Of a stretch of DNA of 64,000 bases, positions 1 to 64,000 are shown one piece after another (the first letter of the stretch is position 1; every line of letters begins with the position of its first letter). Where the stretch lies: assembly GCF_900187185.1 (NCBI RefSeq), contig NZ_LT906465.1, positions 1,674,001 to 1,738,000 on the forward strand. The letters run 5' to 3'. The translations under genes and the position numbers were made by a program. Below the pieces are notes generated by a model. That model saw nothing but the letters and a program-made list of their open reading frames with translations, was not told the origin of the DNA and ran no database searches. This DNA comes from Chryseobacterium taklimakanense. Its GTDB lineage: Bacteria > Bacteroidota > Bacteroidia > Flavobacteriales > Weeksellaceae.

Positions 1-2210
1 AAACAGTAGAAGGTGCCACCGAACCACAAATTGAGCAGACGGTGGGTTTGCCCCAGATAACCATTACTTACGACAGGGCCAGGCTGGCCTCTTATGGATT
101 GAATATTGAGGATATAAACCATACAGTGAGCACCGCTTTTGCGGGCGAAACCGCTGGGGTGGTATTCGAGGACGAAAGAAAGTTTAATTTGGTCGCACGG
201 CTCGACAGTGTTAACCGAAGTTCTATCGACGATGTGAGTAACCTGTTTATTCCAACTGAAAACGGCGTGCAAATCCCTCTTTCTCAGGTAGCAAAGGTTG
301 AATATAAAGACGGACCGGCGCAAATCAGTCGTGAAGATGGCAAGCGCCGGATTGTTGTAGGCTTTAATGTAAAAGATAGAGATGTAGAAAGTGTAGTAAC
401 CGAAATTCAGAAAAAACTGAACGACGCAAATATCTTGCCCGCTGGCTATTACTATACGTATGGCGGAACGTTCGAAAATTTGAAACAGGCTTCTTCACGA
501 TTGCAAATAGCAGTTCCTGTAGCCTTAGCTCTTATTTTTCTTTTACTGTACTTCACCTTCCGTAACTTCAAAGACAGCATGCTTATTTTTACTGCAATAC
601 CAATGAGTGCTATTGGAGGGGTCTTTGCACTGATGATAAGGGACATGCCCTTCAGCATTTCAGCAGGAGTAGGATTTATCGCGCTGTTTGGTGTAGCCGT
701 ACTGAATGGTATTGTGCTGGTAAGCACCTTCAAGGATCTTCAGAAATCTGGGGTTACTAATATCCTTCGAAGGGTGATTCAGGGGACCAGTATACGTTTA
801 CGCCCAGTCCTGATGACTGCAGCGGTAGCTTCATTCGGATTCTTTCCCATGGCCTTTTCAAATGGTAGCGGTGCAGAAGTACAGAGACCATTAGCAACCG
901 TGGTAATTGGCGGCTTAGTAACAGCAACTTTCCTTACCTTATTTGTTCTGCCACTACTCTATATCATCTTTAATTCTAAGAATCAAATCAAAAACAAATT
1001 GAGAAATAGTAAAAACAAATCGTTTTTAACGCTAATAATTTTACTGTGCTCTTCCGTAGGTGCACTCAGTGCGCAGGAAAGAATTTCACCAAATGACGCA
1101 GTGAAAATAGCGTTAGATAATAATCTACAGTACACTGTAAACAATGCCCAGGTAACTAAAGCTTTACTGGAAACTAAAACCGCACGTGAAATTCCCAAGA
1201 CAGGCCTCTTCGTAGAAAACGAGGATATGAGACCAAGTGATCCGGATGGCGATTTTAAAATTGGAATCCAGCAATCCATACAATGGCCGGGATTATATAA
1301 GGCGAAAAGAAAATATTTTGAGGAGCAGCTGAAATTTCACCAACTGAACAAAAACATGCTGGACGCGGTGATAAAAAGGGAAGTAAATACCGCTTTTTAC
1401 CAGCTATGGTACCTTCAGGATGTGGGTAAACTCTACCAAAAACTGGATGAGTATTATACGTCCATGTACAAAGCTGCTAACCTTCGTTTCAAAACTGGCG
1501 AAGCAGCCGGTCTTGAAAATATTGCTGCAGAAGCTCGGATGAAGGAGCTTCAGGCCCAACGCCAACAGAATTTACAGAATATTGCAGCACAACAGCAGCA
1601 GTTGAGCCTTTTTCTCAATACTCATGTGCTGTACTTACCGGAAGACACCAATTTGCGGAAACTGGATGTGGATGATTTTCCCTCAGACAGTTTGCATCCT
1701 TCATTGGCACTGCAGCAGCAAAATATCGAAATTGCACGAGCTAATATAGATGTTCAGAAAATGCAGAATAAACCTGACTTTTCCGGCCGGGTATTCTCCC
1801 AGAGATTATACGGAATGAAAGATCCCATAACCGGCTTTTCTGTAGCGGTAGAATTTCCCATTTTTGGAAAAACTGCCTATAAAGCCAAATTGCAGGCTGC
1901 CGAAGCAGAAGTTGAAATTCAGCAGTCGCAGCTGCGCTATCAGGAAAGCCAATTCGCTGCACAAACGCGCACCAGCTACACCGAAATTCTAAAAGCTTCT
2001 GAAATGCTTAAATATTATGAAAGTATAGGTTTGAAACAGGCAGACCAGATCTTTGATGCGGCAATGTTAAGTTACAAAGCAGGTGAAATAGGTTTTTCTG
2101 AAATGCACCAGTTCTTTACCCAGGCAATAGACATCAGAAAAAATTATCTGATTGCATTAAACGAGTACAACATGGCCGTAATTCAATATAACTATTACAT
2201 TAAAAATTAA
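1..2210 (+). CDS. Heavy-metal RND efflux pump fused to a TolC-like outer-membrane factor (5' partial)
   Basis: CusA/CzcA-type proton-driven exporter of metal cations. The frame is open from base 3, so the gene starts outside the window. The visible part holds the last periplasmic segment and the final transmembrane helices of the RND pump (for example AVPVALALIFLLLYFTF). At bases 1010-1080 comes a basic stretch, a hydrophobic core and ALSAQ, which looks like an internal signal peptide. About 375 residues of outer-membrane efflux protein follow, with long glutamine-rich helices typical of TolC folds. Fusion of RND pump and outer-membrane factor is known in Bacteroidota. The adaptor gene follows 20 bp downstream. 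The metal specificity (Cu/Ag versus Co/Zn/Cd) cannot be told from this part. Confidence 0.9.
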   Translation, partial: TVEGATEPQIEQTVGLPQITITYDRARLASYGLNIEDINHTVSTAFAGETAGVVFEDERKFNLVARLDSVNRSSIDDVSNLFIPTENGVQIPLSQVAKVEYKDGPAQISREDGKRRIVVGFNVKDRDVESVVTEIQKKLNDANILPAGYYYTYGGTFENLKQASSRLQIAVPVALALIFLLLYFTFRNFKDSMLIFTAIPMSAIGGVFALMIRDMPFSISAGVGFIALFGVAVLNGIVLVSTFKDLQKSGVTNILRRVIQGTSIRLRPVLMTAAVASFGFFPMAFSNGSGAEVQRPLATVVIGGLVTATFLTLFVLPLLYIIFNSKNQIKNKLRNSKNKSFLTLIILLCSSVGALSAQERISPNDAVKIALDNNLQYTVNNAQVTKALLETKTAREIPKTGLFVENEDMRPSDPDGDFKIGIQQSIQWPGLYKAKRKYFEEQLKFHQLNKNMLDAVIKREVNTAFYQLWYLQDVGKLYQKLDEYYTSMYKAANLRFKTGEAAGLENIAAEARMKELQAQRQQNLQNIAAQQQQLSLFLNTHVLYLPEDTNLRKLDVDDFPSDSLHPSLALQQQNIEIARANIDVQKMQNKPDFSGRVFSQRLYGMKDPITGFSVAVEFPIFGKTAYKAKLQAAEAEVEIQQSQLRYQESQFAAQTRTSYTEILKASEMLKYYESIGLKQADQIFDAAMLSYKAGEIGFSEMHQFFTQAIDIRKNYLIALNEYNMAVIQYNYYIKN

Positions 2211-2230
2211 GTTCAAAAAGAGAATATAAC

Positions 2231-3466
2231 ATGAAAAAATATATCACCCTTATTTTTGCAGTCTCTGTCTTGTTGACAGGATGTAAAAAAGAATCAGAAG
2301 CCACTGAAACCAAAGAAGCAACTGAAGTAGAGAAGCCTGATGAGCACGAAGATCCCAATGTGGCTCATTTCACCGAAGAACAGATAAAAACTGTTGGTAT
2401 CCAGATGGGCAGCATTGAAAGTAAGGAACTTTCTAATACCATAAAAGTAAGCGGTATGCTGACGGTGCCTAACCAGAATAAGGCATTTGTTACGCCCTCG
2501 TACAGCGGTATAGTACGCTCCCTGTACGTACAGCCTGGAAGCTATGTATCAAAGGGAAAAGTTATAGCAACCATTTCAAACCCCGATTTAATTGTGATGC
2601 AGCAGCAGCTTCAGCAGGTTAATGGTCAGATCCGGATGGCAGAGCTGGAGGTTACCCGTGCCCAGCAGCTTTATAAAGGTAATGCCGCGCCGCTAAAGAA
2701 ATTTCAGCAGGCACAGACAGATCTTGCAACATTAAGAAGCCAGCGCTCCGGACTGCAGAAACAGCTGGGCAGCATTGGGGCTGCTCAGGGTTACAGCTCG
2801 TCCCTTTCTGTTCGCGCGCCCATCAGCGGAACGGTAAGTAAAGTGATAGCGCAAATAGGGAGTAATGTGGACATGGCTTCGCCAATTGCCGAAATTGTAA
2901 GCAACTCAGCGCTTCATTTGGATATCTATGTATATGAAAAAGATCTGGGTAAAGTACAACCGGGGCAAACCATTCACTTTACATTAACAAACAGTCCAGG
3001 AAAGGAGTACGATGCAAAAATAACTTCAATAGGTACAGCCTTTGAAGGAGAAAGTAAAACTGTTCCTGTTCACGCGCAAGTCGTCGGAGACCGGACAGGT
3101 CTTATTGATGGCATGAATGTTGCCGCAGTCATAAGTCTTGATAATCAAACTGCTGCATCCGTTCCTACCGAAGCTATAGTGAATGATAAGGGTCAGGATT
3201 TTATCTTTATTATACAGAACGAGCACGAAGAAGAAGGAAAAAACGAAAAAGTATCAGCTTTAAAAAAGGAAAGTAACAAAAAAACAACTGAGGAAAAGGA
3301 AGTAAGCTTTGAGAAAATTCCGGTTGCTAAAGGAGTTACAGATTTGGGCTATACTCAAATTACACCTTTAAAAATAATTCCCGGCAATGCTAAAGTAGTA
3401 GTTAAAAATGCCTTCTTTATCTTAGCTAAAATGAATAATAAGGGAGAGGAAGGTCATGGACATTAA
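2231..3466 (+). CDS. Efflux RND transporter periplasmic adaptor (CusB/CzcB-like lipoprotein)
   Basis: Membrane-fusion protein that should link the upstream RND pump to its outer-membrane channel. The N-terminus has a lysine start, hydrophobic core and lipobox LLTGC, so it is probably a lipoprotein. A barrel/lipoyl segment (VRSLYVQPGSYVSKGKVIA) is followed by an alpha-hairpin rich in Q and L (residues about 125-180) and a second lipoyl half (VRAPISGTVSKV). The last residues are histidine-rich (GHGH), and a Lys/Glu-rich insert lies near residues 335-360. The 411-residue length is usual for the family. It is 20 bp after the pump and 50 bp before the P-type ATPase, so probably one operon. Confidence 0.92.
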   Translation: MKKYITLIFAVSVLLTGCKKESEATETKEATEVEKPDEHEDPNVAHFTEEQIKTVGIQMGSIESKELSNTIKVSGMLTVPNQNKAFVTPSYSGIVRSLYVQPGSYVSKGKVIATISNPDLIVMQQQLQQVNGQIRMAELEVTRAQQLYKGNAAPLKKFQQAQTDLATLRSQRSGLQKQLGSIGAAQGYSSSLSVRAPISGTVSKVIAQIGSNVDMASPIAEIVSNSALHLDIYVYEKDLGKVQPGQTIHFTLTNSPGKEYDAKITSIGTAFEGESKTVPVHAQVVGDRTGLIDGMNVAAVISLDNQTAASVPTEAIVNDKGQDFIFIIQNEHEEEGKNEKVSALKKESNKKTTEEKEVSFEKIPVAKGVTDLGYTQITPLKIIPGNAKVVVKNAFFILAKMNNKGEEGHGH

Positions 3467-3516
3467 GAAATAGTACGTCAAAATAAAAAACTACAATACA
3501 TTATTAAATATAACTT

Positions 3517-5655
3517 ATGTCAAATAATAAATTACATATACATACCTACGACGAAAATGGCAATCAATTGTGCTGCACGCCGCAGGAAGCAAAAATAAAT
3601 GAAAAAGCCGATGAAAAATTGGTGCAGCAGGAAGGTGCCAAAGCCTTACCCGTTATTGAAGAAAAAACAAGAGAGCGCCACTTCAAAGGCGATGGTCATT
3701 TTCACGGTACAAGGTTCAAAGAAGAATTAGACCACGACCACAGCAACGAACATTCAGACGATGATGGACACGACCATAGCCACGATGAAAATAAGTCCAC
3801 CCTTCAAATGTTCTTGCCTGCAATCATTTCATTCGTGCTATTGATGATTGCTATTGCTTTTGATAATTGGCTACCGCAATCCTGGTTTACAGGTTGGGTA
3901 AGAGCTGTTTGGTATATAATAGCTTATGCACCAGTCGGATTTCCTGTAATAAAAGAAGCTTTTGAAAGTATTGGTAAAGGCGATGTTTTTTCAGAATTTT
4001 TATTGATGAGCATTGCCACCATCGGAGCTTTTGTCATTGGCGAATATCCCGAAGGTGTTGCCGTTATGCTGTTTTACGCCGTTGGCGAAGTGTTCCAAAC
4101 ATTAGCCGTAACAAGAGCCAAAGCCAACATTAAAACCCTGCTCGACCAAAGACCCGATGAAGTAACGATTTTAGAAAATAACCAACCTAAAACTGTAAAA
4201 GCAGCAACTGTAAGCATCGGCAATATCATCCAATTAAAACCCGGAGAAAAGTTGGGATTGGATGGCGAATTACTATCCGAAACCGCTTCCTTCAACACAG
4301 CAGCACTTACAGGAGAAAGTAAGCCCGACACTAAGAGCAAAGGTGAAACTGTATTGGCAGGAATGATAAATCTGAACACCGTTGTACAGGTAAAAGTGAC
4401 CACAGCATACACAGATAGCAAGTTAAGTAAAATTTTAGAATTGGTACAAAATGCCACTGCACAAAAAGCACCAACAGAATTATTCATCCGCAAATTTGCA
4501 AAAATATATACGCCGATTGTTGTGTTATTAGCAGTGCTAATTACGGTTGTTCCTTATTTTTTTGTGAGCAATTATGAATTTAGCAATTGGTTGTACAGAG
4601 CATTAGTTTTTCTTGTAATTTCTTGCCCTTGTGCTTTAGTTATCAGTATTCCATTGGGCTATTTTGGTGGAATTGGTGCTGCTTCCAAAAATGGGATTTT
4701 ATTCAAAGGAAGTAACTTTTTAGATGTGATTGCAGGTATTCAGAATGTTGTGATGGATAAAACCGGAACAATGACCGAAGGCGTTTTCAAAGTACAGGAA
4801 GTTAATTTGAAACCTGAATTAAATAAAGACGAAATTCTGAAATTGGTAAATGCCTTAGAAAGTCAAAGTACACATCCTGTTGCCACAGCCATTCATCAAT
4901 ATGTAGGAGAAATTGACAATTCCCTAAAATTAGAAAACACAGAAGAAATAGCAGGTCACGGTTTAAAAGCCAACGTAAACGGAAAAGAATTATTGGTAGG
5001 TAATTTCAAATTGATGGACAAGTTCAATATCAGTTATGATTTAGACCCAAGTACGATTGTTTACACTTTAATCGCCATTGCTTACGATGGAAAATTTGCA
5101 GGCTACATTACCATTGCCGACAGTATTAAAGAAGATGCACAGATTACAATTGACAAACTAAAAGCATTAGGCGTAAAAACTACAATGTTGAGCGGAGATA
5201 AAAGCACCGTGGTAAAATTTGTTGCCGATAAATTAGGCATTCAAAATGCCTTTGGCGATTTATTGCCCGAAGACAAAGTGAATAAAGTAAAAGAAATCAA
5301 AGCCAAAAACGAAACCGTGGCATTTGTGGGCGATGGCGTGAACGATGCGCCAGTAGTGGCTTTGAGCGATGTAGGCATTGCAATGGGTGGTTTAGGCAGT
5401 GATGCCACCATAGAAACCGCCGATGTGGTGATACAAGATGATATGCCCAGCAAAATCCCAATGGCAATAAATATCGGCAAGCAAACAAAGAAAATTGTTT
5501 GGCAAAACATAACCCTTGCATTTGTAGTAAAAGCAGTTGTACTTGTATTAGGAGCAGGTGGTCTTGCCACAATGTGGGAAGCAGTCTTTGCAGATGTGGG
5601 CGTAGCATTGCTTGCCATACTAAATGCAGTAAGAATTCAGAAAATGAAATTTTAA
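3517..5655 (+). CDS. P1B-type heavy-metal translocating ATPase (Zn/Cd/Pb/Co class)
   Basis: ATP-driven metal cation exporter of the inner membrane, 712 residues. The N-terminus lacks a ferredoxin-like HMA domain but has a CC pair (residues 19-20) and a histidine/aspartate-rich stretch (about residues 48-90) that may bind metal. The membrane motif SCPCALVISIP has C370-P-C372. The phosphorylation motif DKTGT has D414, the hinge GDGVND has D606 and D610, and the nucleotide-domain HP motif lies in STHPVATAI. The CPC form with an N-terminal His-rich region fits the ZntA/CadA group, but specificity is inferred. The gene is more AT-rich than most neighbours, in keeping with acquisition together with the RND genes. 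Confidence 0.93.
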   Translation: MSNNKLHIHTYDENGNQLCCTPQEAKINEKADEKLVQQEGAKALPVIEEKTRERHFKGDGHFHGTRFKEELDHDHSNEHSDDDGHDHSHDENKSTLQMFLPAIISFVLLMIAIAFDNWLPQSWFTGWVRAVWYIIAYAPVGFPVIKEAFESIGKGDVFSEFLLMSIATIGAFVIGEYPEGVAVMLFYAVGEVFQTLAVTRAKANIKTLLDQRPDEVTILENNQPKTVKAATVSIGNIIQLKPGEKLGLDGELLSETASFNTAALTGESKPDTKSKGETVLAGMINLNTVVQVKVTTAYTDSKLSKILELVQNATAQKAPTELFIRKFAKIYTPIVVLLAVLITVVPYFFVSNYEFSNWLYRALVFLVISCPCALVISIPLGYFGGIGAASKNGILFKGSNFLDVIAGIQNVVMDKTGTMTEGVFKVQEVNLKPELNKDEILKLVNALESQSTHPVATAIHQYVGEIDNSLKLENTEEIAGHGLKANVNGKELLVGNFKLMDKFNISYDLDPSTIVYTLIAIAYDGKFAGYITIADSIKEDAQITIDKLKALGVKTTMLSGDKSTVVKFVADKLGIQNAFGDLLPEDKVNKVKEIKAKNETVAFVGDGVNDAPVVALSDVGIAMGGLGSDATIETADVVIQDDMPSKIPMAINIGKQTKKIVWQNITLAFVVKAVVLVLGAGGLATMWEAVFADVGVALLAILNAVRIQKMKF

Positions 5656-5659
5656 ACAA

Positions 5660-5684
5660 AGCGGGCTTCGGTCCGTTTTTTTTC
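5660..5684 (+). terminator. Rho-independent terminator after the metal-efflux genes
   Basis: GCGGGC-UUCG-GUCCGU stem with a cUUCGg tetraloop and eight T residues, starting 5 bp after the ATPase stop codon. Confidence 0.85.
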
Positions 5685-5837
5685 TTTCTGGGTAAAAAAT
5701 TAAGTGTTGCGTATAGACGCAGAAAATTGGTGCAAAAATCTAATAGTTGATCACATAAATTATCAAATAAAATACTGTTTCTCCGCGGAATGATATAGCA
5801 GCATTATTCACTTTCGCCACCGCGCACAGCAATATTC

Positions 5838-6054
5838 CTATGTGCCGGCGCACATACCGCAATGACGACCGCGTACCAGATATTCTTCGATGGTCTCGAG
5901 GTCACTTAGCTAAAAAATCAGCATCAATTTTACCCATATTTTCTAAACTGACATTTATAGAGGAAATTCCGCAGGCTGTTGGCAGTACGTTAATAATTAA
6001 TGTTGTGTAGATTTTGATGCGGGTATTTTTAGTCCCTACTTCTAAAATCAGGGA
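5838..6054 (-). pseudogene. Possible remnant of a small lipoprotein gene (frameshifted)
   Basis: On the reverse strand one frame (6054 to 5902) reads KNTRIKIYTTLIINVLPTAC and then a polar stretch ending DADFLAK-stop. It resembles a lipoprotein signal with a lipobox-like LPTAC but has no ATG. After a shift of frame, bases 5909-5838 continue with SDLETIEEYLVRGRHCGMCA and a stop soon after. The two pieces join plausibly as one short secreted protein with a Cys pair near the end. No family is recognised. It could be chance coding in a decayed spacer; the lack of a start codon and the frameshift argue that it is not functional. Confidence 0.3.
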
Positions 6055-6176
6055 CTAAATCGGGGATTGTTTAATGGTTTATACGATGCCTTATGCTTTT
6101 ACAAAATTATCTAACTTGGTTACTGTCAGTAAAATGATGATTTACATTGCTTTATTGGTTTAAATAAAAACTCCCT

Positions 6177-6813
6177 GTGGAACTACATGAGCATTTTGAT
6201 GAAATTCACCCAAAAGTTTTAAATTTTTTAAATGACAATGAAGAGAAGATAATTGAGGGCTACGAAGAAAATGACGGGCACCCATTTCGGCATGTCTTTA
6301 ATTCTTTTCTAAATTTATTTAAAGTAAGGTTTCCTCTTGTAACAAATTCAGAAGTTAACATTTTTAGATATTTTTTTGTTGAAAAGTTGCAAAGTCACTT
6401 CCGCAAAGAACTTCAGGACTCAATTGAAGTATGCAGTCAAACATATTTTGGAAAATTACTACATAACATTCGTGAAGATAAATCTCGATCCGAAAGATGT
6501 TTCTTCTGTTTATGCCGTTAAACCTAAACTTGACAACCCAAGGATTGCCAAGCAACATGGGGCATTCTTAATTTTTGGTATTAGTCCATCATTATTTACT
6601 GTTTTCGGGTTATATAAACCAATGGCTAAATTTAACAAAAAATGGATTGAAAGAGGAAGTGATTAAGATCAACGAATTATTATCGATAAAAAGTCTAAAA
6701 CTCAAATATTACAACAACTGGAAAGCTTTGGTTTCAACCAAGCTACTTTATTTCCAGAAGTCGATATAGTTGCAAGTTTTGTAAAATTCAAATACTTAAA
6801 AAAACTGGATTAA
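6177..6813 (+). pseudogene. FRG-domain protein remnant (frameshift plus nonsense codon)
   Basis: The C-terminal part of an FRG-type protein can be read in two frames. One frame (6177 to about 6480) ends with KLLHNIREDKS, matching the LLHxIRxEK segment of the family. The next frame carries DPKDVSSVYAVKPKLDNPRI and AKQHGAFLIFG, the typical KPKLDNPRI..QxGAF signature. A TAA at 6664-6666 interrupts this frame, yet it continues in phase with KTQILQQLESFGFNQATLFP and a final stop at 6811. So there is at least one frameshift near 6480 and one nonsense codon. The amino-terminal FRG half is not recognisable; the first 80 residues resemble nothing I know. FRG proteins often occur in defence or mobile regions. 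Confidence 0.6.
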
Positions 6814-6826
6814 TAGATTTTGGATC

Positions 6827-6958
6827 GTGGAACCGGTGTTCGCCCAATTAAAACACAACCACAATTTTAAAAGATTTACCTTAAAATCCCTCAAAAAAGT
6901 GAAAATAGAGTTCGGACTACACGCTCTTGCACACAACCTAAGAAAGAAAGTGGCATAA
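6827..6958 (+). mobile_element. Transposase 3'-end remnant (IS1182-like)
   Basis: Forty-three codons read VEPVFAQLKHNHNFKRFTLK then SLKKVKIEFGLHALAHNLRK and stop, which matches the carboxyl end of IS1182/IS4-type transposases (VEPVFGxIKxN...GL.AIAHNLRK). Nothing of the upstream transposase is left; the FRG remnant ends 14 bp before. An inverted repeat, AAAGTGGC/GCCACTTT, overlaps the stop codon and could be the terminator of the lost element. The fragment marks past IS activity at the edge of the metal-resistance block. Confidence 0.65.
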
Positions 6959-7013
6959 AAGCCACTTTAAACCCAACTTTTTTTATTCCAATTTTATAAG
7001 GAAAATAAAAAAA

Positions 7014-7046
7014 CCGCCTCAAAATTTTGTCTTGAGACGGCTTCTT
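7014..7046 (-). terminator. Bidirectional hairpin terminator
   Basis: CCGCCTCAA...TTGAGACGG stem with an A-run on its left (a U-run for the reverse genes) and a T-rich tail on its right. It ends the reverse operon of DUF3820 and AI-2E family genes and belongs to the GAGACGG hairpin family seen elsewhere in the window. Confidence 0.75.
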
Positions 7047-7066
7047 TTTATTTTATAGAGTTTACG

Positions 7067-7309
7067 CTATTTATTCTCGATGACCATTTTACGGATCGGT
7101 ACCAGCAAATCCATCAATCCATTGATTTTAATCTCATAAATAGTAGAAAGCTGCATTCCTAATTTTCCCTTTGGAAAGCCGCCGTTTCGTACGAACCATT
7201 CCAGATAAGAAACCGGCAAATCTGCGAGAACTGTATTTTTGTACTTACCGAAAGGCATCTTCACAATACAGATTTCTTTTAAAATTTCAGGTTTTATGCT
7301 GCCTCCCAT
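7067..7309 (-). CDS. DUF3820 family protein
   Basis: Small protein of 80 residues with the family core MPFGKYKNTVLADLPVSYLE followed by WFVRNGGFPKGKLG, typical of DUF3820 proteins of Bacteroidota and Proteobacteria. The molecular function is not established. Its ATG overlaps the stop codon of the AI-2E family gene (TGATG), so the two are probably translationally coupled. No signal peptide or membrane segment is seen. Confidence 0.85.
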   Translation of the reverse strand: MGGSIKPEILKEICIVKMPFGKYKNTVLADLPVSYLEWFVRNGGFPKGKLGMQLSTIYEIKINGLMDLLVPIRKMVIENK

Positions 7310-8394
7310 CAGATAGTGAGATCGATTTTTTTCTCGATTTCCTTTGGTTCGGGCATAATGATTTCAGTTTCTTCTTCACCGCTGAACTCATCGCGGTACA
7401 CCTGAATGAGAAGTACGGTCATTGACACCAGAATCGGTCCGAAAATCAAGCCCATAAATCCAAAGAGGTTCATGCCCATGATAATTCCAAATACCGTATT
7501 TAGAGGGTGTATATTCTCCAGTTTTTTGAGTAAAGTAAAACGCAGCACATTATCAGTGAGGCCAACGGCTATCAGCGAATATATCAACACACCGATTCCG
7601 CTTCCGGTATTGCCTTCCGCAATCATAAAGATCCCAACAGGAACGTAGACAATCGCCGCACCTACAATCGGAATCATCGATGCAATTGCTGTGAGTGCAA
7701 AAAGCAGCATCGGACTCGGCGCACCGAAAATAAAATAACCGATGAGCGCCACCAACCCCTGACCGAGCGCAACAACCGGAAGACCAACGGCATTTGCAAC
7801 AACCAGCTTCCTGAATTTTTCGCCAATTAAGGTAATGTTCGCTTTTTTCAGCGGCGCAGCACTCGAAACTACCCTTTCAAAAAGCCTTGGCTTTTCCAGC
7901 ATAAAATACAGCATGAAAAACATGGACACCACAATAGAAAGTGTGTTAAACGTTGAGCTTACCGCATTTGTTGAAAGCTTTGCTGCAGAGGATTTTATAC
8001 CGTCCAGATTTTCTTTGCTCAGGATATCAATTTTGGTTTTATCATAAATGAAATCGTTGATCTTATCGAGAAATACATTGAATTTAGCCATATAGGCTTT
8101 GGAGTCTCCAAGTTTTTCGATCAGCATATCCCCAAGCAGATAGATGGGGATAATCAGTACCACCAAACAGATCAAAATGATAAATAAAGAAGCCCACATC
8201 GGTTTCCATTTTTTGGTTTCCTGAAGATAAAAGTTAAAATTACGGCACACGATATACAGCGTGAGCGCGCCTAAAAGCGATGGTATAAACATCGTAAGAT
8301 TCCCCACGATAAGTCCTGCCAATGTGGTGATGATGAGGAGAAGGAAAATCTGCTTTATTTTATTTCCGCTGATTTGCTCGTATTGGTTCGACAT
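7309..8394 (-). CDS. AI-2E family transporter (PerM/TqsA-like membrane protein)
   Basis: Multi-pass inner-membrane protein of 361 residues from the chosen ATG (MSNQYEQISGNKIKQIF). The frame is open 64 codons further upstream, but that part overlaps the next gene and reads as no conserved protein. Paired helices at the N-terminus, a long extra-membrane segment (about residues 85-150) and a C-terminal block with GLTDNVLRFTLLKK and HPLNTVFGIIMGMNLFGFMG are the marks of the AI-2E/PerM exporter family. The substrate is unknown; family members have been linked to autoinducer-2 export or ion antiport. It is coupled to the DUF3820 gene. Confidence 0.88.
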   Translation of the reverse strand: MSNQYEQISGNKIKQIFLLLIITTLAGLIVGNLTMFIPSLLGALTLYIVCRNFNFYLQETKKWKPMWASLFIILICLVVLIIPIYLLGDMLIEKLGDSKAYMAKFNVFLDKINDFIYDKTKIDILSKENLDGIKSSAAKLSTNAVSSTFNTLSIVVSMFFMLYFMLEKPRLFERVVSSAAPLKKANITLIGEKFRKLVVANAVGLPVVALGQGLVALIGYFIFGAPSPMLLFALTAIASMIPIVGAAIVYVPVGIFMIAEGNTGSGIGVLIYSLIAVGLTDNVLRFTLLKKLENIHPLNTVFGIIMGMNLFGFMGLIFGPILVSMTVLLIQVYRDEFSGEEETEIIMPEPKEIEKKIDLTI

Positions 8395-8488
8395 AGCCTT
8401 AGAAATAGCATTATGAAAAGTGACTATAGTGCAGCCACCCAAATTTACACACTCTTGTGATTCCCGTTTATATTTTAAAGTAAAATTT

Positions 8489-9226
8489 TTACGAGTTGTG
8501 AATGATTTGCCTTGGCCTGCCAACGTAAGCAACATAAGCAGAATACATAACCGCATAAATAAAAGGTGCGGTAATAAAAACACCAATAAAACAAAGCAAA
8601 AGGCCTGACATACTGATCAGCATGCCTAAAAGCCCGGCACCAAGAAATGTACCATAATTTTCTTTAGCTACCGAAAACGTTTTCTTCAGCGCTTCTATGG
8701 CGTTGGCATTTTCAAAAAGTAAAACCGGATACCCAATGAGCAGCATCGGACCGATAAAAAGCGCCGGCAGAAAACACAGCATAAAGGAAATACCAATAAT
8801 GATGCTGGAAATAAAGCTGTAAATTAAAATGTTAAGAAAGTTTTGACGGTAACCGATGAACAGATCACTGAAATTGAGTTTCAAATTATTGTTCACCTTG
8901 TGAGCCATATAAACCAGACCTACAAGCAGCGGTCCCAAAAGAAAGGAAAGCAGTGCAGACAGGCCGTAATATTCCTTCATGCCTTCAATTTTCCAGATTT
9001 CAGTATAATCAACCGTTCCCTCTGAGGATTTTACATGATCCAGGACCGCCTGCTGATCGATACCTGAAAAAGCCTGAATCAATGAACTCGCCACAACGTA
9101 TAAAATCATCGTTAATATAGCGTAGCCTATCAAACCTTTGTACATTTCGAAAGCGTGAGAAATAATGCTTCCGGTGTTGCGTTCAGGAACTGTTCCCGTT
9201 TTTTCAAATGCTGTAAAGTTTTCCAT
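8489..9226 (-). CDS. Multi-pass membrane protein of unknown function
   Basis: Protein of 245 residues starting at MENFTAFEKTGTVPERNTGS; the upstream TTG would add only three codons. It has about six hydrophobic helices and a soluble loop near residues 55-85 (IDQQAVLDHVKSSEGTVDYT). The layout resembles DUF975 or GPDP-type membrane-domain proteins, which may act in membrane homeostasis, but no catalytic motif is visible. It shares pattern with the next reverse gene (an AF..Y start to the first helix and an EALKK..F motif before the last pair), so the two may be paralogues. Similar proteins have been called beta-carotene monooxygenases, a label nothing here supports. Confidence 0.75.
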   Translation of the reverse strand: MENFTAFEKTGTVPERNTGSIISHAFEMYKGLIGYAILTMILYVVASSLIQAFSGIDQQAVLDHVKSSEGTVDYTEIWKIEGMKEYYGLSALLSFLLGPLLVGLVYMAHKVNNNLKLNFSDLFIGYRQNFLNILIYSFISSIIIGISFMLCFLPALFIGPMLLIGYPVLLFENANAIEALKKTFSVAKENYGTFLGAGLLGMLISMSGLLLCFIGVFITAPFIYAVMYSAYVAYVGRPRQIIHNS

Positions 9227-9288
9227 AATTGCCAATTTTTACCAAAGATAATTTTTTTGACAACACAAAAAACAAAACAAAAAGAATT

Positions 9289-10008
9289 TTATTTTAATTC
9301 TCTGAAAATTTTGCTGTACAGCGCGTAAATCACAGCATTCCAAAACGGTAGTGTAAAAATAGCTCCAATGAAGGTGAGAATTCCAAAATACTTGAATGCA
9401 AAGGCCACAAACGTACACACCAAAATTTCTAATGGATATAGTCGTAAAGCCTTAAAATTAAGAGCAACAGCCTCAGGGATTCTCTTATCCATAAAGAACA
9501 TCAGCGGCGCACAAAACAGCGTTACTAAAACCCAAATCAGAGCAAGAAAAATTGTCGGTACAGTGTAAACATAAATGATGGACCAAAACAGAAAGAAACT
9601 GGTATAAATAAAGAAATTGGTCCCCGCATAACCCGCGAAAAGGTCTTCCATCGCAGGCTTTTCTCCCTGATCCAGCTTCCGGAACATTTTCATTAAACCT
9701 AAATTCAAAGGGAAAAGAAATGCCATGGTAAGAAGCCATATAATTTGGAATTTCAGGAAGTTAGGGTTATCAGCAATTTCCTGTACTCCTTTTCTGTAAA
9801 CTTCCATGCCCTGCTTCAGTTTTTCGGAAAGACCGATATACTGCTCCATGATTCCAAACCTGGTTGCGAAGTAAAAAAGTACCACAAACAAAACTGAAAA
9901 ATAAATGAGGCTGAAGAGAATCTGATACACCAGCGTGCGGTTCCAGTAGGCGAAAGCTTCACTCAAAATAAAACCGATTCCTTTTTTCTGCGGATAATTG
10001 GTCTGCAT
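9289..10008 (-). CDS. Multi-pass membrane protein, probable paralogue of the next reverse gene downstream
   Basis: Protein of 239 residues with about six hydrophobic helices. The N-terminus reads KKGIGFILSEAFAYWNRTLV, with the same arrangement of an amphipathic segment before the first helix as its neighbour. A soluble loop with EQYIGLSEKLKQGMEVYRKG follows. No enzymatic motif is seen. It is transcribed away from pabB with only 46 bp between the start codons, so the promoters of both genes must lie close together. A role in the cell membrane is inferred from topology only. Confidence 0.72.
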   Translation of the reverse strand: MQTNYPQKKGIGFILSEAFAYWNRTLVYQILFSLIYFSVLFVVLFYFATRFGIMEQYIGLSEKLKQGMEVYRKGVQEIADNPNFLKFQIIWLLTMAFLFPLNLGLMKMFRKLDQGEKPAMEDLFAGYAGTNFFIYTSFFLFWSIIYVYTVPTIFLALIWVLVTLFCAPLMFFMDKRIPEAVALNFKALRLYPLEILVCTFVAFAFKYFGILTFIGAIFTLPFWNAVIYALYSKIFRELK

Positions 10009-10042
10009 AAAATAATTTGCTGCAAAAGTAAGTTTAAAAATT

Positions 10043-10050
10043 TATTTTTG
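10043..10050 (+). promoter_or_regulatory. Bacteroidota -7 element before pabB
   Basis: TATTTTTG matches TAnnTTTG and ends five bases before the GTG start at 10055. Transcription would begin at or near that codon, which makes the GTG start nearly leaderless or points to the ATG at 10088 as the real start. Confidence 0.5.
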
Positions 10051-10054
10051 TGAA

Positions 10055-11032
10055 GTGAAAACATCAAACCATCCGAATTTTCAAAGAATGGACGAGCTTT
10101 CCCAACAGAAAGTTCCTTTCTTTTTCATCATCGATTTCCTGATGGAAAATATTGAAATTTATATGGAAAGCGAAATATTGAATTCTGGTTTAATGATTGA
10201 TTTTCAAAATATTAAAAATACTAAAGGGGTCTTCGCAACAAATGATGAATTTGTGTTAAAATCTTTTCCTGAATCTCAGGACGAGTACAGAAAGGGCTTC
10301 GAATTCGTTCAGAAAAATCTCAGTCTTGGAAATTCGTATTTGGTTAATTACACCAGAAAAACCAAAATCGAAACGAATTTAACTTTAGAAGAAATTTTTT
10401 ATCTTTCAAAAGCAAAATACAAACTGTTCTACAAAGACAAATTTGTCCTTTTTTCCCCGGAGACCTTTGTAGAAATAAAGGATAACCAGATTTTCACCCA
10501 CCCCATGAAAGGCACGATCGATGCTTCACTGGAAAATGCCGTGGAAACCTTGAAGAACGACACTAAGGAGAAAGCTGAACACTACACGGTAGTTGATTTG
10601 TTACGAAATGATCTCAGCATGGTTGCCGATGAAGTGCAGGTTGAAGAATTCCAGCGGATTAATTTTATTAAAACCAAACAAAAAGACCTGTACGCCATGA
10701 GCTCCGAAATTTCAGGAAACCTCAAACCCGAATTTGAAGGAAAAATTGGCAGTATTATGAGAAACTTACTTCCGGCAGGATCAATTCTGGGAGCTCCAAA
10801 ACCTAAAACTATGGAAATTGTTCTGGAATCTGAAGGCTACGAACGGGGTTGGTACACAGGCGTTTGCGGCTGGTTTGACGGTAAAAACCTTGACTCGTGC
10901 GTGATGATTCGTTTTATAGAAAAAGAAAACGGTATATTGTACTTTAAAAGCGGTGGCGGCATCACCCACCTGAGCAAACTTGCCGACGAATACCAGGAAA
11001 TGAAAAATAAAATCTATGTACCAGTTTATTGA
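10055..11032 (+). CDS. pabB: Aminodeoxychorismate synthase component I (chorismate-binding enzyme)
   Basis: Converts chorismate to 4-amino-4-deoxychorismate for folate synthesis, with ammonia from a PabA-type glutaminase not found here. The C-terminal half has the chorismate-enzyme signature PAGSILGAPKPKTMEIVLES followed by GWYTGVCGWFDG, and the HPMKGTI and DLLRNDLSMVAD motifs. At 325 residues it is short, as expected for stand-alone PabB of this group, which lacks the long N-terminal domain. The start shown is GTG; an ATG 33 bp later (MDELSQQKVPFFF) is an alternative. The next gene, an aminotransferase-class-IV lyase, overlaps by 17 bp, giving a two-step p-aminobenzoate module. Confidence 0.88.
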   Translation: MKTSNHPNFQRMDELSQQKVPFFFIIDFLMENIEIYMESEILNSGLMIDFQNIKNTKGVFATNDEFVLKSFPESQDEYRKGFEFVQKNLSLGNSYLVNYTRKTKIETNLTLEEIFYLSKAKYKLFYKDKFVLFSPETFVEIKDNQIFTHPMKGTIDASLENAVETLKNDTKEKAEHYTVVDLLRNDLSMVADEVQVEEFQRINFIKTKQKDLYAMSSEISGNLKPEFEGKIGSIMRNLLPAGSILGAPKPKTMEIVLESEGYERGWYTGVCGWFDGKNLDSCVMIRFIEKENGILYFKSGGGITHLSKLADEYQEMKNKIYVPVY

Positions 11033-11642
11033 AAGCATCAAGATTGAAGATCAGGAAATCTTCCTTTTAGAATATCACCAAAAGCGCGTCAACGAAACCT
11101 TCCGGCAGTTTGGCAAAGAAACCTCCATCGATCTGGAAAAAATATTCAAAAACCTGCAGCACGACGAAGACGGACTTTATAAACTGCGCATCGTTTACGA
11201 TCTGGACCGTAAATTTACAACTCAGCTTATTCCGTATGCCATAGCGGAAATTGATGATTTTCAGCTGGTTGAAAACAACAACATCGATTATTCCTTCAAA
11301 TACGAAAACCGAAAGGAATTTAGCGTGATGAAAGAAGAAGCCAGGAGTGAAGAAATCATCATCGTAAAAAACAACCGGGTTACCGATACATCTTTTTCAA
11401 ATCTGCTCTTCCTGAAAGGAAAAGAATGGTACACACCAAATACTTATCTGCTGAACGGCGTGCAAAGGCAATATCTTCTGAAGAACAAAAAAATAAAAGA
11501 AGCCGAAATTACATTGCAGAATCTGAAGGAATTCTCTCATTTTCAGATCATTAATGCCATGAATGACTTCGATGATATGTTCGTGTATCCGTTGCACAAA
11601 ATCCTGAATCTTCCCGAAAGCAGCGAATATATCGAACTTTGA
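11016..11642 (+). CDS. pabC: Aminotransferase class IV, probable aminodeoxychorismate lyase
   Basis: PLP enzyme that would release pyruvate from aminodeoxychorismate to give p-aminobenzoate. Fold-type IV features include YKLRIVYDLD, ...EEIIIVKNNRVTDTSFSNLL and WYTPNTYLLNGVQRQYLLKN. At 208 residues it is shorter than E. coli PabC (about 270), as in other Bacteroidota. The start overlaps the pabB 3' end by 17 bp. The PabC function rests mainly on this context; a branched-chain or D-amino-acid aminotransferase would be longer. It ends 14 bp before the convergent menD stop with no clear terminator between. Confidence 0.8.
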   Translation: MYQFIESIKIEDQEIFLLEYHQKRVNETFRQFGKETSIDLEKIFKNLQHDEDGLYKLRIVYDLDRKFTTQLIPYAIAEIDDFQLVENNNIDYSFKYENRKEFSVMKEEARSEEIIIVKNNRVTDTSFSNLLFLKGKEWYTPNTYLLNGVQRQYLLKNKKIKEAEITLQNLKEFSHFQIINAMNDFDDMFVYPLHKILNLPESSEYIEL

Positions 11643-11656
11643 TTTTTTTGGATCAA

Positions 11657-13363
11657 TCAGTTATCCGCGTCCCAAGGTGTTTTCACATCTTTACCGCTTA
11701 AGAAATCGAAATAAGAGCGCAACACTTCTGCATTTTCAACGGCCTGTGTGCAGACTTCAAGAATTTTTGGCTGAACATCCGGATTGAAAAAATTATCCAG
11801 AACCCGTTCCACCGTGTTATCATCTTCGACTTTTATATACTCAAAACCGAAATGTTTTGCCAGGTGTTCTGCATTTTTTTGATGAGTCGTGGCGATAAAT
11901 TCATCCAAAATATTTGAATTTGCCTTATCGGGACCGGGAATAATTTTAAAGATATTTCCTTCACCGTTATTGAAAATGATAATTCTCGTGTATGGCGGAA
12001 TATATTGGTTCCACAGCCCGTTGATGTCATAGAAAAAACTCAGATCGCCCGTCACCAGCAGCGTAGGGTTTTCATTCTTGATGGCGAAACCCATCGCTGT
12101 AGATGTAGAGCCGTCAATACCGCTGGTGCCTCTGTTGCAGTAGATTTTATTTTGATTAAAATCAAAGAGTTGCGCGTAGCGAATTGCTGAGCTGTTGCTG
12201 AAATGAATATTGAAATTTGCCGGAACTTTCTGTGAAATCAACCAGAAAAGATTAAAATCCGAAAATCCGGTTCTGTTTACATATTCCTTATGTTTTGCAT
12301 CTTTCTTGTCCCTCAGAACATCCCAGAGGTTATAATAAGGTTGTGGCTCCAGTTTGATGTGATTCAATAATTTACCAAAGAAAACTTCCGCTTTGGTTTC
12401 TACTTTTTGTGTCAGGCAGAAATAAGTATCCGGTTGCCAGAACTCATCGATATGCCAGTGATTTTTCGGTTGTGATTTTCTTAAAAACTGTTTTACTTTT
12501 TTAGAAACGACATTCTGTCCAACTGTAATCAACAAATCTGGAGCATAAATTTTAAAATCCTCGTCAGAAAAATTATAAATATACCGGTCAATATGCCTGA
12601 AAAACTTTTCGTGGTGAAGATTTGAATTCGCTTCACATAAAACCACAACTGAATGATTTTTAACCAATTGAGAAAGCTGAGCTTGAAGTTCCTCGGAATA
12701 CGCTCGGGTTCCCACTAAAATCAAAATCCTTTTGGAGATATTCCAGTCTGCTACCAAATTCGGCGGCAGGTCGTAAGGTCTTTTCTGAATTGTTTTCTCA
12801 ATACTTGGGAACGTCGGCAATTCCGTTACCAAATCATAAAGCGGCTCAGACAATGGAATATTGATGTGCACCGGACCCTGCTTTTCAATGCAGAGCTCCA
12901 CTGCTTTTTTTACCGTTTGAAAATTATAATCTTCCGAGCCGTCTCTATCGTCTTCCATCAGTTGAAAATCACCATAGGAATGTAATTGATAAAGATCTTT
13001 TTGGCGAATTGTCTGTCCATCGAAAATATCAACATAATCTGTTGGCCGGTCGGCAGTTAACACTAAAATTGGAACGTTCTGGTAAAATGCTTCTGTAACC
13101 GCCGGATAATAATTTGCTGACGCGGAACCTGATGTACATGTAACAGCAACGGGCATTTTCGTGCTTTGCGCCATTCCTAAAGCAACAAAGGCGCCGCTCC
13201 GCTCATCAACAATACTGTAGCTATTCATCTCATCCATTTCCCCGAAATGTATCGCCAAAGGCGCGTTGCGTGAACCCGGAGAAATAACCACATTTAAAAT
13301 TCCGTACTCCTTCATAATGTGAGCAAGCACCTGAATACTGCGTTTTGATGAGAATTTTTTCAT
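11657..13363 (-). CDS. menD: 2-succinyl-5-enolpyruvyl-6-hydroxy-3-cyclohexene-1-carboxylate synthase
   Basis: ThDP-dependent enzyme of menaquinone synthesis that joins isochorismate and 2-oxoglutarate. The N-terminal domain has ISPGSRNAPLAIHFGE and DERSGAFVALGMAQSTKMPV, the ThDP-contacting glutamate region of the family. The C-terminal domain has CNRGTSGIDGSTSTAMGFA and the Mg/ThDP motif GDLSFFYDINGLWNQ. Length 568 residues is normal. The classical Men route fits the respiratory quinone of flavobacteria. A -7-like TACCTTTG lies at 13369-13376 directly before the ATG, so the mRNA may be leaderless. Confidence 0.95.
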   Translation of the reverse strand: MKKFSSKRSIQVLAHIMKEYGILNVVISPGSRNAPLAIHFGEMDEMNSYSIVDERSGAFVALGMAQSTKMPVAVTCTSGSASANYYPAVTEAFYQNVPILVLTADRPTDYVDIFDGQTIRQKDLYQLHSYGDFQLMEDDRDGSEDYNFQTVKKAVELCIEKQGPVHINIPLSEPLYDLVTELPTFPSIEKTIQKRPYDLPPNLVADWNISKRILILVGTRAYSEELQAQLSQLVKNHSVVVLCEANSNLHHEKFFRHIDRYIYNFSDEDFKIYAPDLLITVGQNVVSKKVKQFLRKSQPKNHWHIDEFWQPDTYFCLTQKVETKAEVFFGKLLNHIKLEPQPYYNLWDVLRDKKDAKHKEYVNRTGFSDFNLFWLISQKVPANFNIHFSNSSAIRYAQLFDFNQNKIYCNRGTSGIDGSTSTAMGFAIKNENPTLLVTGDLSFFYDINGLWNQYIPPYTRIIIFNNGEGNIFKIIPGPDKANSNILDEFIATTHQKNAEHLAKHFGFEYIKVEDDNTVERVLDNFFNPDVQPKILEVCTQAVENAEVLRSYFDFLSGKDVKTPWDADN

Positions 13364-13410
13364 AACGGCAAAGGTATGAGTTTTATAGATTTTTAAAAAT
13401 TATAAAACCT

Positions 13411-13418
13411 TATATTTG
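13411..13418 (+). promoter_or_regulatory. -7 promoter element for the 2OG dioxygenase gene
   Basis: TATATTTG matches TAnnTTTG and lies 25 bp before the ATG at 13444. Confidence 0.55.
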
Positions 13419-13443
13419 GGAGTTAATTTTTACAAAAAACTAA

Positions 13444-14391
13444 ATGAACAAAATTCCAAGTGTGGACTTGCGTGATTTCCTGTCGGATGATCCGGCACGC
13501 AAACAGAAATTTGTAAATGAAATCGGAAAAGCCTATGAAGACATAGGATTTGTTGCACTGAAAGGTCATTTCCTCGACGATGCCCTTGTAAAAGAACTGT
13601 ACGGAGAGGTTAAAAACTTCTTCGATCTGCCTGTGGAAACAAAGCAGAAATACGAAATCCCTGGAATCGGCGGGCAGCGGGGTTATGTAGGCTTCGGAAA
13701 AGAAACGGCGAAAGGATTTAAAAAAGCTGACCTGAAGGAGTTTTGGCATTTCGGGCAGTACCTGGCAGAAGATTCAAAATACAGTGATGTTTATCCGGAC
13801 AATGTAACGGTTGCGGAAGTACCAAAATTTAACGAGGTGGGCAAAAAAGCTTACCAAATGCTCGAGAAAACCGGAAAATATGTTCTGAGAGCTTTGGCCC
13901 TTTATCTTGGGTTGAATGAATTTTATTTTGATCAGTATATTGCTGAAGGAAATTCTATTTTGAGGCCAATACACTATCCGCCAATTACCCAGGAGCCTGA
14001 AGACGCGGTAAGAGCAGCAGCACATGGCGACATCAACTTGATTACTCTACTGATGGGCGCACAGGGCAGAGGATTACAGGTACAAAACCACGAAGGCGAA
14101 TGGATCGATGCCATCGCCGAACCAGACGAACTGATGATTAATGTTGGTGACATGCTGTCCAGACATACGAACAACAAACTGAAATCCACCATTCACAGAG
14201 TGGTGAATCCGGATCGTGAACTTTGGGGAACTTCAAGATATTCGATTCCGTTCTTCATGCATCCGGTGAGCGAAATGAAGCTTGATGCACTGGAAGGAAC
14301 TTATGACGAAAACAATCCAAAACTTTATCCTGATACCACTGCAGGTGAATTTTTGCATGAAAGGCTTGTAGAATTGGGATTGATAAAATAA
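13444..14391 (+). CDS. Isopenicillin N synthase-like 2-oxoglutarate/Fe(II) dioxygenase
   Basis: Non-haem iron oxygenase of 315 residues. The N-terminal DIOX_N-type region (VDLRDFLSDDPARKQKFVNE) is followed by the double-stranded beta-helix core. The iron ligands are H194 and D196 (AAHGDINLITLL) and H251 (STIHRVVNP), and R265 (RYSIPFF) would bind 2-oxoglutarate. The substrate is unknown; family members oxidise amino acids, peptides or plant hormones and the name does not imply antibiotic synthesis. It is a single-gene unit with its own promoter, and a shared hairpin terminator lies at its 3' end. Confidence 0.87.
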   Translation: MNKIPSVDLRDFLSDDPARKQKFVNEIGKAYEDIGFVALKGHFLDDALVKELYGEVKNFFDLPVETKQKYEIPGIGGQRGYVGFGKETAKGFKKADLKEFWHFGQYLAEDSKYSDVYPDNVTVAEVPKFNEVGKKAYQMLEKTGKYVLRALALYLGLNEFYFDQYIAEGNSILRPIHYPPITQEPEDAVRAAAHGDINLITLLMGAQGRGLQVQNHEGEWIDAIAEPDELMINVGDMLSRHTNNKLKSTIHRVVNPDRELWGTSRYSIPFFMHPVSEMKLDALEGTYDENNPKLYPDTTAGEFLHERLVELGLIK

Positions 14392-14410
14392 TCTTACAGG
14401 CAATTAAGAA

Positions 14411-14446
14411 AAATAGTCCGGCATTTCGTCGGACTATTTTATTTTG
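14411..14446 (+). terminator. Bidirectional terminator between convergent genes
   Basis: AAATAGTCCG/CGGACTATTT, 10-bp perfect stem with a 9-base loop and T-rich flanks on both sides. The right arm covers the stop codon of the reverse nucleosidase gene. Confidence 0.85.
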
Positions 14447-15009
14447 TCTAAGGTCTTTCTAAGTTTATCCGAGGCTTTATGTAGTTCCTCGCTCCATTCG
14501 GTGGCGGCAGAATCAGTGGCACCGTCGGAGATATATTTTAAGCAGAGAAAAGGGATATTTTCACGTTTTGCAACCAAAGCCAGTGCGTACGCTTCCATGT
14601 CCACAACATTATACGCATCAGTAGAATGGGCCGTTTCAAAATGATCGCCCGTACCACAAACATCTTCCTGTAAGCCACTAATTTTCAATCCATAATCTAA
14701 AATTACGGGTTCATCAGAAAGCGGTGTTTTATAACGTTCAAAACCCAGTTCCCGGACATCCATATCGCGCTGAATAAATTTCGTACAGCAAACCACTTCT
14801 CCTTTTTCAAATCCAAAACCGCCCGCAGTTCCAAGATTGATAATAAGGTCCGGTCTGTTGTTTTTGAGATGTTTTAAGAGCGCGTATGCAGCATTCACTT
14901 TCCCAATTCCGGTAAAGATTTTATCAAAATTTTCAAATTCATTTCCTGCTTCGCTTTCGAGGGCGAAAACCAACACAGGTTTTCGGTATCTTATTCCGTC
15001 GATAATCAT
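14434..15009 (-). CDS. Nucleoside phosphorylase/MTA-SAH nucleosidase-like protein
   Basis: Purine nucleosidase-fold protein of 191 residues. Motifs are FTGIGKVNAAYALLKHL, INLGTAGGFGFEKGEVV, and near the end VVDMEAYALALVAKRENIPF then LKYISDGATDSA, where the E of VDMEAYA and the D of SDGA are the usual ribose-binding and catalytic residues. It could cleave methylthioadenosine or S-adenosylhomocysteine. A futalosine hydrolase role is less likely because menD shows the classical menaquinone route. It is slightly shorter than E. coli MtnN (232 residues), so the specificity is uncertain. Confidence 0.82.
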   Translation of the reverse strand: MIIDGIRYRKPVLVFALESEAGNEFENFDKIFTGIGKVNAAYALLKHLKNNRPDLIINLGTAGGFGFEKGEVVCCTKFIQRDMDVRELGFERYKTPLSDEPVILDYGLKISGLQEDVCGTGDHFETAHSTDAYNVVDMEAYALALVAKRENIPFLCLKYISDGATDSAATEWSEELHKASDKLRKTLDKIK

Positions 15010-15081
15010 GATAATGCTTTAAACAAACTTTGCCAAAGTTTAGGCTCTGGCAAAATTTATTATGTAAATATTTCAAAAAAT

Positions 15082-15825
15082 TTAAGTCAGCATTCCGCCG
15101 TCCACATTCATAACCTGCCCGGTTACATAAGCCGACATATCCGAGCCGAGGAAAACACAGGCGTTCGCCACGTCTTCCGGCTGTCCGCCGCGTTTTAGTG
15201 GAATGGCGTCTCTCCAACCCTGAACGGTCTTTTCGTCCAGAGCCGCAGTCATTTCAGTTTCAATAAAACCCGGCGCAATCGCGTTGCAGCGGATATTTCT
15301 GGATCCCAGCTCCAATGCGACAGATTTTGTAAAGCCAATCACGCCGGCTTTTGAAGCCGCATAATTCGCCTGTCCTGCATTTCCTTTCACACCAACCACG
15401 GAAGTCATGTTGATGATCGAGCCGCTTTTTGCTTTCATCATCGGTTTGATTAACGCTTTTGTTAGGTTAAATACAGAATCGAGATTCACTTTGATGATGG
15501 TATCCCAATCGTCTTTCGACATTCTGAGCATCAAATTATCTTTTGTGATGCCGGCGTTGTTCACCAAAATATCAATTTGTCCGAAATCTGCCATCACGTC
15601 ATCAATAAGTTTTTGGGCGGCATCATAATCAGAAGCATCTGACTGATAAGCTTTTATTTGCGTGGAAGAGCTTAAAGCATTTTCCAATTCCTTCGCTTTA
15701 TCCACGGAACCAGCGTACGTGAACGCCACTTTTGCGCCCTGAGCTGCAAAAACTTCAACAATTCCTTTCCCGATTCCTCTGGTTCCGCCCGTGATTAGGG
15801 CGACTTTTCCTTCTAACAGTTTCAT
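15082..15825 (-). CDS. fabG: 3-oxoacyl-[acyl-carrier-protein] reductase
   Basis: NADPH-dependent short-chain dehydrogenase of fatty-acid elongation, 247 residues. The Rossmann motif is ALITGGTRGIGKGI and NNAGIT follows. The catalytic set is S in NMTSVVGVKG and Y/K in YAASKAG. The closing ISSDMSAYVTGQVMNVDGG-type segment is present as LGSDMSAYVTGQVMNVDGGM. These features fit FabG better than other SDR enzymes. There is no acpP or fabF next to it. A short interrupted reading frame precedes it on the same strand. Confidence 0.92.
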   Translation of the reverse strand: MKLLEGKVALITGGTRGIGKGIVEVFAAQGAKVAFTYAGSVDKAKELENALSSSTQIKAYQSDASDYDAAQKLIDDVMADFGQIDILVNNAGITKDNLMLRMSKDDWDTIIKVNLDSVFNLTKALIKPMMKAKSGSIINMTSVVGVKGNAGQANYAASKAGVIGFTKSVALELGSRNIRCNAIAPGFIETEMTAALDEKTVQGWRDAIPLKRGGQPEDVANACVFLGSDMSAYVTGQVMNVDGGMLT

Positions 15826-15837
15826 ATTTTTCTATAT

Positions 15838-15984
15838 CTAATTCGTTTTAGGTTTAAAAGCCTCTCCAATCATCTCAATATTTGTGATGATTACATTTTG
15901 CTTTATCCACTCTTCAAAATAATCTTCGTAAGACTAATCTTTAGTAATAAACTCAATTCGGCGGATATGCTCCTGGGCAATCAT
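15838..15984 (-). pseudogene. 48-codon reading frame with an in-frame amber codon
   Basis: From an ATG at 15984 the reverse strand reads MIAQEHIRRIEFITKD, then TAG at 15936-15934, then continues in the same frame SYEDYFEEWIKQNVIITNIE and further to a TAG at 15838. The composition is protein-like on both sides of the stop. It lies between rsmI and fabG on the same strand. No family is recognised. It is either a small gene with a nonsense mutation, two unrelated pieces, or a chance frame. Confidence 0.4.
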
Positions 15985-16006
15985 AAGACAAATTTAGCGG
16001 AAAAAT

Positions 16007-16681
16007 TTAAACTGTATTATTAATGACAAGCACAATCTCGCCTTTTAAAGTTTTGCTTTTGGAGAACTCAATCAATTCGTTGATTGTCCCGCGTTTGGTT
16101 TCCTCAAATTTTTTAGAAATCTCCCGGCTCAAACTCACTCTCGTTTCTTCTCCGAAAAACTCCTTTATCTGTTCTAAAGTTGTATTGATTTTGTGCGGAC
16201 TTTCGTAGAGTATGATTGTTTTCTTCTCCGCGGCCAGTTGTTTCAGTTTGGTTTGACGGCCTTTTTTTTGAGGTAAGAATCCAGCAAAATAAAAGTCGTG
16301 ATTCGGCAATCCGGAAACAACCAAAGCCGGAACAAAGGCCGTTGCACCCGGTAAACAAATCATTTCGATATTCTCATCAGCACACGCTTTTGCTAAAAGA
16401 TAGCCCGGATCGGAAATTCCCGGTGTTCCCGCATCGGTAATGATGCCGATGTTTTGTCCATTCTTTAAGTCCTGAATCACTTTTTCTGTCGCAGTGTGTT
16501 CATTATGAAGATGATACGATCTTGTTGGTTTTGAAATATCATAATGTTTGAGCAAAATTCCCGAAGTTCTGGTGTCTTCGCACAGGATATAATCCACCTC
16601 ATTCAGTACATTCACTGCCCTGAAAGTCATATCCTCTAAATTCCCGATCGGTGTAGGTACAAAATATAAAGTGCCACTCAT
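16007..16681 (-). CDS. rsmI: 16S rRNA (cytidine(1402)-2'-O)-methyltransferase
   Basis: SAM-dependent methyltransferase acting with RsmH on C1402 of 16S rRNA in the decoding centre. The protein starts MSGTLYFVPTPIGNLEDMTF, with the family motif of the tetrapyrrole-methylase fold, followed by CEDTRTSGILLKHYDI, ITDAGTPGISDPGY and PGATAFVPALVVSGLPNHDF. At 224 residues it lacks part of the C-terminal region of E. coli RsmI (286), as is usual in Bacteroidota. Interestingly rsmH lies in the same window in the dcw cluster. Confidence 0.93.
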   Translation of the reverse strand: MSGTLYFVPTPIGNLEDMTFRAVNVLNEVDYILCEDTRTSGILLKHYDISKPTRSYHLHNEHTATEKVIQDLKNGQNIGIITDAGTPGISDPGYLLAKACADENIEMICLPGATAFVPALVVSGLPNHDFYFAGFLPQKKGRQTKLKQLAAEKKTIILYESPHKINTTLEQIKEFFGEETRVSLSREISKKFEETKRGTINELIEFSKSKTLKGEIVLVINNTV

Positions 16682-16721
16682 TACTCCCGGTGTCTCGCTG
16701 ATATTGGGTGCTTTTATTAAA

Positions 16722-18098
16722 TTATAATTTTTGATATAAATTTTTAGAGAATTCTTCCAAACTCGGATCGCGGGCTCCCATCAAAAGCAGCACCGTATTT
16801 TCATCCAAATGCGGACGCATCTTATCCAAAAGTTCTTCACGATGCTCAACAAAATAGGCATTTTTTCCTTTGGCCTTGATGTCTTCTATCAAATCATTGG
16901 CTGAAATATCTTTTACCGCTGTTCCACCGGCGTAGAAAATTTCGCTCATCCAGATTTCATCCTGCGGACGGAGTGCATCGGAAATTTCCTCCACAAAATC
17001 CTGGCGTAAAAACCGCGTCGGTTTGTAACCATGCGGCTGAAACCACGCCACCACTTTTTCTGCCAGCGGCTGACAAGCCTTAATCGAGGCGGCGCATTTT
17101 GCGGGATTGTGGGCATAATCATCAATGATCCAAACTCCGTTTTTCTGCCCTAAAATCTGGTGACGGCGATAAATACCTTCGTAATGTTCCAGAGAATCAG
17201 CACAGATTTTTAGATCAATCCCTATCTGACTGGCGACGGCCACTGCTGCTGCAGCATTTTCTGCGCTGTGTCTTCCAACGGAATTCATCAAAAACGCTTG
17301 GCCGACGATTCTGAAAGACAGTTCAAAACCGTTTTGCTTAAAATCGGTAACCGTGTATTTTGCATTTTCATCCTCAAAACCAAAATCATTCTCCGGATTT
17401 GCAGACAAAGTTTTTGCTAATGTATTTGACTGGTTTACAATAAATAAACCTTGTGTGTTATTTTTAAAAACAGTGAAGATTTCAATCAGTTCATTAATTT
17501 CCTGATGGTCTTTATCAATATTTAACAGAACTCCGATTTCTGGTTCATACTGTACAACCGAACCGTCGCTTTCATCAGCCTCAATAATCAACCAGTCTCC
17601 TTTTCCTACCGCTGCATTTCCAATTTTCCCTTCTTTGATAATTCTGGTCAAGCCTGCTCCCGAAATAATACTCGGTTCCAAACCGGCATCCGCCAAAATT
17701 TGAAACAGTATTGCCGAAGTTGTTGATTTACCTGAAGTTCCGGCAACAGCAATCGTCTTTTTACTTTTTGCAATCAACGCCAAAAGTTCGCTCCTTTTGA
17801 TGACAGGAATATTGTATTCTCTGGCTTTTTGTACTTCGTAAACCGTGTCTTCAATCGCTGTGGAAACTACGACTAATTCTGTATTTTCATCAATTCCACT
17901 TCCGTCCTGAAGAAAACACCTGATACCTTCGGCTTCAAGCTGTTCTTTGGTCTTGTTGTATTCGTTGGGATGAAAGTAGCGGTCGCTCCCGGAAACATTT
18001 TTTCCAATTCCTTTTAAATACTGCGCAATAGCGCTCATTCCAACACCGGCAACACCAATGAAAAAGACGTTTTGGAAATTTGAAATATCTTTAACCAT
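16722..18098 (-). CDS. Mur ligase family protein, MurC-like paralogue
   Basis: ATP-dependent ligase of the MurC/Mpl family, 458 residues from MVKDISNFQNVFFIGVAGVG. An in-frame ATG-less extension upstream reads as no conserved protein. The N-terminal Rossmann domain matches MurC (GVAGVGMSAIAQYL, GSD at 37-39). The P-loop is GTSGKST (residues 120-126) instead of the usual GTHGKTT. The central EADESDGS and the C-terminal DDYAHNPAKCAASIKACQ are as in MurC. Because a dcw cluster begins at the right end of the window and normally carries the true murC, this is probably a second enzyme, perhaps for recycling muropeptides (Mpl-like) or another UDP-sugar. The function is inferred. Confidence 0.8.
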   Translation of the reverse strand: MVKDISNFQNVFFIGVAGVGMSAIAQYLKGIGKNVSGSDRYFHPNEYNKTKEQLEAEGIRCFLQDGSGIDENTELVVVSTAIEDTVYEVQKAREYNIPVIKRSELLALIAKSKKTIAVAGTSGKSTTSAILFQILADAGLEPSIISGAGLTRIIKEGKIGNAAVGKGDWLIIEADESDGSVVQYEPEIGVLLNIDKDHQEINELIEIFTVFKNNTQGLFIVNQSNTLAKTLSANPENDFGFEDENAKYTVTDFKQNGFELSFRIVGQAFLMNSVGRHSAENAAAAVAVASQIGIDLKICADSLEHYEGIYRRHQILGQKNGVWIIDDYAHNPAKCAASIKACQPLAEKVVAWFQPHGYKPTRFLRQDFVEEISDALRPQDEIWMSEIFYAGGTAVKDISANDLIEDIKAKGKNAYFVEHREELLDKMRPHLDENTVLLLMGARDPSLEEFSKNLYQKL

Positions 18099-18132
18099 AA
18101 AATTTATAAAAAATGTTGGCGCGAACCTGCGC

Positions 18133-19140
18133 TTACTGAAACTTATTTTCAACCAGCTGCCATAGCCTTTGCGCGTACTCATCCACTTTTTTCCAGTTTT
18201 TGCGGTAGTAGATATCGCTTAAAAATTCTTTGGCTTCGTCTAAAGTTTTAAAGCTGTTGAGCTGAGCTACCACATCATTCATTTCGCTTTGGCTGCCGTT
18301 GAAAAGGAGTTTAGAAAAAGCAATACGGTCATTTAAATCCAGTTTGAATTCATGTTTCGGTCTTTCAGCCTCCATAAAATCAATTGAAACATTGGATTTT
18401 ACGAGGCTTCCCGAATCTTCGTGTTTTGGTTGGTGCTCCAAAGGATTGTCGTCAAACAAGGATTCTACTGTTTTCAAGCCCTTGATATGCGGAAGTTTGA
18501 ATTTTTTTTCTGATTTGTGCGGATGATGAGAGCTTTCCTCAAAAAATGAATTACCCGGTTCAGCGACACGTTTTTCAGTTTCCACGGTTTCGTGAAATTT
18601 GTCTGATTCTGTTTCGGCAAGCTCAGCAGACTTTTGATAGGCTTCCTCACTCATTGCAGCCTCTTCAATCAGTTCTTCCGTCACGAGATTTTCAACCGTA
18701 TTTTCTTCATTTTCGTTTGAAGGAGTAATAACTTCTTCCTCAGCAGCAGGATTATCAACTGTATTATCTATTTCAGCTAGTTCAGTTTCTCTTTCTTCAT
18801 CTGAATCTTCAACAGATTCATATGTTTCAGTTAGCTTCTCGTCAAGTTCCAAATTGTTGTCCACTTCAAAGTTCGATTCCTCTTCAAAATTGCTCTTTTC
18901 ATTTGTAGAAAATTCAAAAACTTCATCACGTTCTGAAACCGGCTGGTTATCGTTGATCTGATATGAAAACAAATCGGGAATTTCGGACATTACCTTAAGA
19001 AATGAAACTTTTTCTAAAAGTTTATCAACCTGATATTTATTGTCTGCCAAGTCCTGCGCATTCTCTGTATAAAGCAACTCAGAAATGATTTTTTTACATT
19101 CCATAAAATACTTTTGCCGAATTTCCTCAAGGTGTTGCAT
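18133..19140 (-). CDS. Acidic protein of unknown function
   Basis: Protein of 335 residues from MQHLEEIRQKYFMECKKIIS; an in-frame extension upstream overlaps the tdk promoter region and looks unconserved. The first 60 residues and the last 80 (FKLDLNDRIAFSKLLFNGSQ ... VDEYAQRLWQLVENKF) look folded and helical. The middle, about residues 75-225, is a low-complexity stretch dominated by Glu, Asp, Ser and Thr, so probably disordered. No signal peptide is seen. The end fits small Bacteroidota proteins that lie next to Mur ligases, but no role is known. It is 34 bp upstream of the MurC-like gene on the same strand. Confidence 0.75.
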   Translation of the reverse strand: MQHLEEIRQKYFMECKKIISELLYTENAQDLADNKYQVDKLLEKVSFLKVMSEIPDLFSYQINDNQPVSERDEVFEFSTNEKSNFEEESNFEVDNNLELDEKLTETYESVEDSDEERETELAEIDNTVDNPAAEEEVITPSNENEENTVENLVTEELIEEAAMSEEAYQKSAELAETESDKFHETVETEKRVAEPGNSFFEESSHHPHKSEKKFKLPHIKGLKTVESLFDDNPLEHQPKHEDSGSLVKSNVSIDFMEAERPKHEFKLDLNDRIAFSKLLFNGSQSEMNDVVAQLNSFKTLDEAKEFLSDIYYRKNWKKVDEYAQRLWQLVENKFQ

Positions 19141-19202
19141 AACTTTTGTCTTATTAATTTTCGTTAATTTTGAAGGTTCGAAACTTACGGCTAATTTAAC
19201 AA

Positions 19203-19790
19203 ATGTTTTTAGAAAATACAATTAATCACGCTAAACAGAGCGGTTGGATGGAAGTGATCTGCGGTTCTATGTTTTCGGGGAAAACTGAGGAGCTGATCCG
19301 CCGTTTGCGGCGCGCAGAAATGGCCGGCCAGGTAGTTGAAATCTTCAAGCCGAAAGTTGACACCAGGTACGATGATGAGGAGGTAGTGTCGCATAACCAA
19401 AACAAAATCCGCAGTACTCCCGTAGAAAGTTCAAACGAAATTTTATTGTTGGGATCAACCTGCGACGTGGTGGGAATTGATGAGGCACAGTTCTTTGATA
19501 ATGATATTGTTGATGTAGCTAATAAGTTGGCTAACAACGGAATAAGGGTAGTTATTGCGGGTTTGGATATGGATTTCTTGGGAAGACCGTTTGGACCGAT
19601 GCCGAATCTTATGGCCACAGCAGAATATGTGACCAAAGTACATGCTATTTGTAGAACCACAGGGAATTTAGCCAATTATTCAATGCGGAAATCTGCGGGA
19701 ACTGATCTTGTGGAACTTGGCGAGACAGACAGTTACGAAGCGGTAAGCAGAAAGGTTTTCGTGGAAGAGGTTTTGAATAAGAAGAAATAG
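19203..19790 (+). CDS. tdk: Thymidine kinase (type II)
   Basis: Salvage enzyme phosphorylating thymidine with ATP; 195 residues. The P-loop is [19 protein letters not shown], the Mg/substrate motif is [10 protein letters not shown], and the lasso region has [19 protein letters not shown]. Of the four zinc-binding cysteines of classical type II kinases only one remains ([16 protein letters not shown]; the final CRxC is SRKVF), a pattern I believe is common in Bacteroidota. The start overlaps nothing; MurF-Alr follows after 18 bp and may be co-transcribed. Confidence 0.93.
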
Positions 19791-19808
19791 ATTACTAATT
19801 AGTTTCAA

Positions 19809-22256
19809 ATGAATTATACTGCCAAAGAAATCGCAGAAATCACCCAGTCTAAACTGATTGGCAATGCAAATCTTTGTGTAAAAAATATCGCTTTCGACAG
19901 CAGAACTATTTATTCAACAACGGATACGGCTTTTATAGCAATAACAACACAAAAAAATTCCGGTGAAAAATACATCTCTTCGGTGATTGAAAAGGGTATC
20001 AACATTATTATTTCGGAACATAAAACCGACGGTTTTGATGATGTTACGTGGATTATCACCCCAAATTCGGTGGAGTTTCTTCAAAAATTAGCAGATCACC
20101 ATATTCGGCAATTTCCAAATCTAAAAACCATTGGTATTACAGGCAGCAATGGGAAAACAATAGTTAAGGAATGGCTTTATCAAAGCCTTTGGGATGAATT
20201 TAAAACGGTAAAAAGTCCGAAAAGCTTCAACTCACAGATTGGGTTGCCGCTCTCTTTGTTACAGATAAAACCTGATCACGAAGTAGGGATTTTTGAAGTA
20301 GGAATTTCGAAACCTCAGGAAATGGAGAAACTGGCGAATTTCTTCTCACCAAAAATAGGAATCCTAACCCATATCGGCTCTGCACATATTGCTAATTTCG
20401 AAACCGAAAATCAACTGATTGATGAAAAGCTAAAATTATTCAAAGATTCCGAAATCATTATTTTCAATGGGGATAATCAATTGGTTTATAATAAAATAAA
20501 TGAACTATATTCAAGCAAAAAATTAATATCATTCGGATTAAAAAATCATAATGATCTAAAGATAACAAATGACTGGAAAGACCGGAATACTGAGATCAAA
20601 ATCAGTTATTTTGGTGACCAGTTTTCGTTTCCAGCAAATCAGCGTGACGAAGCGACTTTATCCAACGCCCTTGCGGCGATCGCCGTTATGAAAGAGTTTG
20701 GGATCGAAAATACCAGGATTGTTGAAAAACTCAATAATCTTAAAACAGTCGAAATGCGCTTAGAAAGTGTAAATGGTTTACGAAATAATCTGATCATCAA
20801 CGATTCCTATAATCTTGATTTAGACTCTCTTAAAATCGCCTATCAATTTATCAACGAATATAATAAGCCGAAGAAAGTCCTGGTGCTTACAGATTTTATT
20901 GAAGGAGAAAACTCTGATACGCTTTATCAGGAAGTTGCAAACCTCACCAACGAACAAAATTTTGATAAAATTTTACTGATAGGAGCTGAAATTTCAGCCT
21001 GCCAAAATCTTTTCACATCTGAAACTAATGCTTTCAACAGCACAAGTGAACTAATTGAAAGCCTTAAACTTAATCAAATTGAAAATTCTCTGATCTTGCT
21101 TAAAGGCGCCAGAAAATTCGAAATTGAAAAGATTAAAAACATTCTGGAGCTTCAAAAGCACGATACCGTGTTAGAGGTAAATTTAAATGCCATTCTACAT
21201 AACATCAATGTACACAAATCGCTGTTAAAGCCAGAAACCAAAATGATGGCGATGGTGAAGGCATTTTCCTACGGTCTTGGCGGTTATGAAATTGCAGAGT
21301 TTTTACAATACCACCATATTGATTATCTTGCTGTTGCGTACGTGGATGAAGGTGTTGATTTAAGAAAAAATGGCATCACAGTACCAATAATGGTGATGAA
21401 TCCCGAGCAGAACAGCTACAGTACGATTATCGATTATAATCTGGAGCCAGAAATATACAGTTTCCGGGTTTTGGAATTGTTTTGTGAACAGCTTAAAAGT
21501 AAAGGCGTATCCGGTGAATATCCGATTCATATAAAGATTGAAACGGGAATGAATCGTCTTGGTTTCAAGGAAGATGAAATGGATGACTTAATCCAAAAAT
21601 TAAAGTCGGAAAATGTTAAGGTAAAATCGGTTTTCAGCCACTTATCAACGGCTGATGATCTATCAGAGCACGGCTTCGTTATGCAGCAGATCAATACATT
21701 TCAAAGAGTGACAGACCAACTGATTTCCGGTTTGGGTTATCAGCCAATTCGGCATATATTAAATTCATCGGGAATTGTGTTTTATCCTGACTACCAGTTC
21801 GATATGGTAAGAATTGGAATTGGAATGGTCGGTATATCCTATAATCCTGAGGTTCAAAGACTTCTTCAAAGCGCTGTTAGTTTCAAAACTGTTATATCTC
21901 AAATTTCTGATGTAAAAAAAGGCGAATCAGTCGGTTACAGCCGGAGATTTATTGCTGATGAAGATACAAGAATCGCCACAATTCCCGTTGGTTATGCAGA
22001 CGGAATCCCCAGGCTGATAGGCAATAAAGTTGGAAAAGTGGGTATCAATAAACATCTCGTCCCTATTGTCGGAAATATTTGTATGGATATGATGATGCTG
22101 GATATCAGAGATTTGAATGCAAATGAAGGCGATGAAGTAGTGATTTTTAACTCGAATCCCACTCTTGAAATGTTTGCCGAATCTTGCAGAACAATTCCTT
22201 ATGAAGTTTTAACATCGATTTCGAGGCGCGTAAAACGGATTTATATCAAAAATTAA
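19809..22256 (+). CDS. Bifunctional MurF (UDP-MurNAc-tripeptide:D-Ala-D-Ala ligase)/alanine racemase
   Basis: Fusion of two peptidoglycan enzymes, 815 residues. Residues 1 to about 445 form MurF, with P-loop GITGSNGKTIVKEWL (K116) and GIFEVGISKPQEM. Residues about 452-815 form a fold-type III alanine racemase: VLEVNLNAILHNIN, PLP lysine K484 in MVKAFSYGLGG, and the catalytic tyrosine in SVGYSRRF, with IPVGYADGIPR. The racemase would make D-alanine, from which D-Ala-D-Ala for the MurF half is built. This fusion is a known trait of Bacteroidota. The stop is directly followed by the ATG of the patatin gene. Confidence 0.95.
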   Translation: MNYTAKEIAEITQSKLIGNANLCVKNIAFDSRTIYSTTDTAFIAITTQKNSGEKYISSVIEKGINIIISEHKTDGFDDVTWIITPNSVEFLQKLADHHIRQFPNLKTIGITGSNGKTIVKEWLYQSLWDEFKTVKSPKSFNSQIGLPLSLLQIKPDHEVGIFEVGISKPQEMEKLANFFSPKIGILTHIGSAHIANFETENQLIDEKLKLFKDSEIIIFNGDNQLVYNKINELYSSKKLISFGLKNHNDLKITNDWKDRNTEIKISYFGDQFSFPANQRDEATLSNALAAIAVMKEFGIENTRIVEKLNNLKTVEMRLESVNGLRNNLIINDSYNLDLDSLKIAYQFINEYNKPKKVLVLTDFIEGENSDTLYQEVANLTNEQNFDKILLIGAEISACQNLFTSETNAFNSTSELIESLKLNQIENSLILLKGARKFEIEKIKNILELQKHDTVLEVNLNAILHNINVHKSLLKPETKMMAMVKAFSYGLGGYEIAEFLQYHHIDYLAVAYVDEGVDLRKNGITVPIMVMNPEQNSYSTIIDYNLEPEIYSFRVLELFCEQLKSKGVSGEYPIHIKIETGMNRLGFKEDEMDDLIQKLKSENVKVKSVFSHLSTADDLSEHGFVMQQINTFQRVTDQLISGLGYQPIRHILNSSGIVFYPDYQFDMVRIGIGMVGISYNPEVQRLLQSAVSFKTVISQISDVKKGESVGYSRRFIADEDTRIATIPVGYADGIPRLIGNKVGKVGINKHLVPIVGNICMDMMMLDIRDLNANEGDEVVIFNSNPTLEMFAESCRTIPYEVLTSISRRVKRIYIKN

Positions 22257-24422
22257 ATGAAAAAGCTCCTTCTTATTTTTATGCTGATTTTTATCAATGT
22301 TTCTTTAAAATCACAAATTAAAGAAGGACTCATAATTCCCAAAAATCCAAAAATCGGCTTGTCCCTTTCCGGCGGCGGAGCCAAAGGTTTCGCACACATC
22401 GGAGTCTTGAAAATCCTTGATTCCCTCGGAGTCAAAGTAGATTATATTTCAGGAACGAGTATGGGTTCAATCGTCGGTGGGTTATATGCGTCTGGCTATA
22501 CTGGAAAGGATATCGAGAAAATCGTTTTAGAAACTGATTTTTACACCCTGATTGCCAATGAAAAAACACGCCAGGAGACAACTTTCTTCAATAAATCCAA
22601 TGATAAATACCTCCTCACAGTTCCGATAAAAGACGGTAAAATTAACGTCCTTCCAAAGGCAATTTCTACCGGTCAAAAGAATATCTATATGCTGAAGGAG
22701 CTATTTAAAAACGTCGCAAACGTTGATGATTTCTCCAAACTTCCAATTCCGTTTTTGTGTATCGCAACCAATCTGGAAAGTGGGAAGATGGAAATTTTTG
22801 AAAAAGGTGATTTGGTAAGTTCGATTATGGCCAGCTCCGCATTTCCCTCGCTGATGGATCCCGTTAAGATTGGTGACAGTCTCTACATAGACGGTGCAAT
22901 GACGGTGAATTATCCTTCAAAACCTTTAAAAGATAAGGGAATGGATATTGTGATCGGCGTTGACCTCAGTCAGGGTTTGGTTAAACGTGAGCAACTTAAC
23001 TCTTTGATTGACATATTAAACCAGGTAATCGACTTCGGTATTCAGAAAGAAACTAAAAATCAGTATCAATACACGGATATCAACATTCATCCTGATCTCA
23101 CAGGAATGACCGCAACAAGTTACGGCGACAAGGAAAAGATTCTGGAGAAAGGCTATACTGAAGCAAAAAAGTATACGGACATTCTAAGCCAGTTACCAAA
23201 AACGGACCATCAGGTTTTGCGTGCGCCCATCAGTTCAATATTCTCAAATGTTTACAAGATCGACAGCATAACGGTTGAAAATAACAGAATTTTTGGACGC
23301 AATTACATCCTGGGAAAAATGAACCTTAAAGTCCCGTCCATGCAGACCTATGGCGCAATCAATAAGATGATTGATAGGCTTTACGCCACCAATAACTACC
23401 GGCTGATCAATTATGATATTACTTCCCAAAATAATAAAAACATCCTTAAACTGAATGTAACTGAAGATGATACGAGGTTTTTCCTGAAATTTGGCCTGCA
23501 TTACGACGAGGTTTTTAAAACCGGTCTTCTACTCAATGCTACGGTGAAAAGGCTCATATTCAGCAATTCAACGATAGCTTTGGATATGGTCGTCGGGGAC
23601 AAACCACGCTATTATTTCAACTATTTTATCGATAATGGTTATATCCCAGGCTTTGGTGTTTACGCATCAGGGATGAAATTCGATCTTTTTGATAAAAATT
23701 CTGATATCACGGAGAACTGGACATGGTTTAGAAACGAGGCTTTTATACAGTCAATCTGGCGGGATAAATATGCCATTGGCGGCGGTTTAAGCCACGATTA
23801 TTACCAAAGCCGCATACCATCAACCTCGATCAGCGATAATCAGAATTTTTTCAATCCATATGCGTTCTTAAAAAGCGATTCTCAGGACGATAAAAGTTTT
23901 CCAACCAAAGGCTTTTATTTGTATGCTGAAGGAAAAATACTCGATTTATTTGGAAAAAAAGATAAGGATAAAGTCCTTCAATTCAAAGCAGATACCAGAA
24001 TTAATATCCCAGTGACAAGCTGGTTTACCAACCGTATCCGTGTTTTTGGCGGTCTCTCATTTGGTGAAGATATCAACCGTTTTTATGAGTTCAGATCGGG
24101 TGGTCTTTTCGAACAAAATCTCGGAAATTTTGTTAGGCTTGCTGGATATGAGTTTGGGCAGGAACAGACCAAAAATCTAGTTCTTGCCGATAACCAGATG
24201 CAGTTCAAAATCCACAAAAATTTATACATAATCCCTAATATCAGTTTTGCAACAATGTTCGACGACGTGGAAGGTGCAGAATTTTTCAATTTTGATTATT
24301 CTTCAGCGGGTATTACGGCTGGCTATAAATCACCTTTCGGACAAATCAAACTCAATTACAGCAAGTCGTTTAACAAAGATAATCAGGGTTTATTCACAGT
24401 GATTCTCGGACATTGGTTTTAA
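22257..24422 (+). CDS. Patatin-like phospholipase with surface-antigen (BamA/D15-like) domain
   Basis: Probable outer-membrane lipolytic protein, 721 residues, starting with a signal peptide (MKKLLLIFMLIFINVSLKSQ). The patatin domain holds the oxyanion motif GLSLSGGGAKGFAHIG, nucleophile S68 in GTSMGS and catalytic D212 in IDGAMTVNYP. A POTRA-like segment (KIDSITVENNRIFGRNYILG) links to a C-terminal beta-barrel region of alternating aromatic residues ending in FTVILGHWF, as in outer-membrane proteins with a terminal aromatic. This architecture matches PlpD-type proteins. The barrel would anchor or translocate the patatin domain, which is inferred. Confidence 0.88.
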   Translation: MKKLLLIFMLIFINVSLKSQIKEGLIIPKNPKIGLSLSGGGAKGFAHIGVLKILDSLGVKVDYISGTSMGSIVGGLYASGYTGKDIEKIVLETDFYTLIANEKTRQETTFFNKSNDKYLLTVPIKDGKINVLPKAISTGQKNIYMLKELFKNVANVDDFSKLPIPFLCIATNLESGKMEIFEKGDLVSSIMASSAFPSLMDPVKIGDSLYIDGAMTVNYPSKPLKDKGMDIVIGVDLSQGLVKREQLNSLIDILNQVIDFGIQKETKNQYQYTDINIHPDLTGMTATSYGDKEKILEKGYTEAKKYTDILSQLPKTDHQVLRAPISSIFSNVYKIDSITVENNRIFGRNYILGKMNLKVPSMQTYGAINKMIDRLYATNNYRLINYDITSQNNKNILKLNVTEDDTRFFLKFGLHYDEVFKTGLLLNATVKRLIFSNSTIALDMVVGDKPRYYFNYFIDNGYIPGFGVYASGMKFDLFDKNSDITENWTWFRNEAFIQSIWRDKYAIGGGLSHDYYQSRIPSTSISDNQNFFNPYAFLKSDSQDDKSFPTKGFYLYAEGKILDLFGKKDKDKVLQFKADTRINIPVTSWFTNRIRVFGGLSFGEDINRFYEFRSGGLFEQNLGNFVRLAGYEFGQEQTKNLVLADNQMQFKIHKNLYIIPNISFATMFDDVEGAEFFNFDYSSAGITAGYKSPFGQIKLNYSKSFNKDNQGLFTVILGHWF

Positions 24423-24423
24423 T

Positions 24424-24834
24424 ATGGTACAGTACTTTTTTGAACAAATTAATGCAATAGAAATCTCCGAATCCACCACAATTTGGTTAAAAACCATCAT
24501 CCTGAACGAGAATAAAAAAACTGGTGAAATCAACTACATATTCTGTGACGATGAGTATTTGCTGCAGATCAACCGAGATTACCTTCAGCATGATTATTAT
24601 ACCGATATCATCACATTTGACTATGTCAAGGGTAAAACCATAAGCGGTGATATTTTTGTATCTTTGCCCCGCATTTCCGACAACGCTTCTACCCATTCCA
24701 AAAAATTCGAAGATGAACTGCATCGTGTACTCGCTCACGGCATCCTTCACCTTTGCGGATATAAGGATAAAACTGTAGAAGAAGAGAAAGAAATGCGAAG
24801 CAAAGAAGATTTTTATTTGGCACTGCGATCCTGA
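24424..24834 (+). CDS. ybeY: Endoribonuclease YbeY (rRNA maturation factor)
   Basis: Zinc-dependent RNase of 16S rRNA 3'-end maturation and 70S quality control, 136 residues. The core has YIFCDDEYLLQINRDYL, TDIITFDYVKGKTISGDIFV and the metal motif HRVLAHGILHLCGYKDK. The usual HGxLHLxGYDH has a third histidine after GYD; here it reads GYKDK, a form I believe is common in Bacteroidota. The start codon follows the patatin stop with one base between. Confidence 0.93.
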   Translation: MVQYFFEQINAIEISESTTIWLKTIILNENKKTGEINYIFCDDEYLLQINRDYLQHDYYTDIITFDYVKGKTISGDIFVSLPRISDNASTHSKKFEDELHRVLAHGILHLCGYKDKTVEEEKEMRSKEDFYLALRS

Positions 24835-24840
24835 TTATTC

Positions 24841-24957
24841 ATTGAGAGTTTTACTAGGAGCTTTATCCCGCTTTACGCTCATACTCCTCGTTTCGGTGCT
24901 CGCTACGCTCGCGCCTGCACTGCGGGGTAACCGCTGCAATCGGGGCTAGAGATCAGC
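24841..24957. repeat. Dispersed intergenic repeat
   Basis: AGCTTTATCCCGCTTTACGC at the left and GCTGCAATCGGGGCTAG at the right are the ends of a palindromic intergenic element that I recall as widespread in flavobacterial genomes, typically with a variable middle. The middle here has CGGTGCTCGCTACGCTCGCG. It separates ybeY from the parS site and mnmG. Confidence 0.5.
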
Positions 24958-24979
24958 CAGCCATAGAAAGATTTTTCAA

Positions 24980-24995
24980 TGTTTCACGTGAAACA
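24980..24995. promoter_or_regulatory. parS-like ParB-binding site
   Basis: TGTTTCACGTGAAACA is a perfect 16-bp palindrome equal to the bacterial parS consensus (TGTTnCACGTGAAACA), within a longer perfect palindrome from 24978 to 24997. It lies 20 bp before the mnmG start. Confidence 0.8.
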
Positions 24996-25015
24996 TTAGT
25001 TAAAATTTAGAAAAA

Positions 25016-26878
25016 ATGATTTCAGAAATATATGATGTTATCGTAGTTGGGGGCGGCCATGCAGGGTGCGAGGCCGCTGCAGCCGCTGCCAACATGGGCT
25101 CGAAAACCCTTCTGGTAACTATGAATATGCAAACGATCGGGCAAATGAGCTGTAATCCCGCCATGGGCGGAATTGCCAAGGGCCAGATCGTGCGCGAAAT
25201 TGATGCTATGGGCGGCTACTCTGGTATCATTGCCGATAAATCAGCAATCCAGTTCAAGATGCTTAATCTTTCGAAAGGTCCAGCAATGTGGTCTCCCAGA
25301 ACACAGAACGATCGGATGATGTTTGCAGAAGAATGGCGTTTAGCTCTTGAAAATACTCCTAATCTTGATTTTTTTCAGGATATGGTCAAGAGTTTAATTA
25401 TAGATGGCGACCGTGTTGCAGGAGTCATCACTTCCTTGGGTATTCCAATCAAAGGAAAATCGGTTGTCTTGACCAACGGCACCTTCCTGAATGGGCTGAT
25501 TCACGTCGGAGACAAGCAGTTAGGTGGCGGTAGAATGGGCGAACCACGTGCATTTGGAATTACGGAACAGCTGGTCTCATTAGGTTTCACGGCCGGCAGG
25601 ATGAAAACGGGGACTCCACCACGAGTTGACGGACGCAGCCTCGATTACTCTAAAATGGAAGAACAGAAAGGAGATGAAAATCCAGGCAAATTCTCATATT
25701 TAGACAGTCCAAAACTCACCGAACAGCGCAGTTGCCACATCGTTTATACTAATGAAACTGTACACGAAATTTTACGTGAAGGCTTCGACAGAAGCCCAAT
25801 GTTCAACGGGACGATACAAAGCTTAGGACCAAGATACTGCCCTAGTATCGAGGATAAAATAAACCGTTTCGCAGAACGTACACGGCACCAGCTGTTCGTA
25901 GAACCTGAAGGTTGGAAAACCATCGAAATCTATGTCAACGGTTTCAGTTCTTCACTTCCGGAAGAGGTACAGATCAAAGCGATGAAACACATCCCTGGAT
26001 TTGAAAATGTAAAAGTTTTCAGGCCGGGATACGCTATCGAATACGACTACTTCCCTCCTACCCAACTCAACCATACTCTGGAAACAAAACTAATTCAAAA
26101 CCTTTATTTCGCAGGACAAATCAACGGTACCACCGGTTATGAAGAAGCAGCTGGACAAGGTTTAATTGCCGGAATAAATGCTCACAATAAGGTTCATGGA
26201 AAGCCTGAATTTATCCTAAGCCGCGATGAAGCATATATTGGAGTTTTGGTAGATGATCTTATTACCAAAGGAACCGAAGAACCTTACCGAATGTTTACTT
26301 CCCGTGCAGAATACCGACTTTTATTAAGACAGGACAATGCGGACATTCGCCTGACTGAAAAATCTTATAAACTTGGTTTGGCAAAGGTAGACCGACTTAA
26401 AAAAGTAGAAGAGAAAATTGCAAAATCGCAGGAACTGGAAGCATTTCTTAGAGAGACTTCTTTAAAACCAGGAATTATCAACCCGGTTTTGGAAAAAATT
26501 GAATCCTCCCCTGTTGATCAGGCTTACCGGGCAGCACAGATTCTTACGCGTCCAAACATGACTTTAGAAAAACTTGATGAGATTGATTTTATAAAGGAAG
26601 TTTCGCTAAAGTACAATCATGAAGTACGTGAACAGGCAGAAATCAATATTAAATACAAAGGCTATATCGACAAAGAACGCGAAAATGTAGCGAAACTTCA
26701 GCGTACGGAAAACATCAGGATTCCAGACGATTTCGATTTTAGCAAAATTTCTTCTCTTTCTGCTGAGGCTAAAACAAAAATGACTTCGGTAAAACCCAAG
26801 ACTATTGCTCAGGCGTCACGAATAAGTGGCGTTTCTCCGGCAGATATTAATGTCCTTCTTATTTATTTAGGAAGGTAA
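25016..26878 (+). CDS. mnmG: tRNA uridine-5-carboxymethylaminomethyl(34) synthesis enzyme MnmG (GidA)
   Basis: FAD enzyme that with MnmE makes cmnm5U34 in tRNAs. It starts with the FAD-binding motif DVIVVGGGHAGCEAAAAAAN. GTFLNGLIHVGDKQ, the GRMGEPRAFG region, GTPPRVDGRSLDYSKM and AGQINGTTGYEEAAGQGLIA are family signatures. The C-terminal domain ends with QASRISGVSPADINVLLIYL. Length 620 residues is normal. The gene is often near the chromosome origin, and here perfect parS-like palindromes sit directly before the start and overlapping the stop codon. Confidence 0.96.
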   Translation: MISEIYDVIVVGGGHAGCEAAAAAANMGSKTLLVTMNMQTIGQMSCNPAMGGIAKGQIVREIDAMGGYSGIIADKSAIQFKMLNLSKGPAMWSPRTQNDRMMFAEEWRLALENTPNLDFFQDMVKSLIIDGDRVAGVITSLGIPIKGKSVVLTNGTFLNGLIHVGDKQLGGGRMGEPRAFGITEQLVSLGFTAGRMKTGTPPRVDGRSLDYSKMEEQKGDENPGKFSYLDSPKLTEQRSCHIVYTNETVHEILREGFDRSPMFNGTIQSLGPRYCPSIEDKINRFAERTRHQLFVEPEGWKTIEIYVNGFSSSLPEEVQIKAMKHIPGFENVKVFRPGYAIEYDYFPPTQLNHTLETKLIQNLYFAGQINGTTGYEEAAGQGLIAGINAHNKVHGKPEFILSRDEAYIGVLVDDLITKGTEEPYRMFTSRAEYRLLLRQDNADIRLTEKSYKLGLAKVDRLKKVEEKIAKSQELEAFLRETSLKPGIINPVLEKIESSPVDQAYRAAQILTRPNMTLEKLDEIDFIKEVSLKYNHEVREQAEINIKYKGYIDKERENVAKLQRTENIRIPDDFDFSKISSLSAEAKTKMTSVKPKTIAQASRISGVSPADINVLLIYLGR

Positions 26879-26879
26879 A

Positions 26880-26895
26880 TGTTTCACGTGAAACA
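26880..26895. promoter_or_regulatory. parS-like ParB-binding site
   Basis: TGTTTCACGTGAAACA, identical to the site before mnmG and part of a longer perfect palindrome (26877-26898) that overlaps the mnmG stop codon at 26876-26878. Confidence 0.8.
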
Positions 26896-26906
26896 TTTTT
26901 TAGTAT

Positions 26907-27740
26907 ATGAAAGTAAAAGACCTATTTCTCACACAGGAATCCTTTGAATTGCAGAAAACAGAAATTCCGGGTATTCTCAGAACATCTCCGGTTCCGTCCG
27001 ATTTGCAAAAGTATTACGCGAGTAAAAATTATATTTCTCATCATCAGGACAGCGGAAGATTAAAAGAGAAAGTATACAAGTTTGCTCAACACTTTAATCT
27101 GAATTACAAGAGAAATATTCTTGCAAAAGAAACTTTCCAAAATGCAAAAATTTTGGATTACGGTTGCGGTGCGGGCGAGTTCATCAAATTTATAGAAAAT
27201 GATTTCTCTGTCTTAGGATACGAACCAAATCATGATGCAAGAAAGGCAGCCACAAACAAAGTGAAGAAAGCAACCTTAATTTCTGATATTAGCGAAATTG
27301 AAGATGGTTCTTTGAACGCGATTACGATGTGGCATGTGTTCGAACATATTGATAATCAGGCTAATATGCTTCATAATTTTTATAAAAAACTGAAAAACAA
27401 CGGTTTATTGATCATTGCAGTGCCAAATCATACTTCGTTCGACGCAAGATATTATAAAGAATTCTGGGCGGCTTATGATGTTCCGCGACACATTTACCAT
27501 TTTTCAAAAAGTGGAATGGAAAAATTATTTAATGATGAAAACTGGAAACTCAAAAAAATAAAACCTCTCCTACTCGATTCCTATTACATCTCCATACTAA
27601 GTGAAAAATATAAAAAAAATCCACTTTCGTGGCTAAAAGGAGGCATTGTAGGAGCGATTTCCAATTTTAAAGCCTCTAAAACCGGCGAATTTTCCAGTTT
27701 GATATATATTATCGAAAAAAAACAGAAAGTCGATTTTTGA
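26907..27740 (+). CDS. Class I SAM-dependent methyltransferase
   Basis: Protein of 277 residues. The SAM-binding motif I is ILDYGCGAGEFIKFIEND, followed by MWHVFEHIDN (motif typical of Methyltransf_11/23 types) and GLLIIAVPNHTSFDARYYKE. The N-terminus has a short segment that could bind a substrate carrier and the C-terminus has a hydrophobic helix-like stretch (NPLSWLKGGIVGAISNF). Such proteins are often found acting on glycans or small molecules in Bacteroidota. The substrate is not known. It begins 11 bp after the second parS site. Confidence 0.82.
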   Translation: MKVKDLFLTQESFELQKTEIPGILRTSPVPSDLQKYYASKNYISHHQDSGRLKEKVYKFAQHFNLNYKRNILAKETFQNAKILDYGCGAGEFIKFIENDFSVLGYEPNHDARKAATNKVKKATLISDISEIEDGSLNAITMWHVFEHIDNQANMLHNFYKKLKNNGLLIIAVPNHTSFDARYYKEFWAAYDVPRHIYHFSKSGMEKLFNDENWKLKKIKPLLLDSYYISILSEKYKKNPLSWLKGGIVGAISNFKASKTGEFSSLIYIIEKKQKVDF

Positions 27741-27855
27741 GCTATTTCTGAACGCCAAAATTTTAAGACTTTTAATTGAAATCTTAATTTTAGCAAAGCT
27801 AAGCATCATCGGAACGAAAGATCTCGCTCCATCGGGAGATCAAAAAAACTAAAAA

Positions 27856-27889
27856 AAGAAGTCGTCTCACTTGGTGAAACGACTTCTTG
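27856..27889 (-). terminator. Hairpin terminator for pgk
   Basis: GAAGTCGTCTCAC-TTG-GTGAAACGACTTC stem with a seven-A run on its left, which is a U-run in the reverse transcript. It lies between the convergent methyltransferase and pgk genes and belongs to the GTCTCAC hairpin family. Confidence 0.8.
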
Positions 27890-27918
27890 CTAATTATAAA
27901 CTAAAAAATTAGTTTCTT

Positions 27919-29109
27919 TCAATTGTTAATCGCCGCTACGCCCGGAAGTTCCAGACCTTCCAGACTTTCAAGCATCGCTCCCCCACCTGTTGAAACATAA
28001 GAAACTTTATTCTCATAACCGTTTTGTTTTACAAACGCCACACTGTCGCCGCCTCCGACTAAAGAAAACGCTCCCAGCTTAGTCGCTTCTGCAATACTGT
28101 CACCTAAAGCAATAGTTCCGGCTGCAAAATTCGGCATCTCGAATACGCCAACCGGACCATTCCATAGAATTGTTCTTGAGTTCAAAATCGCATCATGGAA
28201 TAATGCATTGGTCTTTGAACCTGCATCAAGACCCATCCATCCTTCCGGAATATCGAAAATGTCCACCTCTTTTCTTTGTGCGTCATTATTGAATTCATCG
28301 GCTGCAACCACATCAACCGGAAGAAGAACTTTTACATTCTGTGCCTTTGCTTTTTCTAAAATTTCCAATGCAAGATCCATCTTATCTTCCTCCACGATTG
28401 AAGTTCCGATGGCGCCACCTAAAGCCTTGATAAATGTAAATGCCATCCCACCACCGATAATAAGATTATCAACTGCCGGAAGCATATTTTCAATGATGGT
28501 AATTTTCGAAGAAACTTTAGATCCGCCAATGATTGCAGTCACTGGTTTTTCACCACTTCCCAAAACTTTATCAATCGCCTCCAATTCTTTCGCCATTAAT
28601 AAACCGAAAAATTTAGTTGAAGGAAAATACTGGGCAATTACTGCAGTAGACGCGTGCGCTCTGTGCGCTGTTCCAAAAGCATCATTCACGTAAGCATCGG
28701 CATACTTTGACAGTTTCTCTGCAAATTCCTTGTCACCCTCCTCCTCTTCATTATAAAACCTTAGGTTTTCCAATAAAATAACTTCACCGGGTTTCAAATT
28801 ACCGGTCATATTCGTAGCATCCTCCCCTAAGCAATCCGCGCAAAATTGTACTTCCCTGCCCAAAACAGCTTCTATTTCCGGCACAATATTTTTCAAAGAA
28901 AATTCATCGCTTACTTTTCCTTTCGGCCGACCCAGGTGAGTCATCAGGATTACCGAACCACCATCATTCAATATTTTATCGATTGTTGGTTTTGCTGCTA
29001 CAATGCGGGTATTGTCCGTCACCTGCAGGTCCGCGCTTTGCGGTACATTGAAATCTACACGAACCAGGGCTTTTTTGTCTTTAAAATTAAAATCGTTGAT
29101 GGTTTTCAT
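27919..29109 (-). CDS. pgk: Phosphoglycerate kinase
   Basis: Glycolytic enzyme making ATP and 3-phosphoglycerate from 1,3-bisphosphoglycerate, 396 residues. Signatures are [14 protein letters not shown] near the start, [12 protein letters not shown], the middle hinge segment [16 protein letters not shown] and the nucleotide motif [12 protein letters not shown] then [15 protein letters not shown]. All are as in active enzymes. The gene is transcribed away from the candidate origin and ends at the terminator at 27856-27889. Confidence 0.96.
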
Positions 29110-29728
29110 AAGAGAATTTCGTTAGAATTATGTTTCACAAATTTAGTATTTAAAAGCCGGAAAAAAAATCATGCGAACCAAAAATTTTCCCAACATCATA
29201 CATCAATAATTATTATCAATCTTAAATTTAAAAAAAGAAAAAGAACTGTTGTAGGCTGTTATATGTTGTGAATTTTGCGGATAACTTTTTTACAATATTT
29301 CATAACATTTAGTTTTGTTATTGTTCATATTTAGTTCACATTTTAAACAATTGATCTTTATATGGTTATACCAGTTATCAACACTTGTGAACAACTATCC
29401 AAATATATGGCTTATTGAAAAATCGTGTATTGAAATGTTGCCGATTTATAAGTTTAAACTCACAAAAAGTTTCTGACGCCACACCACAAATTTTTTTCCA
29501 ATATGAATTAAATCTGAATTTGTAAAGGAGAAATTTCTAAGTTTTATCCACAACATTTATCACAAGAATTCACATCTATTTTAATGTTTTGTTAATTAAT
29601 ACATTTACAGGACATTATAGTGTTAACATTTTGTTTAATTCACTTGTAATCAGTCTTTTAATAAAACTGTAACTCTCTTATTTATTATTTCTTTATGTTG
29701 ATAAAAGTGATTTTAGGGAATTATAAGT
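29110..29728. other. Candidate chromosome replication origin (oriC)
   Basis: About 620 bp of very AT-rich DNA with no plausible gene between divergent pgk and rpiB. It holds DnaA-box-like 9-mers: TTATCCACA (29544-29552, perfect), TTATCAACA (29375-29383), its reverse complement (29696-29704) and TTATCCGCA in reverse (29276-29284), plus weaker ones such as TTATCACAA at 29557. Genes to the right are mostly forward (about 25 of 34), and the left side is mixed to reverse, as expected on two sides of an origin. Two perfect parS sites lie 2-4 kb to the left. No dnaA gene is in the window, but in Bacteroidota the origin need not lie next to dnaA. The call is an inference. Confidence 0.55.
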
Positions 29729-29736
29729 TAAATTTG
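29729..29736 (+). promoter_or_regulatory. -7 promoter element for rpiB
   Basis: TAAATTTG matches TAnnTTTG, 25 bp before the rpiB ATG. Confidence 0.55.
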
Positions 29737-29761
29737 TAGAAATCTATTTAAAAATTTTAAA

Positions 29762-30190
29762 ATGAAAAAACTGGCCATTGCTGCTGACCACGCAGGTTTT
29801 GAGTATAAAGAATTTCTGAAATCGCAACTGAAGGATAAATATGAAATCACCGATTACGGAACCCATTCATTGGAGAGTGTGGATTATCCGGACTTTGTAC
29901 ACCCCGCAGCAACATCCGTAGAACAGGGAGAAAACGAAATGGGAATTTTAGTCTGTGGAAGTGGCCAGGGCGTTCAGCTTACGGCAAACAAACATCAGGG
30001 GATCCGCTGCGCTTTGGCGTGGATGCCGGAACTGGCTGAACTTGCGCGTCAGCATAACAACTGCAATATGGTCGCAATTCCTGCAAGATTTATTGCAAAA
30101 GAACTGGCTCTGGAAACTGTGGAAAGATTTTTGAATACAGATTTCGAGGGCGGGCGTCACGAAAACAGGGTCAATAAGATATCCTGCTAA
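29762..30190 (+). CDS. rpiB: Ribose 5-phosphate isomerase B
   Basis: Interconverts ribose 5-phosphate and ribulose 5-phosphate in the pentose phosphate route; 142 residues. Motifs are AIAADHAGFEYKEFLK at the start, DYPDFVHPAA, VCGSGQGVQLTANKHQGIRC with the catalytic-site residues of the RpiB/LacA family, and the closing GGRHENRVNKI. The gene has its own promoter and is followed by rnr after 27 bp. Confidence 0.94.
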   Translation: MKKLAIAADHAGFEYKEFLKSQLKDKYEITDYGTHSLESVDYPDFVHPAATSVEQGENEMGILVCGSGQGVQLTANKHQGIRCALAWMPELAELARQHNNCNMVAIPARFIAKELALETVERFLNTDFEGGRHENRVNKISC

Positions 30191-30217
30191 AAATCACAAT
30201 ATCACACGAAATATTTT

Positions 30218-32371
30218 ATGTCAAAAAAATCAAAATTCATATCCCACAAAAACAATCATAAGCTTCAGGAAATCGGAAGAAAAATCGTAGCTTTTATGAA
30301 CGAAAAATCATCTAAAATCTACAATTATAAGCAAATTGCAGATGGGATAGACTATAAAAACCCCCGACAAAGGGAACAGGTGATCCAAGCTTTACATAAA
30401 CTGATGGCGGAGGAAAGAATTCAGGAAGTAGAAAAAGGAAAATTCATCCTTAACCTAAAAATCCAGGGAACTCTGACCGGCGTCATCGATTTCAATCAGT
30501 CCGGAAATGCATATGTAAAAGTTGAAGGCCTGGAAGACGATGTATTCGTTCACTCGAAAAACGTTAAAGATGCGTTGCAGGGCGACACGGTGATTATCGT
30601 AACCTATCATTACAAGGGTAAAAAACTGGAAGGCTCTGTTGTAGATGTGCTGGAACGTAACAAAACTCACTTTGTAGGAACACTGGATTATATAGCCCAC
30701 AAGGAGTTTGGTTTTGTAGTGGCTGATAAAAAGGTGATAAATACAGATATTTTCGTAAAAAAAGATAAATTCAATGGTGCAAAACCCGGCGATAAAGTCG
30801 TGGTAAAGATGCTTGGTTGGAAGAAAGGGGATAAAAACCCGGAAGGGGAGATCATTCAGGTCCTTGGTGCTCCTGGCGATCACGAAACCGAAATTCATTC
30901 CATTTTAGCGGAATACGGTTTGCCTTACGAGTTTCCGGAAGAAGTGGAAAAAGAAGCCAACCAGATTGATCGCGAAATCCGTGACCACGAGGTTGCGAAA
31001 CGCTGGGATATGCGTGAAACTCTGACATTTACCATCGACCCGAAAGATGCAAAAGACTTCGACGATGCACTTTCCATTAGAAAACTGGATAATGGAAACT
31101 GGGAAATCGGGGTTCATATCGCTGATGTTTCGCATTATGTGGTGCCTGGAACTTTGCTGGATGAAGAGGCTTACCAAAGAGCAACATCAGTATATTTAGT
31201 TGACAGGGTAGTGCCGATGTTGCCGGAAGTTTTGAGCAACGGTGTTTGTTCGCTTCGTCCAAACGAAGATAAATATACCTTTTCCGCTGTTTTTGAAATG
31301 GATGATCAGGCTGAAGTACGCAGACAGTGGTTTGGCAGGACCGTCACCCATTCAGACAGAAGATTCACTTATGAAGAAGCCCAGGAACGCATAGAAACCG
31401 GACAGGGCGATTTGGCGGATGAAATTCTGGTTCTTGACCGTTTGGCGAAAATTATGCGAGAAAAACGTATTAAAAATGGCGCCATCACCTTTGATCGAAG
31501 TGAAGTTCGCTTTAATCTTGATGAAAACAATGAACCAATCGGTGTTTATTTTAAGATCAGCAAAGATTCCAACCACCTGATTGAAGAATTCATGCTTTTA
31601 GCAAACCGTAAAGTTTCAGAATATGTCTCCTTAAACAGAAAAGGCGAACATACCAACAATACTTTTATTTACCGGGTTCACGACGATCCAGATCCTGTAA
31701 AACTTGAAGCTTTGCGTGATTTTGTGGGAACTTTTGGATATAAAATGAATATTGCCAGCACCAAACAAACCACGGAAAGTATGAACGCCCTCCTGAAAGG
31801 TGTAAAAGGAAAACCGGAAGAAAATATGATTGAAACTCTGGCGATGCGCTCGATGAGTAAAGCCGTCTATTCTACCGATCCGATCGGCCACTACGGACTT
31901 GGATTTGAATATTATTCGCATTTTACTTCGCCAATCCGTAGATATCCGGATCTCATTGCGCACCGGCTGCTGCAGCATTATCTGGACGGCGGCAAATCAC
32001 CTTATAAACCGGAAGTAGAGGAGCAGGCGAAGCACTGTTCAGCAATGGAAAGGCTGGCAGCAGATGCGGAACGCGACAGCATCAAGTTTATGCAGGTGAA
32101 ATTTATGGAGAAGCACATTGGTGAAGTTTTTGAAGGGGTGATTTCCGGTGTTGCAGAATTCGGTTTCTGGGTTCAAATTCCAGAAAACGGGGCAGAAGGG
32201 CTGATAAAACTTCGCGACCTGACCGATGATTCCTATATGTACGATGCGAAGAGCCATGCCGTTTACGGTACCCGCCACGGACGGCAGTTCCAGTTGGGCG
32301 ATAAGGTAAAGATCAAGGTGATGAAAGCGAACCTGATTGCCAAGCAGCTGGATTTCAAAATCGTGGATTAA
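30218..32371 (+). CDS. rnr: Ribonuclease R
   Basis: Processive 3'-5' exoribonuclease for structured RNA, 717 residues. Domains in order: N-terminal winged-helix-like part, cold-shock domains (GTLTGVIDFNQSGNAYVKVE), RNB catalytic domain with FTIDPKDAKDFDDALSI (conserved aspartates), NGVCSLRPNEDKYTFSAVFE and FTSPIRRYPDLIAHRLLQHY, and a C-terminal S1 domain (GEVFEGVISGVAEFGFWVQI). It is normal in length for Bacteroidota. A perfect inverted repeat after the stop codon may terminate it or regulate the next gene. Confidence 0.95.
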   Translation: MSKKSKFISHKNNHKLQEIGRKIVAFMNEKSSKIYNYKQIADGIDYKNPRQREQVIQALHKLMAEERIQEVEKGKFILNLKIQGTLTGVIDFNQSGNAYVKVEGLEDDVFVHSKNVKDALQGDTVIIVTYHYKGKKLEGSVVDVLERNKTHFVGTLDYIAHKEFGFVVADKKVINTDIFVKKDKFNGAKPGDKVVVKMLGWKKGDKNPEGEIIQVLGAPGDHETEIHSILAEYGLPYEFPEEVEKEANQIDREIRDHEVAKRWDMRETLTFTIDPKDAKDFDDALSIRKLDNGNWEIGVHIADVSHYVVPGTLLDEEAYQRATSVYLVDRVVPMLPEVLSNGVCSLRPNEDKYTFSAVFEMDDQAEVRRQWFGRTVTHSDRRFTYEEAQERIETGQGDLADEILVLDRLAKIMREKRIKNGAITFDRSEVRFNLDENNEPIGVYFKISKDSNHLIEEFMLLANRKVSEYVSLNRKGEHTNNTFIYRVHDDPDPVKLEALRDFVGTFGYKMNIASTKQTTESMNALLKGVKGKPEENMIETLAMRSMSKAVYSTDPIGHYGLGFEYYSHFTSPIRRYPDLIAHRLLQHYLDGGKSPYKPEVEEQAKHCSAMERLAADAERDSIKFMQVKFMEKHIGEVFEGVISGVAEFGFWVQIPENGAEGLIKLRDLTDDSYMYDAKSHAVYGTRHGRQFQLGDKVKIKVMKANLIAKQLDFKIVD

Positions 32372-32415
32372 TCTGTAAAATGTATATTTGTAAAATATAG
32401 TTTCATTTTACAGAT
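32371..32415. promoter_or_regulatory. Perfect 12-bp inverted repeat around a promoter
   Basis: ATCTGTAAAATG (32371-32382) and CATTTTACAGAT (32404-32415) are perfect reverse complements. The 21-bp centre carries TATATTTG (32383-32390), a -7 element. The right arm ends directly before the LysE-type gene's ATG, and the left arm overlaps the end of rnr (stop at 32369-32371). It could be an operator or an RNA hairpin that hides the start. Confidence 0.55.
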
Positions 32416-33102
32416 ATGCTTGAACTAATCCTTTCTGCGATCGGACTGGGATTTATGCTTAGCCTGGTTTTCATTGGGCCCATCTTTTTCCTTTTAATTG
32501 AAACGAGTTTTTCCCGTGGCCCAAAACATGCGATCGCGCTGGATGTAGGCGTGGTTCTGGCAGATATTCTATGCATTGTTGCTGCTTATTTTGCCAGTGC
32601 AGATATTGTATATCTTATTGATAAACATCCTGGTTTTTACCGCATTACTGCGATGATCATTTTTGTTTACGGAATATATATGATGGTTACCAAAACCCAG
32701 ATGCATATCCCCAATGAAGAAAAGTTTATCAACCAGAATTATTTCAAAACCTTTATCAATGGGTTTTTATTTAATCTTTTGAATGTTGGGGTAATACTTT
32801 TTTGGCTGGTCACGGTCATCTCAGTGCGGAACCAGTATCCTGATACCAGCGGCTTTACCCTTTATCTGGGGATTGTTATTGCAACTTATTTGCTGGTTGA
32901 TATGATAAAGATTTTTCTTGCAAAACAGTTTCACTACAAACTCACACAAAATCTCGCTAATGCGATCAGAAGGGGAGTAGGTATCATTTTGATTATCTTC
33001 AGTTTTCTGATTTTCCTTCAAAGTTTTAAAAAATTCAACCAGTTCGACAAGCGCCTTGAAGAAGCCGAGAAGAAAGAAGTACAGTATCAAAAATCGCAAT
33101 GA
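32416..33102 (+). CDS. LysE family amino-acid exporter-like protein
   Basis: Inner-membrane protein of 228 residues with about six helices. The start, ILSAIGLGFMLSLVFIGPIF then LIETSFSRGPKHAIALDVGV, matches the LysE/RhtB pattern of a glycine/proline-rich first helix and a conserved GPKHA region. Substrates of family members are basic or neutral amino acids, and which one applies here is unknown. The C-terminus is charged and cytoplasmic-like (KKFNQFDKRLEEAEKKEVQY). The stop overlaps the next ATG (ATGA). Confidence 0.85.
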   Translation: MLELILSAIGLGFMLSLVFIGPIFFLLIETSFSRGPKHAIALDVGVVLADILCIVAAYFASADIVYLIDKHPGFYRITAMIIFVYGIYMMVTKTQMHIPNEEKFINQNYFKTFINGFLFNLLNVGVILFWLVTVISVRNQYPDTSGFTLYLGIVIATYLLVDMIKIFLAKQFHYKLTQNLANAIRRGVGIILIIFSFLIFLQSFKKFNQFDKRLEEAEKKEVQYQKSQ

Positions 33103-34031
33103 GTAAAGAAATCATTTTCCCAAAATCACTTAAGAAAGGGGATAAAATCGCAATTGTTTCTCCCGCCGGATATGTAGAGGAATCACAGCTTGAAAGCGGC
33201 TTGAATCTAATTAAATCTAAAGGCTATGAGCCTGTTTTGGGTGCGCATGTTTATGGCAGATTTGATAAAGGCTATCCTTATTCCGGAACGGAACAGGAGC
33301 GGATTGATGACCTGAACTGGGCTTTGAATGATGATGATATTTCCGCAATTTGGGCTTCCCGGGGTGGATATGGTTGCCAGCATCTTTTACACCATCTGAA
33401 GCTTAAGCATTTCCGGAAAAATCCAAAATGGTACATTGGCTATTCAGATAATACGGTAATTCAGAGTTATTTACTTAAAGAAGGTTATGCATCCATCCAC
33501 GCACAAACCATCAAAACGTCAAGTTTTGGAGTTATAGAAGAAGGTTACAAAATGACTTTTGATATCCTGAGCGGTGAATTACCGAAATTTTTAGTTGAAG
33601 ACAATGAATTTAATAAAAAAGGGAGGGCAAAAGGACAGCTAATTGGTGGAAACTTGGCGTTGGTGTATGCGCTTTTGGGTACAAAGTATTCATTTGATTT
33701 TAAAGATAAAATTCTTTTTATTGAAGATATAGGTGAAAACTTTTACTCGCTCGACCGAATGTTGATGAGCCTTGAACTGGCCGGTGTTTTCAAGAAGATT
33801 AACGGTTTAATCGTGGGTGGAATGATCAATATGGGAAAGGAAGCTGAGAATAAGGAATACGAAGAGAGTTTCGACAGTTTTGCCTACCAACTGATTTCTG
33901 ACAGAATTAAGAAATATGATTTCCCAACAGTTTTCGGTTTTCCTAACGGTCATATTTTTGATAACAGACCTTTAATTATCGGCGCTGAGGTAAAAATAAA
34001 AGTGAAGGATAAAGCAGAGGTTGAATTTTAA
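33099..34031 (+). CDS. LD-carboxypeptidase family protein (peptidase S66)
   Basis: Serine peptidase of the LdcA/MccF family, 310 residues. Features are KGDKIAIVSPAGYV at the start, WASRGGYGCQHLLHHL, the nucleophile motif YIGYSDNTVIQSYL, the catalytic glutamate region LFIEDIGENFYSLDRML, and the histidine region VFGFPNGHIFDNRPLIIG. LdcA removes the terminal D-Ala from murein tetrapeptides during recycling; MccF-type homologues cleave peptide-nucleotide antibiotics, so the substrate is uncertain. No signal peptide is seen. It overlaps the LysE-type gene by 4 bp. Confidence 0.88.
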   Translation: MSKEIIFPKSLKKGDKIAIVSPAGYVEESQLESGLNLIKSKGYEPVLGAHVYGRFDKGYPYSGTEQERIDDLNWALNDDDISAIWASRGGYGCQHLLHHLKLKHFRKNPKWYIGYSDNTVIQSYLLKEGYASIHAQTIKTSSFGVIEEGYKMTFDILSGELPKFLVEDNEFNKKGRAKGQLIGGNLALVYALLGTKYSFDFKDKILFIEDIGENFYSLDRMLMSLELAGVFKKINGLIVGGMINMGKEAENKEYEESFDSFAYQLISDRIKKYDFPTVFGFPNGHIFDNRPLIIGAEVKIKVKDKAEVEF

Positions 34032-34048
34032 TTTTCAAATTAAAATCT

Positions 34049-34420
34049 ATGGCCCAACATACCGAATTTGGTAAAAAAGCGGAGCAGTTCGCAGCAGCTT
34101 ACCTGGAAGAAAAAGGCTACCACATTCTTGCACGTAATTTCCGATTCCAGAAAGCGGAAATAGACATCATCGCGGAATTTCAGAACACCATCATTATCAT
34201 TGAAGTAAAGGCCCGCGGCATCGATGCTTTGATCGAACCGCACGAAGCCGTAAACAAGCGAAAAATCCGCTTGATCGTTTCAGCCGCGGATGAATTTATG
34301 AAAGAGAGAAACAGCGAACAGAATGTGCGTTTTGATATTATTTCAGTTTTACCAAGCCAGGAGAGAGAACTGGAGCTTATACATATTGAAGGCGCTTTTG
34401 ACAGTTTCGATGCCAATTAA
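34049..34420 (+). CDS. YraN family putative endonuclease (UPF0102)
   Basis: Holliday-junction-resolvase-like nuclease-fold protein of 123 residues. It has EFGKKAEQFAAAYLEEKGYH, ILARNFRFQKAEIDIIAE and IIIEVKARGID; the E..D..ExK set of the restriction-endonuclease-like fold is complete. Family members are nearly universal but their role is poorly defined; a DNA-repair or recombination task is inferred from the fold only. It is 17 bp after the LD-carboxypeptidase gene. Confidence 0.88.
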   Translation: MAQHTEFGKKAEQFAAAYLEEKGYHILARNFRFQKAEIDIIAEFQNTIIIIEVKARGIDALIEPHEAVNKRKIRLIVSAADEFMKERNSEQNVRFDIISVLPSQERELELIHIEGAFDSFDAN

Positions 34421-34513
34421 AAGAAAAAGTGTATCCAACCCAAATGATGTAGGCTAAGAATGGTTTTAAAGGAAAATTCTTTCCCCATAAGGTCGATAAA
34501 AAACGCAAAAAAA

Positions 34514-34545
34514 AGCCGTTTTCACCAGTTGTGAGACGGCGTTTT
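34514..34545 (-). terminator. Hairpin terminator (sodC/yraN)
   Basis: GCCGTTTTCAC-CAGTT-GTGAGACGGC with an A-run on its left and GTTTTTC on its right, so it can act for the reverse sodC and the forward yraN. Member of the GAGACGGC family. Confidence 0.75.
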
Positions 34546-34560
34546 TCATAGTTTCATAAT

Positions 34561-35067
34561 TTATTTTATCTCCACACAACCAACTCTGCCACCGGCATTT
34601 CCTGTAGGTTGCGTTTTGAAGTCGTCTGCCTTTGCATGGATAATTATAGATTTTCCTACAATATTTTTAGTTTCGTCAGCGCATCCGATACACCATTTGT
34701 CTGTTTTCATCACTAATCTTGCTGTACCGTTTTTATCTGCTTTCAAATTTCCCAAATCACCCGCATGGTGTTCGCCCACTCCCCATTTTCCGTGCTGGTG
34801 AGAGGTTGGGTTCCAGTGTCCGCCTGCTGAACTTCCGTCAGATGCTGAACAGTCGCCAAATTCGTGAATATGGGCAGCGTGAATACCGTTCGGATTAAGT
34901 TTATACACATTCATATCAAGTTCAACCGTTTTTCCTGTTTGGGTAAATTTTGCGGTCCCCTGGGTTTGTGTATCGCTTTTGGCGTTAATCGTATATGTTT
35001 TCGTAGTGGTGCAGGATACCGCTAATAAAGCACCTGCCGAAATAAGAGAAAGTGATAAAAGTTTCAT
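34561..35067 (-). CDS. sodC: Superoxide dismutase family protein (Cu/Zn type, lipoprotein)
   Basis: Envelope Cu/Zn superoxide dismutase, 168 residues. The signal peptide ends with a lipobox (ALLAVSCTTT). The copper/zinc ligands appear in HAAHIHEFGDCSASDG and GGHWNPTSHQHGKWGVGEHH, with a later D in the GDLGNLKADKNG region and a final histidine in IIIHAKADDF; cysteines in GDCS and GRVGCVEIK can form the conserved disulfide. It removes superoxide in the periplasm. The gene has divergent neighbours and its own terminator. Confidence 0.9.
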   Translation of the reverse strand: MKLLSLSLISAGALLAVSCTTTKTYTINAKSDTQTQGTAKFTQTGKTVELDMNVYKLNPNGIHAAHIHEFGDCSASDGSSAGGHWNPTSHQHGKWGVGEHHAGDLGNLKADKNGTARLVMKTDKWCIGCADETKNIVGKSIIIHAKADDFKTQPTGNAGGRVGCVEIK

Positions 35068-35168
35068 AAAACTGGATTTTTAATGGTCATAAAAATAAGA
35101 AATATTTTTCTGCGGGCTGTTTCCAGATGTTTAATTTGAAATTTTAAGACAAATTTCTGTAAAAACTA

Positions 35169-35198
35169 ACCATTCAGTCAAAAAAAACTACCGTTCAG
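35169..35198 (+). promoter_or_regulatory. LytTR-type binding site before the TonB receptor gene
   Basis: Direct repeats ACCATTCAG (35169-35177) and ACCGTTCAG (35190-35198), start-to-start 21 bp. This matches the published LytTR pattern of two 9-bp repeats with a 12-bp gap. The -7 element TACTTTTG (35232-35239) lies 42 bp after the second repeat start. Confidence 0.7.
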
Positions 35199-35231
35199 CC
35201 AATCTGTTTTTACCAAAGAATTTTCGCCATT

Positions 35232-35239
35232 TACTTTTG
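35232..35239 (+). promoter_or_regulatory. -7 promoter element for the TonB receptor gene
   Basis: TACTTTTG matches TAnnTTTG and lies 20 bp before the ATG at 35259. Confidence 0.6.
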
Positions 35240-35258
35240 AGGCATATTATTCGAAACA

Positions 35259-37469
35259 ATGAAAACACACTTCGCGAAAATCTGCTTTCTATTCCTGGTA
35301 ATGGCTTCTGTAGCCGGTGTGGCTCAAATAAAGATTTACGGGAAAGTTTCCTTCAAAGGAAAAGGCCTCAAAGACATCAACGTAACCCTTAAAAACACTT
35401 ACGACGGCGCAACAACCGATGAACAGGGAAACTATTCTTTTGAAACTTCGGAAAAAGGCAGCCAGACTTTGGTTTTTTCGCATCCGAAATATGTAGAGGT
35501 TGAAGAAAACATTACCATCGGAAACCACAATATTGAGAAAAATACTACGCTAAGAGAAAGCATCAGCGAAATTGATGCCGTGGTGATTACAGCCGGCGCG
35601 ATAGAAGCGAGCGACAAAAAACGGGCAACGGCAATTCTTTCGCCAATTGATATTTACACCACCGCCGGAGCCGACGGACAAATTTCTGCAGCACTGAATT
35701 ATCTTCCCGGAGTGCAGAAAGTAGGGGAGAGCGAAGGTTTATTCATCCGTGGCGGCAGCGGAACCGAGTCCAAAATCTTTATGGACGGCAGTTTGGTAAA
35801 CAATTATTTCTCGAATTCCGTGCCGGGAATTGCCGGGCGCGACCGTTTTAATACATCATTGTTCAAAGGAAATATTTTCTCAAGCGGCGGATATTCTGCA
35901 CTTTACGGGCAGGCGCTTTCCGGTGTGCTGATTTTGGAAAGCGTGGATCTGCCGGAGACAAGTTCGTATGATTTTGGGGTCTCGCCGATATTTTTAAGCG
36001 GAAGTTTTCAGAAATTAACTCAGAATAAGAATGCGTCTTTCGGGACGAGTTTAAGCTATTTCAATATGGAACTGGTGCAGAAAATCTTCAATTACAATAC
36101 CGATTTTGTTACGGCTCCCCAAGGTTTTGACGGCGATTTTAATTTCAGAATTAAAAATAAAAAAGGTGGCTTCCTAAAATATTATGGAAATTTCGACCAT
36201 TATAAAATGGCGGTGCAAAACGAAAGTCTGGAACCGGAATTCGATTTCAGCAAAGTAAATCTGAATTCAGCCAACACATCGCACAACCTTTCTTTCCGTC
36301 AAAAATTCGGTAAATATTTGCTGAATGTTGGCACGTCTTATTCTTACAACACAACCGACATAGGATTTTCAACTATTGAGAATAACGTGGAGTCTCCGGT
36401 AAATTCTATTAAAAAGGATGATAATTATGTGAATTTCAAAACTGTATTAGAAAGGAAAATCAACAAGATCAGTGCAGTTCGCGGAGGCTTCGAACTGAAT
36501 CATGCCTCGGAAAAAACGGATTTCGGGAATTTCAATAAACTTTATAGAGACCTTATCTCATCAGCATTTGCAGAAACAGATTTGGGATTCAGCAATAATC
36601 TTTCAGCAAAATTAGGTTTAAGGGCTGAACATTCTTCTTACTTCGAAAAAACCAATTTAGCGCCGCGTCTGGCGTTGGCATACCGCCTTTCCCCAAAGTG
36701 GACGAGTTCCCTCGCTTACGGAATTTTCTACCAAAATCCGGAGAGCAAATATCTGAATTCACCTGCGTCGTTAAGTTTTCAGAAAGCCGAACATTATATT
36801 TTTCAACTTCAGAGAAATTCGGAAGGCAGAAGTTTGAGGCTGGAAGCTTTTTACGAAGATTATAAAAATCTTGTAAAAACAGAAGGAAACCACGAATTTC
36901 AGACGGCAATTAGTAACAGTGGAAAGGGCTATGGAAAGGGGCTTGAGTTATTTTGGAGAGATAAAAAAACGATCAAAAATATTGATTATTGGCTGAGTTA
37001 TTCTTACCTGGATTCCAAACGAGATTATTTAAACTATCCGGTAAGTTTGAAACCGGGCTTTGCTTCGGAACACACGCTTTCGGCTGTGGCCAAAAAATTT
37101 GTAACCAATTGGAAAACAGGATTTAATCTTTCATACACTTACTCGAAGGGCCGTCCTTATTATGATATTGTTTCGCAGAACGGAGATAATATCATTCGCA
37201 ACGAAGGTCGGCTAAAAGATTATAACGCACTGAATTTCAGTTTAAATTACCTGCCGAATTTAGGCAAAAAGGATTCCAAGGCGTTTACCGTTTTGGTGTT
37301 GAGCATATCAAATATTTTAGGGAATAAAAACGTTTACGGCTATAATTTTTCCAATGACGGCTTGCGCAGTTCCGCAGTAGTTCCGCCGGTGAACACGTTT
37401 GTTTTTCTGGGTGCTTTCATCAGTTTCGGAGTGGATAAAACAAATGAGGCAATTAATAACAATCTATAA
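35259..37469 (+). CDS. TonB-dependent receptor with carboxypeptidase-like regulatory domain
   Basis: Outer-membrane receptor of 736 residues with a signal peptide (MKTHFAKICFLFLVMASVAG). Residues about 25-100 form a carboxypeptidase-regulatory-like domain (IYGKVSFKGKGLKDINVTLK). The plug follows with ...GAIEASDKKRATAILSPIDI and EGLFIRGGSGTESKIFMDGS, then a 22-strand-type barrel of alternating hydrophobic residues. No SusD gene is near, so it is probably not a polysaccharide system. The ligand is unknown. A LytTR-type site precedes its promoter, like those before the next secreted-protein gene and the 2TM operon, so it is likely controlled by the LytTR regulator at 40663. Confidence 0.9.
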   Translation: MKTHFAKICFLFLVMASVAGVAQIKIYGKVSFKGKGLKDINVTLKNTYDGATTDEQGNYSFETSEKGSQTLVFSHPKYVEVEENITIGNHNIEKNTTLRESISEIDAVVITAGAIEASDKKRATAILSPIDIYTTAGADGQISAALNYLPGVQKVGESEGLFIRGGSGTESKIFMDGSLVNNYFSNSVPGIAGRDRFNTSLFKGNIFSSGGYSALYGQALSGVLILESVDLPETSSYDFGVSPIFLSGSFQKLTQNKNASFGTSLSYFNMELVQKIFNYNTDFVTAPQGFDGDFNFRIKNKKGGFLKYYGNFDHYKMAVQNESLEPEFDFSKVNLNSANTSHNLSFRQKFGKYLLNVGTSYSYNTTDIGFSTIENNVESPVNSIKKDDNYVNFKTVLERKINKISAVRGGFELNHASEKTDFGNFNKLYRDLISSAFAETDLGFSNNLSAKLGLRAEHSSYFEKTNLAPRLALAYRLSPKWTSSLAYGIFYQNPESKYLNSPASLSFQKAEHYIFQLQRNSEGRSLRLEAFYEDYKNLVKTEGNHEFQTAISNSGKGYGKGLELFWRDKKTIKNIDYWLSYSYLDSKRDYLNYPVSLKPGFASEHTLSAVAKKFVTNWKTGFNLSYTYSKGRPYYDIVSQNGDNIIRNEGRLKDYNALNFSLNYLPNLGKKDSKAFTVLVLSISNILGNKNVYGYNFSNDGLRSSAVVPPVNTFVFLGAFISFGVDKTNEAINNNL

Positions 37470-37493
37470 GGTGATTATAACGAAAGAAGCATG

Positions 37494-37523
37494 ACGATTC
37501 AGTGACGAAATTTGACGGTTCAG
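37494..37523 (+). promoter_or_regulatory. LytTR-type binding site before the helical secreted-protein gene
   Basis: ACGATTCAG (37494-37502) and ACGGTTCAG (37515-37523), start-to-start 21 bp. The -7 element TATCTTTG (37558-37565) lies 43 bp after the second repeat start. Confidence 0.7.
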
Positions 37524-37530
37524 TTACAAA

Positions 37531-37546
37531 ATTTTCACGTGAAACA
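37531..37546. promoter_or_regulatory. Imperfect parS-like palindrome
   Basis: ATTTTCACGTGAAACA differs from TGTTTCACGTGAAACA in the first two bases only. It falls between the LytTR-type repeats and the -7 element of the next gene. Confidence 0.4.
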
Positions 37547-37557
37547 TTCATCAGAAC

Positions 37558-37565
37558 TATCTTTG
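37558..37565 (+). promoter_or_regulatory. -7 promoter element
   Basis: TATCTTTG matches TAnnTTTG, 36 bp before the ATG at 37601. Confidence 0.55.
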
Positions 37566-37600
37566 AATCAGAATTTTAAAACAACAAAAAATCAATTAAT

Positions 37601-38245
37601 ATGAAAAGATTATTCCTTGCTGCGGCTGTTGCAGCATCTACAGTGTTCGGGTTTGCACAGACCAAATTCGAAACAGCAATGACCGAAAAAGTCGCCAAAA
37701 TTGAACAGCATTTGAAAACAGACGAATTCCAAGCGCTTTCTAATGATTTCACCAGAATCGGAAATGCTGAAAAAACACAATGGCTGCCGTATTACTACGC
37801 CGCATTTGCCCAAATCCAGAAAGGAAGAATTTTGATGCGCGAACAGAAAATGTCGGAACTGGATGCTGTTGCATCTGAAGCACAAAAATCCCTGGACAAA
37901 GCCATGGAATTGAGTAAGGATAATGCCGAACTGTTCATTCTTCAAAAGATGATTCACAACCTGAAAATGATGGTGAACCCAATGGAACGCTATATGACGG
38001 AAGGCGCTCTGGGCGCCGAAAATCTCGCCAAGGCCGAAAAACAGGATCCCGCCAATCCAAGAATTACCTTACTGAAAGCAGAAGATACCTATTTTACGCC
38101 AGAGCAGTTTGGCGGAAGCAAATCCCAAGGTCTGGAACTTTTCCAGAAAGCACTGGAGCAGTTTAAAATTTACAAAACAGCATCACCACTTCATCCAAAC
38201 TGGGGAAAAGCGGAAGCGGAGTATTTCCTGGCACAGAAACCGTAA
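37601..38245 (+). CDS. Secreted helical-repeat (TPR-like) protein of unknown function
   Basis: Protein of 214 residues with a signal peptide (MKRLFLAAAVAASTVFGFAQ). The mature part is helical, with TPR-like segments such as EKTQWLPYYYAAFAQIQKGR, LDKAMELSKDNAELFILQKM and a terminal GLELFQKALEQFKIYKTASP. A role as binding or scaffold protein in the periplasm is an inference. It follows the TonB receptor by 130 bp but has its own promoter with a LytTR-type site, and ends at a strong hairpin terminator, so the two belong to one regulon rather than one operon. Confidence 0.82.
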   Translation: MKRLFLAAAVAASTVFGFAQTKFETAMTEKVAKIEQHLKTDEFQALSNDFTRIGNAEKTQWLPYYYAAFAQIQKGRILMREQKMSELDAVASEAQKSLDKAMELSKDNAELFILQKMIHNLKMMVNPMERYMTEGALGAENLAKAEKQDPANPRITLLKAEDTYFTPEQFGGSKSQGLELFQKALEQFKIYKTASPLHPNWGKAEAEYFLAQKP

Positions 38246-38266
38246 CGAAGCCAGTTTAACATGATG

Positions 38267-38294
38267 AACGGGCATTTTTCGCCCGTTTTTTCAT
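38267..38294 (+). terminator. Rho-independent terminator
   Basis: AACGGGC-atttttc-GCCCGTT stem followed by TTTTTC, 21 bp after the stop of the secreted helical protein gene. Confidence 0.85.
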
Positions 38295-38323
38295 TCGCTT
38301 TTATTTTTAGAAAAAGAACTTTT

Positions 38324-38353
38324 ACCATTCAGTCTACAAAAAATACGGTTCGG
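38324..38353 (+). promoter_or_regulatory. LytTR-type binding site before the 2TM operon
   Basis: ACCATTCAG (38324-38332) and ACGGTTCGG (38345-38353), start-to-start 21 bp. The -7-like TACCTTTA (38388-38395) lies 43 bp after the second repeat start. This suggests autoregulation of the operon that encodes the LytTR regulator. Confidence 0.65.
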
Positions 38354-38436
38354 TAAAGAACAGTTGGCTTTGGGTTTTGCGCTGAACTACCTTTATATCA
38401 TCAAAATCAAATCAATAATTAAAAATTTTAAAATAA

Positions 38437-38721
38437 ATGGAAACATGCAGCAATAGTGAAAAACTTGAACGTGCAAAAAGAAAAGTGAGAAGAATTAAAG
38501 GATTTTACATTCATGCTCTGGTTTATCTGCTTGTAAATCTGTTCATTATATTTAGCAATGGATTTGCAGAAAAGAATGGATTTGCAGATATGGACTCTTA
38601 CTACACAGCGATTTTGTGGGGGTTTGGATTGTTGGCGCACGGACTTACGGTTTTTGGATCGCAGATGATTCTGGGTGACGATTGGGAAGAAAGAAAAATT
38701 AGAGAAATGATGAACAAATAA
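38437..38721 (+). CDS. 2TM domain-containing protein
   Basis: Small membrane protein of 94 residues, first gene of a five-gene operon. It has a basic amphipathic lead (LERAKRKVRRIKGFYIHALV), two transmembrane helices (VYLLVNLFIIF and AILWGFGLLAHGLTVFG) and the closing motif DDWEERKIREMMNK. The PF13239-type 2TM domain is common in flavobacteria but has no established function. Four copies of it occur in this operon. The start METCSNSEK follows an AT-rich leader. Confidence 0.88.
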   Translation: METCSNSEKLERAKRKVRRIKGFYIHALVYLLVNLFIIFSNGFAEKNGFADMDSYYTAILWGFGLLAHGLTVFGSQMILGDDWEERKIREMMNK

Positions 38722-38758
38722 AGCGTTCTTTTCCTATTTTTAATCGGTAAAAATTCAT

Positions 38759-40090
38759 ATGAACAGAAAATTTTTCAGCACATTAATCTGGGTTTCATTT
38801 GGAATCAGCATTTTCATATTTGCTTTTTCCAATGGTGAGAAAACCTTGACAAACGCTTTACTGACCTTCGGAATCACAGTGATGTATACCCTCGTCATTG
38901 GAGTGGGAAACGGATTAGTGAATGATTTTCTGAGCAGGAAATTTTCCTGGGTTGAGCAAACCAGAACACGTGTCATCTACGGCATTATCGGCACAGTGCT
39001 GGCTAACGTGATCCTGGTTTTCTTCTGTAATTATATCAATTTCATAGTAATTCAGGGAAGTGATCCCACGAAGTTCTTCAGCGGAAATATGGGAATTTTT
39101 AATTGGATTACCGTGAATATCTCTCTGTTGGTTTCGGCCATTCTCCACGCCAAAAGTTTTATGGAAGAATGGAAAAAATCTGCGAAAAAAGAGGTAGTGG
39201 AACAGAAACTCATTGCAAAATCTGCCAACGCCCAGTTTGAAACCTTAAAAAATCAACTCGATCCGCATTTCTTGTTCAATTCTTTAAATGTTTTAAGTTC
39301 ATTGATTGATGAGAATCCAAATCACGCCCAAAGGTTTACGTCCTCAATGTCAAAGATATACCGTTATGTTTTGGAGCAAAAGGATAAAGAATTAGTTACG
39401 GTAGAAGAAGAGCTGGATTTTGCAAAAACCTATTGCGATTTGCTGAAAACAAGGTTCGAGGACAGCGTTAACTTTGAGTTTGAAGTGAATGAACAAGATC
39501 GAAAAGGTTTCGTCGTTCCGTTATCGCTACAGTTATTGCTGGAAAACTGCATCAAACACAATTTTGCCACATCCGTAAAACCCTTGAATATCAGAATTTT
39601 CTCAGAGAATGGATTTCTGTGCGTTGAAAATAACCTGCAACAAAGAGAAGTCAGCAAAGACCGTGAGGGAATCGGACTTTCCAATATTGTGCAGCGCTAT
39701 GCACTGATTACCGACCGAAATGTCTTCATCGAAAAATCTGAACAAAATTTCAAAGTAAAAATACCTTTACTCACCGAAAAAATAAACCTAATGACTACAC
39801 AAAATGCCACCAGTGAACAAATGGCTTACGAAAAAGCCGCAAAAAGAGTAGAAGAACTCAAAGGTTTTTACGGAAATCTGATCTCCTACTCTATTTTTAT
39901 TCCTTTCTTATTCCTGATTAACTGGAAGACGTCGCCCAATTACTGGTGGGCATTTTGGCCGATGTTGGGTTGGGGCATCGGTGTGATTTCGCATGGGATT
40001 AAAACGTTCGGAATTAGCAGCGATTGGGAAGAACGCCAAATCCGTAAGTATATGCAAAAAGAAGAAGAAAACGCCAAAAAATGGAGATAA
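38759..40090 (+). CDS. LytS/YehU-type sensor histidine kinase with C-terminal 2TM domain
   Basis: Sensor kinase of 443 residues. The N-terminus has about four transmembrane helices (residues 6-145). The His_kinase domain has LDPHFLFNSLNVLSSLI with H170 as the likely phospho-acceptor, followed by the ATP-binding half with LQLLLENCIKHN (N box) and GIGLSNIVQRY (G box). Residues about 350-443 are a fused 2TM domain (KAAKRVEELKGFY ... SSDWEERQIRKYMQK), unusual for the LytS/YehU type. No periplasmic sensor domain is visible, so the signal may be membrane-borne or come through the 2TM part. The partner regulator is at 40663. Confidence 0.9.
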   Translation: MNRKFFSTLIWVSFGISIFIFAFSNGEKTLTNALLTFGITVMYTLVIGVGNGLVNDFLSRKFSWVEQTRTRVIYGIIGTVLANVILVFFCNYINFIVIQGSDPTKFFSGNMGIFNWITVNISLLVSAILHAKSFMEEWKKSAKKEVVEQKLIAKSANAQFETLKNQLDPHFLFNSLNVLSSLIDENPNHAQRFTSSMSKIYRYVLEQKDKELVTVEEELDFAKTYCDLLKTRFEDSVNFEFEVNEQDRKGFVVPLSLQLLLENCIKHNFATSVKPLNIRIFSENGFLCVENNLQQREVSKDREGIGLSNIVQRYALITDRNVFIEKSEQNFKVKIPLLTEKINLMTTQNATSEQMAYEKAAKRVEELKGFYGNLISYSIFIPFLFLINWKTSPNYWWAFWPMLGWGIGVISHGIKTFGISSDWEERQIRKYMQKEEENAKKWR

Positions 40091-40092
40091 TC

Positions 40093-40392
40093 ATGGAAAA
40101 TAAGCAAAAACACGAGGAAATGCTTTATAAAAAAGCACAGAAAAGGGTGAAGGAAATTTCAAACTTTTACTGGTTTGTAGCCGGTTATATTATTGTTGCA
40201 ATCGTGCTGCTTTTCACGGATTACAGCAAAAATATTTTTAATTTTAATAGCGAATACATTGTTTATATGTTGATTCTGCAGGGAATTTTTCTTTTGGGTT
40301 ACGGCATTTACCTGTTTGTACCCCGACTGCACAATTGGGAAGAACGTAAAACAAGGCAACTTATGGAAAAATACAAAAACAATGGAAAATAA
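40093..40392 (+). CDS. 2TM domain-containing protein
   Basis: Protein of 99 residues from MENKQKHEEM; an ATG at 40081 would overlap the kinase stop and is less likely because the sister genes also begin with MEN or MET. KAQKRVKEISNFYWFVAGYI, a second helix (YMLILQGIFLLGYGIYLFV) and HNWEERKTRQLMEK define the 2TM module. It is the most divergent of the four copies. It overlaps the next gene by 11 bp. Confidence 0.85.
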   Translation: MENKQKHEEMLYKKAQKRVKEISNFYWFVAGYIIVAIVLLFTDYSKNIFNFNSEYIVYMLILQGIFLLGYGIYLFVPRLHNWEERKTRQLMEKYKNNGK

Positions 40393-40666
40393 TATCAAAT
40401 ACGAACAAGCTAAAAAGCGGGTGAAGCAGATCAAAGGATTTTATATTCACGCAGGAGTTTTTATACTGGTAAATGTGTTTTTGGTATGCTTAAAGTTCAT
40501 GAAACATGGGCAAATCGATTTTAATGTTTGGGGAACCAGTCTTTGGGGAGTGGGACTGGCAGCGCATGGCGCATCCGTTTTCTTGCCAAATTTTTTTCTT
40601 GGAAGAAACTGGGAGGAACGCAAAATACGCGAACTTATGGATAAACAGAAAAACTTGAAACCTTGA
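40382..40666 (+). CDS. 2TM domain-containing protein
   Basis: Protein of 94 residues, from MENNIKYEQAKKRVKQIKGF with IHAGVFILVNVFLVCL and SLWGVGLAAHGASVF as helices and RNWEERKIRELMDK at the end. It resembles the first protein of the operon most closely. The stop codon TGA shares bases with the TTG start of the response regulator (TTGA). Confidence 0.87.
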   Translation: MENNIKYEQAKKRVKQIKGFYIHAGVFILVNVFLVCLKFMKHGQIDFNVWGTSLWGVGLAAHGASVFLPNFFLGRNWEERKIRELMDKQKNLKP

Positions 40667-41412
40667 ATAGAATAAAAACCATCATCATCGAAGATGAAAA
40701 GCCGGCAGCAAGAAAACTTGAACGGATTTTGAGTTTATTTCCTGATATTGAGTTGATTGCAACCATCCATTCTGTGGAAGAGGGAATAAATTTTTTTAAA
40801 AATACTCCGCATCCTGACTTAATATTTTCTGATATTGTTCTGGGCGACGGACTTTCTTTTGATATTTTTGAAAAAATTCCGACCAGAAGTTTTATCATTT
40901 ATACCACGGCGTTCGACAATTATACCCTGAAAGCCTTCAAACTGAATTCCATCGATTATCTTTTGAAGCCCATCATGGAAGAAGACTTGAGAAACGCTCT
41001 GGAAAAGTACAAATCTTTTGTGCCGCAGGAACAGCGATATAACAATTTGAATTTCAAAGAATTAATTAAAAAAGAAAAATCATGGCTTTCCAGAATTTTG
41101 GTTAAAATCGGATACAATCTGAAAGTTTTGCAAACCAATGAAATTAGTTGTTTCTACAGCGAGAACAAAATTGTGTACGCCCGGACTTCAGAACGTTCAT
41201 TTCCCACGGATTTTACTTTGGACGAACTTCAGGAAAACCTCGATGAAAGCAAATTTTTCCGGGTGAACCGCCAGTTTGTCATCAATTTAGATTTTATCAA
41301 AAACATTCACACCTCGCCGTATTACAAAGTCGAAATGCAGTTTCAGCCGGAAGAAGAAATTACCGTGAGCCGCGAACGCGTGAAGGATTTTAAGGATTGG
41401 CTGAGCAAATAA
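40663..41412 (+). CDS. LytTR-family response regulator
   Basis: DNA-binding response regulator of 249 residues. The receiver domain has acidic pair D11-E12 (IIIEDEKPAARK), phospho-acceptor D57 (LIFSDIVLGDG) and the switch lysine in LLKPIMEEDL. The LytTR domain (about residues 145-245) has ENKIVYARTSERSFPTDFTL and NRQFVINLDFIKNIHTSPYY. The only plausible start is TTG, four bases overlapping the previous stop. Direct repeats that fit LytTR sites precede three promoters close by, including that of this operon. Confidence 0.9.
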   Translation: MNRIKTIIIEDEKPAARKLERILSLFPDIELIATIHSVEEGINFFKNTPHPDLIFSDIVLGDGLSFDIFEKIPTRSFIIYTTAFDNYTLKAFKLNSIDYLLKPIMEEDLRNALEKYKSFVPQEQRYNNLNFKELIKKEKSWLSRILVKIGYNLKVLQTNEISCFYSENKIVYARTSERSFPTDFTLDELQENLDESKFFRVNRQFVINLDFIKNIHTSPYYKVEMQFQPEEEITVSRERVKDFKDWLSK

Positions 41413-41454
41413 ATAATGGGAACGCACGATAACTCGCGCATCTGTGCAAAACAA

Positions 41455-42642
41455 TTATGAAATCACGCCACTTCCCAGCAGTTCCTCATCTTTATACCAC
41501 GCTGCAAACTGGCCTTCTGCAATGGCAGATTGTGGATTCTCAAACTCGATATAAAAAGCATTCCCGTACTGGTAAAGCGTTGCTTTCTCAAGGGGTTGGC
41601 GGTAGCGGATTCTGGCCATAACATCCATCGATTCGCCGTGTTGTAACCGCAAATCTTCACGGATCCAGTGAACCTCGGAGTTTTCTATTTTCAAGGCTTT
41701 CCGGTAGAGTCCGGGGAAATTTTTCCCTTCACCAACATAAAGGATATTGTTTTCCATATCGCGGTTGATGATGAAACAGCTTTCCTTATGGCCTCCGATT
41801 CCGAGTCCTTTGCTTTGTCCGATAGTATAATATTGTGCCCCCTGATGTTTGCCGATAACTTTTCCGTCAGATTTCCGGTATTTGATTTTAGATGAGAGAA
41901 ATTCCAACTCTTCCAGTTTTGATGAAAAAAGAGGTTTTTCTTTAGAAAATTCAACAAAATCATCAAAAATTTCTACGATTTCGCCTTCTTTTGGCTGGAG
42001 TTGCTGCTTCAGGAATTCGGGTAAACTCACTTTCCCGATGAAACACAAACCCTGCGAATCCTTTTTTTCGGCAGTTACCAAACCAAGTTCTTTGGCAATT
42101 TCCCGAACCTCCGGTTTTGTAAGCTCACCGATGGGAAAAAGGGCCTTAGATAATTGATTCTGATTGAGTTGGCAAAGGAAATAACTCTGATCTTTATTGT
42201 TGTCTTTCCCCGCAAGAAGTTGGTAAATTTCTTTTCCGTTTTCATCTTTGAAGGAGTCCAGGCGTGCATAATGTCCGGTTGCCACTTTATCCGCACCAAG
42301 CGCGAGTGCCGTTTCCAGAAAAACATCAAATTTCACCTCACGGTTGCAGAGAATATCAGGATTTGGAGTGCGGCCTTTTTCATACTCAGCGAACATATAA
42401 TCTACGATTCGTTCTTTGTAAAGTTCGCTCATATCAATCACCTGGAAAGGAATTCCCAGTTTTTGGGCTACCATCAGCGCATCATTGCTGTCTTCAATCC
42501 AGGGGCATTCATCTTCGAGGGTTACGGAAGCATCGTTCCAGTTGCGCATAAAGAGACCAACAACTTCGTGTCCCTGTTGTTGGAGGAGGTAGGCGGCAAC
42601 GCTGGAATCCACACCTCCGGAAAGTCCTACTACTATTTTCAT
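41455..42642 (-). CDS. mnmA: tRNA 2-thiouridine(34) synthase
   Basis: Uses ATP and persulfide sulfur to thiolate U34 of Lys, Glu and Gln tRNAs, 395 residues. The PP-loop is [17 protein letters not shown], the catalytic cysteines are in [12 protein letters not shown] and [16 protein letters not shown], and the family segment [10 protein letters not shown] is present. MnmG, the partner modification enzyme for the same wobble base, lies in the same window. An insertion of about 20 residues ([19 protein letters not shown]) lengthens it compared with E. coli (368). Confidence 0.95.
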
Positions 42643-42762
42643 ATTTTGGCTACGCTTTCGTTAAGGGAAAGTTTTGCGCTGCAAATTTACGGATTATTAT
42701 TTCTTTAAAGCCTTTAGATTGTGGTACAGAATTCGCTGATGCCATCAATAAAGTCATTTATG

Positions 42763-43308
42763 ATGAAAAAATTATTGTTTCTCTCTTCAATATTCTCATT
42801 TACAGTAAGTTTTGCACAGATCGGAACATCTTTTCCTTCAACAAAAACAAGCAATGAAGAAACCAGATGGACGTTCGGTGGATATGCCGGTTTGGGCGGA
42901 GCATTCGGAACTGGCGGCGGCATCGCACTTTATGTGACGCCGAGAGTTGGTTATAAAGTCGCAGAAAATTTCGAAGTGGGTATGGCGACCAATCTTAACT
43001 GGCAGAACTCTAAATATTATTCTTCCTCGACTTTGGGAGTTGGACCCTTTGCCAACTATTATTTTGGCAGAAGCTTTTACCTGAGCGGAATGTTTCAGGA
43101 ATATTTCTATTCTCAGAAAGATAAAGTGAACGGATTAAAATATAATGGCAATGAAGCTGCTCTTTACTTAGGCGGTGGTTATATGCAAAGACTAGGTGAT
43201 AAAGTCTATATGCAAATCGGCGGGATGTATAATGTTTTGTACAAAAAGGATCAATCCATTTTTGGCGGCGGATTCATCCCGAATGTGGGAATTGTTTACG
43301 GGCTTTAA
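42763..43308 (+). CDS. Outer-membrane beta-barrel-type protein of unknown function
   Basis: Protein of 181 residues from MKKLLFLSSIFSFTVSFAQI, a signal peptide with FAQ cleavage; a frame extension upstream lacks signal character. The mature part alternates aromatic and polar residues (TRWTFGGYAGLGGAFGTGGG, ENFEVGMATNLNWQNSKYYS, NYYFGRSFYLSGMF) and ends in GIVYGL, which is the pattern of a small eight-stranded outer-membrane barrel (OmpW/PorT-like). The role is unknown. Confidence 0.78.
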   Translation: MKKLLFLSSIFSFTVSFAQIGTSFPSTKTSNEETRWTFGGYAGLGGAFGTGGGIALYVTPRVGYKVAENFEVGMATNLNWQNSKYYSSSTLGVGPFANYYFGRSFYLSGMFQEYFYSQKDKVNGLKYNGNEAALYLGGGYMQRLGDKVYMQIGGMYNVLYKKDQSIFGGGFIPNVGIVYGL

Positions 43309-43330
43309 GCAAAATCAAACAAAAAATAAG

Positions 43331-43364
43331 GCCGCCTCACAACAGTATAAGCGGCTTTTTTGCT
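43331..43364 (+). terminator. Rho-independent terminator
   Basis: GCCGC(CTCAC...)GCGGC stem followed by TTTTTTGCTTTTTT; carries the CTCAC motif of the terminator family. Confidence 0.75.
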
Positions 43365-43452
43365 TTTTTCTCGAGCTTGTGATCAAGTGAGATTTTCGTT
43401 GAGACGACCCTCAGCCTATAAACATTTGCTTTTAGGATATTTCTTTAATTTT

Positions 43453-43644
43453 TTACATCATCGAAAGATATTCTACGCCGTGATGTTCTTCGTTTCTATT
43501 ATCTTTTCTGCAAAAATGCCTGTGGTAGTCGTGATATTCGTCGTGATAATCAGTGTTGCTCAATATTCTTCTCAGTATAAAGAAGCCCACAGCAGCCAAT
43601 AAGCCGGCTGCCCCTGCTACCAATACTCCTGTTTCTTTTTTCAT
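43453..43644 (-). CDS. Small membrane protein with a His-rich tail
   Basis: Sixty-three residues from MKKETGVLVAGAAGLLAAVG; a longer frame upstream is not supported. One glycine/alanine/leucine-rich transmembrane helix is followed by the charged, histidine- and tyrosine-rich tail DYHDEYHDYHRHFCRKDNRN and then EEHHGVEYLS. Such a tail could bind metal, which is speculation. It has no recognised family. The gene lies alone between convergent and divergent neighbours. Confidence 0.6.
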   Translation of the reverse strand: MKKETGVLVAGAAGLLAAVGFFILRRILSNTDYHDEYHDYHRHFCRKDNRNEEHHGVEYLSMM

Positions 43645-43726
43645 ATAGATTAATTTGTAGGGTTTTATAAACAAAATATGTTCCGTTTATGGTTAGCGGT
43701 ATTTTAAATTTTGTTAAAAAATTGCT

Positions 43727-43734
43727 TAAATTTG
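43727..43734 (+). promoter_or_regulatory. -7 promoter element for the S9 peptidase gene
   Basis: TAAATTTG matches TAnnTTTG, 16 bp before the ATG. Confidence 0.5.
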
Positions 43735-43750
43735 GGAAAAATCAGTAGAA

Positions 43751-45862
43751 ATGAAGATTAAATCACTAATTCTTTCCACAGGAGTTTTGTTTCTGGCCTC
43801 CTGTGCCACCCAAACAATGAACCAAAAGTTTACTTATCCCGAAACCAAAAAAACGGAGCAAAGCGATGCCTACTTTGGTGAAAACGTGTCAGATCCATTC
43901 CGTTGGCTGGAAGATGATATGGCTGCCGACACCAAAGACTGGGTGCAGCGGCAGGTTGCTTTTACCAATGATTATTTAGCAAAAATTCCTTTCCGCGACC
44001 AGATTCGCCAACAGTTGCAAAACATCTGGAATTACGAAAAATTAGGTTCCCCTTTCAAGGAAGGAGATTATACCTATTTCTACAAAAACGATGGTTTACA
44101 GGCCCAGTCCGTGCTTTACAGAACAGATAAAAACGGTAACACCGAAGTGTTCCTCGATCCGAATAAATTTTCCAGTGACGGAACCACTTCACTTTCCGGA
44201 GTATCATTTAATAAAAAAGGAAACCTTGCAGCTTACAGAATATCTGAAGGCGGCAGCGACTGGAATAAAATCATCGTGATGGATGCCATTACGAAGAAAG
44301 TTATTGACGTCACTATTGAAAACGTAAAATTCAGCGGCCTTTCATGGAAAGGTGAAGAGGGTTTCTATTATTCAAGTTACGATAAACCAAAGGGCAGTGC
44401 TCTTTCTGCAAAAACTGATACCCACAAGGTTTACTATCACAAACTGGGGACACCTCAGACAGAAGATCAACTGATCAGCGGCGGCGAAAATTTTAAACGA
44501 AGATATCTCGGCGCAGGTCTTACCGATGACGAAAGGTTTTTGATCCTGAGTGCTTCTAATGCAACGAGCGGAAACGAACTCTACATTAAAGATCTTAAAA
44601 ACAATACCGATTTCATTCCGGTTCAGCAAGGTTATGATTATAACACCAGCGTTGTAGATTCCAAAGGTGATGAAGTTTTTATGATTACCGATAAAAACGC
44701 ACCGAATCAGAAGTTGGTAAAAATGAATATCAGGAAACCAGGAGTTTGGACGGACGTTATTCCTGAAACCGATAATGTTTTAAGCGTAACTACCGGTGGT
44801 GGATACCTTTTCGCAAAATATATGAAAGATGCGGTTTCATACGTAAGACAAATGACTTATGACGGAAAGCTGGTTCGCGAGATCGCACTTCCCGGTCAGG
44901 GAACCGCGGGAGGATTTAGCGGAAAAGCTGAAGAAAAAGATCTTTATTATTCATTCAGCAATTATGTGATGCCGGGAACAATCTACAAGTATAACGTAGA
45001 CAGCGGAAAATCAGAAGTTTATTACAGACCGAATGTAAAATTCAACCCAGAAAATTATGTTTCCGAGCAGGTATTCTACACTTCGAAAGACGGAACTAAG
45101 GTGCCGATGATGATTTCATATAAAAAAGGACTGAAGAAAGACGGGAAAAATCCGACAATCCTATATTCGTACGGCGGTTTCAATATCAGTTTGCAGCCGG
45201 GCTTCTCCGTAGTTAATGCAATCTGGATGGAAAACGGCGGAATTTACGCAGTGCCAAACATCAGAGGTGGTGGAGAATATGGTAAAAAATGGCACGACGC
45301 CGGCACCAAACTTCAGAAAAAAAATGTGTTCAACGACTTCATCGCAGCCGGAGAATATCTTCAGAAAAACGGTTACACTTCACCACAATTCATGGCAATT
45401 TCCGGTGGATCAAACGGCGGGCTTCTGGTTGGTGCAACCATGACGATGCGTCCTGACCTGGCAAAAGTTGCCTTGCCTGCGGTTGGCGTTTTAGATATGC
45501 TTCGCTATAACAAATTTACAGCTGGCGCCGGCTGGGCATATGATTACGGAACCGCTGAAGACAGCAGGGAAATGTTCGAATATCTGAAATCCTACTCGCC
45601 ACTTCATAATGTTAAAAAAGGTGTTTGCTATCCTTCTACCATGGTTACCACAGGTGATCACGACGACAGGGTAGTGCCGGCACATTCATTCAAGTTCGGT
45701 GCGGAACTCCAGGACAAACAGAGCTGCAGCAACCCGGTTTTATTGAGAATTGAAACCAAAGGCGGCCACGGTGCAGGGAAATCCACAGAACAGCAGATTA
45801 ATGAAAATGCTGATAAACTGAGTTTCACACTTTACGAAATGGGTTTCAAAAGCCTGAAGTAA
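43751..45862 (+). CDS. Prolyl oligopeptidase family serine peptidase (S9, lipoprotein)
   Basis: Periplasmic or surface peptidase that cuts after proline in short peptides, 703 residues. The signal peptide ends with a lipobox (FLASCATQ). The N-terminal propeller begins DPFRWLEDDMAADTKDWVQR, typical of S9A. The catalytic triad is S554 (ISGGSNGGLLV), D638 in GDHDDRVVP and H673 in GGHGAG. The C-terminal hydrolase has YSYGGFNISLQPGFS and NIRGGGEYGKKWHDAG. All residues for activity are present. A terminator of the GTCTCAC family follows. Confidence 0.92.
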   Translation: MKIKSLILSTGVLFLASCATQTMNQKFTYPETKKTEQSDAYFGENVSDPFRWLEDDMAADTKDWVQRQVAFTNDYLAKIPFRDQIRQQLQNIWNYEKLGSPFKEGDYTYFYKNDGLQAQSVLYRTDKNGNTEVFLDPNKFSSDGTTSLSGVSFNKKGNLAAYRISEGGSDWNKIIVMDAITKKVIDVTIENVKFSGLSWKGEEGFYYSSYDKPKGSALSAKTDTHKVYYHKLGTPQTEDQLISGGENFKRRYLGAGLTDDERFLILSASNATSGNELYIKDLKNNTDFIPVQQGYDYNTSVVDSKGDEVFMITDKNAPNQKLVKMNIRKPGVWTDVIPETDNVLSVTTGGGYLFAKYMKDAVSYVRQMTYDGKLVREIALPGQGTAGGFSGKAEEKDLYYSFSNYVMPGTIYKYNVDSGKSEVYYRPNVKFNPENYVSEQVFYTSKDGTKVPMMISYKKGLKKDGKNPTILYSYGGFNISLQPGFSVVNAIWMENGGIYAVPNIRGGGEYGKKWHDAGTKLQKKNVFNDFIAAGEYLQKNGYTSPQFMAISGGSNGGLLVGATMTMRPDLAKVALPAVGVLDMLRYNKFTAGAGWAYDYGTAEDSREMFEYLKSYSPLHNVKKGVCYPSTMVTTGDHDDRVVPAHSFKFGAELQDKQSCSNPVLLRIETKGGHGAGKSTEQQINENADKLSFTLYEMGFKSLK

Positions 45863-45885
45863 ATTTTCAATCAGTCACAAAACGA

Positions 45886-45918
45886 GCCGTCTCACAATTG
45901 ATGAAACGGTTTTTTTTA
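45886..45918 (+). terminator. Rho-independent terminator
   Basis: GCCGTCTCA-caattga-TGAAACGG followed by eight T; ends the S9 peptidase gene. Confidence 0.85.
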
Positions 45919-46058
45919 TTATTAAAATATAGACATATTGCTTTGAAGAGTGATGAGCCAGAGGCCTGTTAATTTGCGTTAAAATTTTAATTTTTCATAA
46001 AATATGGAAGTCTTGCACAGTATTTGTTGTTTTGGTTTAAATCACAAAAAATAAAATT

Positions 46059-46409
46059 ATGAATCAACCAAAACCAATGCTTACCATGAGCCAGGTTATG
46101 TCTAAGCTCGCTCAACGAGGTATCTCACAGGAGTTCAGAATGAATGAAAACTGCGAAATGAAATTTAATGACGGCGACAGAAACTACAAACCTGAAGACC
46201 TGAAAATTTTAAGGTCCTACCGTTTTGAAGGCGACAGCAATCCGGATGACAATGCGGTACTTTATGTTGCAGAAGACACCGATGGCAATAAAGGGATCAT
46301 CATAGATTCTTATGGTGCAGACAGCAATTATCCTGGTGATAAGTTTGATGATTTTATCAGGGAAATCCCGGTAGAGGAAAGCGAAGAATACAATTTTGAA
46401 AATAACTAA
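46059..46409 (+). CDS. Conserved protein of unknown function
   Basis: Small acidic protein of 116 residues with no signal peptide. Visible segments are MSKLAQRGISQEFRMNENCE, LKILRSYRFEGDSNPDDNAV and GIIIDSYGADSNYPGDKFDD. Related sequences in this group are sometimes called phosphoribosylpyrophosphate synthetase, but no PRPP-synthase motif is present. It could be a small stress-linked protein; I have no support for a function. It is followed after 12 bp by the convergent AsmA-like gene. Confidence 0.72.
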   Translation: MNQPKPMLTMSQVMSKLAQRGISQEFRMNENCEMKFNDGDRNYKPEDLKILRSYRFEGDSNPDDNAVLYVAEDTDGNKGIIIDSYGADSNYPGDKFDDFIREIPVEESEEYNFENN

Positions 46410-46421
46410 CAAAGGCAGGAA

Positions 46422-49097
46422 TTAATTTTCTGCTCTTTCTTTTTTTCTGAAAATGCCTTTGAGTTTATCTCCAAGGTTTTTCTTTGTTTCCTGCACTTTT
46501 ATTACGGTGCTGTCTTTCTTTTCCTTTATTGTAGCGGTGGTATTTTGGATTTCTGTCTTGGCTTTGTTCACAGTTTCTTTCGTGGTTTGCACGGTGTTTT
46601 TTACTTTCTCTTCAGTTTTTTCAACATTACTTCCGATTAAAGTTTTCTTCAGACCCTCCTCAATGCCTTTCCAGAACAAATTAAAAAATGATTTTGTATT
46701 GTCCCGCTGAACATTGTCTACCACCACACTCTCCGGATAATTTCCCGAGTTGCTTTTGATTACAAAGTTTGCAACTGCGGAAAGCAGCTTGTTTTTTTCG
46801 CCGCTTTCCCTCAGGATGGCAACTTTCAAATCCTGATGCTTCATATTCAGCGTGCCGTTTAAGCCGGCTTTATTTCCTCTAAAATTAAATACCAAATCCC
46901 TGATTAAACCCGTAGTCTGAATTTTAAGGTAAGGTTCAACAAAAGGGTTGATACTCGACGCCGGCAAATCTGAAATATTACCGGAGATCGAAAAGGCATC
47001 GCTTGTATTTGCGGTATCAAACGACCAGTTGACCCTCATTGGGGAAATGTTCATAAAACTGCAGTTTATGGTAATCGGCACCTGCGTTGGCCGGCCATTC
47101 ATTTTTGCAGAATTCAGGTTTTTAATATTCATGTTAAAGTTTCCGAAGGTCAGTTTCCCTGGTCCGTCGCTCTTTTTAGTATCTTCTTCATAAACCAGGA
47201 CGGAGTTTTTAATATCGGTATTTTTGATGAACAGCGGAAATTTAATTTTACGTAGAAGTTCGGAATATAGAGGTTTTACTGTTTTATCATCCGCAGGGAT
47301 TTTACTTCTGAAGATATTAGCATTCAGTCCTGAAATGGTTACCTGGTTCGCATCTACAATTTTATTTTCAGAGGTCAGGTCGATGTTCCCTGTTGCAGTA
47401 ATCTGGTTGATCTTCAAATCATACAAATCTCTCTCTTTTGGGATCATTCTGATAAACTGTGCGCGCGAAACGATGGGTTTGAGTGCAAAATTATTCAGCT
47501 GGATGTTTTGTTTTCCGACTTTCAGAAGGCCAGCGCTCATTACGTAAAAGCGGTCGATTTTTTTGCTGAAATTTTTCGAGGTGATGCTGTAGTTTCCCGT
47601 TTTGAATGGCAGTTTTTCTTTTGAGGTTTTTTCATTGATCTCAAAATCTTTCACTTTGATCTGAAGGTTATCGAAGGTTTGCGAGTCTTCACCTTTTGAA
47701 TAACCGATTCTGGAATTGTCCACCACAATATTTCGTACAAGCAACGGAAGTTTAATTTTATCAAAAGACATTTTCTTTCCGGAAGGTTTTTTGTCGGCCG
47801 CGACGATTTTGCCGATCAAACCGTTGATATAAAGGTTTTGGGCGTCCATTTCCAGCTTGTTGTCTTTCATATTCCATTTGTTCACTTTCAGCGAAATCTG
47901 CTTTGCCGCAAGGTCTGCGAGCGTTTTTGTTGAGGTTTGTGCCGTCGGTTTGATCACGACACTTCTTAAATCTGCAGAATTCGGATTGACATTCACTGCG
48001 GCCACTTTCACGTCCTGGGTTTCGGTCAGGTAGTTGAGGTCCCGCCCGGTAATCAGGAATTTCTCGTACGAAAACGGAATATTTCCCTTCACGGTATTTT
48101 CATCCATGACCAGTTTGTTCACATCCATGTTTAAGTTTCCGGCAGAAAAAAGTTTGTTTCCGTTGGGCTTCAGGATCTGAACTTTGGCATTGTGCATTAT
48201 AACGTCCTGCAGGTTTACCACCAATTTGAAGTCTTTCTGCTTCTCGGAAGGTTTTACGTTGGTAGTGTACATTTTCAGGTCCGGATCTTCAAAACGCATT
48301 TCCGAGAGTGTCACTTTATTGTCTTTCAACACGATATCTTTGAAATCCATTTCCCTGGTCTTGAAATCGAAGAGATTTCTTTTTTTGGGGTAATATCTTA
48401 CAAACTGAGCATAAGAAAGTAGGGGACGCAACTCAAAATCCTTTATTTTCATCTTTCCGTTATCCGTTGTTACAGTCTTGGCTTTCAGGGCGTAAACATT
48501 ATCCGGACGGAAATAAAAATTATTACCACTAATTGTATATTGGTCAAAAACAACCGGAAGCTTATCTTCCACATCCTCCTCTGTCATTCTAAGGTTTGAA
48601 ACACTCAGGTTGAGGCTGTTCACGGCTAAAAACTTCTGTCTGGTGTGGCGGAGCATCTCGATGTTTCCGTCATTAATTTTAAGATTTTTAAAAAGCAGGG
48701 GCTGCCGCTTTTTCCCTGTTTTATCATTGATTGGTTTTGCGAGCGTAATTTTAAGATTAGGCTTCACCATAAGAAAATCTGAGGAATTGATGCGCTTATT
48801 AAAAAGAGCATCATAAATCCCCACTCTGCTTATCTTCAGGGAATCTACGGTACCGTCGAGGCCAATTACGTTTTGGTTGTTGGGATTTTTCGAAGCTACG
48901 GTAATTCCGGTCGATCTGATATTTCCTGTACCCAGATCAATATCAAGGGTTTTGTATGAAACTTTATAGTCAGAATTATTTTTTATATAGTTGGGAAGGT
49001 ATCTTTTTAACCAGTAATTCACGCCGAAGTTGGCGACCACAAATAACAGCACCAAAACGCCAAGGGCAATTGCGATTTTTCTGGTATTTTTCGTCAT
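46422..49097 (-). CDS. AsmA-like (DUF748-type) large membrane-anchored protein
   Basis: Protein of 891 residues with one N-terminal transmembrane helix (IAIALGVLVLLFVVANFGVN) and a long periplasmic body of beta-rich repeats such as NLYINGLIGKIVAADKK and LKPIVSRAQFIRMIPKERDL. This pattern is typical of AsmA/DUF748/TamB-type proteins that bridge the periplasm and may move lipids. It closes with a lysine/glutamate-rich helical tail (VKNTVQTTKETVNKAKTEIQ). The function is inferred from the fold class. A similar motif RxQFIRMIPKxRDL (also AQFVRYYPKKRNLFD) occurs at least twice, showing internal duplication. Confidence 0.7.
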   Translation of the reverse strand: MTKNTRKIAIALGVLVLLFVVANFGVNYWLKRYLPNYIKNNSDYKVSYKTLDIDLGTGNIRSTGITVASKNPNNQNVIGLDGTVDSLKISRVGIYDALFNKRINSSDFLMVKPNLKITLAKPINDKTGKKRQPLLFKNLKINDGNIEMLRHTRQKFLAVNSLNLSVSNLRMTEEDVEDKLPVVFDQYTISGNNFYFRPDNVYALKAKTVTTDNGKMKIKDFELRPLLSYAQFVRYYPKKRNLFDFKTREMDFKDIVLKDNKVTLSEMRFEDPDLKMYTTNVKPSEKQKDFKLVVNLQDVIMHNAKVQILKPNGNKLFSAGNLNMDVNKLVMDENTVKGNIPFSYEKFLITGRDLNYLTETQDVKVAAVNVNPNSADLRSVVIKPTAQTSTKTLADLAAKQISLKVNKWNMKDNKLEMDAQNLYINGLIGKIVAADKKPSGKKMSFDKIKLPLLVRNIVVDNSRIGYSKGEDSQTFDNLQIKVKDFEINEKTSKEKLPFKTGNYSITSKNFSKKIDRFYVMSAGLLKVGKQNIQLNNFALKPIVSRAQFIRMIPKERDLYDLKINQITATGNIDLTSENKIVDANQVTISGLNANIFRSKIPADDKTVKPLYSELLRKIKFPLFIKNTDIKNSVLVYEEDTKKSDGPGKLTFGNFNMNIKNLNSAKMNGRPTQVPITINCSFMNISPMRVNWSFDTANTSDAFSISGNISDLPASSINPFVEPYLKIQTTGLIRDLVFNFRGNKAGLNGTLNMKHQDLKVAILRESGEKNKLLSAVANFVIKSNSGNYPESVVVDNVQRDNTKSFFNLFWKGIEEGLKKTLIGSNVEKTEEKVKNTVQTTKETVNKAKTEIQNTTATIKEKKDSTVIKVQETKKNLGDKLKGIFRKKERAEN

Positions 49098-49193
49098 TGT
49101 GTAAGTGTTTTTTTGATGTAAAATGCAAAATAAAATTAAAGAACCTTTAGAAAATTATAAGATGATTACTGTTTCTTATAGAATTTATAAATG

Positions 49194-49985
49194 TTAAAAG
49201 CTAAGTTCTATCAGATAACCTTCATGGCTGCGGACGTTCAGGACATGACCGCCCTCAAAAGACAGGTACTGACCTTTTATGCCATTCAGCACACCTTCAA
49301 ATTCGGGATTTTTATCTAATGTAAAAGCTGTGATTTTCTCCGGCTTCTCGTAAGGATAGTCCAGACGCAGCATTTCGCCTTCCATCGTGTAAAAATTTTT
49401 GAAATTCTCAGGGAAATACTGTTCGATTTTGTTGCGGAAATCAGCCAAATCCACTTCATCCTCGAAATCATCTTCCAGCATTTTTTTGTAATTGGTTTTA
49501 TCGGGAAGGTGTTCTTTCAGCGCAACTTCGATCATTCCGGCTTCGTAGCGGTTATCAGTTTTTGCAATGGGAAGGGCGAAGGTTGCGCCCTGGTCAATCC
49601 ATCGCGTGGGCACCTGGTGCTCCCGCGTCACACCAACTTTTACATCACCTGTGTATGCGAGGTAAACCACATGTGGAACCAGTTGAATCTCTTTCTCCAC
49701 TTCCAGATCCCGTTCTTCCTCACCCAGGTGTGCTCGCGACAGTTCTGGGCGTATGATCGTGTCGCTGGCGTACGGGCTCTCAAAAAAACATTTTTTGCAG
49801 AAGCCCATCCTGTAGATTTTTTCTTCGCTACCGCAGTTTACGCATTCGTAGCCAATATGTTTTAGTTTTATTGTTTTTCCAATTAGAGAATTCATCCGGA
49901 TCAGATCTCCCGAAAGATTCAGAAAATACTGTATCGGCTTATCGTTATAGGTCGACATCTTCAGAACCTGGCCTTTAAACTGCAT
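49194..49985 (-). CDS. DUF2797 domain-containing protein (zinc ribbon and GIY-YIG-like)
   Basis: Protein of 263 residues. The N-terminal part has a four-cysteine zinc ribbon (YECVNCGSEEKIYRMGFCKK, then CFFES). The middle holds VVYLAYTGDVKVGVTREHQV, which resembles the core of GIY-YIG nucleases with PTRWIDQGATFALPIA. The catalytic competence is not known. DUF2797 proteins are widespread in Bacteroidota and Actinobacteria without assigned function. Confidence 0.85.
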   Translation of the reverse strand: MQFKGQVLKMSTYNDKPIQYFLNLSGDLIRMNSLIGKTIKLKHIGYECVNCGSEEKIYRMGFCKKCFFESPYASDTIIRPELSRAHLGEEERDLEVEKEIQLVPHVVYLAYTGDVKVGVTREHQVPTRWIDQGATFALPIAKTDNRYEAGMIEVALKEHLPDKTNYKKMLEDDFEDEVDLADFRNKIEQYFPENFKNFYTMEGEMLRLDYPYEKPEKITAFTLDKNPEFEGVLNGIKGQYLSFEGGHVLNVRSHEGYLIELSF

Positions 49986-50038
49986 TTTTTTAAATTTTTA
50001 GTAAAAATAGGAAATAACACTGCAAGAACTAAATTTTA

Positions 50039-50046
50039 TAAATTTG
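50039..50046 (+). promoter_or_regulatory. -7 promoter element for the epimerase gene
   Basis: TAAATTTG matches TAnnTTTG, 19 bp before the ATG. Confidence 0.5.
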
Positions 50047-50065
50047 TTTTCTCAAAAATAAACAG

Positions 50066-51088
50066 ATGACTTATCTCGTTACGGGCGGCAGTGGGTTTAT
50101 TGGTTCTCACCTCGTTGAAGAATTGTTGAAAAACGGACATTCTGTCATAAACATTGACAATTTTGATGATTTCTATGATTACAAAATTAAAATCAACAAT
50201 ACTTTAGAATCTCTTGGTAAAAAGACCCAATTCGCCTTTACAGATAAAGAATCTGACATAAAAAAACTCATCAGCGAAACCGACTCTGAAACTTATAAGC
50301 TTTATTATCAGGATATTAGGGATAAAGTTTCTTTGCAGCAGATTTTTAATAATTATAAAATAGATTTGGTAGTACATCTGGCGGCGCTTGCCGGTGTTCG
50401 TCCATCTATCGAAAGACCATTGGAATATGAAGAAGTCAATATTCGCGGGACGATGAATCTCTGGGAGCTTTGCAAAGAATTTGGCATTACTAAATTTGTT
50501 TGCGCTTCATCATCAAGTGTTTACGGCAATAATGAAAAAACGCCCTTCTCGGAAACTGATAATGTTGACCGCCCGATTTCCCCTTATGCCGCAACCAAAA
50601 AATGCGGTGAGATTTTAGGCCATGTTTACCACCACCTTTACCGGATTGATATGGTGCAGCTGAGGTTTTTCACTGTTTACGGGCCGAGGCAGCGTCCGGA
50701 TTTAGCCATTCACAAATTCACAAAACTGATTTCAGAAAGCAAGGAAATACCGTTCTATGGCGACGGAACTACGGCGCGAGATTACACTTTTATTGATGAT
50801 ATTATTGATGGAATAATAAAGTCCATTACCTATCTTGAAAATACTGAAAATGTGTATGAAATTATCAATCTCGGTGAAAATGAAGTCATTAATTTGAAAG
50901 AAATGCTATCGGCAATTGAAGATGAAATGCAAAAAAAAGCCGCCAAAAAACCAATGCCAATGCAGCCCGGGGATGTTTCCAAAACCAATGCCGACATCAG
51001 CAAAGCGAAATATCTGATCGGTTACCAGCCGGGCACAAATTTCCAAAATGGCATAAAAAAGTTTGTGGAATGGTTTTTGAGAAAATGA
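50066..51088 (+). CDS. NAD-dependent sugar-nucleotide epimerase (UDP-glucuronate 4-epimerase-like)
   Basis: Short-chain epimerase/dehydratase of 340 residues. The NAD motif is YLVTGGSGFIGSHLVEEL. The active site has S(S)SVYG and Y..K in SPYAATKKCGEILGH. RFFTVYGPRQRPDLAIHKFT and DIIDGIIKSITYLEN fit UDP-glucuronate epimerase (GAE/WbpP-type). An extra segment of about 25 residues after the first helix (KKTQFAFTDKESDIKKLISE) is unusual. Probably involved in surface polysaccharide; the substrate is inferred. Confidence 0.87.
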   Translation: MTYLVTGGSGFIGSHLVEELLKNGHSVINIDNFDDFYDYKIKINNTLESLGKKTQFAFTDKESDIKKLISETDSETYKLYYQDIRDKVSLQQIFNNYKIDLVVHLAALAGVRPSIERPLEYEEVNIRGTMNLWELCKEFGITKFVCASSSSVYGNNEKTPFSETDNVDRPISPYAATKKCGEILGHVYHHLYRIDMVQLRFFTVYGPRQRPDLAIHKFTKLISESKEIPFYGDGTTARDYTFIDDIIDGIIKSITYLENTENVYEIINLGENEVINLKEMLSAIEDEMQKKAAKKPMPMQPGDVSKTNADISKAKYLIGYQPGTNFQNGIKKFVEWFLRK

Positions 51089-51235
51089 CCGAATTCAGGG
51101 CTCGGCTTTTAATTTGGAGACTTAAATCTTTAAAGTGGAACAGACCGCTTTTAACCTTAAAAACCGTCCTGAATTTGATTGCTCAAAAAGATTGAAAATC
51201 AGATATAAAAAAGCTTATTTTATCATCTATTTTTT

Positions 51236-51243
51236 TACTTTTG
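51236..51243 (+). promoter_or_regulatory. -7 promoter element for the DUF2795 gene
   Basis: TACTTTTG matches TAnnTTTG, 28 bp before the ATG. Confidence 0.55.
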
Positions 51244-51271
51244 CAGAAAATTACAAAACACTGAATAAGAT

Positions 51272-51493
51272 ATGTACTGGACATTAGAATTAGCTTCATA
51301 TTTAAGCGATGCGCCTTGGCCGATGACTAAGGCTGAACTTATTGATTATGCCATCAGAACAGGTGCGCCGATGGAAGTGGTGGAAAACCTTCAGGCCATT
51401 GAAGATGAAGGCGAAATCTACGAATCCATCGAAGAAGTTTGGAGCGATTATCCTACGGACGAAGACTTCCTTTGGAACGAAGACGAATATTAG
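51272..51493 (+). CDS. DUF2795 domain-containing protein
   Basis: Small acidic protein of 73 residues (MYWTLELASYLSDAPWPMTK, then DYAIRTGAPMEVVENLQAIE). The pattern WPATKxELIDYA.R.GAP..VxxNL is the DUF2795 signature, found in many bacteria without known role. It sits directly before secA in the same direction, 112 bp away, with its own promoter. It is likely a real, expressed gene of conserved family. Confidence 0.87.
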   Translation: MYWTLELASYLSDAPWPMTKAELIDYAIRTGAPMEVVENLQAIEDEGEIYESIEEVWSDYPTDEDFLWNEDEY

Positions 51494-51605
51494 AAGAAAG
51501 CAGCCGGCAACCAGCAGTCTGCTTTCTGCTGTTTTTGCCCATTTATTTTAAAAGCAGTTTTACAGCGCTGAAAGCCTTTTGCTGACAGCCGAAAGCAATA
51601 ATTAT

Positions 51606-54600
51606 ATGAGTTTTTTAGATCAGGTTCTCAAAGGTTTTTTGGGCGATAAAAACGCCAAAGACCTGAAAGAAGTAAAAAAAGTAGTAGCAAAGATAAAAAC
51701 AGTTGAGCCAGCAGTTCAGCAGCTTACAGACGACGGATTAAGACAGAAAACAGCAGAATTTAAGGAAAAAATTAAATCCGCTACTGCCAATATTACCGCC
51801 CAGATTGAACAGACACAGGAGCAGATCAAGACAACATCAAATATCGATGAAAAAGAAGCTCTTTTCTCTAAAATAGAAACTTTAAAAAAGGATTCCTACC
51901 AGATCGAAGAAAAGGTATTGAACGAAATTCTTCCGGAAGCTTTTGCTTTGATTAAAGAAACCGCAAGGCGCTGGGCGCAGAACGGAGAAATACGTGTTAC
52001 GGCAGGCGATTGGGACCGCCAGCTGGCTGCCGCCGGGAAAGATTTTGTAACACTCGAAGGTGATCAGGCCGTTTGGAAAAACCGTTGGAACGCACACGGA
52101 ACCGACGTGGTTTGGGACATGGTACATTACGACGTACAGTTCATCGGTGGTGTGGTGCTTCACAGCGGAAAAATTGCGGAAATGGCAACCGGTGAAGGTA
52201 AAACACTCGTCGGTACGCTTCCGATTTATTTAAATTCACTTCCTGGACGCGGGGTTCACGTGGTTACGGTGAACGATTACCTTGCAAAAAGGGACTCCGC
52301 CTGGATGGGCCCGCTTTACCAGTTCCACGGACTTTCCATCGACTGTATCGATAACCACCAGCCAAACTCTGACGGAAGAAGAAACGCATACAACTCAGAT
52401 ATTACTTACGGTACCAATAATGAATTTGGTTTCGATTATCTTAGGGATAACATGGTGACTTCCCCGTCTGAACTGGTGCAGCGTGAACTGAACTTTGCGA
52501 TTGTGGATGAGGTGGATTCGGTTTTGGTGGATGATGCCAGAACGCCGCTCATTATTTCCGGGCCGGTTCCTCACGGGGACAGACAGGAATTTGATGTCCT
52601 GAAACCTTCTGTTGACAGAATCGTAAACGTGCAGAAACAAACTGTAACGCATATCTTCAACGAGGCTAAAAAATTAATCGCTGCCGGAAATACAAAAGAA
52701 GGGGGATTCAAACTGCTTCAGGCTTACAGAGGCCTGCCAAAATCAAGGCCATTGATTAAATTCCTTTCAGAAACGGGGAACAAAGCGCTTTTACAAAAAG
52801 TTGAAGCACAATACATGCAGGACAACAACCGCGATATGCCGATTGTAGATAAAGACCTGTATTTCGTAATCGACGAGAAGAACAACCAAATCGACCTTAC
52901 CGACAAAGGAGTGGAATATATGTCTGCCGGCAATGAGGATAAAGATTTCTTCGTATTGCAGGACATTGGGACTGAAATTGCTGAACTTGAGGCTAAAAAT
53001 CTCTCCAAAGAAGAAGAGTTTGCTGCCAAAGAAGAACTTTTCAGGAACTTTGCTGAAAAATCAGAACGTGTTCACGCCCTGAACCAGCTTCTTAAAGCTT
53101 ACACACTGTTTGAAAAAGATGACGAGTACGTAGTAATCGACGGTGAAGTAAAAATCGTTGATGAGCAGACTGGCCGTATCATGGAAGGAAGACGTTATTC
53201 AGACGGTCTTCATCAGGCAATTGAAGCGAAAGAAAATGTAAAAATTGAAGCGGCAACCCAAACTTTTGCAACCATCACTTTGCAGAACTATTTCCGTATG
53301 TACAACAAACTTGCGGGGATGACCGGTACTGCAGAAACTGAGGCCGGCGAACTTTGGGAAATTTATAAGCTGGATGTGGTGGTAATTCCTACCAACCGCC
53401 CAATTCAGAGAGACGACAGGCAAGATTTGGTTTACAAAACCAACCGTGAAAAATATAACGCTGTCATCGATGAAGTTGAAAGATTGACTTCTGCGGGAAG
53501 GCCAGTACTTGTTGGTACGACCTCTGTTGAAATATCGCAGCTTTTATCCAGAGCACTGCAGTTAAGAAAAATCAACCACCAGGTTCTGAACGCAAAACTT
53601 CACAAAAAAGAAGCTGAAATCGTAGCAGAAGCGGGGAGGCCGGGACAGGTTACCATCGCTACAAACATGGCAGGCCGTGGTACCGACATCAAACTGAGAG
53701 AAGGCGTGAAAGAGGCCGGAGGTCTCGCAATCATCGGTACAGAAAGACACGATTCCAGACGTGTTGACAGGCAGCTGAGAGGTCGCGCCGGCCGTCAGGG
53801 AGATCCGGGAAGCTCACAGTTCTATGTTTCTCTTGAGGATAATTTGATGCGTCTTTTCGGTTCTGAGAGAATCGCGAAAATGATGGACAGAATGGGGCAC
53901 AAGGAAGGTGAAGTCATTCAGCATTCCATGATTACCAAATCTATTGAAAGAGCTCAGAAGAAAGTTGAGGAAAACAACTTCGGTATCCGTAAAAGATTGC
54001 TTGAATACGATGACGTGATGAACAAACAGCGTGATGTGATCTACAAAAGAAGAAGGAACGCGCTTTTCGGAGACCATCTGAAGTTCGACATTACCAATAT
54101 GATTTACGATGTATCACACTCCATCGTAAACAAAACCAAAATGGAAGGCGATTACAAAGATTTTGAATACGAAATCATCAAGTATTTCACGATGGGAGCT
54201 CCGGTTTCTGAAAGTGAATTCAAGAGTAAACAGGTTCCAGAACTTACTAAAATCGTTTTTGCTGCCGCCCAGGAAGATTATAAGCAAAGACTTGAACTGA
54301 TGAAGGAAAAAGCGTTCCCAATTATCGAGAATGTTTATCAGAATCAGGGGTCCATGTTCAAGATGATTCAGGTGCCGTTTACTGATGGGCACAAAACGAT
54401 GACGATTGTAACCGACCTTCAGAAGGCCTATGAAACCAAATGTCAAAGCCTGGTTGATGATTTCGAGAAGAATATTTCCCTGGCCATCATCGATGAAAAC
54501 TGGAAACTTCACCTTCGCGAAATGGATGATTTAAGACGTTCATCGCAGGGCGCGGTTTACGAGCAGAAGGATCCGCTGGTAATCTACAAACAGGAATCTT

Positions 54601-54680
54601 TCTACCTGTTCAGCGAAATGGTTGAGAGAGTAAACAAGGAGACAATTTCTTTCCTTTACAAAGGTGAAATTCCTGCATAA
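51606..54680 (+). CDS. secA: Preprotein translocase ATPase subunit SecA
   Basis: Motor of Sec secretion, 1024 residues from [20 protein letters not shown]; a frame extension of nine codons upstream is not used in homologues. Nucleotide-binding motifs are [17 protein letters not shown] (Walker A), [20 protein letters not shown] (Walker B) and [12 protein letters not shown] with [20 protein letters not shown]. An insertion of about 100 residues after AMATGEGKT region is usual for Bacteroidota. The C-terminus ends abruptly ([13 protein letters not shown]) without the zinc-binding CxCxSGxxxxxCC tail. A terminator follows. Confidence 0.96.
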
Positions 54681-54709
54681 TTTTTAATAAAAATCATTTT
54701 AAATATGAG

Positions 54710-54734
54710 CTTCCTCTTTTTAGGGGAAGTTTTC
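54710..54734 (+). terminator. Rho-independent terminator after secA
   Basis: CTTCCTC-TTTTTA-GGGGAAG stem followed by TTTTC, 30 bp after the secA stop. Confidence 0.7.
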
Positions 54735-54929
54735 TATTTAAAAATAATCAGGACTGTTATTTGACCTGAAAATTTAGTTAAATTTATTTTAATGAAAAAC
54801 ACATTTGTAGCCGGAGTCAATCCGTCAGTCGCGGTAGATTTTTTCAACTTAAAAACTGAAATTTAATCTTGAATAAAACCGACGAATATTAATTTTTTAT
54901 TAAATTTATTGTCTCAATTTCAGAACCCG

Positions 54930-55901
54930 ATGGCATTAATAGATTTATCGAAGCAGGTAGCTTTGGGCATAGATATAGGCGGCACGAACACCAAATTCGG
55001 TTTGGTCAATCACCGTGGAGAGATTCTTTCCAAAGGATCCATAAAAACAGATAATTATGAGAAGGTTGAAGACTTCATTGATGAGCTCTACCGTACGATA
55101 AAACCGTTGCTTGATGAGCACTGTCAGGACAAAACCATCGAAGGAATAGGTGTTGGTGCGCCGAACGCCAATTACTATTCTGGAACGATTGAGCACGCAC
55201 CAAATCTCAACTGGAAAGGCATAATTCCCTTTGCTGAAATGATGACCGAAAAATTCGGTTTTCCCTGTAAAATGACGAATGATGCCAATGCAGCGGCACT
55301 TGGGGAGATGATGTACGGTGCGGCCCGCGGTATGAAAGATTTTATAATGATTACTTTGGGAACCGGTGTTGGCAGTGGAATTGTTTGCGGCGGATGCCTG
55401 GTTTATGGGCACGACGGATTTGCTGGCGAGCTTGGGCACACGATTGTAAAACCTGGCGGCAGAAAACACTGGAGTACTGGTTCTGAAGGCAGTTTGGAAG
55501 CCTACGCCTCGGCAACAGGAATCGTTATTACTGCTAAAAAAATGCGTGCAGAATTCCCTGAATCGATGATGAATGAATATGCTGAAGATGAGATAAACTC
55601 TAAAACCGTGTACGAATGTGCCCAAAAAGGCGACCCTACCGCCATCGAGGTTTTCCGGTATACAGGCCAGAAACTGGGTGAGGCGCTTGCCAATTTTGTG
55701 ATGTTCTCTTCACCGCAGGCGATTTTGCTTTTTGGTGGGGTGATCAAGGCCGGTGATTTTATTTTAAAACCTACCAAGCTGCACATGGAGCGCAATCTTC
55801 TGCCTATTTTCAGGGGGAAAGTAAAGCTGGTTTTCAGCGAACTTGATGAAGCGGATGCCGCTATTCTGGGTGCAAGCGCCTTGGTTTGGGAAAATGCGTA
55901 A
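54930..55901 (+). CDS. ROK family sugar kinase (glucokinase-like)
   Basis: Phosphorylates a hexose, probably glucose or N-acetyl sugar, 323 residues from MALIDLSKQVALGIDIGGTN. The ATP motif is GIDIGGTNTKFGLV; GVGAPNANYYSGTIEHAPNL and LGTGVGSGIVCGG are family segments, and the His-containing GELGHT is kept. The usual zinc motif CxCGxxGCxE is replaced by KHWSTGSEGSLEAYAS, so the three zinc cysteines are missing. TTG at 54909 would add seven residues; the ATG is preferred. Confidence 0.85.
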   Translation: MALIDLSKQVALGIDIGGTNTKFGLVNHRGEILSKGSIKTDNYEKVEDFIDELYRTIKPLLDEHCQDKTIEGIGVGAPNANYYSGTIEHAPNLNWKGIIPFAEMMTEKFGFPCKMTNDANAAALGEMMYGAARGMKDFIMITLGTGVGSGIVCGGCLVYGHDGFAGELGHTIVKPGGRKHWSTGSEGSLEAYASATGIVITAKKMRAEFPESMMNEYAEDEINSKTVYECAQKGDPTAIEVFRYTGQKLGEALANFVMFSSPQAILLFGGVIKAGDFILKPTKLHMERNLLPIFRGKVKLVFSELDEADAAILGASALVWENA

Positions 55902-55960
55902 ACTTTAAATTAAATTATAAATATTTTCAAATTTTAATCTCAAATCACCGTTATTAAAAG

Positions 55961-56617
55961 ATGAAAAAGTTTTTCCTGCTTCTGATGGCATTGATGCTCA
56001 TTTCCTGCAGCGGACAGGAACAAAGACCTATTAATAAAAAATTAAAGAAAATGAATATCGATAAAAATAATCTTGAATACATAGTTTTTGGTGGCGGCTG
56101 TTTTTGGTGTGTAGAAAGCTGTTTCAATATGCTGAACGGTGTGGATAAGGCAGTTTCAGGCTACTCTGGCGGACATACAAAAAACCCTACTTACGAAGAA
56201 GTTTGCACCGGAGAAACAGGACACGCAGAAGTGGTACAGATTGCGTATGACCCGCAAATTATTTCGTATGAACAGCTGATGGAGGTCTTCTTTTTTCTTC
56301 ACGACCCTACGCAACTCAACAGACAGGGAAATGATATCGGCACACAATACCGCTCGGTGATTTTCTACAAAGATGAAGCTGAAAAACAAAAAGCCGAAGC
56401 AGCTCTGAAAAAATCAGAAGAATCGGGAAAATGGCCGGGAAAGTACGTCACAGAGTTTGCGCAACTTGAAAAATTCTGGCCTGCGGAGACATACCACCAG
56501 GGATATTACTGGGAAAACCCAAATACGCCTTACTGTTCGGCAGTTGTTGGGCCTAAAATTCAGAAATTTAAAGATTATTTTGGTGAAAAAGGTTGGCTAA
56601 AACCGGAGGAAAATTAG
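55961..56617 (+). CDS. msrA: Peptide-methionine (S)-S-oxide reductase, lipoprotein
   Basis: Repairs methionine sulfoxide (S form) in envelope proteins, 218 residues. A lipobox signal (MLISCSGQ) suggests attachment to the membrane. The catalytic motif is GGGCFWCVESCFN, where the first Cys is the nucleophile and the second may resolve the disulfide. SGYSGGHTKNPTYEEVCTGE and YHQGYYWENPNTPYC are conserved. There is no MsrB domain. The lead before VFGGGC could also allow an internal cytoplasmic start. Confidence 0.9.
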   Translation: MKKFFLLLMALMLISCSGQEQRPINKKLKKMNIDKNNLEYIVFGGGCFWCVESCFNMLNGVDKAVSGYSGGHTKNPTYEEVCTGETGHAEVVQIAYDPQIISYEQLMEVFFFLHDPTQLNRQGNDIGTQYRSVIFYKDEAEKQKAEAALKKSEESGKWPGKYVTEFAQLEKFWPAETYHQGYYWENPNTPYCSAVVGPKIQKFKDYFGEKGWLKPEEN

Positions 56618-56625
56618 TGATATAA

Positions 56626-56693
56626 GCCACGAATGCATGAATTAATAAAGAGAAAAAACCCATTTATTTAAAGGAAATTCGTGAATTCGTGGC
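56626..56693. repeat. Palindromic dispersed repeat overlapping the DUF3267 3' end
   Basis: GCCACGAATGCATGAATT (56626-56643) and AATTCGTGAATTCGTGGC (56676-56693) are near-perfect inverted copies (16 of 18 pairs). GCCACGAATTCACGAATT-type palindromes are known to me as intergenic repeats of Bacteroidota. The right arm encodes the last residues of the DUF3267 protein. Confidence 0.6.
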
Positions 56694-57264
56694 AACTAAC
56701 CGTCTTTTTTCTATAAATCCAACAGCCCGCTTCACTAGGGTGGTCCTGAACATAATCTTCAGGATTTTCTTTTTTTATAAGATTATAAATCATTAAATCT
56801 CCCGCAGCACCCCCGCTTAAAAAAATTCCAAAAAACAAAAGTGATACGCTGCCGGCAATGAGTCCCGCTATTGAAGGGATAATTCCTACTATAACTAAAG
56901 GAGCGAGTAACGCTACGGTATATTGTTTTATTTTTAAAGGCTCTTTGCAGTGGGCATAGGGCGTGAGCATCTTCCATAGCACGCCGAACCTTACGGATTT
57001 AAAACCTTTTTCAGCATATTTTGCAAAGAAAATTCCGTGCACTAATTCATGAATGACAATTCCGAATAGAAAAAGAAAAAAAGGAAAAGCTATGTTAAGA
57101 ATCAGGTTTTCAGTTTCAAATATCGGCTTTAAATTGAATCCCCAGATGAAATAATAGGGAAGGCCGAAAATTAAAGCAAAAAATGCGAAGTATTTAATGG
57201 CCGCAACATTGGCTTTGGCAAGATCGATCGTCAGCATTTCTTTGTTGTAATTCGAAAAATCCAT
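56668..57264 (-). CDS. DUF3267 domain-containing membrane metalloprotease-like protein
   Basis: Inner-membrane protein of 198 residues with about four helices. A metalloprotease-like HExxH is in FGIVIHELVHGIFFAKYAEK, and GGAAGDLMIYNLIKKENPED lies in the C-terminal half. DUF3267 proteins resemble site-2 proteases/SpoIVFB but proteolysis is not proven. The final residues TVSCHEFTNFL come from a dispersed palindromic repeat, so the original C-terminus has been replaced or extended. Confidence 0.82.
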   Translation of the reverse strand: MDFSNYNKEMLTIDLAKANVAAIKYFAFFALIFGLPYYFIWGFNLKPIFETENLILNIAFPFFLFLFGIVIHELVHGIFFAKYAEKGFKSVRFGVLWKMLTPYAHCKEPLKIKQYTVALLAPLVIVGIIPSIAGLIAGSVSLLFFGIFLSGGAAGDLMIYNLIKKENPEDYVQDHPSEAGCWIYRKKTVSCHEFTNFL

Positions 57265-57301
57265 TTTTTAGATAATAACGTTTCACTAACATACTAAAAT
57301 T

Positions 57302-57742
57302 TTACGGTCTTAGCATCTCTGTATGAGGAATATCGTCTTCCAGATATTTTTTTCCGCTATCCAGAAACCCAAAATCGCCATAGAACTTTAAAAGGTAATC
57401 CTGCGCAGAAATTCTTACAGAAGTTATTTTGTACCGGGATTCGATGGTGTTCAGTGCAAATTTCACCACATTTTTTCCCAAATTCAGACCTCTGAAATTT
57501 TTTTTGGTTAAAACCCTTCCAATTGAGGCTTCGTCATACTTTATTCCCGGCGGGAAAATTCTGCAGTAGGCCGAAACTTCATCATCTGTTTCTGCCCAAA
57601 GATGAAGCGCGCTCTGGTCGTAACCGTCCAGTTCAGGATAGGGACAGTGCTGCTCCACCACAAAAACATCTACCCGTGCCTGCAGAATTTTATAAAGTTC
57701 ATCAGCGGAGAGCTGGTCAAAACTTTTGATCTTCCAAACCAT
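57302..57742 (-). CDS. GNAT family N-acetyltransferase (ElaA-like)
   Basis: Protein of 146 residues from MVWKIKSFDQLSADELYKIL; the ATG at 57763 would add seven residues and overlap the upstream ysxC, while this start follows its stop by one base. VDVFVVEQHCPYPELDGYDQ and GRVLTKKNFRGLNLGKNVVK (acetyl-CoA motif A) define the ElaA subfamily. The substrate is unknown. It is the second gene of a ysxC operon. Confidence 0.86.
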   Translation of the reverse strand: MVWKIKSFDQLSADELYKILQARVDVFVVEQHCPYPELDGYDQSALHLWAETDDEVSAYCRIFPPGIKYDEASIGRVLTKKNFRGLNLGKNVVKFALNTIESRYKITSVRISAQDYLLKFYGDFGFLDSGKKYLEDDIPHTEMLRP

Positions 57743-57743
57743 A

Positions 57744-58367
57744 TTATTCCTGGAAGCTGACATTGTTATTCTTTAAAAATTCGTTTGTCTTAGCAATGAA
57801 ACTTAAGATGGCCTCTGTGCCTTCTTTTTTTTCTGCAGAAGTGATGTAGATTTCCGGCAGCCCTTCCCAGGTTTTTAGAAGTTCGTTCTTATAATTTTCT
57901 ACATTTTTCAAAACGGCATTTGGCTTTAGTTTGTCAGATTTTGTGAAAATGATGGAAAAAGGGATTCCGTTTTCTCCGCACCATTCAATGAATTCAATGT
58001 CGATTTTTTGTGGCGTGTGCCGCACATCAATCAGAACGAATAGATTGACGAGGTTTTTCCTGTTCAGGATGTAATTGGTGATGAGTTTTTCAAAATCTTT
58101 GCGCTGTACCTTCGAAACCCGGGCATAACCGTAACCCGGCAAATCGGTCAGATACCATTCTTCATTAACAAAAAAGTGATTGATCAGCTGTGTTTTGCCC
58201 GGTGTTTGTGAGGTTTTTGCAAGATCCTTGCGGTTCATCATCGCATTGATGAGCGAAGATTTCCCCACATTCGAACGCCCTATAAATGCGTACTCCGGAA
58301 TGTTGGGTTCCGGACAATCCTGCCATTTGCCGGAACTTTTAACAAATTCAGCTGATTTTATTACCAT
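57744..58367 (-). CDS. ysxC: Ribosome biogenesis GTP-binding protein YsxC/EngB
   Basis: Essential GTPase for assembly of the large ribosomal subunit, 207 residues. G1 is [17 protein letters not shown]2/G3 region has [11 protein letters not shown] and [12 protein letters not shown], and G4 is TKSDKLK with G5 ITSAEKKEG. Length is normal. The gene ends in TAA one base before the acetyltransferase start. Confidence 0.95.
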
Positions 58368-58385
58368 CTTATTTTTAAATTAAAA

Positions 58386-58442
58386 CTCGCAGGTCCGGCG
58401 AAAAGCGATTTTAAAATCTGCAACATCTGCCAAACCTGCGAG
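58386..58442. repeat. Inverted repeat, dispersed-type (CTCGCAGGT)
   Basis: CTCGCAGGT (58386-58394) and ACCTGCGAG (58434-58442) are perfect inverted copies with a 39-bp spacer, between two reverse genes. This sequence type recurs in intergenic DNA of flavobacteria as I recall. Confidence 0.5.
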
Positions 58443-58461
58443 GGGTATGTTTTTATTGTAA

Positions 58462-59223
58462 TTATTTTCGGGACTCAAGCCATTTGTAAAGAATCTCATT
58501 GAACTCATCGGGTTTTTCCATCATTGCTGCGTGCCCGCACTTATCGATCCAGAACAAATCGGAATCAGGAATCAGCCGGTCCATTTCTACAGCAACTTCG
58601 GGCGGCGTTACATTGTCCTGTTTCCCCCAGATAATGCATGTCGGAACCTGGATTTTGTGAAGCTCGTTTTCCATATTGTGTTTTATGGCACTTCTGGCGA
58701 GCATTACGGTTTTAATGCCTTTCCCGCGGTCATTTACAATCGAGAAAACTTCATCCACAAGTTCATCTGTGGCAACCTCGGGATCGTAGAAAACTTCCTG
58801 TGCCTTCCGTTTCATGTATTCCTTATCACTTTTTCGTGGGAAACTGTCACCAAATGAACGCTCATAAAGGCCGGAACTTCCTGTTAAAACCAAATGTTTA
58901 ACCAGCTCCGGACGGGAAAGCGTGAGAATTAACCCCGCATGTCCACCCATGGAATTTCCTACCACTGTTGCGGGTTCGCCAACTTCCTCCTCAATAAATT
59001 TAGCTACAAACTTTGCCAAACTGGTAAGGTTGGTGTTCAGTACCGGCAGGTCATAAATCGGGAGTTCCGGGAAATAAACTTTATATCCTTGGGTTGAAAA
59101 AAAGCTGATCAATTTGGTGAAATTGCTCAAGCCGCCCATCAGCCCCTGCAACAGGACGATTGGCTGGCCTTCGCCTTCCGAAATAAATTGGAACTTTTTT
59201 TCTTTTTTGGTCTTAAATAACAT
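58462..59223 (-). CDS. Alpha/beta hydrolase
   Basis: Alpha/beta-hydrolase fold protein of 253 residues. The nucleophile elbow is VVGNSMGGHAGL, the acid lies in CIIWGKQDNVTPPE and the histidine in DKCGHAAMMEKPDEF. The region before the elbow (QGLMGGLSNFTKLISFFSTQ) resembles esterases and C-C hydrolases such as BioH-like enzymes. The substrate is not known. Confidence 0.86.
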   Translation of the reverse strand: MLFKTKKEKKFQFISEGEGQPIVLLQGLMGGLSNFTKLISFFSTQGYKVYFPELPIYDLPVLNTNLTSLAKFVAKFIEEEVGEPATVVGNSMGGHAGLILTLSRPELVKHLVLTGSSGLYERSFGDSFPRKSDKEYMKRKAQEVFYDPEVATDELVDEVFSIVNDRGKGIKTVMLARSAIKHNMENELHKIQVPTCIIWGKQDNVTPPEVAVEMDRLIPDSDLFWIDKCGHAAMMEKPDEFNEILYKWLESRK

Positions 59224-59426
59224 ATAATGCTTTATAGCAAAGGCAAAAATACAAATTCTGCGATTAGGTTTCTGTATAAATGATGGCAGGTTTAAAAATA
59301 AAAAAAATAATGCAAGATTCTCAATGAATTATAAAAAAATTTATTATTTATCAAATGCCTTTGTAACAGGTTTTAAATCAAAACATTATCCCGCAGAATC
59401 AAAAGTTATAAACATTAAGTCAAAAA

Positions 59427-59442
59427 GTGGGAAAAAGTGGGA
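59427..59442 (+). promoter_or_regulatory. MraZ operator (tandem GTGGGA boxes)
   Basis: Two GTGGGA boxes at 59427-59432 and 59437-59442 with exactly 10-bp spacing, as in MraZ-binding sites that autoregulate dcw clusters. The -7 element TAAATTTG (59462-59469) lies 20 bp further. Confidence 0.7.
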
Positions 59443-59461
59443 AGTTTTAGAAATAAATATA

Positions 59462-59469
59462 TAAATTTG
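59462..59469 (+). promoter_or_regulatory. -7 promoter element for mraZ
   Basis: TAAATTTG matches TAnnTTTG and ends six bases before the mraZ ATG at 59476, so the transcript probably has almost no leader. Confidence 0.6.
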
Positions 59470-59475
59470 TCCCAA

Positions 59476-59937
59476 ATGAAGAATTTTATCGGCACATACG
59501 AATGCAAAATTGACGATAAAGGACGTCTGAAAATACCTTCATCCCTGGCAAAACAGATGGAGGATTTTGGTGATGAATCCTTTGTGGTAAAGCGTTCCGT
59601 GTTCCAGAAATGCTTGGAGGTTTACCCGATGAAACATTGGGAAAAACTGATGACAAAGATAAACGAGCTGAACCGTTTTCAGAAGAAAAATGCCGACTTC
59701 ATTAGAATGTTTACTGCCGGAGTGAAAACCGTGGAGCTTGACAATGCTGGAAGAATACAGGTTTCCAAAGACTTAACGGTTTTTGCGAATCTTACAAAAG
59801 ATGTGGTGGTTACAAGCGCGGGTGAACTCTTTGAAATTTGGGATAAAGGCGCTTACGAAGCTGTGATCTCTACCACAGAAGAGGATTTCGCAAAGCTGGC
59901 AGAAGAGGTAATGGGGAATATTTATACAGAGGAGTAA
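59476..59937 (+). CDS. mraZ: Division/cell wall cluster transcriptional repressor MraZ
   Basis: DNA-binding protein of 153 residues with two AbrB-like halves: MKNFIGTYECKIDDKGRLKI (residues 1-20) and VKTVELDNAGRIQVSKDLTV, each with the DxxGR signature. It binds GTGGG repeats and here two lie just before its promoter. It is the first gene of the dcw cluster. The start follows a short in-frame lead (59437) that would lie inside the operator; the ATG at 59476 is chosen. Confidence 0.94.
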   Translation: MKNFIGTYECKIDDKGRLKIPSSLAKQMEDFGDESFVVKRSVFQKCLEVYPMKHWEKLMTKINELNRFQKKNADFIRMFTAGVKTVELDNAGRIQVSKDLTVFANLTKDVVVTSAGELFEIWDKGAYEAVISTTEEDFAKLAEEVMGNIYTEE

Positions 59938-59988
59938 AGAATGGCGGGCGCCAACCTGAAACTTTAAACTTTAAACCTTAAAATAAAA

Positions 59989-60882
59989 GTGTATCACAAT
60001 CCGGTTTTACTGCAGCAAAGCGTAGATGATTTGGTGACGAACTCTGACGGAATTTATGTGGACTGCACTTTCGGAGGTGGCGGGCATTCCCGGGAAATTT
60101 TGAGCCGGCTTTCCGAAAGGGGAAAGCTTTACAGCTTTGATCAGGATTTAGATGCTCTTAAAAATAATATTGATGATGAGCGGTTTACTCTTATCAACCA
60201 AAATTTCAGATTTCTGGAAAATTCGCTTTTGATGTATGGAATTTCAGAGGTTGACGGTATTTTGGCGGATTTGGGGGTTTCTTCCCACCAGTTTGACGAA
60301 GCAGACCGCGGATTTTCAACCAGAAGCGATGCGCCTTTGGATATGCGGATGAATGTAATGCAGAGCCTGGATGCCAAAAAAGTGATCAATGAATATGAGG
60401 AGGAGGCGCTCGCTGACATTTTTTACCACTATGGCGAACTGAGAGAAGCCCGGAAACTGGCAAGAGAAATCGTTCATCAAAGAAAAAGTAAAAAAATCAG
60501 CACGACGGAGGATTTGAAGAAACTCTTCAGCTACATACCGCCCCACAAGCAAAACAAATTCTTTGCGCAGGTTTTCCAGGCCATAAGAATAGAAGTAAAC
60601 CAAGAACTGGAGGTGTTGAAAGAAATGCTGCTTCAGGCGTATAAAATTTTAAAACCCGGCGGACGGCTGGTCGTTATTTCATATCATTCTCTGGAAGACC
60701 GCCTGGTAAAGCGATTCCTGAAAAACGGAATGTTTGAGGGCGAGCCGCAAAGGGATATTTACGGAAATTATGCGAAAGCTTTCGAATTGATAAAAAGTAA
60801 GGCAACAATTCCGGATGAAAAAGAAATTGAAGAAAACTCCCGTGCGCGAAGTGCAAAAATGAGGACTGGAATTAAATTATAA
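59989..60882 (+). CDS. rsmH: 16S rRNA (cytosine(1402)-N4)-methyltransferase
   Basis: SAM-dependent enzyme methylating N4 of C1402, whose 2'-O is the target of RsmI. Length 297 residues, start GTG (MYHNPVLLQQSVDDLV). Motifs are IYVDCTFGGGGHSREIL, GILADLGVSSHQFDEADRGFS and PGGRLVVISYHSLEDRLVKR, with the ending NSRARSAKMR. All is as usual for MraW. It follows mraZ by 51 bp. Confidence 0.95.
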   Translation: MYHNPVLLQQSVDDLVTNSDGIYVDCTFGGGGHSREILSRLSERGKLYSFDQDLDALKNNIDDERFTLINQNFRFLENSLLMYGISEVDGILADLGVSSHQFDEADRGFSTRSDAPLDMRMNVMQSLDAKKVINEYEEEALADIFYHYGELREARKLAREIVHQRKSKKISTTEDLKKLFSYIPPHKQNKFFAQVFQAIRIEVNQELEVLKEMLLQAYKILKPGGRLVVISYHSLEDRLVKRFLKNGMFEGEPQRDIYGNYAKAFELIKSKATIPDEKEIEENSRARSAKMRTGIKL

Positions 60883-60883
60883 A

Positions 60884-60912
60884 ACATCAGACATCTGAAA
60901 TCAGACATCTGA
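60884..60912 (+). repeat. Short tandem repeat between rsmH and the FtsL-like gene
   Basis: Two copies of CAGACATCTGAAAT in tandem immediately before the ATG of the FtsL-like gene; no function seen. Confidence 0.5.
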
Positions 60913-60913
60913 A

Positions 60914-61282
60914 ATGGCAAAGAGAAGAGTAACATATAAACCGAAAAAGAAACTGACCTTCATCGATATTGTAAAGGGAAATTTCCTGAACAGAGATGAA
61001 CTGAAGGTGCACTACAAATATTTCCTGCTGCTTTTTGCGCTGATGATGATCATGATCTACAGCAATCACCTTGTAAATCAGAAAATTGAAATAGTGAATG
61101 CGCTGAAGGAGCAGGCTGAAGAATACAAATCCAGGAACGCTTTTGCACAAAGCCGCCTTATAAAAGTGAAAATGGAGTCTGAACTCGGTAAGGAGATGAT
61201 TTCGGACTCATTAATGACATTGGAGAGCCATCCGCACAAATTATTGATCAAACTCGACAGTACCGATGCAAAAACACAGTGA
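60914..61282 (+). CDS. FtsL-like cell-division protein
   Basis: Bitopic protein of 122 residues with a basic cytoplasmic N-terminus (AKRRVTYKPKKKLTFIDIVK), one transmembrane helix (YFLLLFALMMIMIY) and a periplasmic coiled coil (NQKIEIVNALKEQAEEYKSR). Position between rsmH and ftsI plus topology fit FtsL of the Bacteroidota type, which has little sequence similarity to E. coli FtsL. The stop overlaps the ftsI start by 17 bp. Confidence 0.82.
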   Translation: MAKRRVTYKPKKKLTFIDIVKGNFLNRDELKVHYKYFLLLFALMMIMIYSNHLVNQKIEIVNALKEQAEEYKSRNAFAQSRLIKVKMESELGKEMISDSLMTLESHPHKLLIKLDSTDAKTQ

Positions 61283-63257
61283 TTACGATATCAAAAGAAA
61301 GAAAACTCTAAGGTGGGGCTATGTCTTCGCCTTTGCCGCATTTCTGCTGTTCGTGGTGTTTCTTGGCCGCATCATCATCCTTCAGAATACTAATGTAAAG
61401 GAGATCAAAGAAGATTATATCAGCAAAAATTATCGGGAAGCCACCCTGAAGGCTGCTCGTGGAAACCTCTATGCGTCAGACGGTTCCATTCTTGCAACTA
61501 CAGTGATGCGTTACGACATTTATATCGATTTCAAGACAATCCGTGATACAACTTACGCTCAGAATATCGGTGCTCTTACAGATTCTTTAAGTCAAATGTT
61601 TGGAAAACCAAGAAGCTATTTCCGTCAGAAATTTGATGCTCAGAAAGCGAAGAAAAACCAGTACTATTCTTTGATTAAAGGTTTGGATTTTGATCAGTAC
61701 GACAGAATCCGCAAGTTTCCGATTTTCGTGAAAGGGAAGAACAGAGGCGGATTCATCGTTGACAGAAACTATAAAAGAGAGCTCGCAACCACCGAAATCG
61801 GCGCCGGAACCATCGGTATGGATGACCACCGCGGAAAATCCGGTCTTGAAGCGGCTTTTTCAAAATATTTAAAGGGCCAGGATGGAACGAGGCTCGAACA
61901 AAGAGTCAATTCCGCACAATGGAAACCCATTGATTACTGGAAAGCCAAAGAACCGGTTGACGGGCAGGATGTTTACACGACTTTGGACCTTAGAATTCAG
62001 GACATTGCGCATTCGGCTCTAGAAAAACAGCTCATTAATTTTGATGCCGTTCACGGCTGCGTGGTAGTGATGGAAGTTGCTACCGGAAAGGTAAAAGCGA
62101 TGGTAAATCTGCGCCGCACAGAGCCTGGAATTTATGTCGACGCCTACAATTATATTCTGAAAGACGGGATTGAGCCCGGCTCTACTTTCAAAACGGTTTC
62201 TCTGCTTGCTGCCATGGATGATGGCTTTATCACCGAAAAAACAACAGTAAATGTCGGCGGCGGGGTTTGGAATTACGCAGGACAGAGAATTTCTGACGGT
62301 CACGGTGGCGGAACTTACGAGATCAGTGATGTTTTGGCAAAATCCAGCAACGTAGGAACTGCGAAGCTAATCACGCAATATTATGCGAGTAAGCCTCAGG
62401 TATTTCTGGATCACTTGAAACGGTGGAAAATGTTTGATAAAATGGACATCGAACTTCCGGGAATTACCAAACCGTTTGTTTACACGCCGCAACACTCTAA
62501 ATGGAACGCTGCGACTTTAGCGTCTATATCTTACGGTTATTCCACAAACTTCAATTTGCTGCAGCTGACGACTTTCTACAACGGAATTGCCAATAAAGGA
62601 AAAATGCTGAAACCGCTTTTCATTGAAAAAATCATGAAAGACGGGCAAACGCTTTATGAGGCAAAACCAGAAGTAATGGTAAACCGAATGGCATCCCCGG
62701 AAGCGATCAACATGATGACGCACGCTTTAACCAAAGCTGTAGAAAAAGGAACGGCAAAAAGCATCTTCACCCCAAACCTGAAAATGGCAGGAAAAACAGG
62801 AACCGCAAGATTTGAATATTGGTTGCCGGGTAAAATGAAATACCGCGCTTCGTTTGCAGGTTTTTATCCGGCTGACAATCCGAAATATACATGTTATGTG
62901 ATGGTGAGTGAGCCTGATGTTGCAAAAGGATTTTACGGAGCTACGGTTGCTGCACCAGTCTTTAAGGAAATTGCCGGAAAGACTTTCCTGAAAACTCCAC
63001 AAAATGTGGAACAGGAGCTTTTGGTTGATAAGAAAGTTGATTTGTCAAAACTGACAGAAGCCAACGTGAAAGTGACTGTGAACAACCGCAAAATGCCTAA
63101 AGTAACCGGCCTGATCGGGAAAAATGTCATTCCGCAGCTTGAAAATGCAGGCTACAGAGTAGATTATAAAGGTGTAGGGAAAATAAGGGAGCAATTCCCG
63201 CTGGAAGGCACTGTAATTAATAAAAACCAAAGAATTTATCTGCAGCTGCAGAATTAG
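61266..63257 (+). CDS. ftsI: Penicillin-binding protein 3-type division transpeptidase with PASTA domain
   Basis: Class B PBP that cross-links septal peptidoglycan, 663 residues. One N-terminal helix (GYVFAFAAFLLFVVFLGRII), then a dimerisation region, then the transpeptidase with S306-T-F-K309 (EPGSTFKTVSLLAAMD), SSN (AKSSNVGTAKL) and K510-T-G (AGKTGTARFEYW). A single PASTA-like domain ends the protein (VTGLIGKNVIPQLENAGYRV), more usual in Spo VD-like PBPs and common in Bacteroidota. It is fourth in the dcw cluster. Confidence 0.94.
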   Translation: MQKHSDYDIKRKKTLRWGYVFAFAAFLLFVVFLGRIIILQNTNVKEIKEDYISKNYREATLKAARGNLYASDGSILATTVMRYDIYIDFKTIRDTTYAQNIGALTDSLSQMFGKPRSYFRQKFDAQKAKKNQYYSLIKGLDFDQYDRIRKFPIFVKGKNRGGFIVDRNYKRELATTEIGAGTIGMDDHRGKSGLEAAFSKYLKGQDGTRLEQRVNSAQWKPIDYWKAKEPVDGQDVYTTLDLRIQDIAHSALEKQLINFDAVHGCVVVMEVATGKVKAMVNLRRTEPGIYVDAYNYILKDGIEPGSTFKTVSLLAAMDDGFITEKTTVNVGGGVWNYAGQRISDGHGGGTYEISDVLAKSSNVGTAKLITQYYASKPQVFLDHLKRWKMFDKMDIELPGITKPFVYTPQHSKWNAATLASISYGYSTNFNLLQLTTFYNGIANKGKMLKPLFIEKIMKDGQTLYEAKPEVMVNRMASPEAINMMTHALTKAVEKGTAKSIFTPNLKMAGKTGTARFEYWLPGKMKYRASFAGFYPADNPKYTCYVMVSEPDVAKGFYGATVAAPVFKEIAGKTFLKTPQNVEQELLVDKKVDLSKLTEANVKVTVNNRKMPKVTGLIGKNVIPQLENAGYRVDYKGVGKIREQFPLEGTVINKNQRIYLQLQN

Positions 63258-63314
63258 AACGGATAAGCAAAAACACCTTAAACTTGAAATCTTAAACTTG
63301 TAAAAAAAGATTTA

Positions 63315-64000
63315 ATGAACCTCACAGAGCTATTACAAAGAATTCCAACCCTGGAAACTTCCGGAGCAATGAACCGCAAAGTATCCGGAATTGTTTTCGA
63401 CAGCCGGAAAGCTGTGGAGAATTCGCTGTATGTAGCCCTGAAAGGAACACTTGCTGACGGGCATTCATTCATAGATTCTGCTGTTGAAAAAGGTGCGAAA
63501 GTCATTATTTGTGAATTTTTGCCTGAAAATTTCAATCCGGAAATCACTTATATTAAAGTAAAAGATTCATCAAAAACTTTAGGGCAACTGGCTTCTAATT
63601 ATTATGGTAATCCGTCCGAGCAGCTCACTTTGGTGGGAATTACGGGAACCAACGGTAAAACTTCGGTCTCCACGCTGCTTTTTGATGTGTTCACGGCTTT
63701 GGGTTTCAAATGTGCCTTGATTTCTACCGTTGAATACAGAATTGCCGGTGAGGTCATTCCATCCACGCACACCACTCCGGACGTGGTCACGCTCAACCAG
63801 ATTTTGGCAAAAGCGGTTTATGAAGGTTGCGAATATGCCTTCATGGAGGTAAGCTCCCACGGGATTCATCAGAACAGAACCGAAGGACTGCACTTTAAAG
63901 TTGGCGGCTTTACCAACATCACCCACGACCATCTGGATTATCATAAAACCTTTGAAGAATACCTGAAAACGAAGAAAAGATTTTTCGATGAACTGCCGGC
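63315..64000 (+). CDS. murE: UDP-MurNAc-L-Ala-D-Glu ligase MurE (3' partial)
   Basis: Adds the third amino acid (meso-DAP in Gram-negatives) to UDP-MurNAc-dipeptide. About 228 residues are present before the window ends. They read MNLTELLQRIPTLE, GIVFDSRKAVENSLYVALKG, the P-loop ITGTNGKTSVSTLLFDVF, STHTTPDVVTLNQILAKAV and MEVSSHGIHQNRTEGLHF. The C-terminal part with the DAP/Lys-specific motif lies outside the window. It begins 57 bp after ftsI. Confidence 0.93.
   Translation, partial: MNLTELLQRIPTLETSGAMNRKVSGIVFDSRKAVENSLYVALKGTLADGHSFIDSAVEKGAKVIICEFLPENFNPEITYIKVKDSSKTLGQLASNYYGNPSEQLTLVGITGTNGKTSVSTLLFDVFTALGFKCALISTVEYRIAGEVIPSTHTTPDVVTLNQILAKAVYEGCEYAFMEVSSHGIHQNRTEGLHFKVGGFTNITHDHLDYHKTFEEYLKTKKRFFDELP

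Follow-up and report, generated by a model that had tools for sequence, protein, structure and literature searches.

The window, a stretch of 64,000 nucleotides of Chryseobacterium taklimakanense DNA, probably contains an autoregulated LytS/LytTR two-component regulon that serves a Hus-like haemophore system. Three paired-repeat sites of LytTR type lie ahead of a TonB-dependent receptor gene, a gene for a secreted HusA-like protein and an operon encoding 2TM-domain membrane proteins, a LytS-type histidine kinase and a LytTR response regulator. With their shared docking site and these target genes, the three units appear to form a single small, self-regulated switch for scavenging haem or porphyrin, conserved across many relatives. 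An earlier note on this DNA had placed the sites before a TonB receptor, a secreted helical protein and a 2TM/LytTR operon, and the genes were confirmed by Pfam, the secreted protein being without a Pfam family. The features are as follows (window coordinates, strand, description).

35169..35198, +, LytTR-type site 1, ACCATTCAG-N12-ACCGTTCAG, ahead of the TonB receptor gene
35232..35239, +, -7 element TACTTTTG of the site 1 promoter, 42 bp from the start of repeat 2
35259..37469, +, TonB-dependent receptor, 736 aa, CarboxypepD_reg and plug domains (Pfam), HusB-like by position
37494..37523, +, LytTR-type site 2, ACGATTCAG-N12-ACGGTTCAG, ahead of the gene for the secreted HusA-like protein
37558..37565, +, -7 element TATCTTTG of the site 2 promoter, 43 bp from the start of repeat 2
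37601..38245, +, secreted HusA-family protein, 214 aa, haemophore-like, TPR-like (phmmer, profile, Foldseek)
38324..38353, +, LytTR-type site 3, ACCATTCAG-N12-ACGGTTCGG, ahead of the signalling operon
38388..38395, +, -7 element TACCTTTA of the site 3 promoter, 43 bp from the start of repeat 2
38437..38721, +, 2TM-domain membrane protein (Pfam PF13239, E 1.1e-25)
38759..40090, +, LytS-type histidine kinase with a C-terminal 2TM domain (Pfam His_kinase)
40081..40392, +, 2TM-domain membrane protein (Pfam)
40382..40666, +, 2TM-domain membrane protein (Pfam)
40663..41412, +, response regulator, REC and LytTR domains (Pfam PF00072, PF04397), predicted binder of the three sites

The secreted protein and the receptor

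The protein encoded at 37601 matches HusA of Porphyromonas gingivalis (PG_2227, PDB 6bqs) with E values of 1.9e-28 in phmmer and 3.3e-41 in a profile search. Its AlphaFold (AF2) model has a pLDDT of 91.5, and the top Foldseek match of this model in the PDB is again 6bqs, with TM scores of 0.77/0.81. Sequence and model together identify it as a homolog of the Porphyromonas haemophore, with an all-helical, TPR-like fold. The hydrophobic N-terminus, which ends in FAQ, was read from the sequence as a signal peptide. This homology points to the likely purpose of the regulon, and a role in haem or porphyrin scavenging is likely.

The residues of the haem groove in HusA are L123, V124, W130 and Y164 (PMC6173696). 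They correspond to M124, V125, Y131 and F165 in the 37601 protein, with W or Y in some orthologs; because the aromatic pocket residues are conservatively replaced (W to Y, Y to F), the ligand could differ from that of HusA. It is rather unlikely that the regulon is real and its cargo some other hydrophobic or metal-bearing ligand, haem being specific to Porphyromonas. The different groove residues would fit such a cargo, as would the occurrence of HusA homologs across free-living Bacteroidota (PMC6173696), the many ligands bound by TPR-like folds and the absence of the aromatic motif from distant members of the HusA family. Against it, the protein of this genome and its close orthologs largely preserve the two motifs that surround the HusA groove, LVNPxERW and YTPxQFGG, and haem or porphyrin remains our preferred cargo.

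The receptor encoded at 35259 has no relative of solved structure among the PDB sequences. A TonB receptor adjoins the HusA-family gene here and in most of the phylum-wide loci. Scanning genome contigs with a profile built from a 12-row alignment, we found that 87 of the 296 Bacteroidota genomes sampled carry HusA-family genes.

Paired repeats and promoter geometry

The repeats of each pair are spaced 21 bp start to start at all three sites. Paired repeats at 35169, 37494 and 38324 with this spacing had been reported in the earlier note, and both the positions and the spacing were reproduced; its title called the repeats identical, whereas they are variants of one consensus. It had also taken two 9-bp repeats with a 12-bp gap to be the LytTR form, in agreement with published sites (PMC6193735, PMC4227749), and the arrangement found here, two 9-bp direct repeats 12 bp apart just upstream of a promoter, agrees with that of LytTR promoters, in which direct repeats of about 9 bp are separated by 12-13 bp. 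The genome-wide pattern search that it proposed was carried out: ACSRTTCRG-N12-ACSGTTCRG has three exact matches in the 2,764,880-base genome, all on one strand and within a span of 3.2 kb, and the reversed-pattern control of this strict search gave 0 matches in the whole genome. When three mismatches were tolerated within the window, the same three sites alone were recovered, compared with 0.39 expected from shuffles. The relaxed, promoter-coupled pattern ACNNTTNRG-N12-ACNNTTNRG-N31..36-TANNTTT also returned these three sites and no others in the whole genome, where its reversed control again gave 0. Candidates for additional regulon members in the genome were rejected, as none of the inspected matches with two to three mismatches is followed by a -7 element at 42-43 bp and the relaxed promoter-coupled search adds none.

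Each distance is counted from the start of repeat 2 up to the -7 TA. The 42-43 bp previously described hold (42, 43 and 43 bp for sites 1 to 3); of the TAnnTTTG-like elements described with them, that of site 3 ends in TTTA, not TTTG. In F. psychrophilum the -7 box spans -12 to -5 (PMC9723704), and with the -7 box taken at these positions the centre of each site would lie near -61. The promoter-proximal repeats of AgrA are centred near -60 (PMC4227749), and in LRS promoters about 10 bp separate the repeats from the -35 element below them (PMC6193735). A nearly invariant T, followed in most sites by a second T, is found 23 bp above the -7 TA and about 11 bp below repeat 2, and is consistent with a candidate -33 element. 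By analogy, a site just upstream of the -33 element would be in the position of an activator. Since site 3 precedes the operon encoding the regulator, positive autoregulation is predicted, and activation with such autoregulation is quite probable. That the regulator instead acts as a repressor or dual regulator, holding all three units off until the kinase switches state, is improbable. AgrA is able to repress from a site downstream of the promoter (PMC4227749), whereas the present sites lie upstream of -33, in the activating position of AgrA and of the LRS regulators, and overlap neither the -33 and -7 elements nor the start site.

The regulator and the conservation of its sites

The regulator gene at 40663 has a TTG start that overlaps the stop codon of the preceding gene. 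In its product, residues D57, K102, F199, R200 and R203 are invariant among 28 orthologs, and the stretch FFRVNRQ is the counterpart of FhRhHRS, the most conserved motif of LytTR; within the equivalent motif of AgrA, R198, N201 and S202 contact DNA (PMC4227749). A single weak match to LytTR structures was obtained, and the best NCBIfam match is BtsR, with 112 bits, under the cut-off of 246. The kinase at 38759 has four hydrophobic N-terminal segments, a His_kinase domain (PF06580, E 2.3e-24) with H170, and an N box (N263/N268). Residues H170, N263, N268 and G306 are kept in at least 95% of 40 orthologs, and besides the C-terminal 2TM domain no other sensor domain was matched in Pfam. A kinase with a phospho-histidine and an N box, and a regulator with a phospho-acceptor Asp and a LytTR domain, together make up a LytS/LytTR two-component system.

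Many genera of the family have these sites ahead of the same genes, and none was found at the neighbouring control genes (SOD, mnmA, OMP and the LytTR gene itself). With the strict pattern, matches were found in 55 of 296 family genomes, and the reversed-pattern counts were all 0. We also searched 80 named loci from Kaistella, Chryseobacterium, Epilithonimonas, Halpernia, Soonwooa, Cloacibacterium and Cruoricaptor (about 1.6 Mb, both strands), tolerating at most two mismatches. All 137 matches have TAnnTTT at 42 bp (84) or 43 bp (53), and as these loci share descent the 137 sites are not independent and the counts overstate independence. The next gene is HK/2TM in 65 cases, TBDR in 44 and SEC in 25 (134 in total). 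The reversed pattern has 0 matches in the same loci. Within each repeat, position 2 (C), the TTC and the last G are almost invariant and positions 3-4 are variable; the centre of the spacer is A-rich. The sites accompany the receptor and haemophore genes even where these lie away from the operon; for example, in Epilithonimonas caeni the receptor site is about 47 kb from the operon site and both are retained. In at least two other genomes, as well as in the Epilithonimonas type, a fourth unit, a secreted alpha/beta hydrolase, stands under the same site; a close ortholog of this hydrolase is absent from the present genome.

Presence of the sites follows presence of the regulator. Among 60 family genomes, promoter-coupled sites occur in 24 of the 31 with a regulator ortholog and in none of the 29 without one (Fisher 7.6e-11); the seven regulator-bearing genomes with no pattern match represent divergence or limits of the pattern. 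The only match outside the family (genome G060) was rejected as a true site, being a simple repeat. Flavobacterium-like loci, which belong to another family, have the diverged form ACAACTCAT-N12-ACAATTGGG, located 42 bp ahead of the -7 box of the receptor. A de novo repeat search with a TT-core filter gave nothing in distant families, and the Flavobacterium-like form emerged on a second look. At the class and phylum levels, the de novo repeat search of the loci gave no convincing site; there the site sequence may have diverged, or the promoters may differ.

It is very likely that the 40663 regulator binds all three sites. A different regulator acting on the repeats, with the LytTR gene as a bystander, seems highly improbable: the form and spacing of the repeats match LytTR sites, the 40663 protein is the only intact LytTR protein found in the genome by Pfam search, and the 29 family genomes that lack its ortholog also lack the sites. 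The other LytTR hit (C1:205383) in this genome was rejected as a rival binder, being a broken remnant with an in-frame TAG stop and no receiver domain. Recent duplication, by which the three promoters, lying within 3.2 kb, would be copies of one and not selected for regulator binding, has a negligible probability and is ruled out by the conservation pattern, as spacers and flanks differ outside the 9-mers and promoter elements and relatives over many genera keep the repeats while the 12-bp spacers vary except for the A-rich centre.

Proposed mechanism, evolution and known systems

Of the proposed chain, the sites are well supported; the mechanism that we infer beyond them, including binding, activation over repression, ligand and signal, would run as follows. 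A signal, which most likely has to do with the envelope or with the supply of haem or porphyrin, would act on the LytS-type kinase encoded at 38759, probably joined in this response by the small 2TM membrane proteins. The kinase would phosphorylate the regulator at D57, and a regulator dimer would then occupy the two repeats of each site, whose centre is near -61, a short distance above the -33 element. The dimer would activate three sigma-A type promoters, namely that of its own operon and those of the genes for the TonB receptor and the HusA-like haemophore, and these three transcription units alone would form the regulon in this genome. One small autoregulated regulon had already been suggested by the earlier note, and the suggestion gains support from the position of the regulator in the operon behind site 3, from the co-occurrence of sites and regulator, and from sites that follow their targets.

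The gene order receptor, HusA, kinase and LytTR regulator is found again within the class and across the phylum (Bacteroidota), mostly without 2TM proteins. The core is therefore probably ancient, and the 2TM proteins seem to have been added to it in this family (Weeksellaceae) and in Flavobacterium-like genomes. More tentatively, LytS/LytTR could be the ancestral, phylum-wide controller of HusA-type uptake that in these genomes has gained a set of small 2TM proteins as its sensor or inhibitor, giving a hybrid of two-component system and LRS; this is possible, with the balance against it.

Each part of the system is of a known kind. In the open literature searched, we found neither a LytTR response regulator of Bacteroidota with a described set of targets nor a link between such a regulator and HusA. 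Likewise, no prior description of LytTR with 2TM proteins, a TonB receptor, HusA or Bacteroidetes binding sites was found in the open literature, with few subscription journals covered. As no paper found describes it, the combination of a LytTR regulon with HusA appears to be new. The analysis gives a sharply defined operator, a promoter geometry and a complete three-promoter regulon with a likely purpose, haemophore uptake, and it opens a way to work out what the uncharacterised 2TM family does. HusA-type uptake has been studied mainly in a single periodontal pathogen; the present results suggest that in environmental Bacteroidota it forms a regulated module that is broadly conserved.

Several described systems share features with the one proposed here. 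The AgrA operators of Staphylococcus aureus are likewise paired direct repeats near -60, at autoregulated and target promoters (PMC4227749), in a different phylum and with a different promoter type; peptide quorum-sensing genes, as found with AgrA, were not seen here. BtsSR and YpdAB of Escherichia coli likewise pair a LytS-type kinase with a REC-LytTR regulator and control a small, transporter-centred regulon. They act on a pyruvate transporter, whereas the present system would act on an outer-membrane receptor and a haemophore, and the present kinase has a C-terminal 2TM domain. In the LRS (HdrRM, BrsRM), too, direct repeats of 9-12-9 form stand about 10 bp above the promoter and the operon includes membrane proteins; the LRS also show positive autoregulation, which is only predicted here (PMC6193735). 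Their regulators are without a receiver domain or a kinase and have a membrane inhibitor as partner; membership of the present system among the LRS was rejected because both receiver domain and kinase are present. For P. gingivalis, HaeSR is the described haemin system, and its paper makes no mention of hus; no link of hus to a LytTR regulator was found in the literature searched. The Hus system of that species (HusA, PG_2227; HusB, a TonB receptor) is likewise a secreted protein of HusA fold beside a TonB-dependent receptor, the present receptor being likened to HusB by position, and the difference lies in the candidate controller found here, a neighbouring LytS/LytTR two-component system that includes 2TM proteins.

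Internal and accessory LytTR-type sites in relatives

In Chryseobacterium, the signalling locus contains an additional copy of the LytTR-type site, located ahead of the late 2TM gene and the regulator, at the following positions in three compared loci:

L048, 8239: additional internal site
L050, 8231: additional internal site
L059, 8242: additional internal site

The additional internal site is also present in most Chryseobacterium loci (L081-L109). Because it precedes the late 2TM gene and the regulator, the operon seems to be divided into two units, each autoregulated separately.

Several relatives have a LytTR-type site 42 bp before the -7 element, ahead of a gene encoding a secreted alpha/beta hydrolase (Hydrolase_4/Abhydrolase_1). 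This hydrolase is an accessory fourth target of the predicted LytTR regulon in those relatives, and is absent from the C. taklimakanense genome.

Secreted alpha/beta hydrolases with a LytTR-type site:
Compared loci L087, L301 and L302
Genome G029, contig C20: 42175-42942
Genome G008, contig C1: 2773193-2773984

Local features and a degraded second LytTR gene

34561-35067, - strand: Cu/Zn superoxide dismutase, divergent from the TonB receptor
38557-38588: 14-bp perfect direct repeat AATGGATTTGCAGA, 18-bp spacing, within the first 2TM gene
C. taklimakanense genome (G000:C1:205383-205613, L035): LytTR gene remnant, second in the genome

The divergent position of the dismutase is kept in many relatives. 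The LytTR-type site between the two genes is oriented toward the receptor. The 14-bp repeat encodes a short duplicated peptide. The remnant lacks a receiver domain and carries an in-frame TAG; the lineage probably once had a second LytTR regulator.

HusA-family proteins in distant Bacteroidota

In distant Bacteroidota (L271-L290), HusA-family proteins have a greater length, 250-300 aa, and for several of them the match covers the C-terminal part only. Their genes still adjoin a TonB receptor, often with a LytS/LytTR pair as well.

Follow-up and report, generated by a model that had tools for sequence, protein, structure and literature searches.

Gene content of the locus

The window, i.e., the whole 64,000-nt stretch of Chryseobacterium taklimakanense DNA that was analysed, carries a compact operon of five genes. 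All features described here lie on the forward strand and are numbered from the first nucleotide of the window. The operon starts with a stand-alone 2TM protein gene, 2TMa (38437..38721), followed by a LytS-type histidine kinase gene with a C-terminal 2TM tail (38759..40090), two further stand-alone 2TM protein genes, 2TMb (40081..40392, start at 40081 or 40093) and 2TMc (40382..40666), and a LytTR response regulator gene (40663..41412, TTG start at 40663). This five-gene arrangement had been proposed in a first-pass annotation, and every gene was present as placed. Its overlaps, i.e., 11 bp between 2TMb and 2TMc and 4 bp between 2TMc and the regulator gene, were right as well, and the kinase and 2TMb genes overlap by 10 bp if 2TMb starts at the ATG at 40081.

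In Pfam search, PF13239 was found in all four 2TM modules (E 1e-25, 8e-27, 5e-11 and 3e-26), with scores of 42.8-93.6 bits against the curated cut-off of 24.8 bits. 2TMa, with a TM1 histidine (His26) and a TM2 histidine (His68), and 2TMc, with both histidines, were assigned to the partner class. 2TMb scored 43 bits versus 90-94 bits for the other modules and lacks both conserved TM histidines, i.e., it belongs to a divergent class. The motifs described earlier as shared by all modules, KxxKRVxxIKGFY and WEERKIRxLM, held strictly in 2TMc only; 2TMa and the kinase tail vary, and the 2TMb version reads KRVKEISNFY...WEERKTRQLM.

The AlphaFold model of 2TMa is a two-helix hairpin (pLDDT 84). Fold search with this hairpin gave no significant match (best E 2.6), and in profile search against PDB the best hit was V-ATPase subunit e at only E 0.4. 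Literature searches on PF13239, or on 2TM together with LytTR, returned nothing relevant, and no described function was found for PF13239. The "2TM" of a PSP paper is a generic term.

The kinase was recognized as His_kinase (PF06580, E 2e-24). Its motifs DPHFLFNSLN, which holds His170, LLLENCIKHN and GIGLSN are present, the N and G boxes of the ATPase domain are intact, and His170 is invariant in 49 sequences. The protein is laid out as four N-terminal TM helices, His170, the ATPase domain, a flexible linker and the 2TM tail (aa 358-432, nt 39830-40054), which was identified by both Pfam and the model. The AlphaFold model shows the four N-terminal helices, the kinase core, a low-confidence linker at residues 343-350 and the tail hairpin (pLDDT 83, pTM 0.45), with most of the protein predicted to be intramembrane and the loops short. 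The regulator is composed of receiver (PF00072, E 1e-9) and LytTR (PF04397, E 3e-21) domains, with Asp57 and Lys102 both present. It is the only intact LytTR protein of the genome. One decayed LytTR fragment (C1:205383 of the same genome) has no receiver domain and contains an in-frame stop. The core of the operon is an ordinary LytS/LytTR system, and its unusual part is the membrane subunits.

Upstream of the operon, a TonB-dependent receptor (TBDR) gene (35259..37469, 736 aa, CarboxypepD_reg and Plug domains by Pfam) and a gene for a HusA-like secreted TPR-like protein (37601..38245, 214 aa) were found; both are predicted regulon members. The HusA-like protein was assigned by its match to Porphyromonas gingivalis HusA (PDB 6bqs, E 1.9e-28, 34% identity), whereas a sequence search of PDB with the receptor gave no match. 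In 20 of 20 further loci across the phylum, a TBDR gene immediately precedes the HusA-like gene. No HusA-like genes were found on plasmids. Many Flavobacteriales loci keep one order, i.e., TBDR, HusA-like gene, an optional 2TM gene, 2TM-tailed kinase, a variable number of 2TM genes and regulator, and outside Flavobacteriales the same cassette occurs without any 2TM gene. A secreted-protein gene, DUF2141 (PF09912), is often added in Flavobacteriaceae (26 loci), either between the receptor and HusA-like genes or before the kinase gene. It is absent from the C. taklimakanense genome.

P. gingivalis HusA/HusB is a haem uptake system (PMC6173696), and as in that system the HusA homologue here lies directly downstream of a TBDR. 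The groove positions F80, L123, V124, W130 and Y164 of HusA are R, M, V, Y and F in the window protein, and most relatives have Gly at W130 and Y164, so the porphyrin-groove residues are not kept across the family. Because of this, and because the P. gingivalis hus genes were reported not to be regulated by iron or haem (PMC10913741), haem as the ligand is possible but a lead only. The pair at this locus also differs from HusA/HusB in its predicted control by a LytTR system.

Downstream of the operon (41455-45862), mnmA, an outer-membrane protein gene and a prolyl oligopeptidase-like gene were found. mnmA lies close to the operon in many Weeksellaceae relatives.

Predicted operator and regulon

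Each of three units at the locus (receptor gene, husA-like gene and 2TM/kinase operon) is preceded by a LytTR-type direct repeat, ACMRTTCRK-N12-ACMRTTCRG (9-12-9 bp). The receptor copy, ACCATTCAG-N12-ACCGTTCAG (35169..35198), is followed by the -7 box TACTTTTG (35232-35239) at a gap of 33 nt. Before the husA-like gene, the repeat ACGATTCAG-N12-ACGGTTCAG (37494..37523) is followed by TATCTTTG (37558-37565), and before the operon ACCATTCAG-N12-ACGGTTCGG (38324..38353) is followed by TACCTTTA (38388-38395), both at a gap of 34 nt. TAnnTTTG is the -7 consensus of Bacteroidota promoters. Strong repeat pairs always had a period of 21 bp, though 18-26 bp was allowed, and when a 45-nt range was searched, a TAnnTTTG-like element stood at a gap of 33 or 34 nt in 69 of the 78 best matches. 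A sigma-70 promoter scan was uninformative, as expected for Bacteroidota. Between the husA-like gene and 2TMa lies a terminator-like hairpin (38266..38288), which is in line with separate promoters for the two units. The argument here is the position of the hairpin, since such hairpins are no rarer or commoner than chance (6 found versus 6.6 expected in shuffles).

The consensus was first read from the window and its relatives, and p-values for these sequences are therefore not independent of it; the genome-wide uniqueness and the sites in trans given below are independent of its derivation. In the whole genome (2.76 Mb), 12 sites with at most two mismatches were detected, nine of them inside reading frames and three intergenic. 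The three intergenic sites are exactly the three repeats of the window described above. The exact composite element was then matched 11 times in 16 genomes (approximately 57 Mb), versus 0 matches for a reversed-pattern control, and all 11 matches precede genes of the 2TM/kinase/receptor system, as judged by translation or coordinates; among them are HusA-like/TBDR genes at a distance from the kinase operon. These matches fall in five of the 16 genomes, and the others have imperfect sites only.

In four genomes (G066, G125, G155 and G008), the receptor gene, the HusA-like gene or both are remote from the kinase operon and still have the element, which argues that control works in trans. In G066 and G125, the operon copy precedes a DUF2141 gene that heads the kinase operon. 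Many Flavobacteriaceae operons have no good site directly before the kinase gene; this would follow if their transcription starts at the TBDR, DUF2141 or HusA-like promoter.

LytTR activators bind 9-bp repeats with a 12-bp spacer approximately 10 bp before the -35 element (PMC6193735). The predicted operator has the same geometry, with its 9-bp repeats and 12-bp spacer approximately 10 bp before a -35-like element, and activation is therefore preferred over repression. The shared operator and the upstream receptor and HusA-like genes, all overlooked in the first-pass annotation, together indicate what the system is predicted to control: activation of the TonB receptor gene, of the husA-like gene and of its own operon is very probable.

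Distribution and classes of the 2TM modules

By sequence comparison, the operon is far beyond chance and is kept in dozens of genera, among them Chryseobacterium, Flavobacterium, Tenacibaculum, Polaribacter, Winogradskyella, Maribacter and many others. Among 40 genomes (the C. taklimakanense genome and relatives), 15 have at least one PF13239 gene. Each of the 15 also has the kinase operon, in which 45 of the 47 PF13239 modules are located. The 2TM genes of Flavobacteriales are thus not mostly far from LytTR systems. The functional tie of 2TM modules to the kinase put forward in the first-pass annotation agrees with the relatives: none of their genomes has a 2TM gene unless it also has the kinase-2TM operon. 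Across a phylum-wide sample, the operon contains 49 of the 57 Flavobacteriales modules, and the remaining eight, a separate 2TM lineage, adjoin or are fused to a gene reading as dihydrofolate reductase. Outside Flavobacteriales, 2TM genes are single and mostly away from the operon (12 of 13), so that, as far as these samples reach, PF13239 as a family is not tied to LytTR systems alone.

The folA-like-linked lineage has a member in the C. taklimakanense genome itself (locus L049, 3887-4294, i.e., C1:2268988). Its 2TM gene stands directly before the folA-like gene in eight of eight cases, and in two genomes the two are fused.

Of 71 sampled loci, 69 have the 2TM tail as part of the kinase, and the two exceptions are one genome sampled twice. 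In that genome (locus L041, 7656-7877), an in-frame TAA just inside the 2TM domain separates the tail from the kinase, and the next ORF encodes the remainder of the tail fused to another 2TM module. This split could be natural or an assembly or sequence error. Outside Flavobacteriales, a free 2TM gene under a separate LytTR box is followed by an untailed kinase and a LytTR regulator in locus L160, which is a plausible intermediate.

The number of stand-alone 2TM genes per complete operon varies, i.e., none in 6 operons, one in 11, two in 20, three in 17, four in 7, five in 4 and six in 3. A fixed stoichiometry, which had been suggested from the overlapping genes, is not supported by a count of 0-6, and some 2TM genes carry their own LytTR promoter. 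The six complete operons without any stand-alone 2TM gene indicate that the partners are dispensable for some kinases. In three Chryseobacterium operons, a gene for an isoprenylcysteine-methyltransferase-like membrane protein lies between 2TM genes and is followed by another LytTR-type promoter.

The 2TM classes were compared in 243 modules. The TM1 histidine is present in 5 of 5 first-position and 56 of 65 last-position stand-alone modules versus 4 of 70 kinase tails, which have Asn or Ser at this position in 65 of 70 cases. The TM2 histidine occurs in approximately 80% of all 2TM classes. In the tree, which was built from 80-residue alignments and has modest support values, kinase tails and some middle genes group together and last-position partners fall mostly outside. 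Changes between the fused and unfused state numbered 14, versus 56-67 in shuffles. Judged by sequence, the 2TM modules of kinase tails belong to another lineage than the stand-alone partners and differ from them in the TM1 residue, and at least three 2TM classes co-occur in one operon.

A proposed tunable kinase and its alternatives

The locus is best read as a two-component system that regulates itself and an outer-membrane uptake pair, with 2TM subunits tuning the kinase through its tail; the probability of this reading is put at roughly 60%. A signal would enter the membrane part of the kinase, i.e., the four N-terminal TM helices and the C-terminal 2TM tail, and alter kinase activity. After phosphotransfer, the phosphorylated regulator would bind the pair of 9-bp repeats that lies directly before the -33 element. 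It would thereby activate three units, namely the receptor gene, the gene for the HusA-like periplasmic protein and, as positive autoregulation, the 2TM-kinase-2TM-2TM-regulator operon. The stand-alone 2TM proteins are most likely membrane subunits that pair with the kinase tail and tune the kinase, a contact that we infer. Together with the tail they would form a mixed bundle of helices. A flexible linker joins the tail to the ATPase domain, so such a bundle could keep this domain close to or away from the phosphorylated histidine. Since the 2TM genes belong to the predicted regulon, a rising level of 2TM protein would feed back on the kinase.

The 2TM proteins might instead act as inhibitors in the manner of LytTR regulatory systems (LRS), holding the regulator or kinase off until a signal arrives and giving negative feedback. 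HdrRM and BrsRM (PMC6193735) resemble the present operon in a LytTR regulator co-encoded with small membrane proteins and in autoregulation, predicted here, through direct repeats of the same geometry. This analogy and the place of the 2TM genes in the predicted regulon speak for inhibition, the most credible alternative, though still a tentative one. LRS have no kinase, however, and their inhibitors come from other families, whereas this operon has a kinase and a receiver domain and its membrane proteins are PF13239; it is not an LRS, i.e., a LytTR regulator with a membrane inhibitor and no kinase.

A less probable reading makes the 2TM modules ligand sensors. The TM1 and TM2 histidines of partner-class proteins, which lie equally deep in the membrane close to its cytoplasmic side, would bind haem, porphyrin or metal, and the complex would report import of the same ligand by the TBDR/HusA-like pair. 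It draws on the TM1 histidine of first- and last-position modules and its rarity in tails, the TM2 histidine of all classes, the confidently predicted hairpin and the resemblance of the HusA-like protein to a haemophore. However, the groove residues W130 and Y164 are mostly Gly in the family and the hus genes were reported unresponsive to iron and haem. The histidine pair also occurs in 2TM proteins of unrelated context, e.g., folA-linked ones, and may be structural. The broader proposal that PF13239 proteins are receptors that bind haem, porphyrin or metal within the membrane and serve as interchangeable sensor subunits of a tail-held kinase, through which one kinase reads several ligands or states and adjusts the uptake receptor, is more doubtful still.

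Many LytTR systems answer envelope signals. Such a role, sensing of envelope or membrane stress rather than a nutrient, had been suggested earlier, and the predicted, largely intramembrane kinase with short loops would suit it. The idea found no support and is unlikely, as the predicted targets are confined to the system itself, an uptake receptor and a homologue of a binding protein, and no envelope-repair gene of the C. taklimakanense genome has a site. Least probable is that the 2TM genes are passengers, i.e., general small membrane proteins beside a tail that is a second membrane anchor without partners: copy number runs from none to six and single 2TM genes occur elsewhere in the phylum in unrelated contexts, but the relatives' 2TM genes occur only with a 2TM-tailed kinase, in L160 an unfused 2TM gene that has a LytTR box of its own stands before an untailed kinase, the tail too is a 2TM module, and two separate 2TM lineages are both kept in most operons.

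The C. taklimakanense system was compared with known ones. It shares with LytS/LytTR systems the kinase core with His170 and ATPase boxes, the receiver and LytTR domains, and 9-12-9 direct repeats upstream of the promoter. It differs in the C-terminal 2TM tail of the kinase, in up to six stand-alone 2TM genes and in its predicted targets, a TonB receptor and a HusA-like gene, which make a sharp predicted regulon. In FecA-FecR-FecI surface signalling, the genes of the regulatory unit lie beside that of the uptake receptor which the unit controls. The regulatory unit here likewise adjoins the receptor that it is predicted to control, but it is a two-component system instead of an anti-sigma/sigma pair, and a signalling role of the receptor is unsupported.

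Two other candidates were considered as relatives. P. gingivalis PG1431/1432 (FimRS) was dropped, as its regulator is LuxR-type. Flavobacterium johnsoniae FJOH_RS09515/09520 (LytTR and kinase) have adjacent locus tags with no room for 2TM genes between them and are probably another system. Five of five F. johnsoniae lines coevolved with B. thailandensis carry a mutation in this pair (PMC10197871, Table 2), a parallel hit.

The uncharacterised family PF13239 gains a concrete biological setting and a predicted partner, the kinase tail. The operator sequence, promoter geometry and regulon are now predicted and testable, and the HusA-like/TonB receptor pair, which is found across Bacteroidota, is linked to a dedicated kinase-regulator pair. 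By the distribution of its genes, this pair acquired 2TM modules in Flavobacteriales. If the proposed reading is true, a kinase core anchored in the membrane on both sides and joined by variable hairpin partners would be a new way to tune a two-component system.
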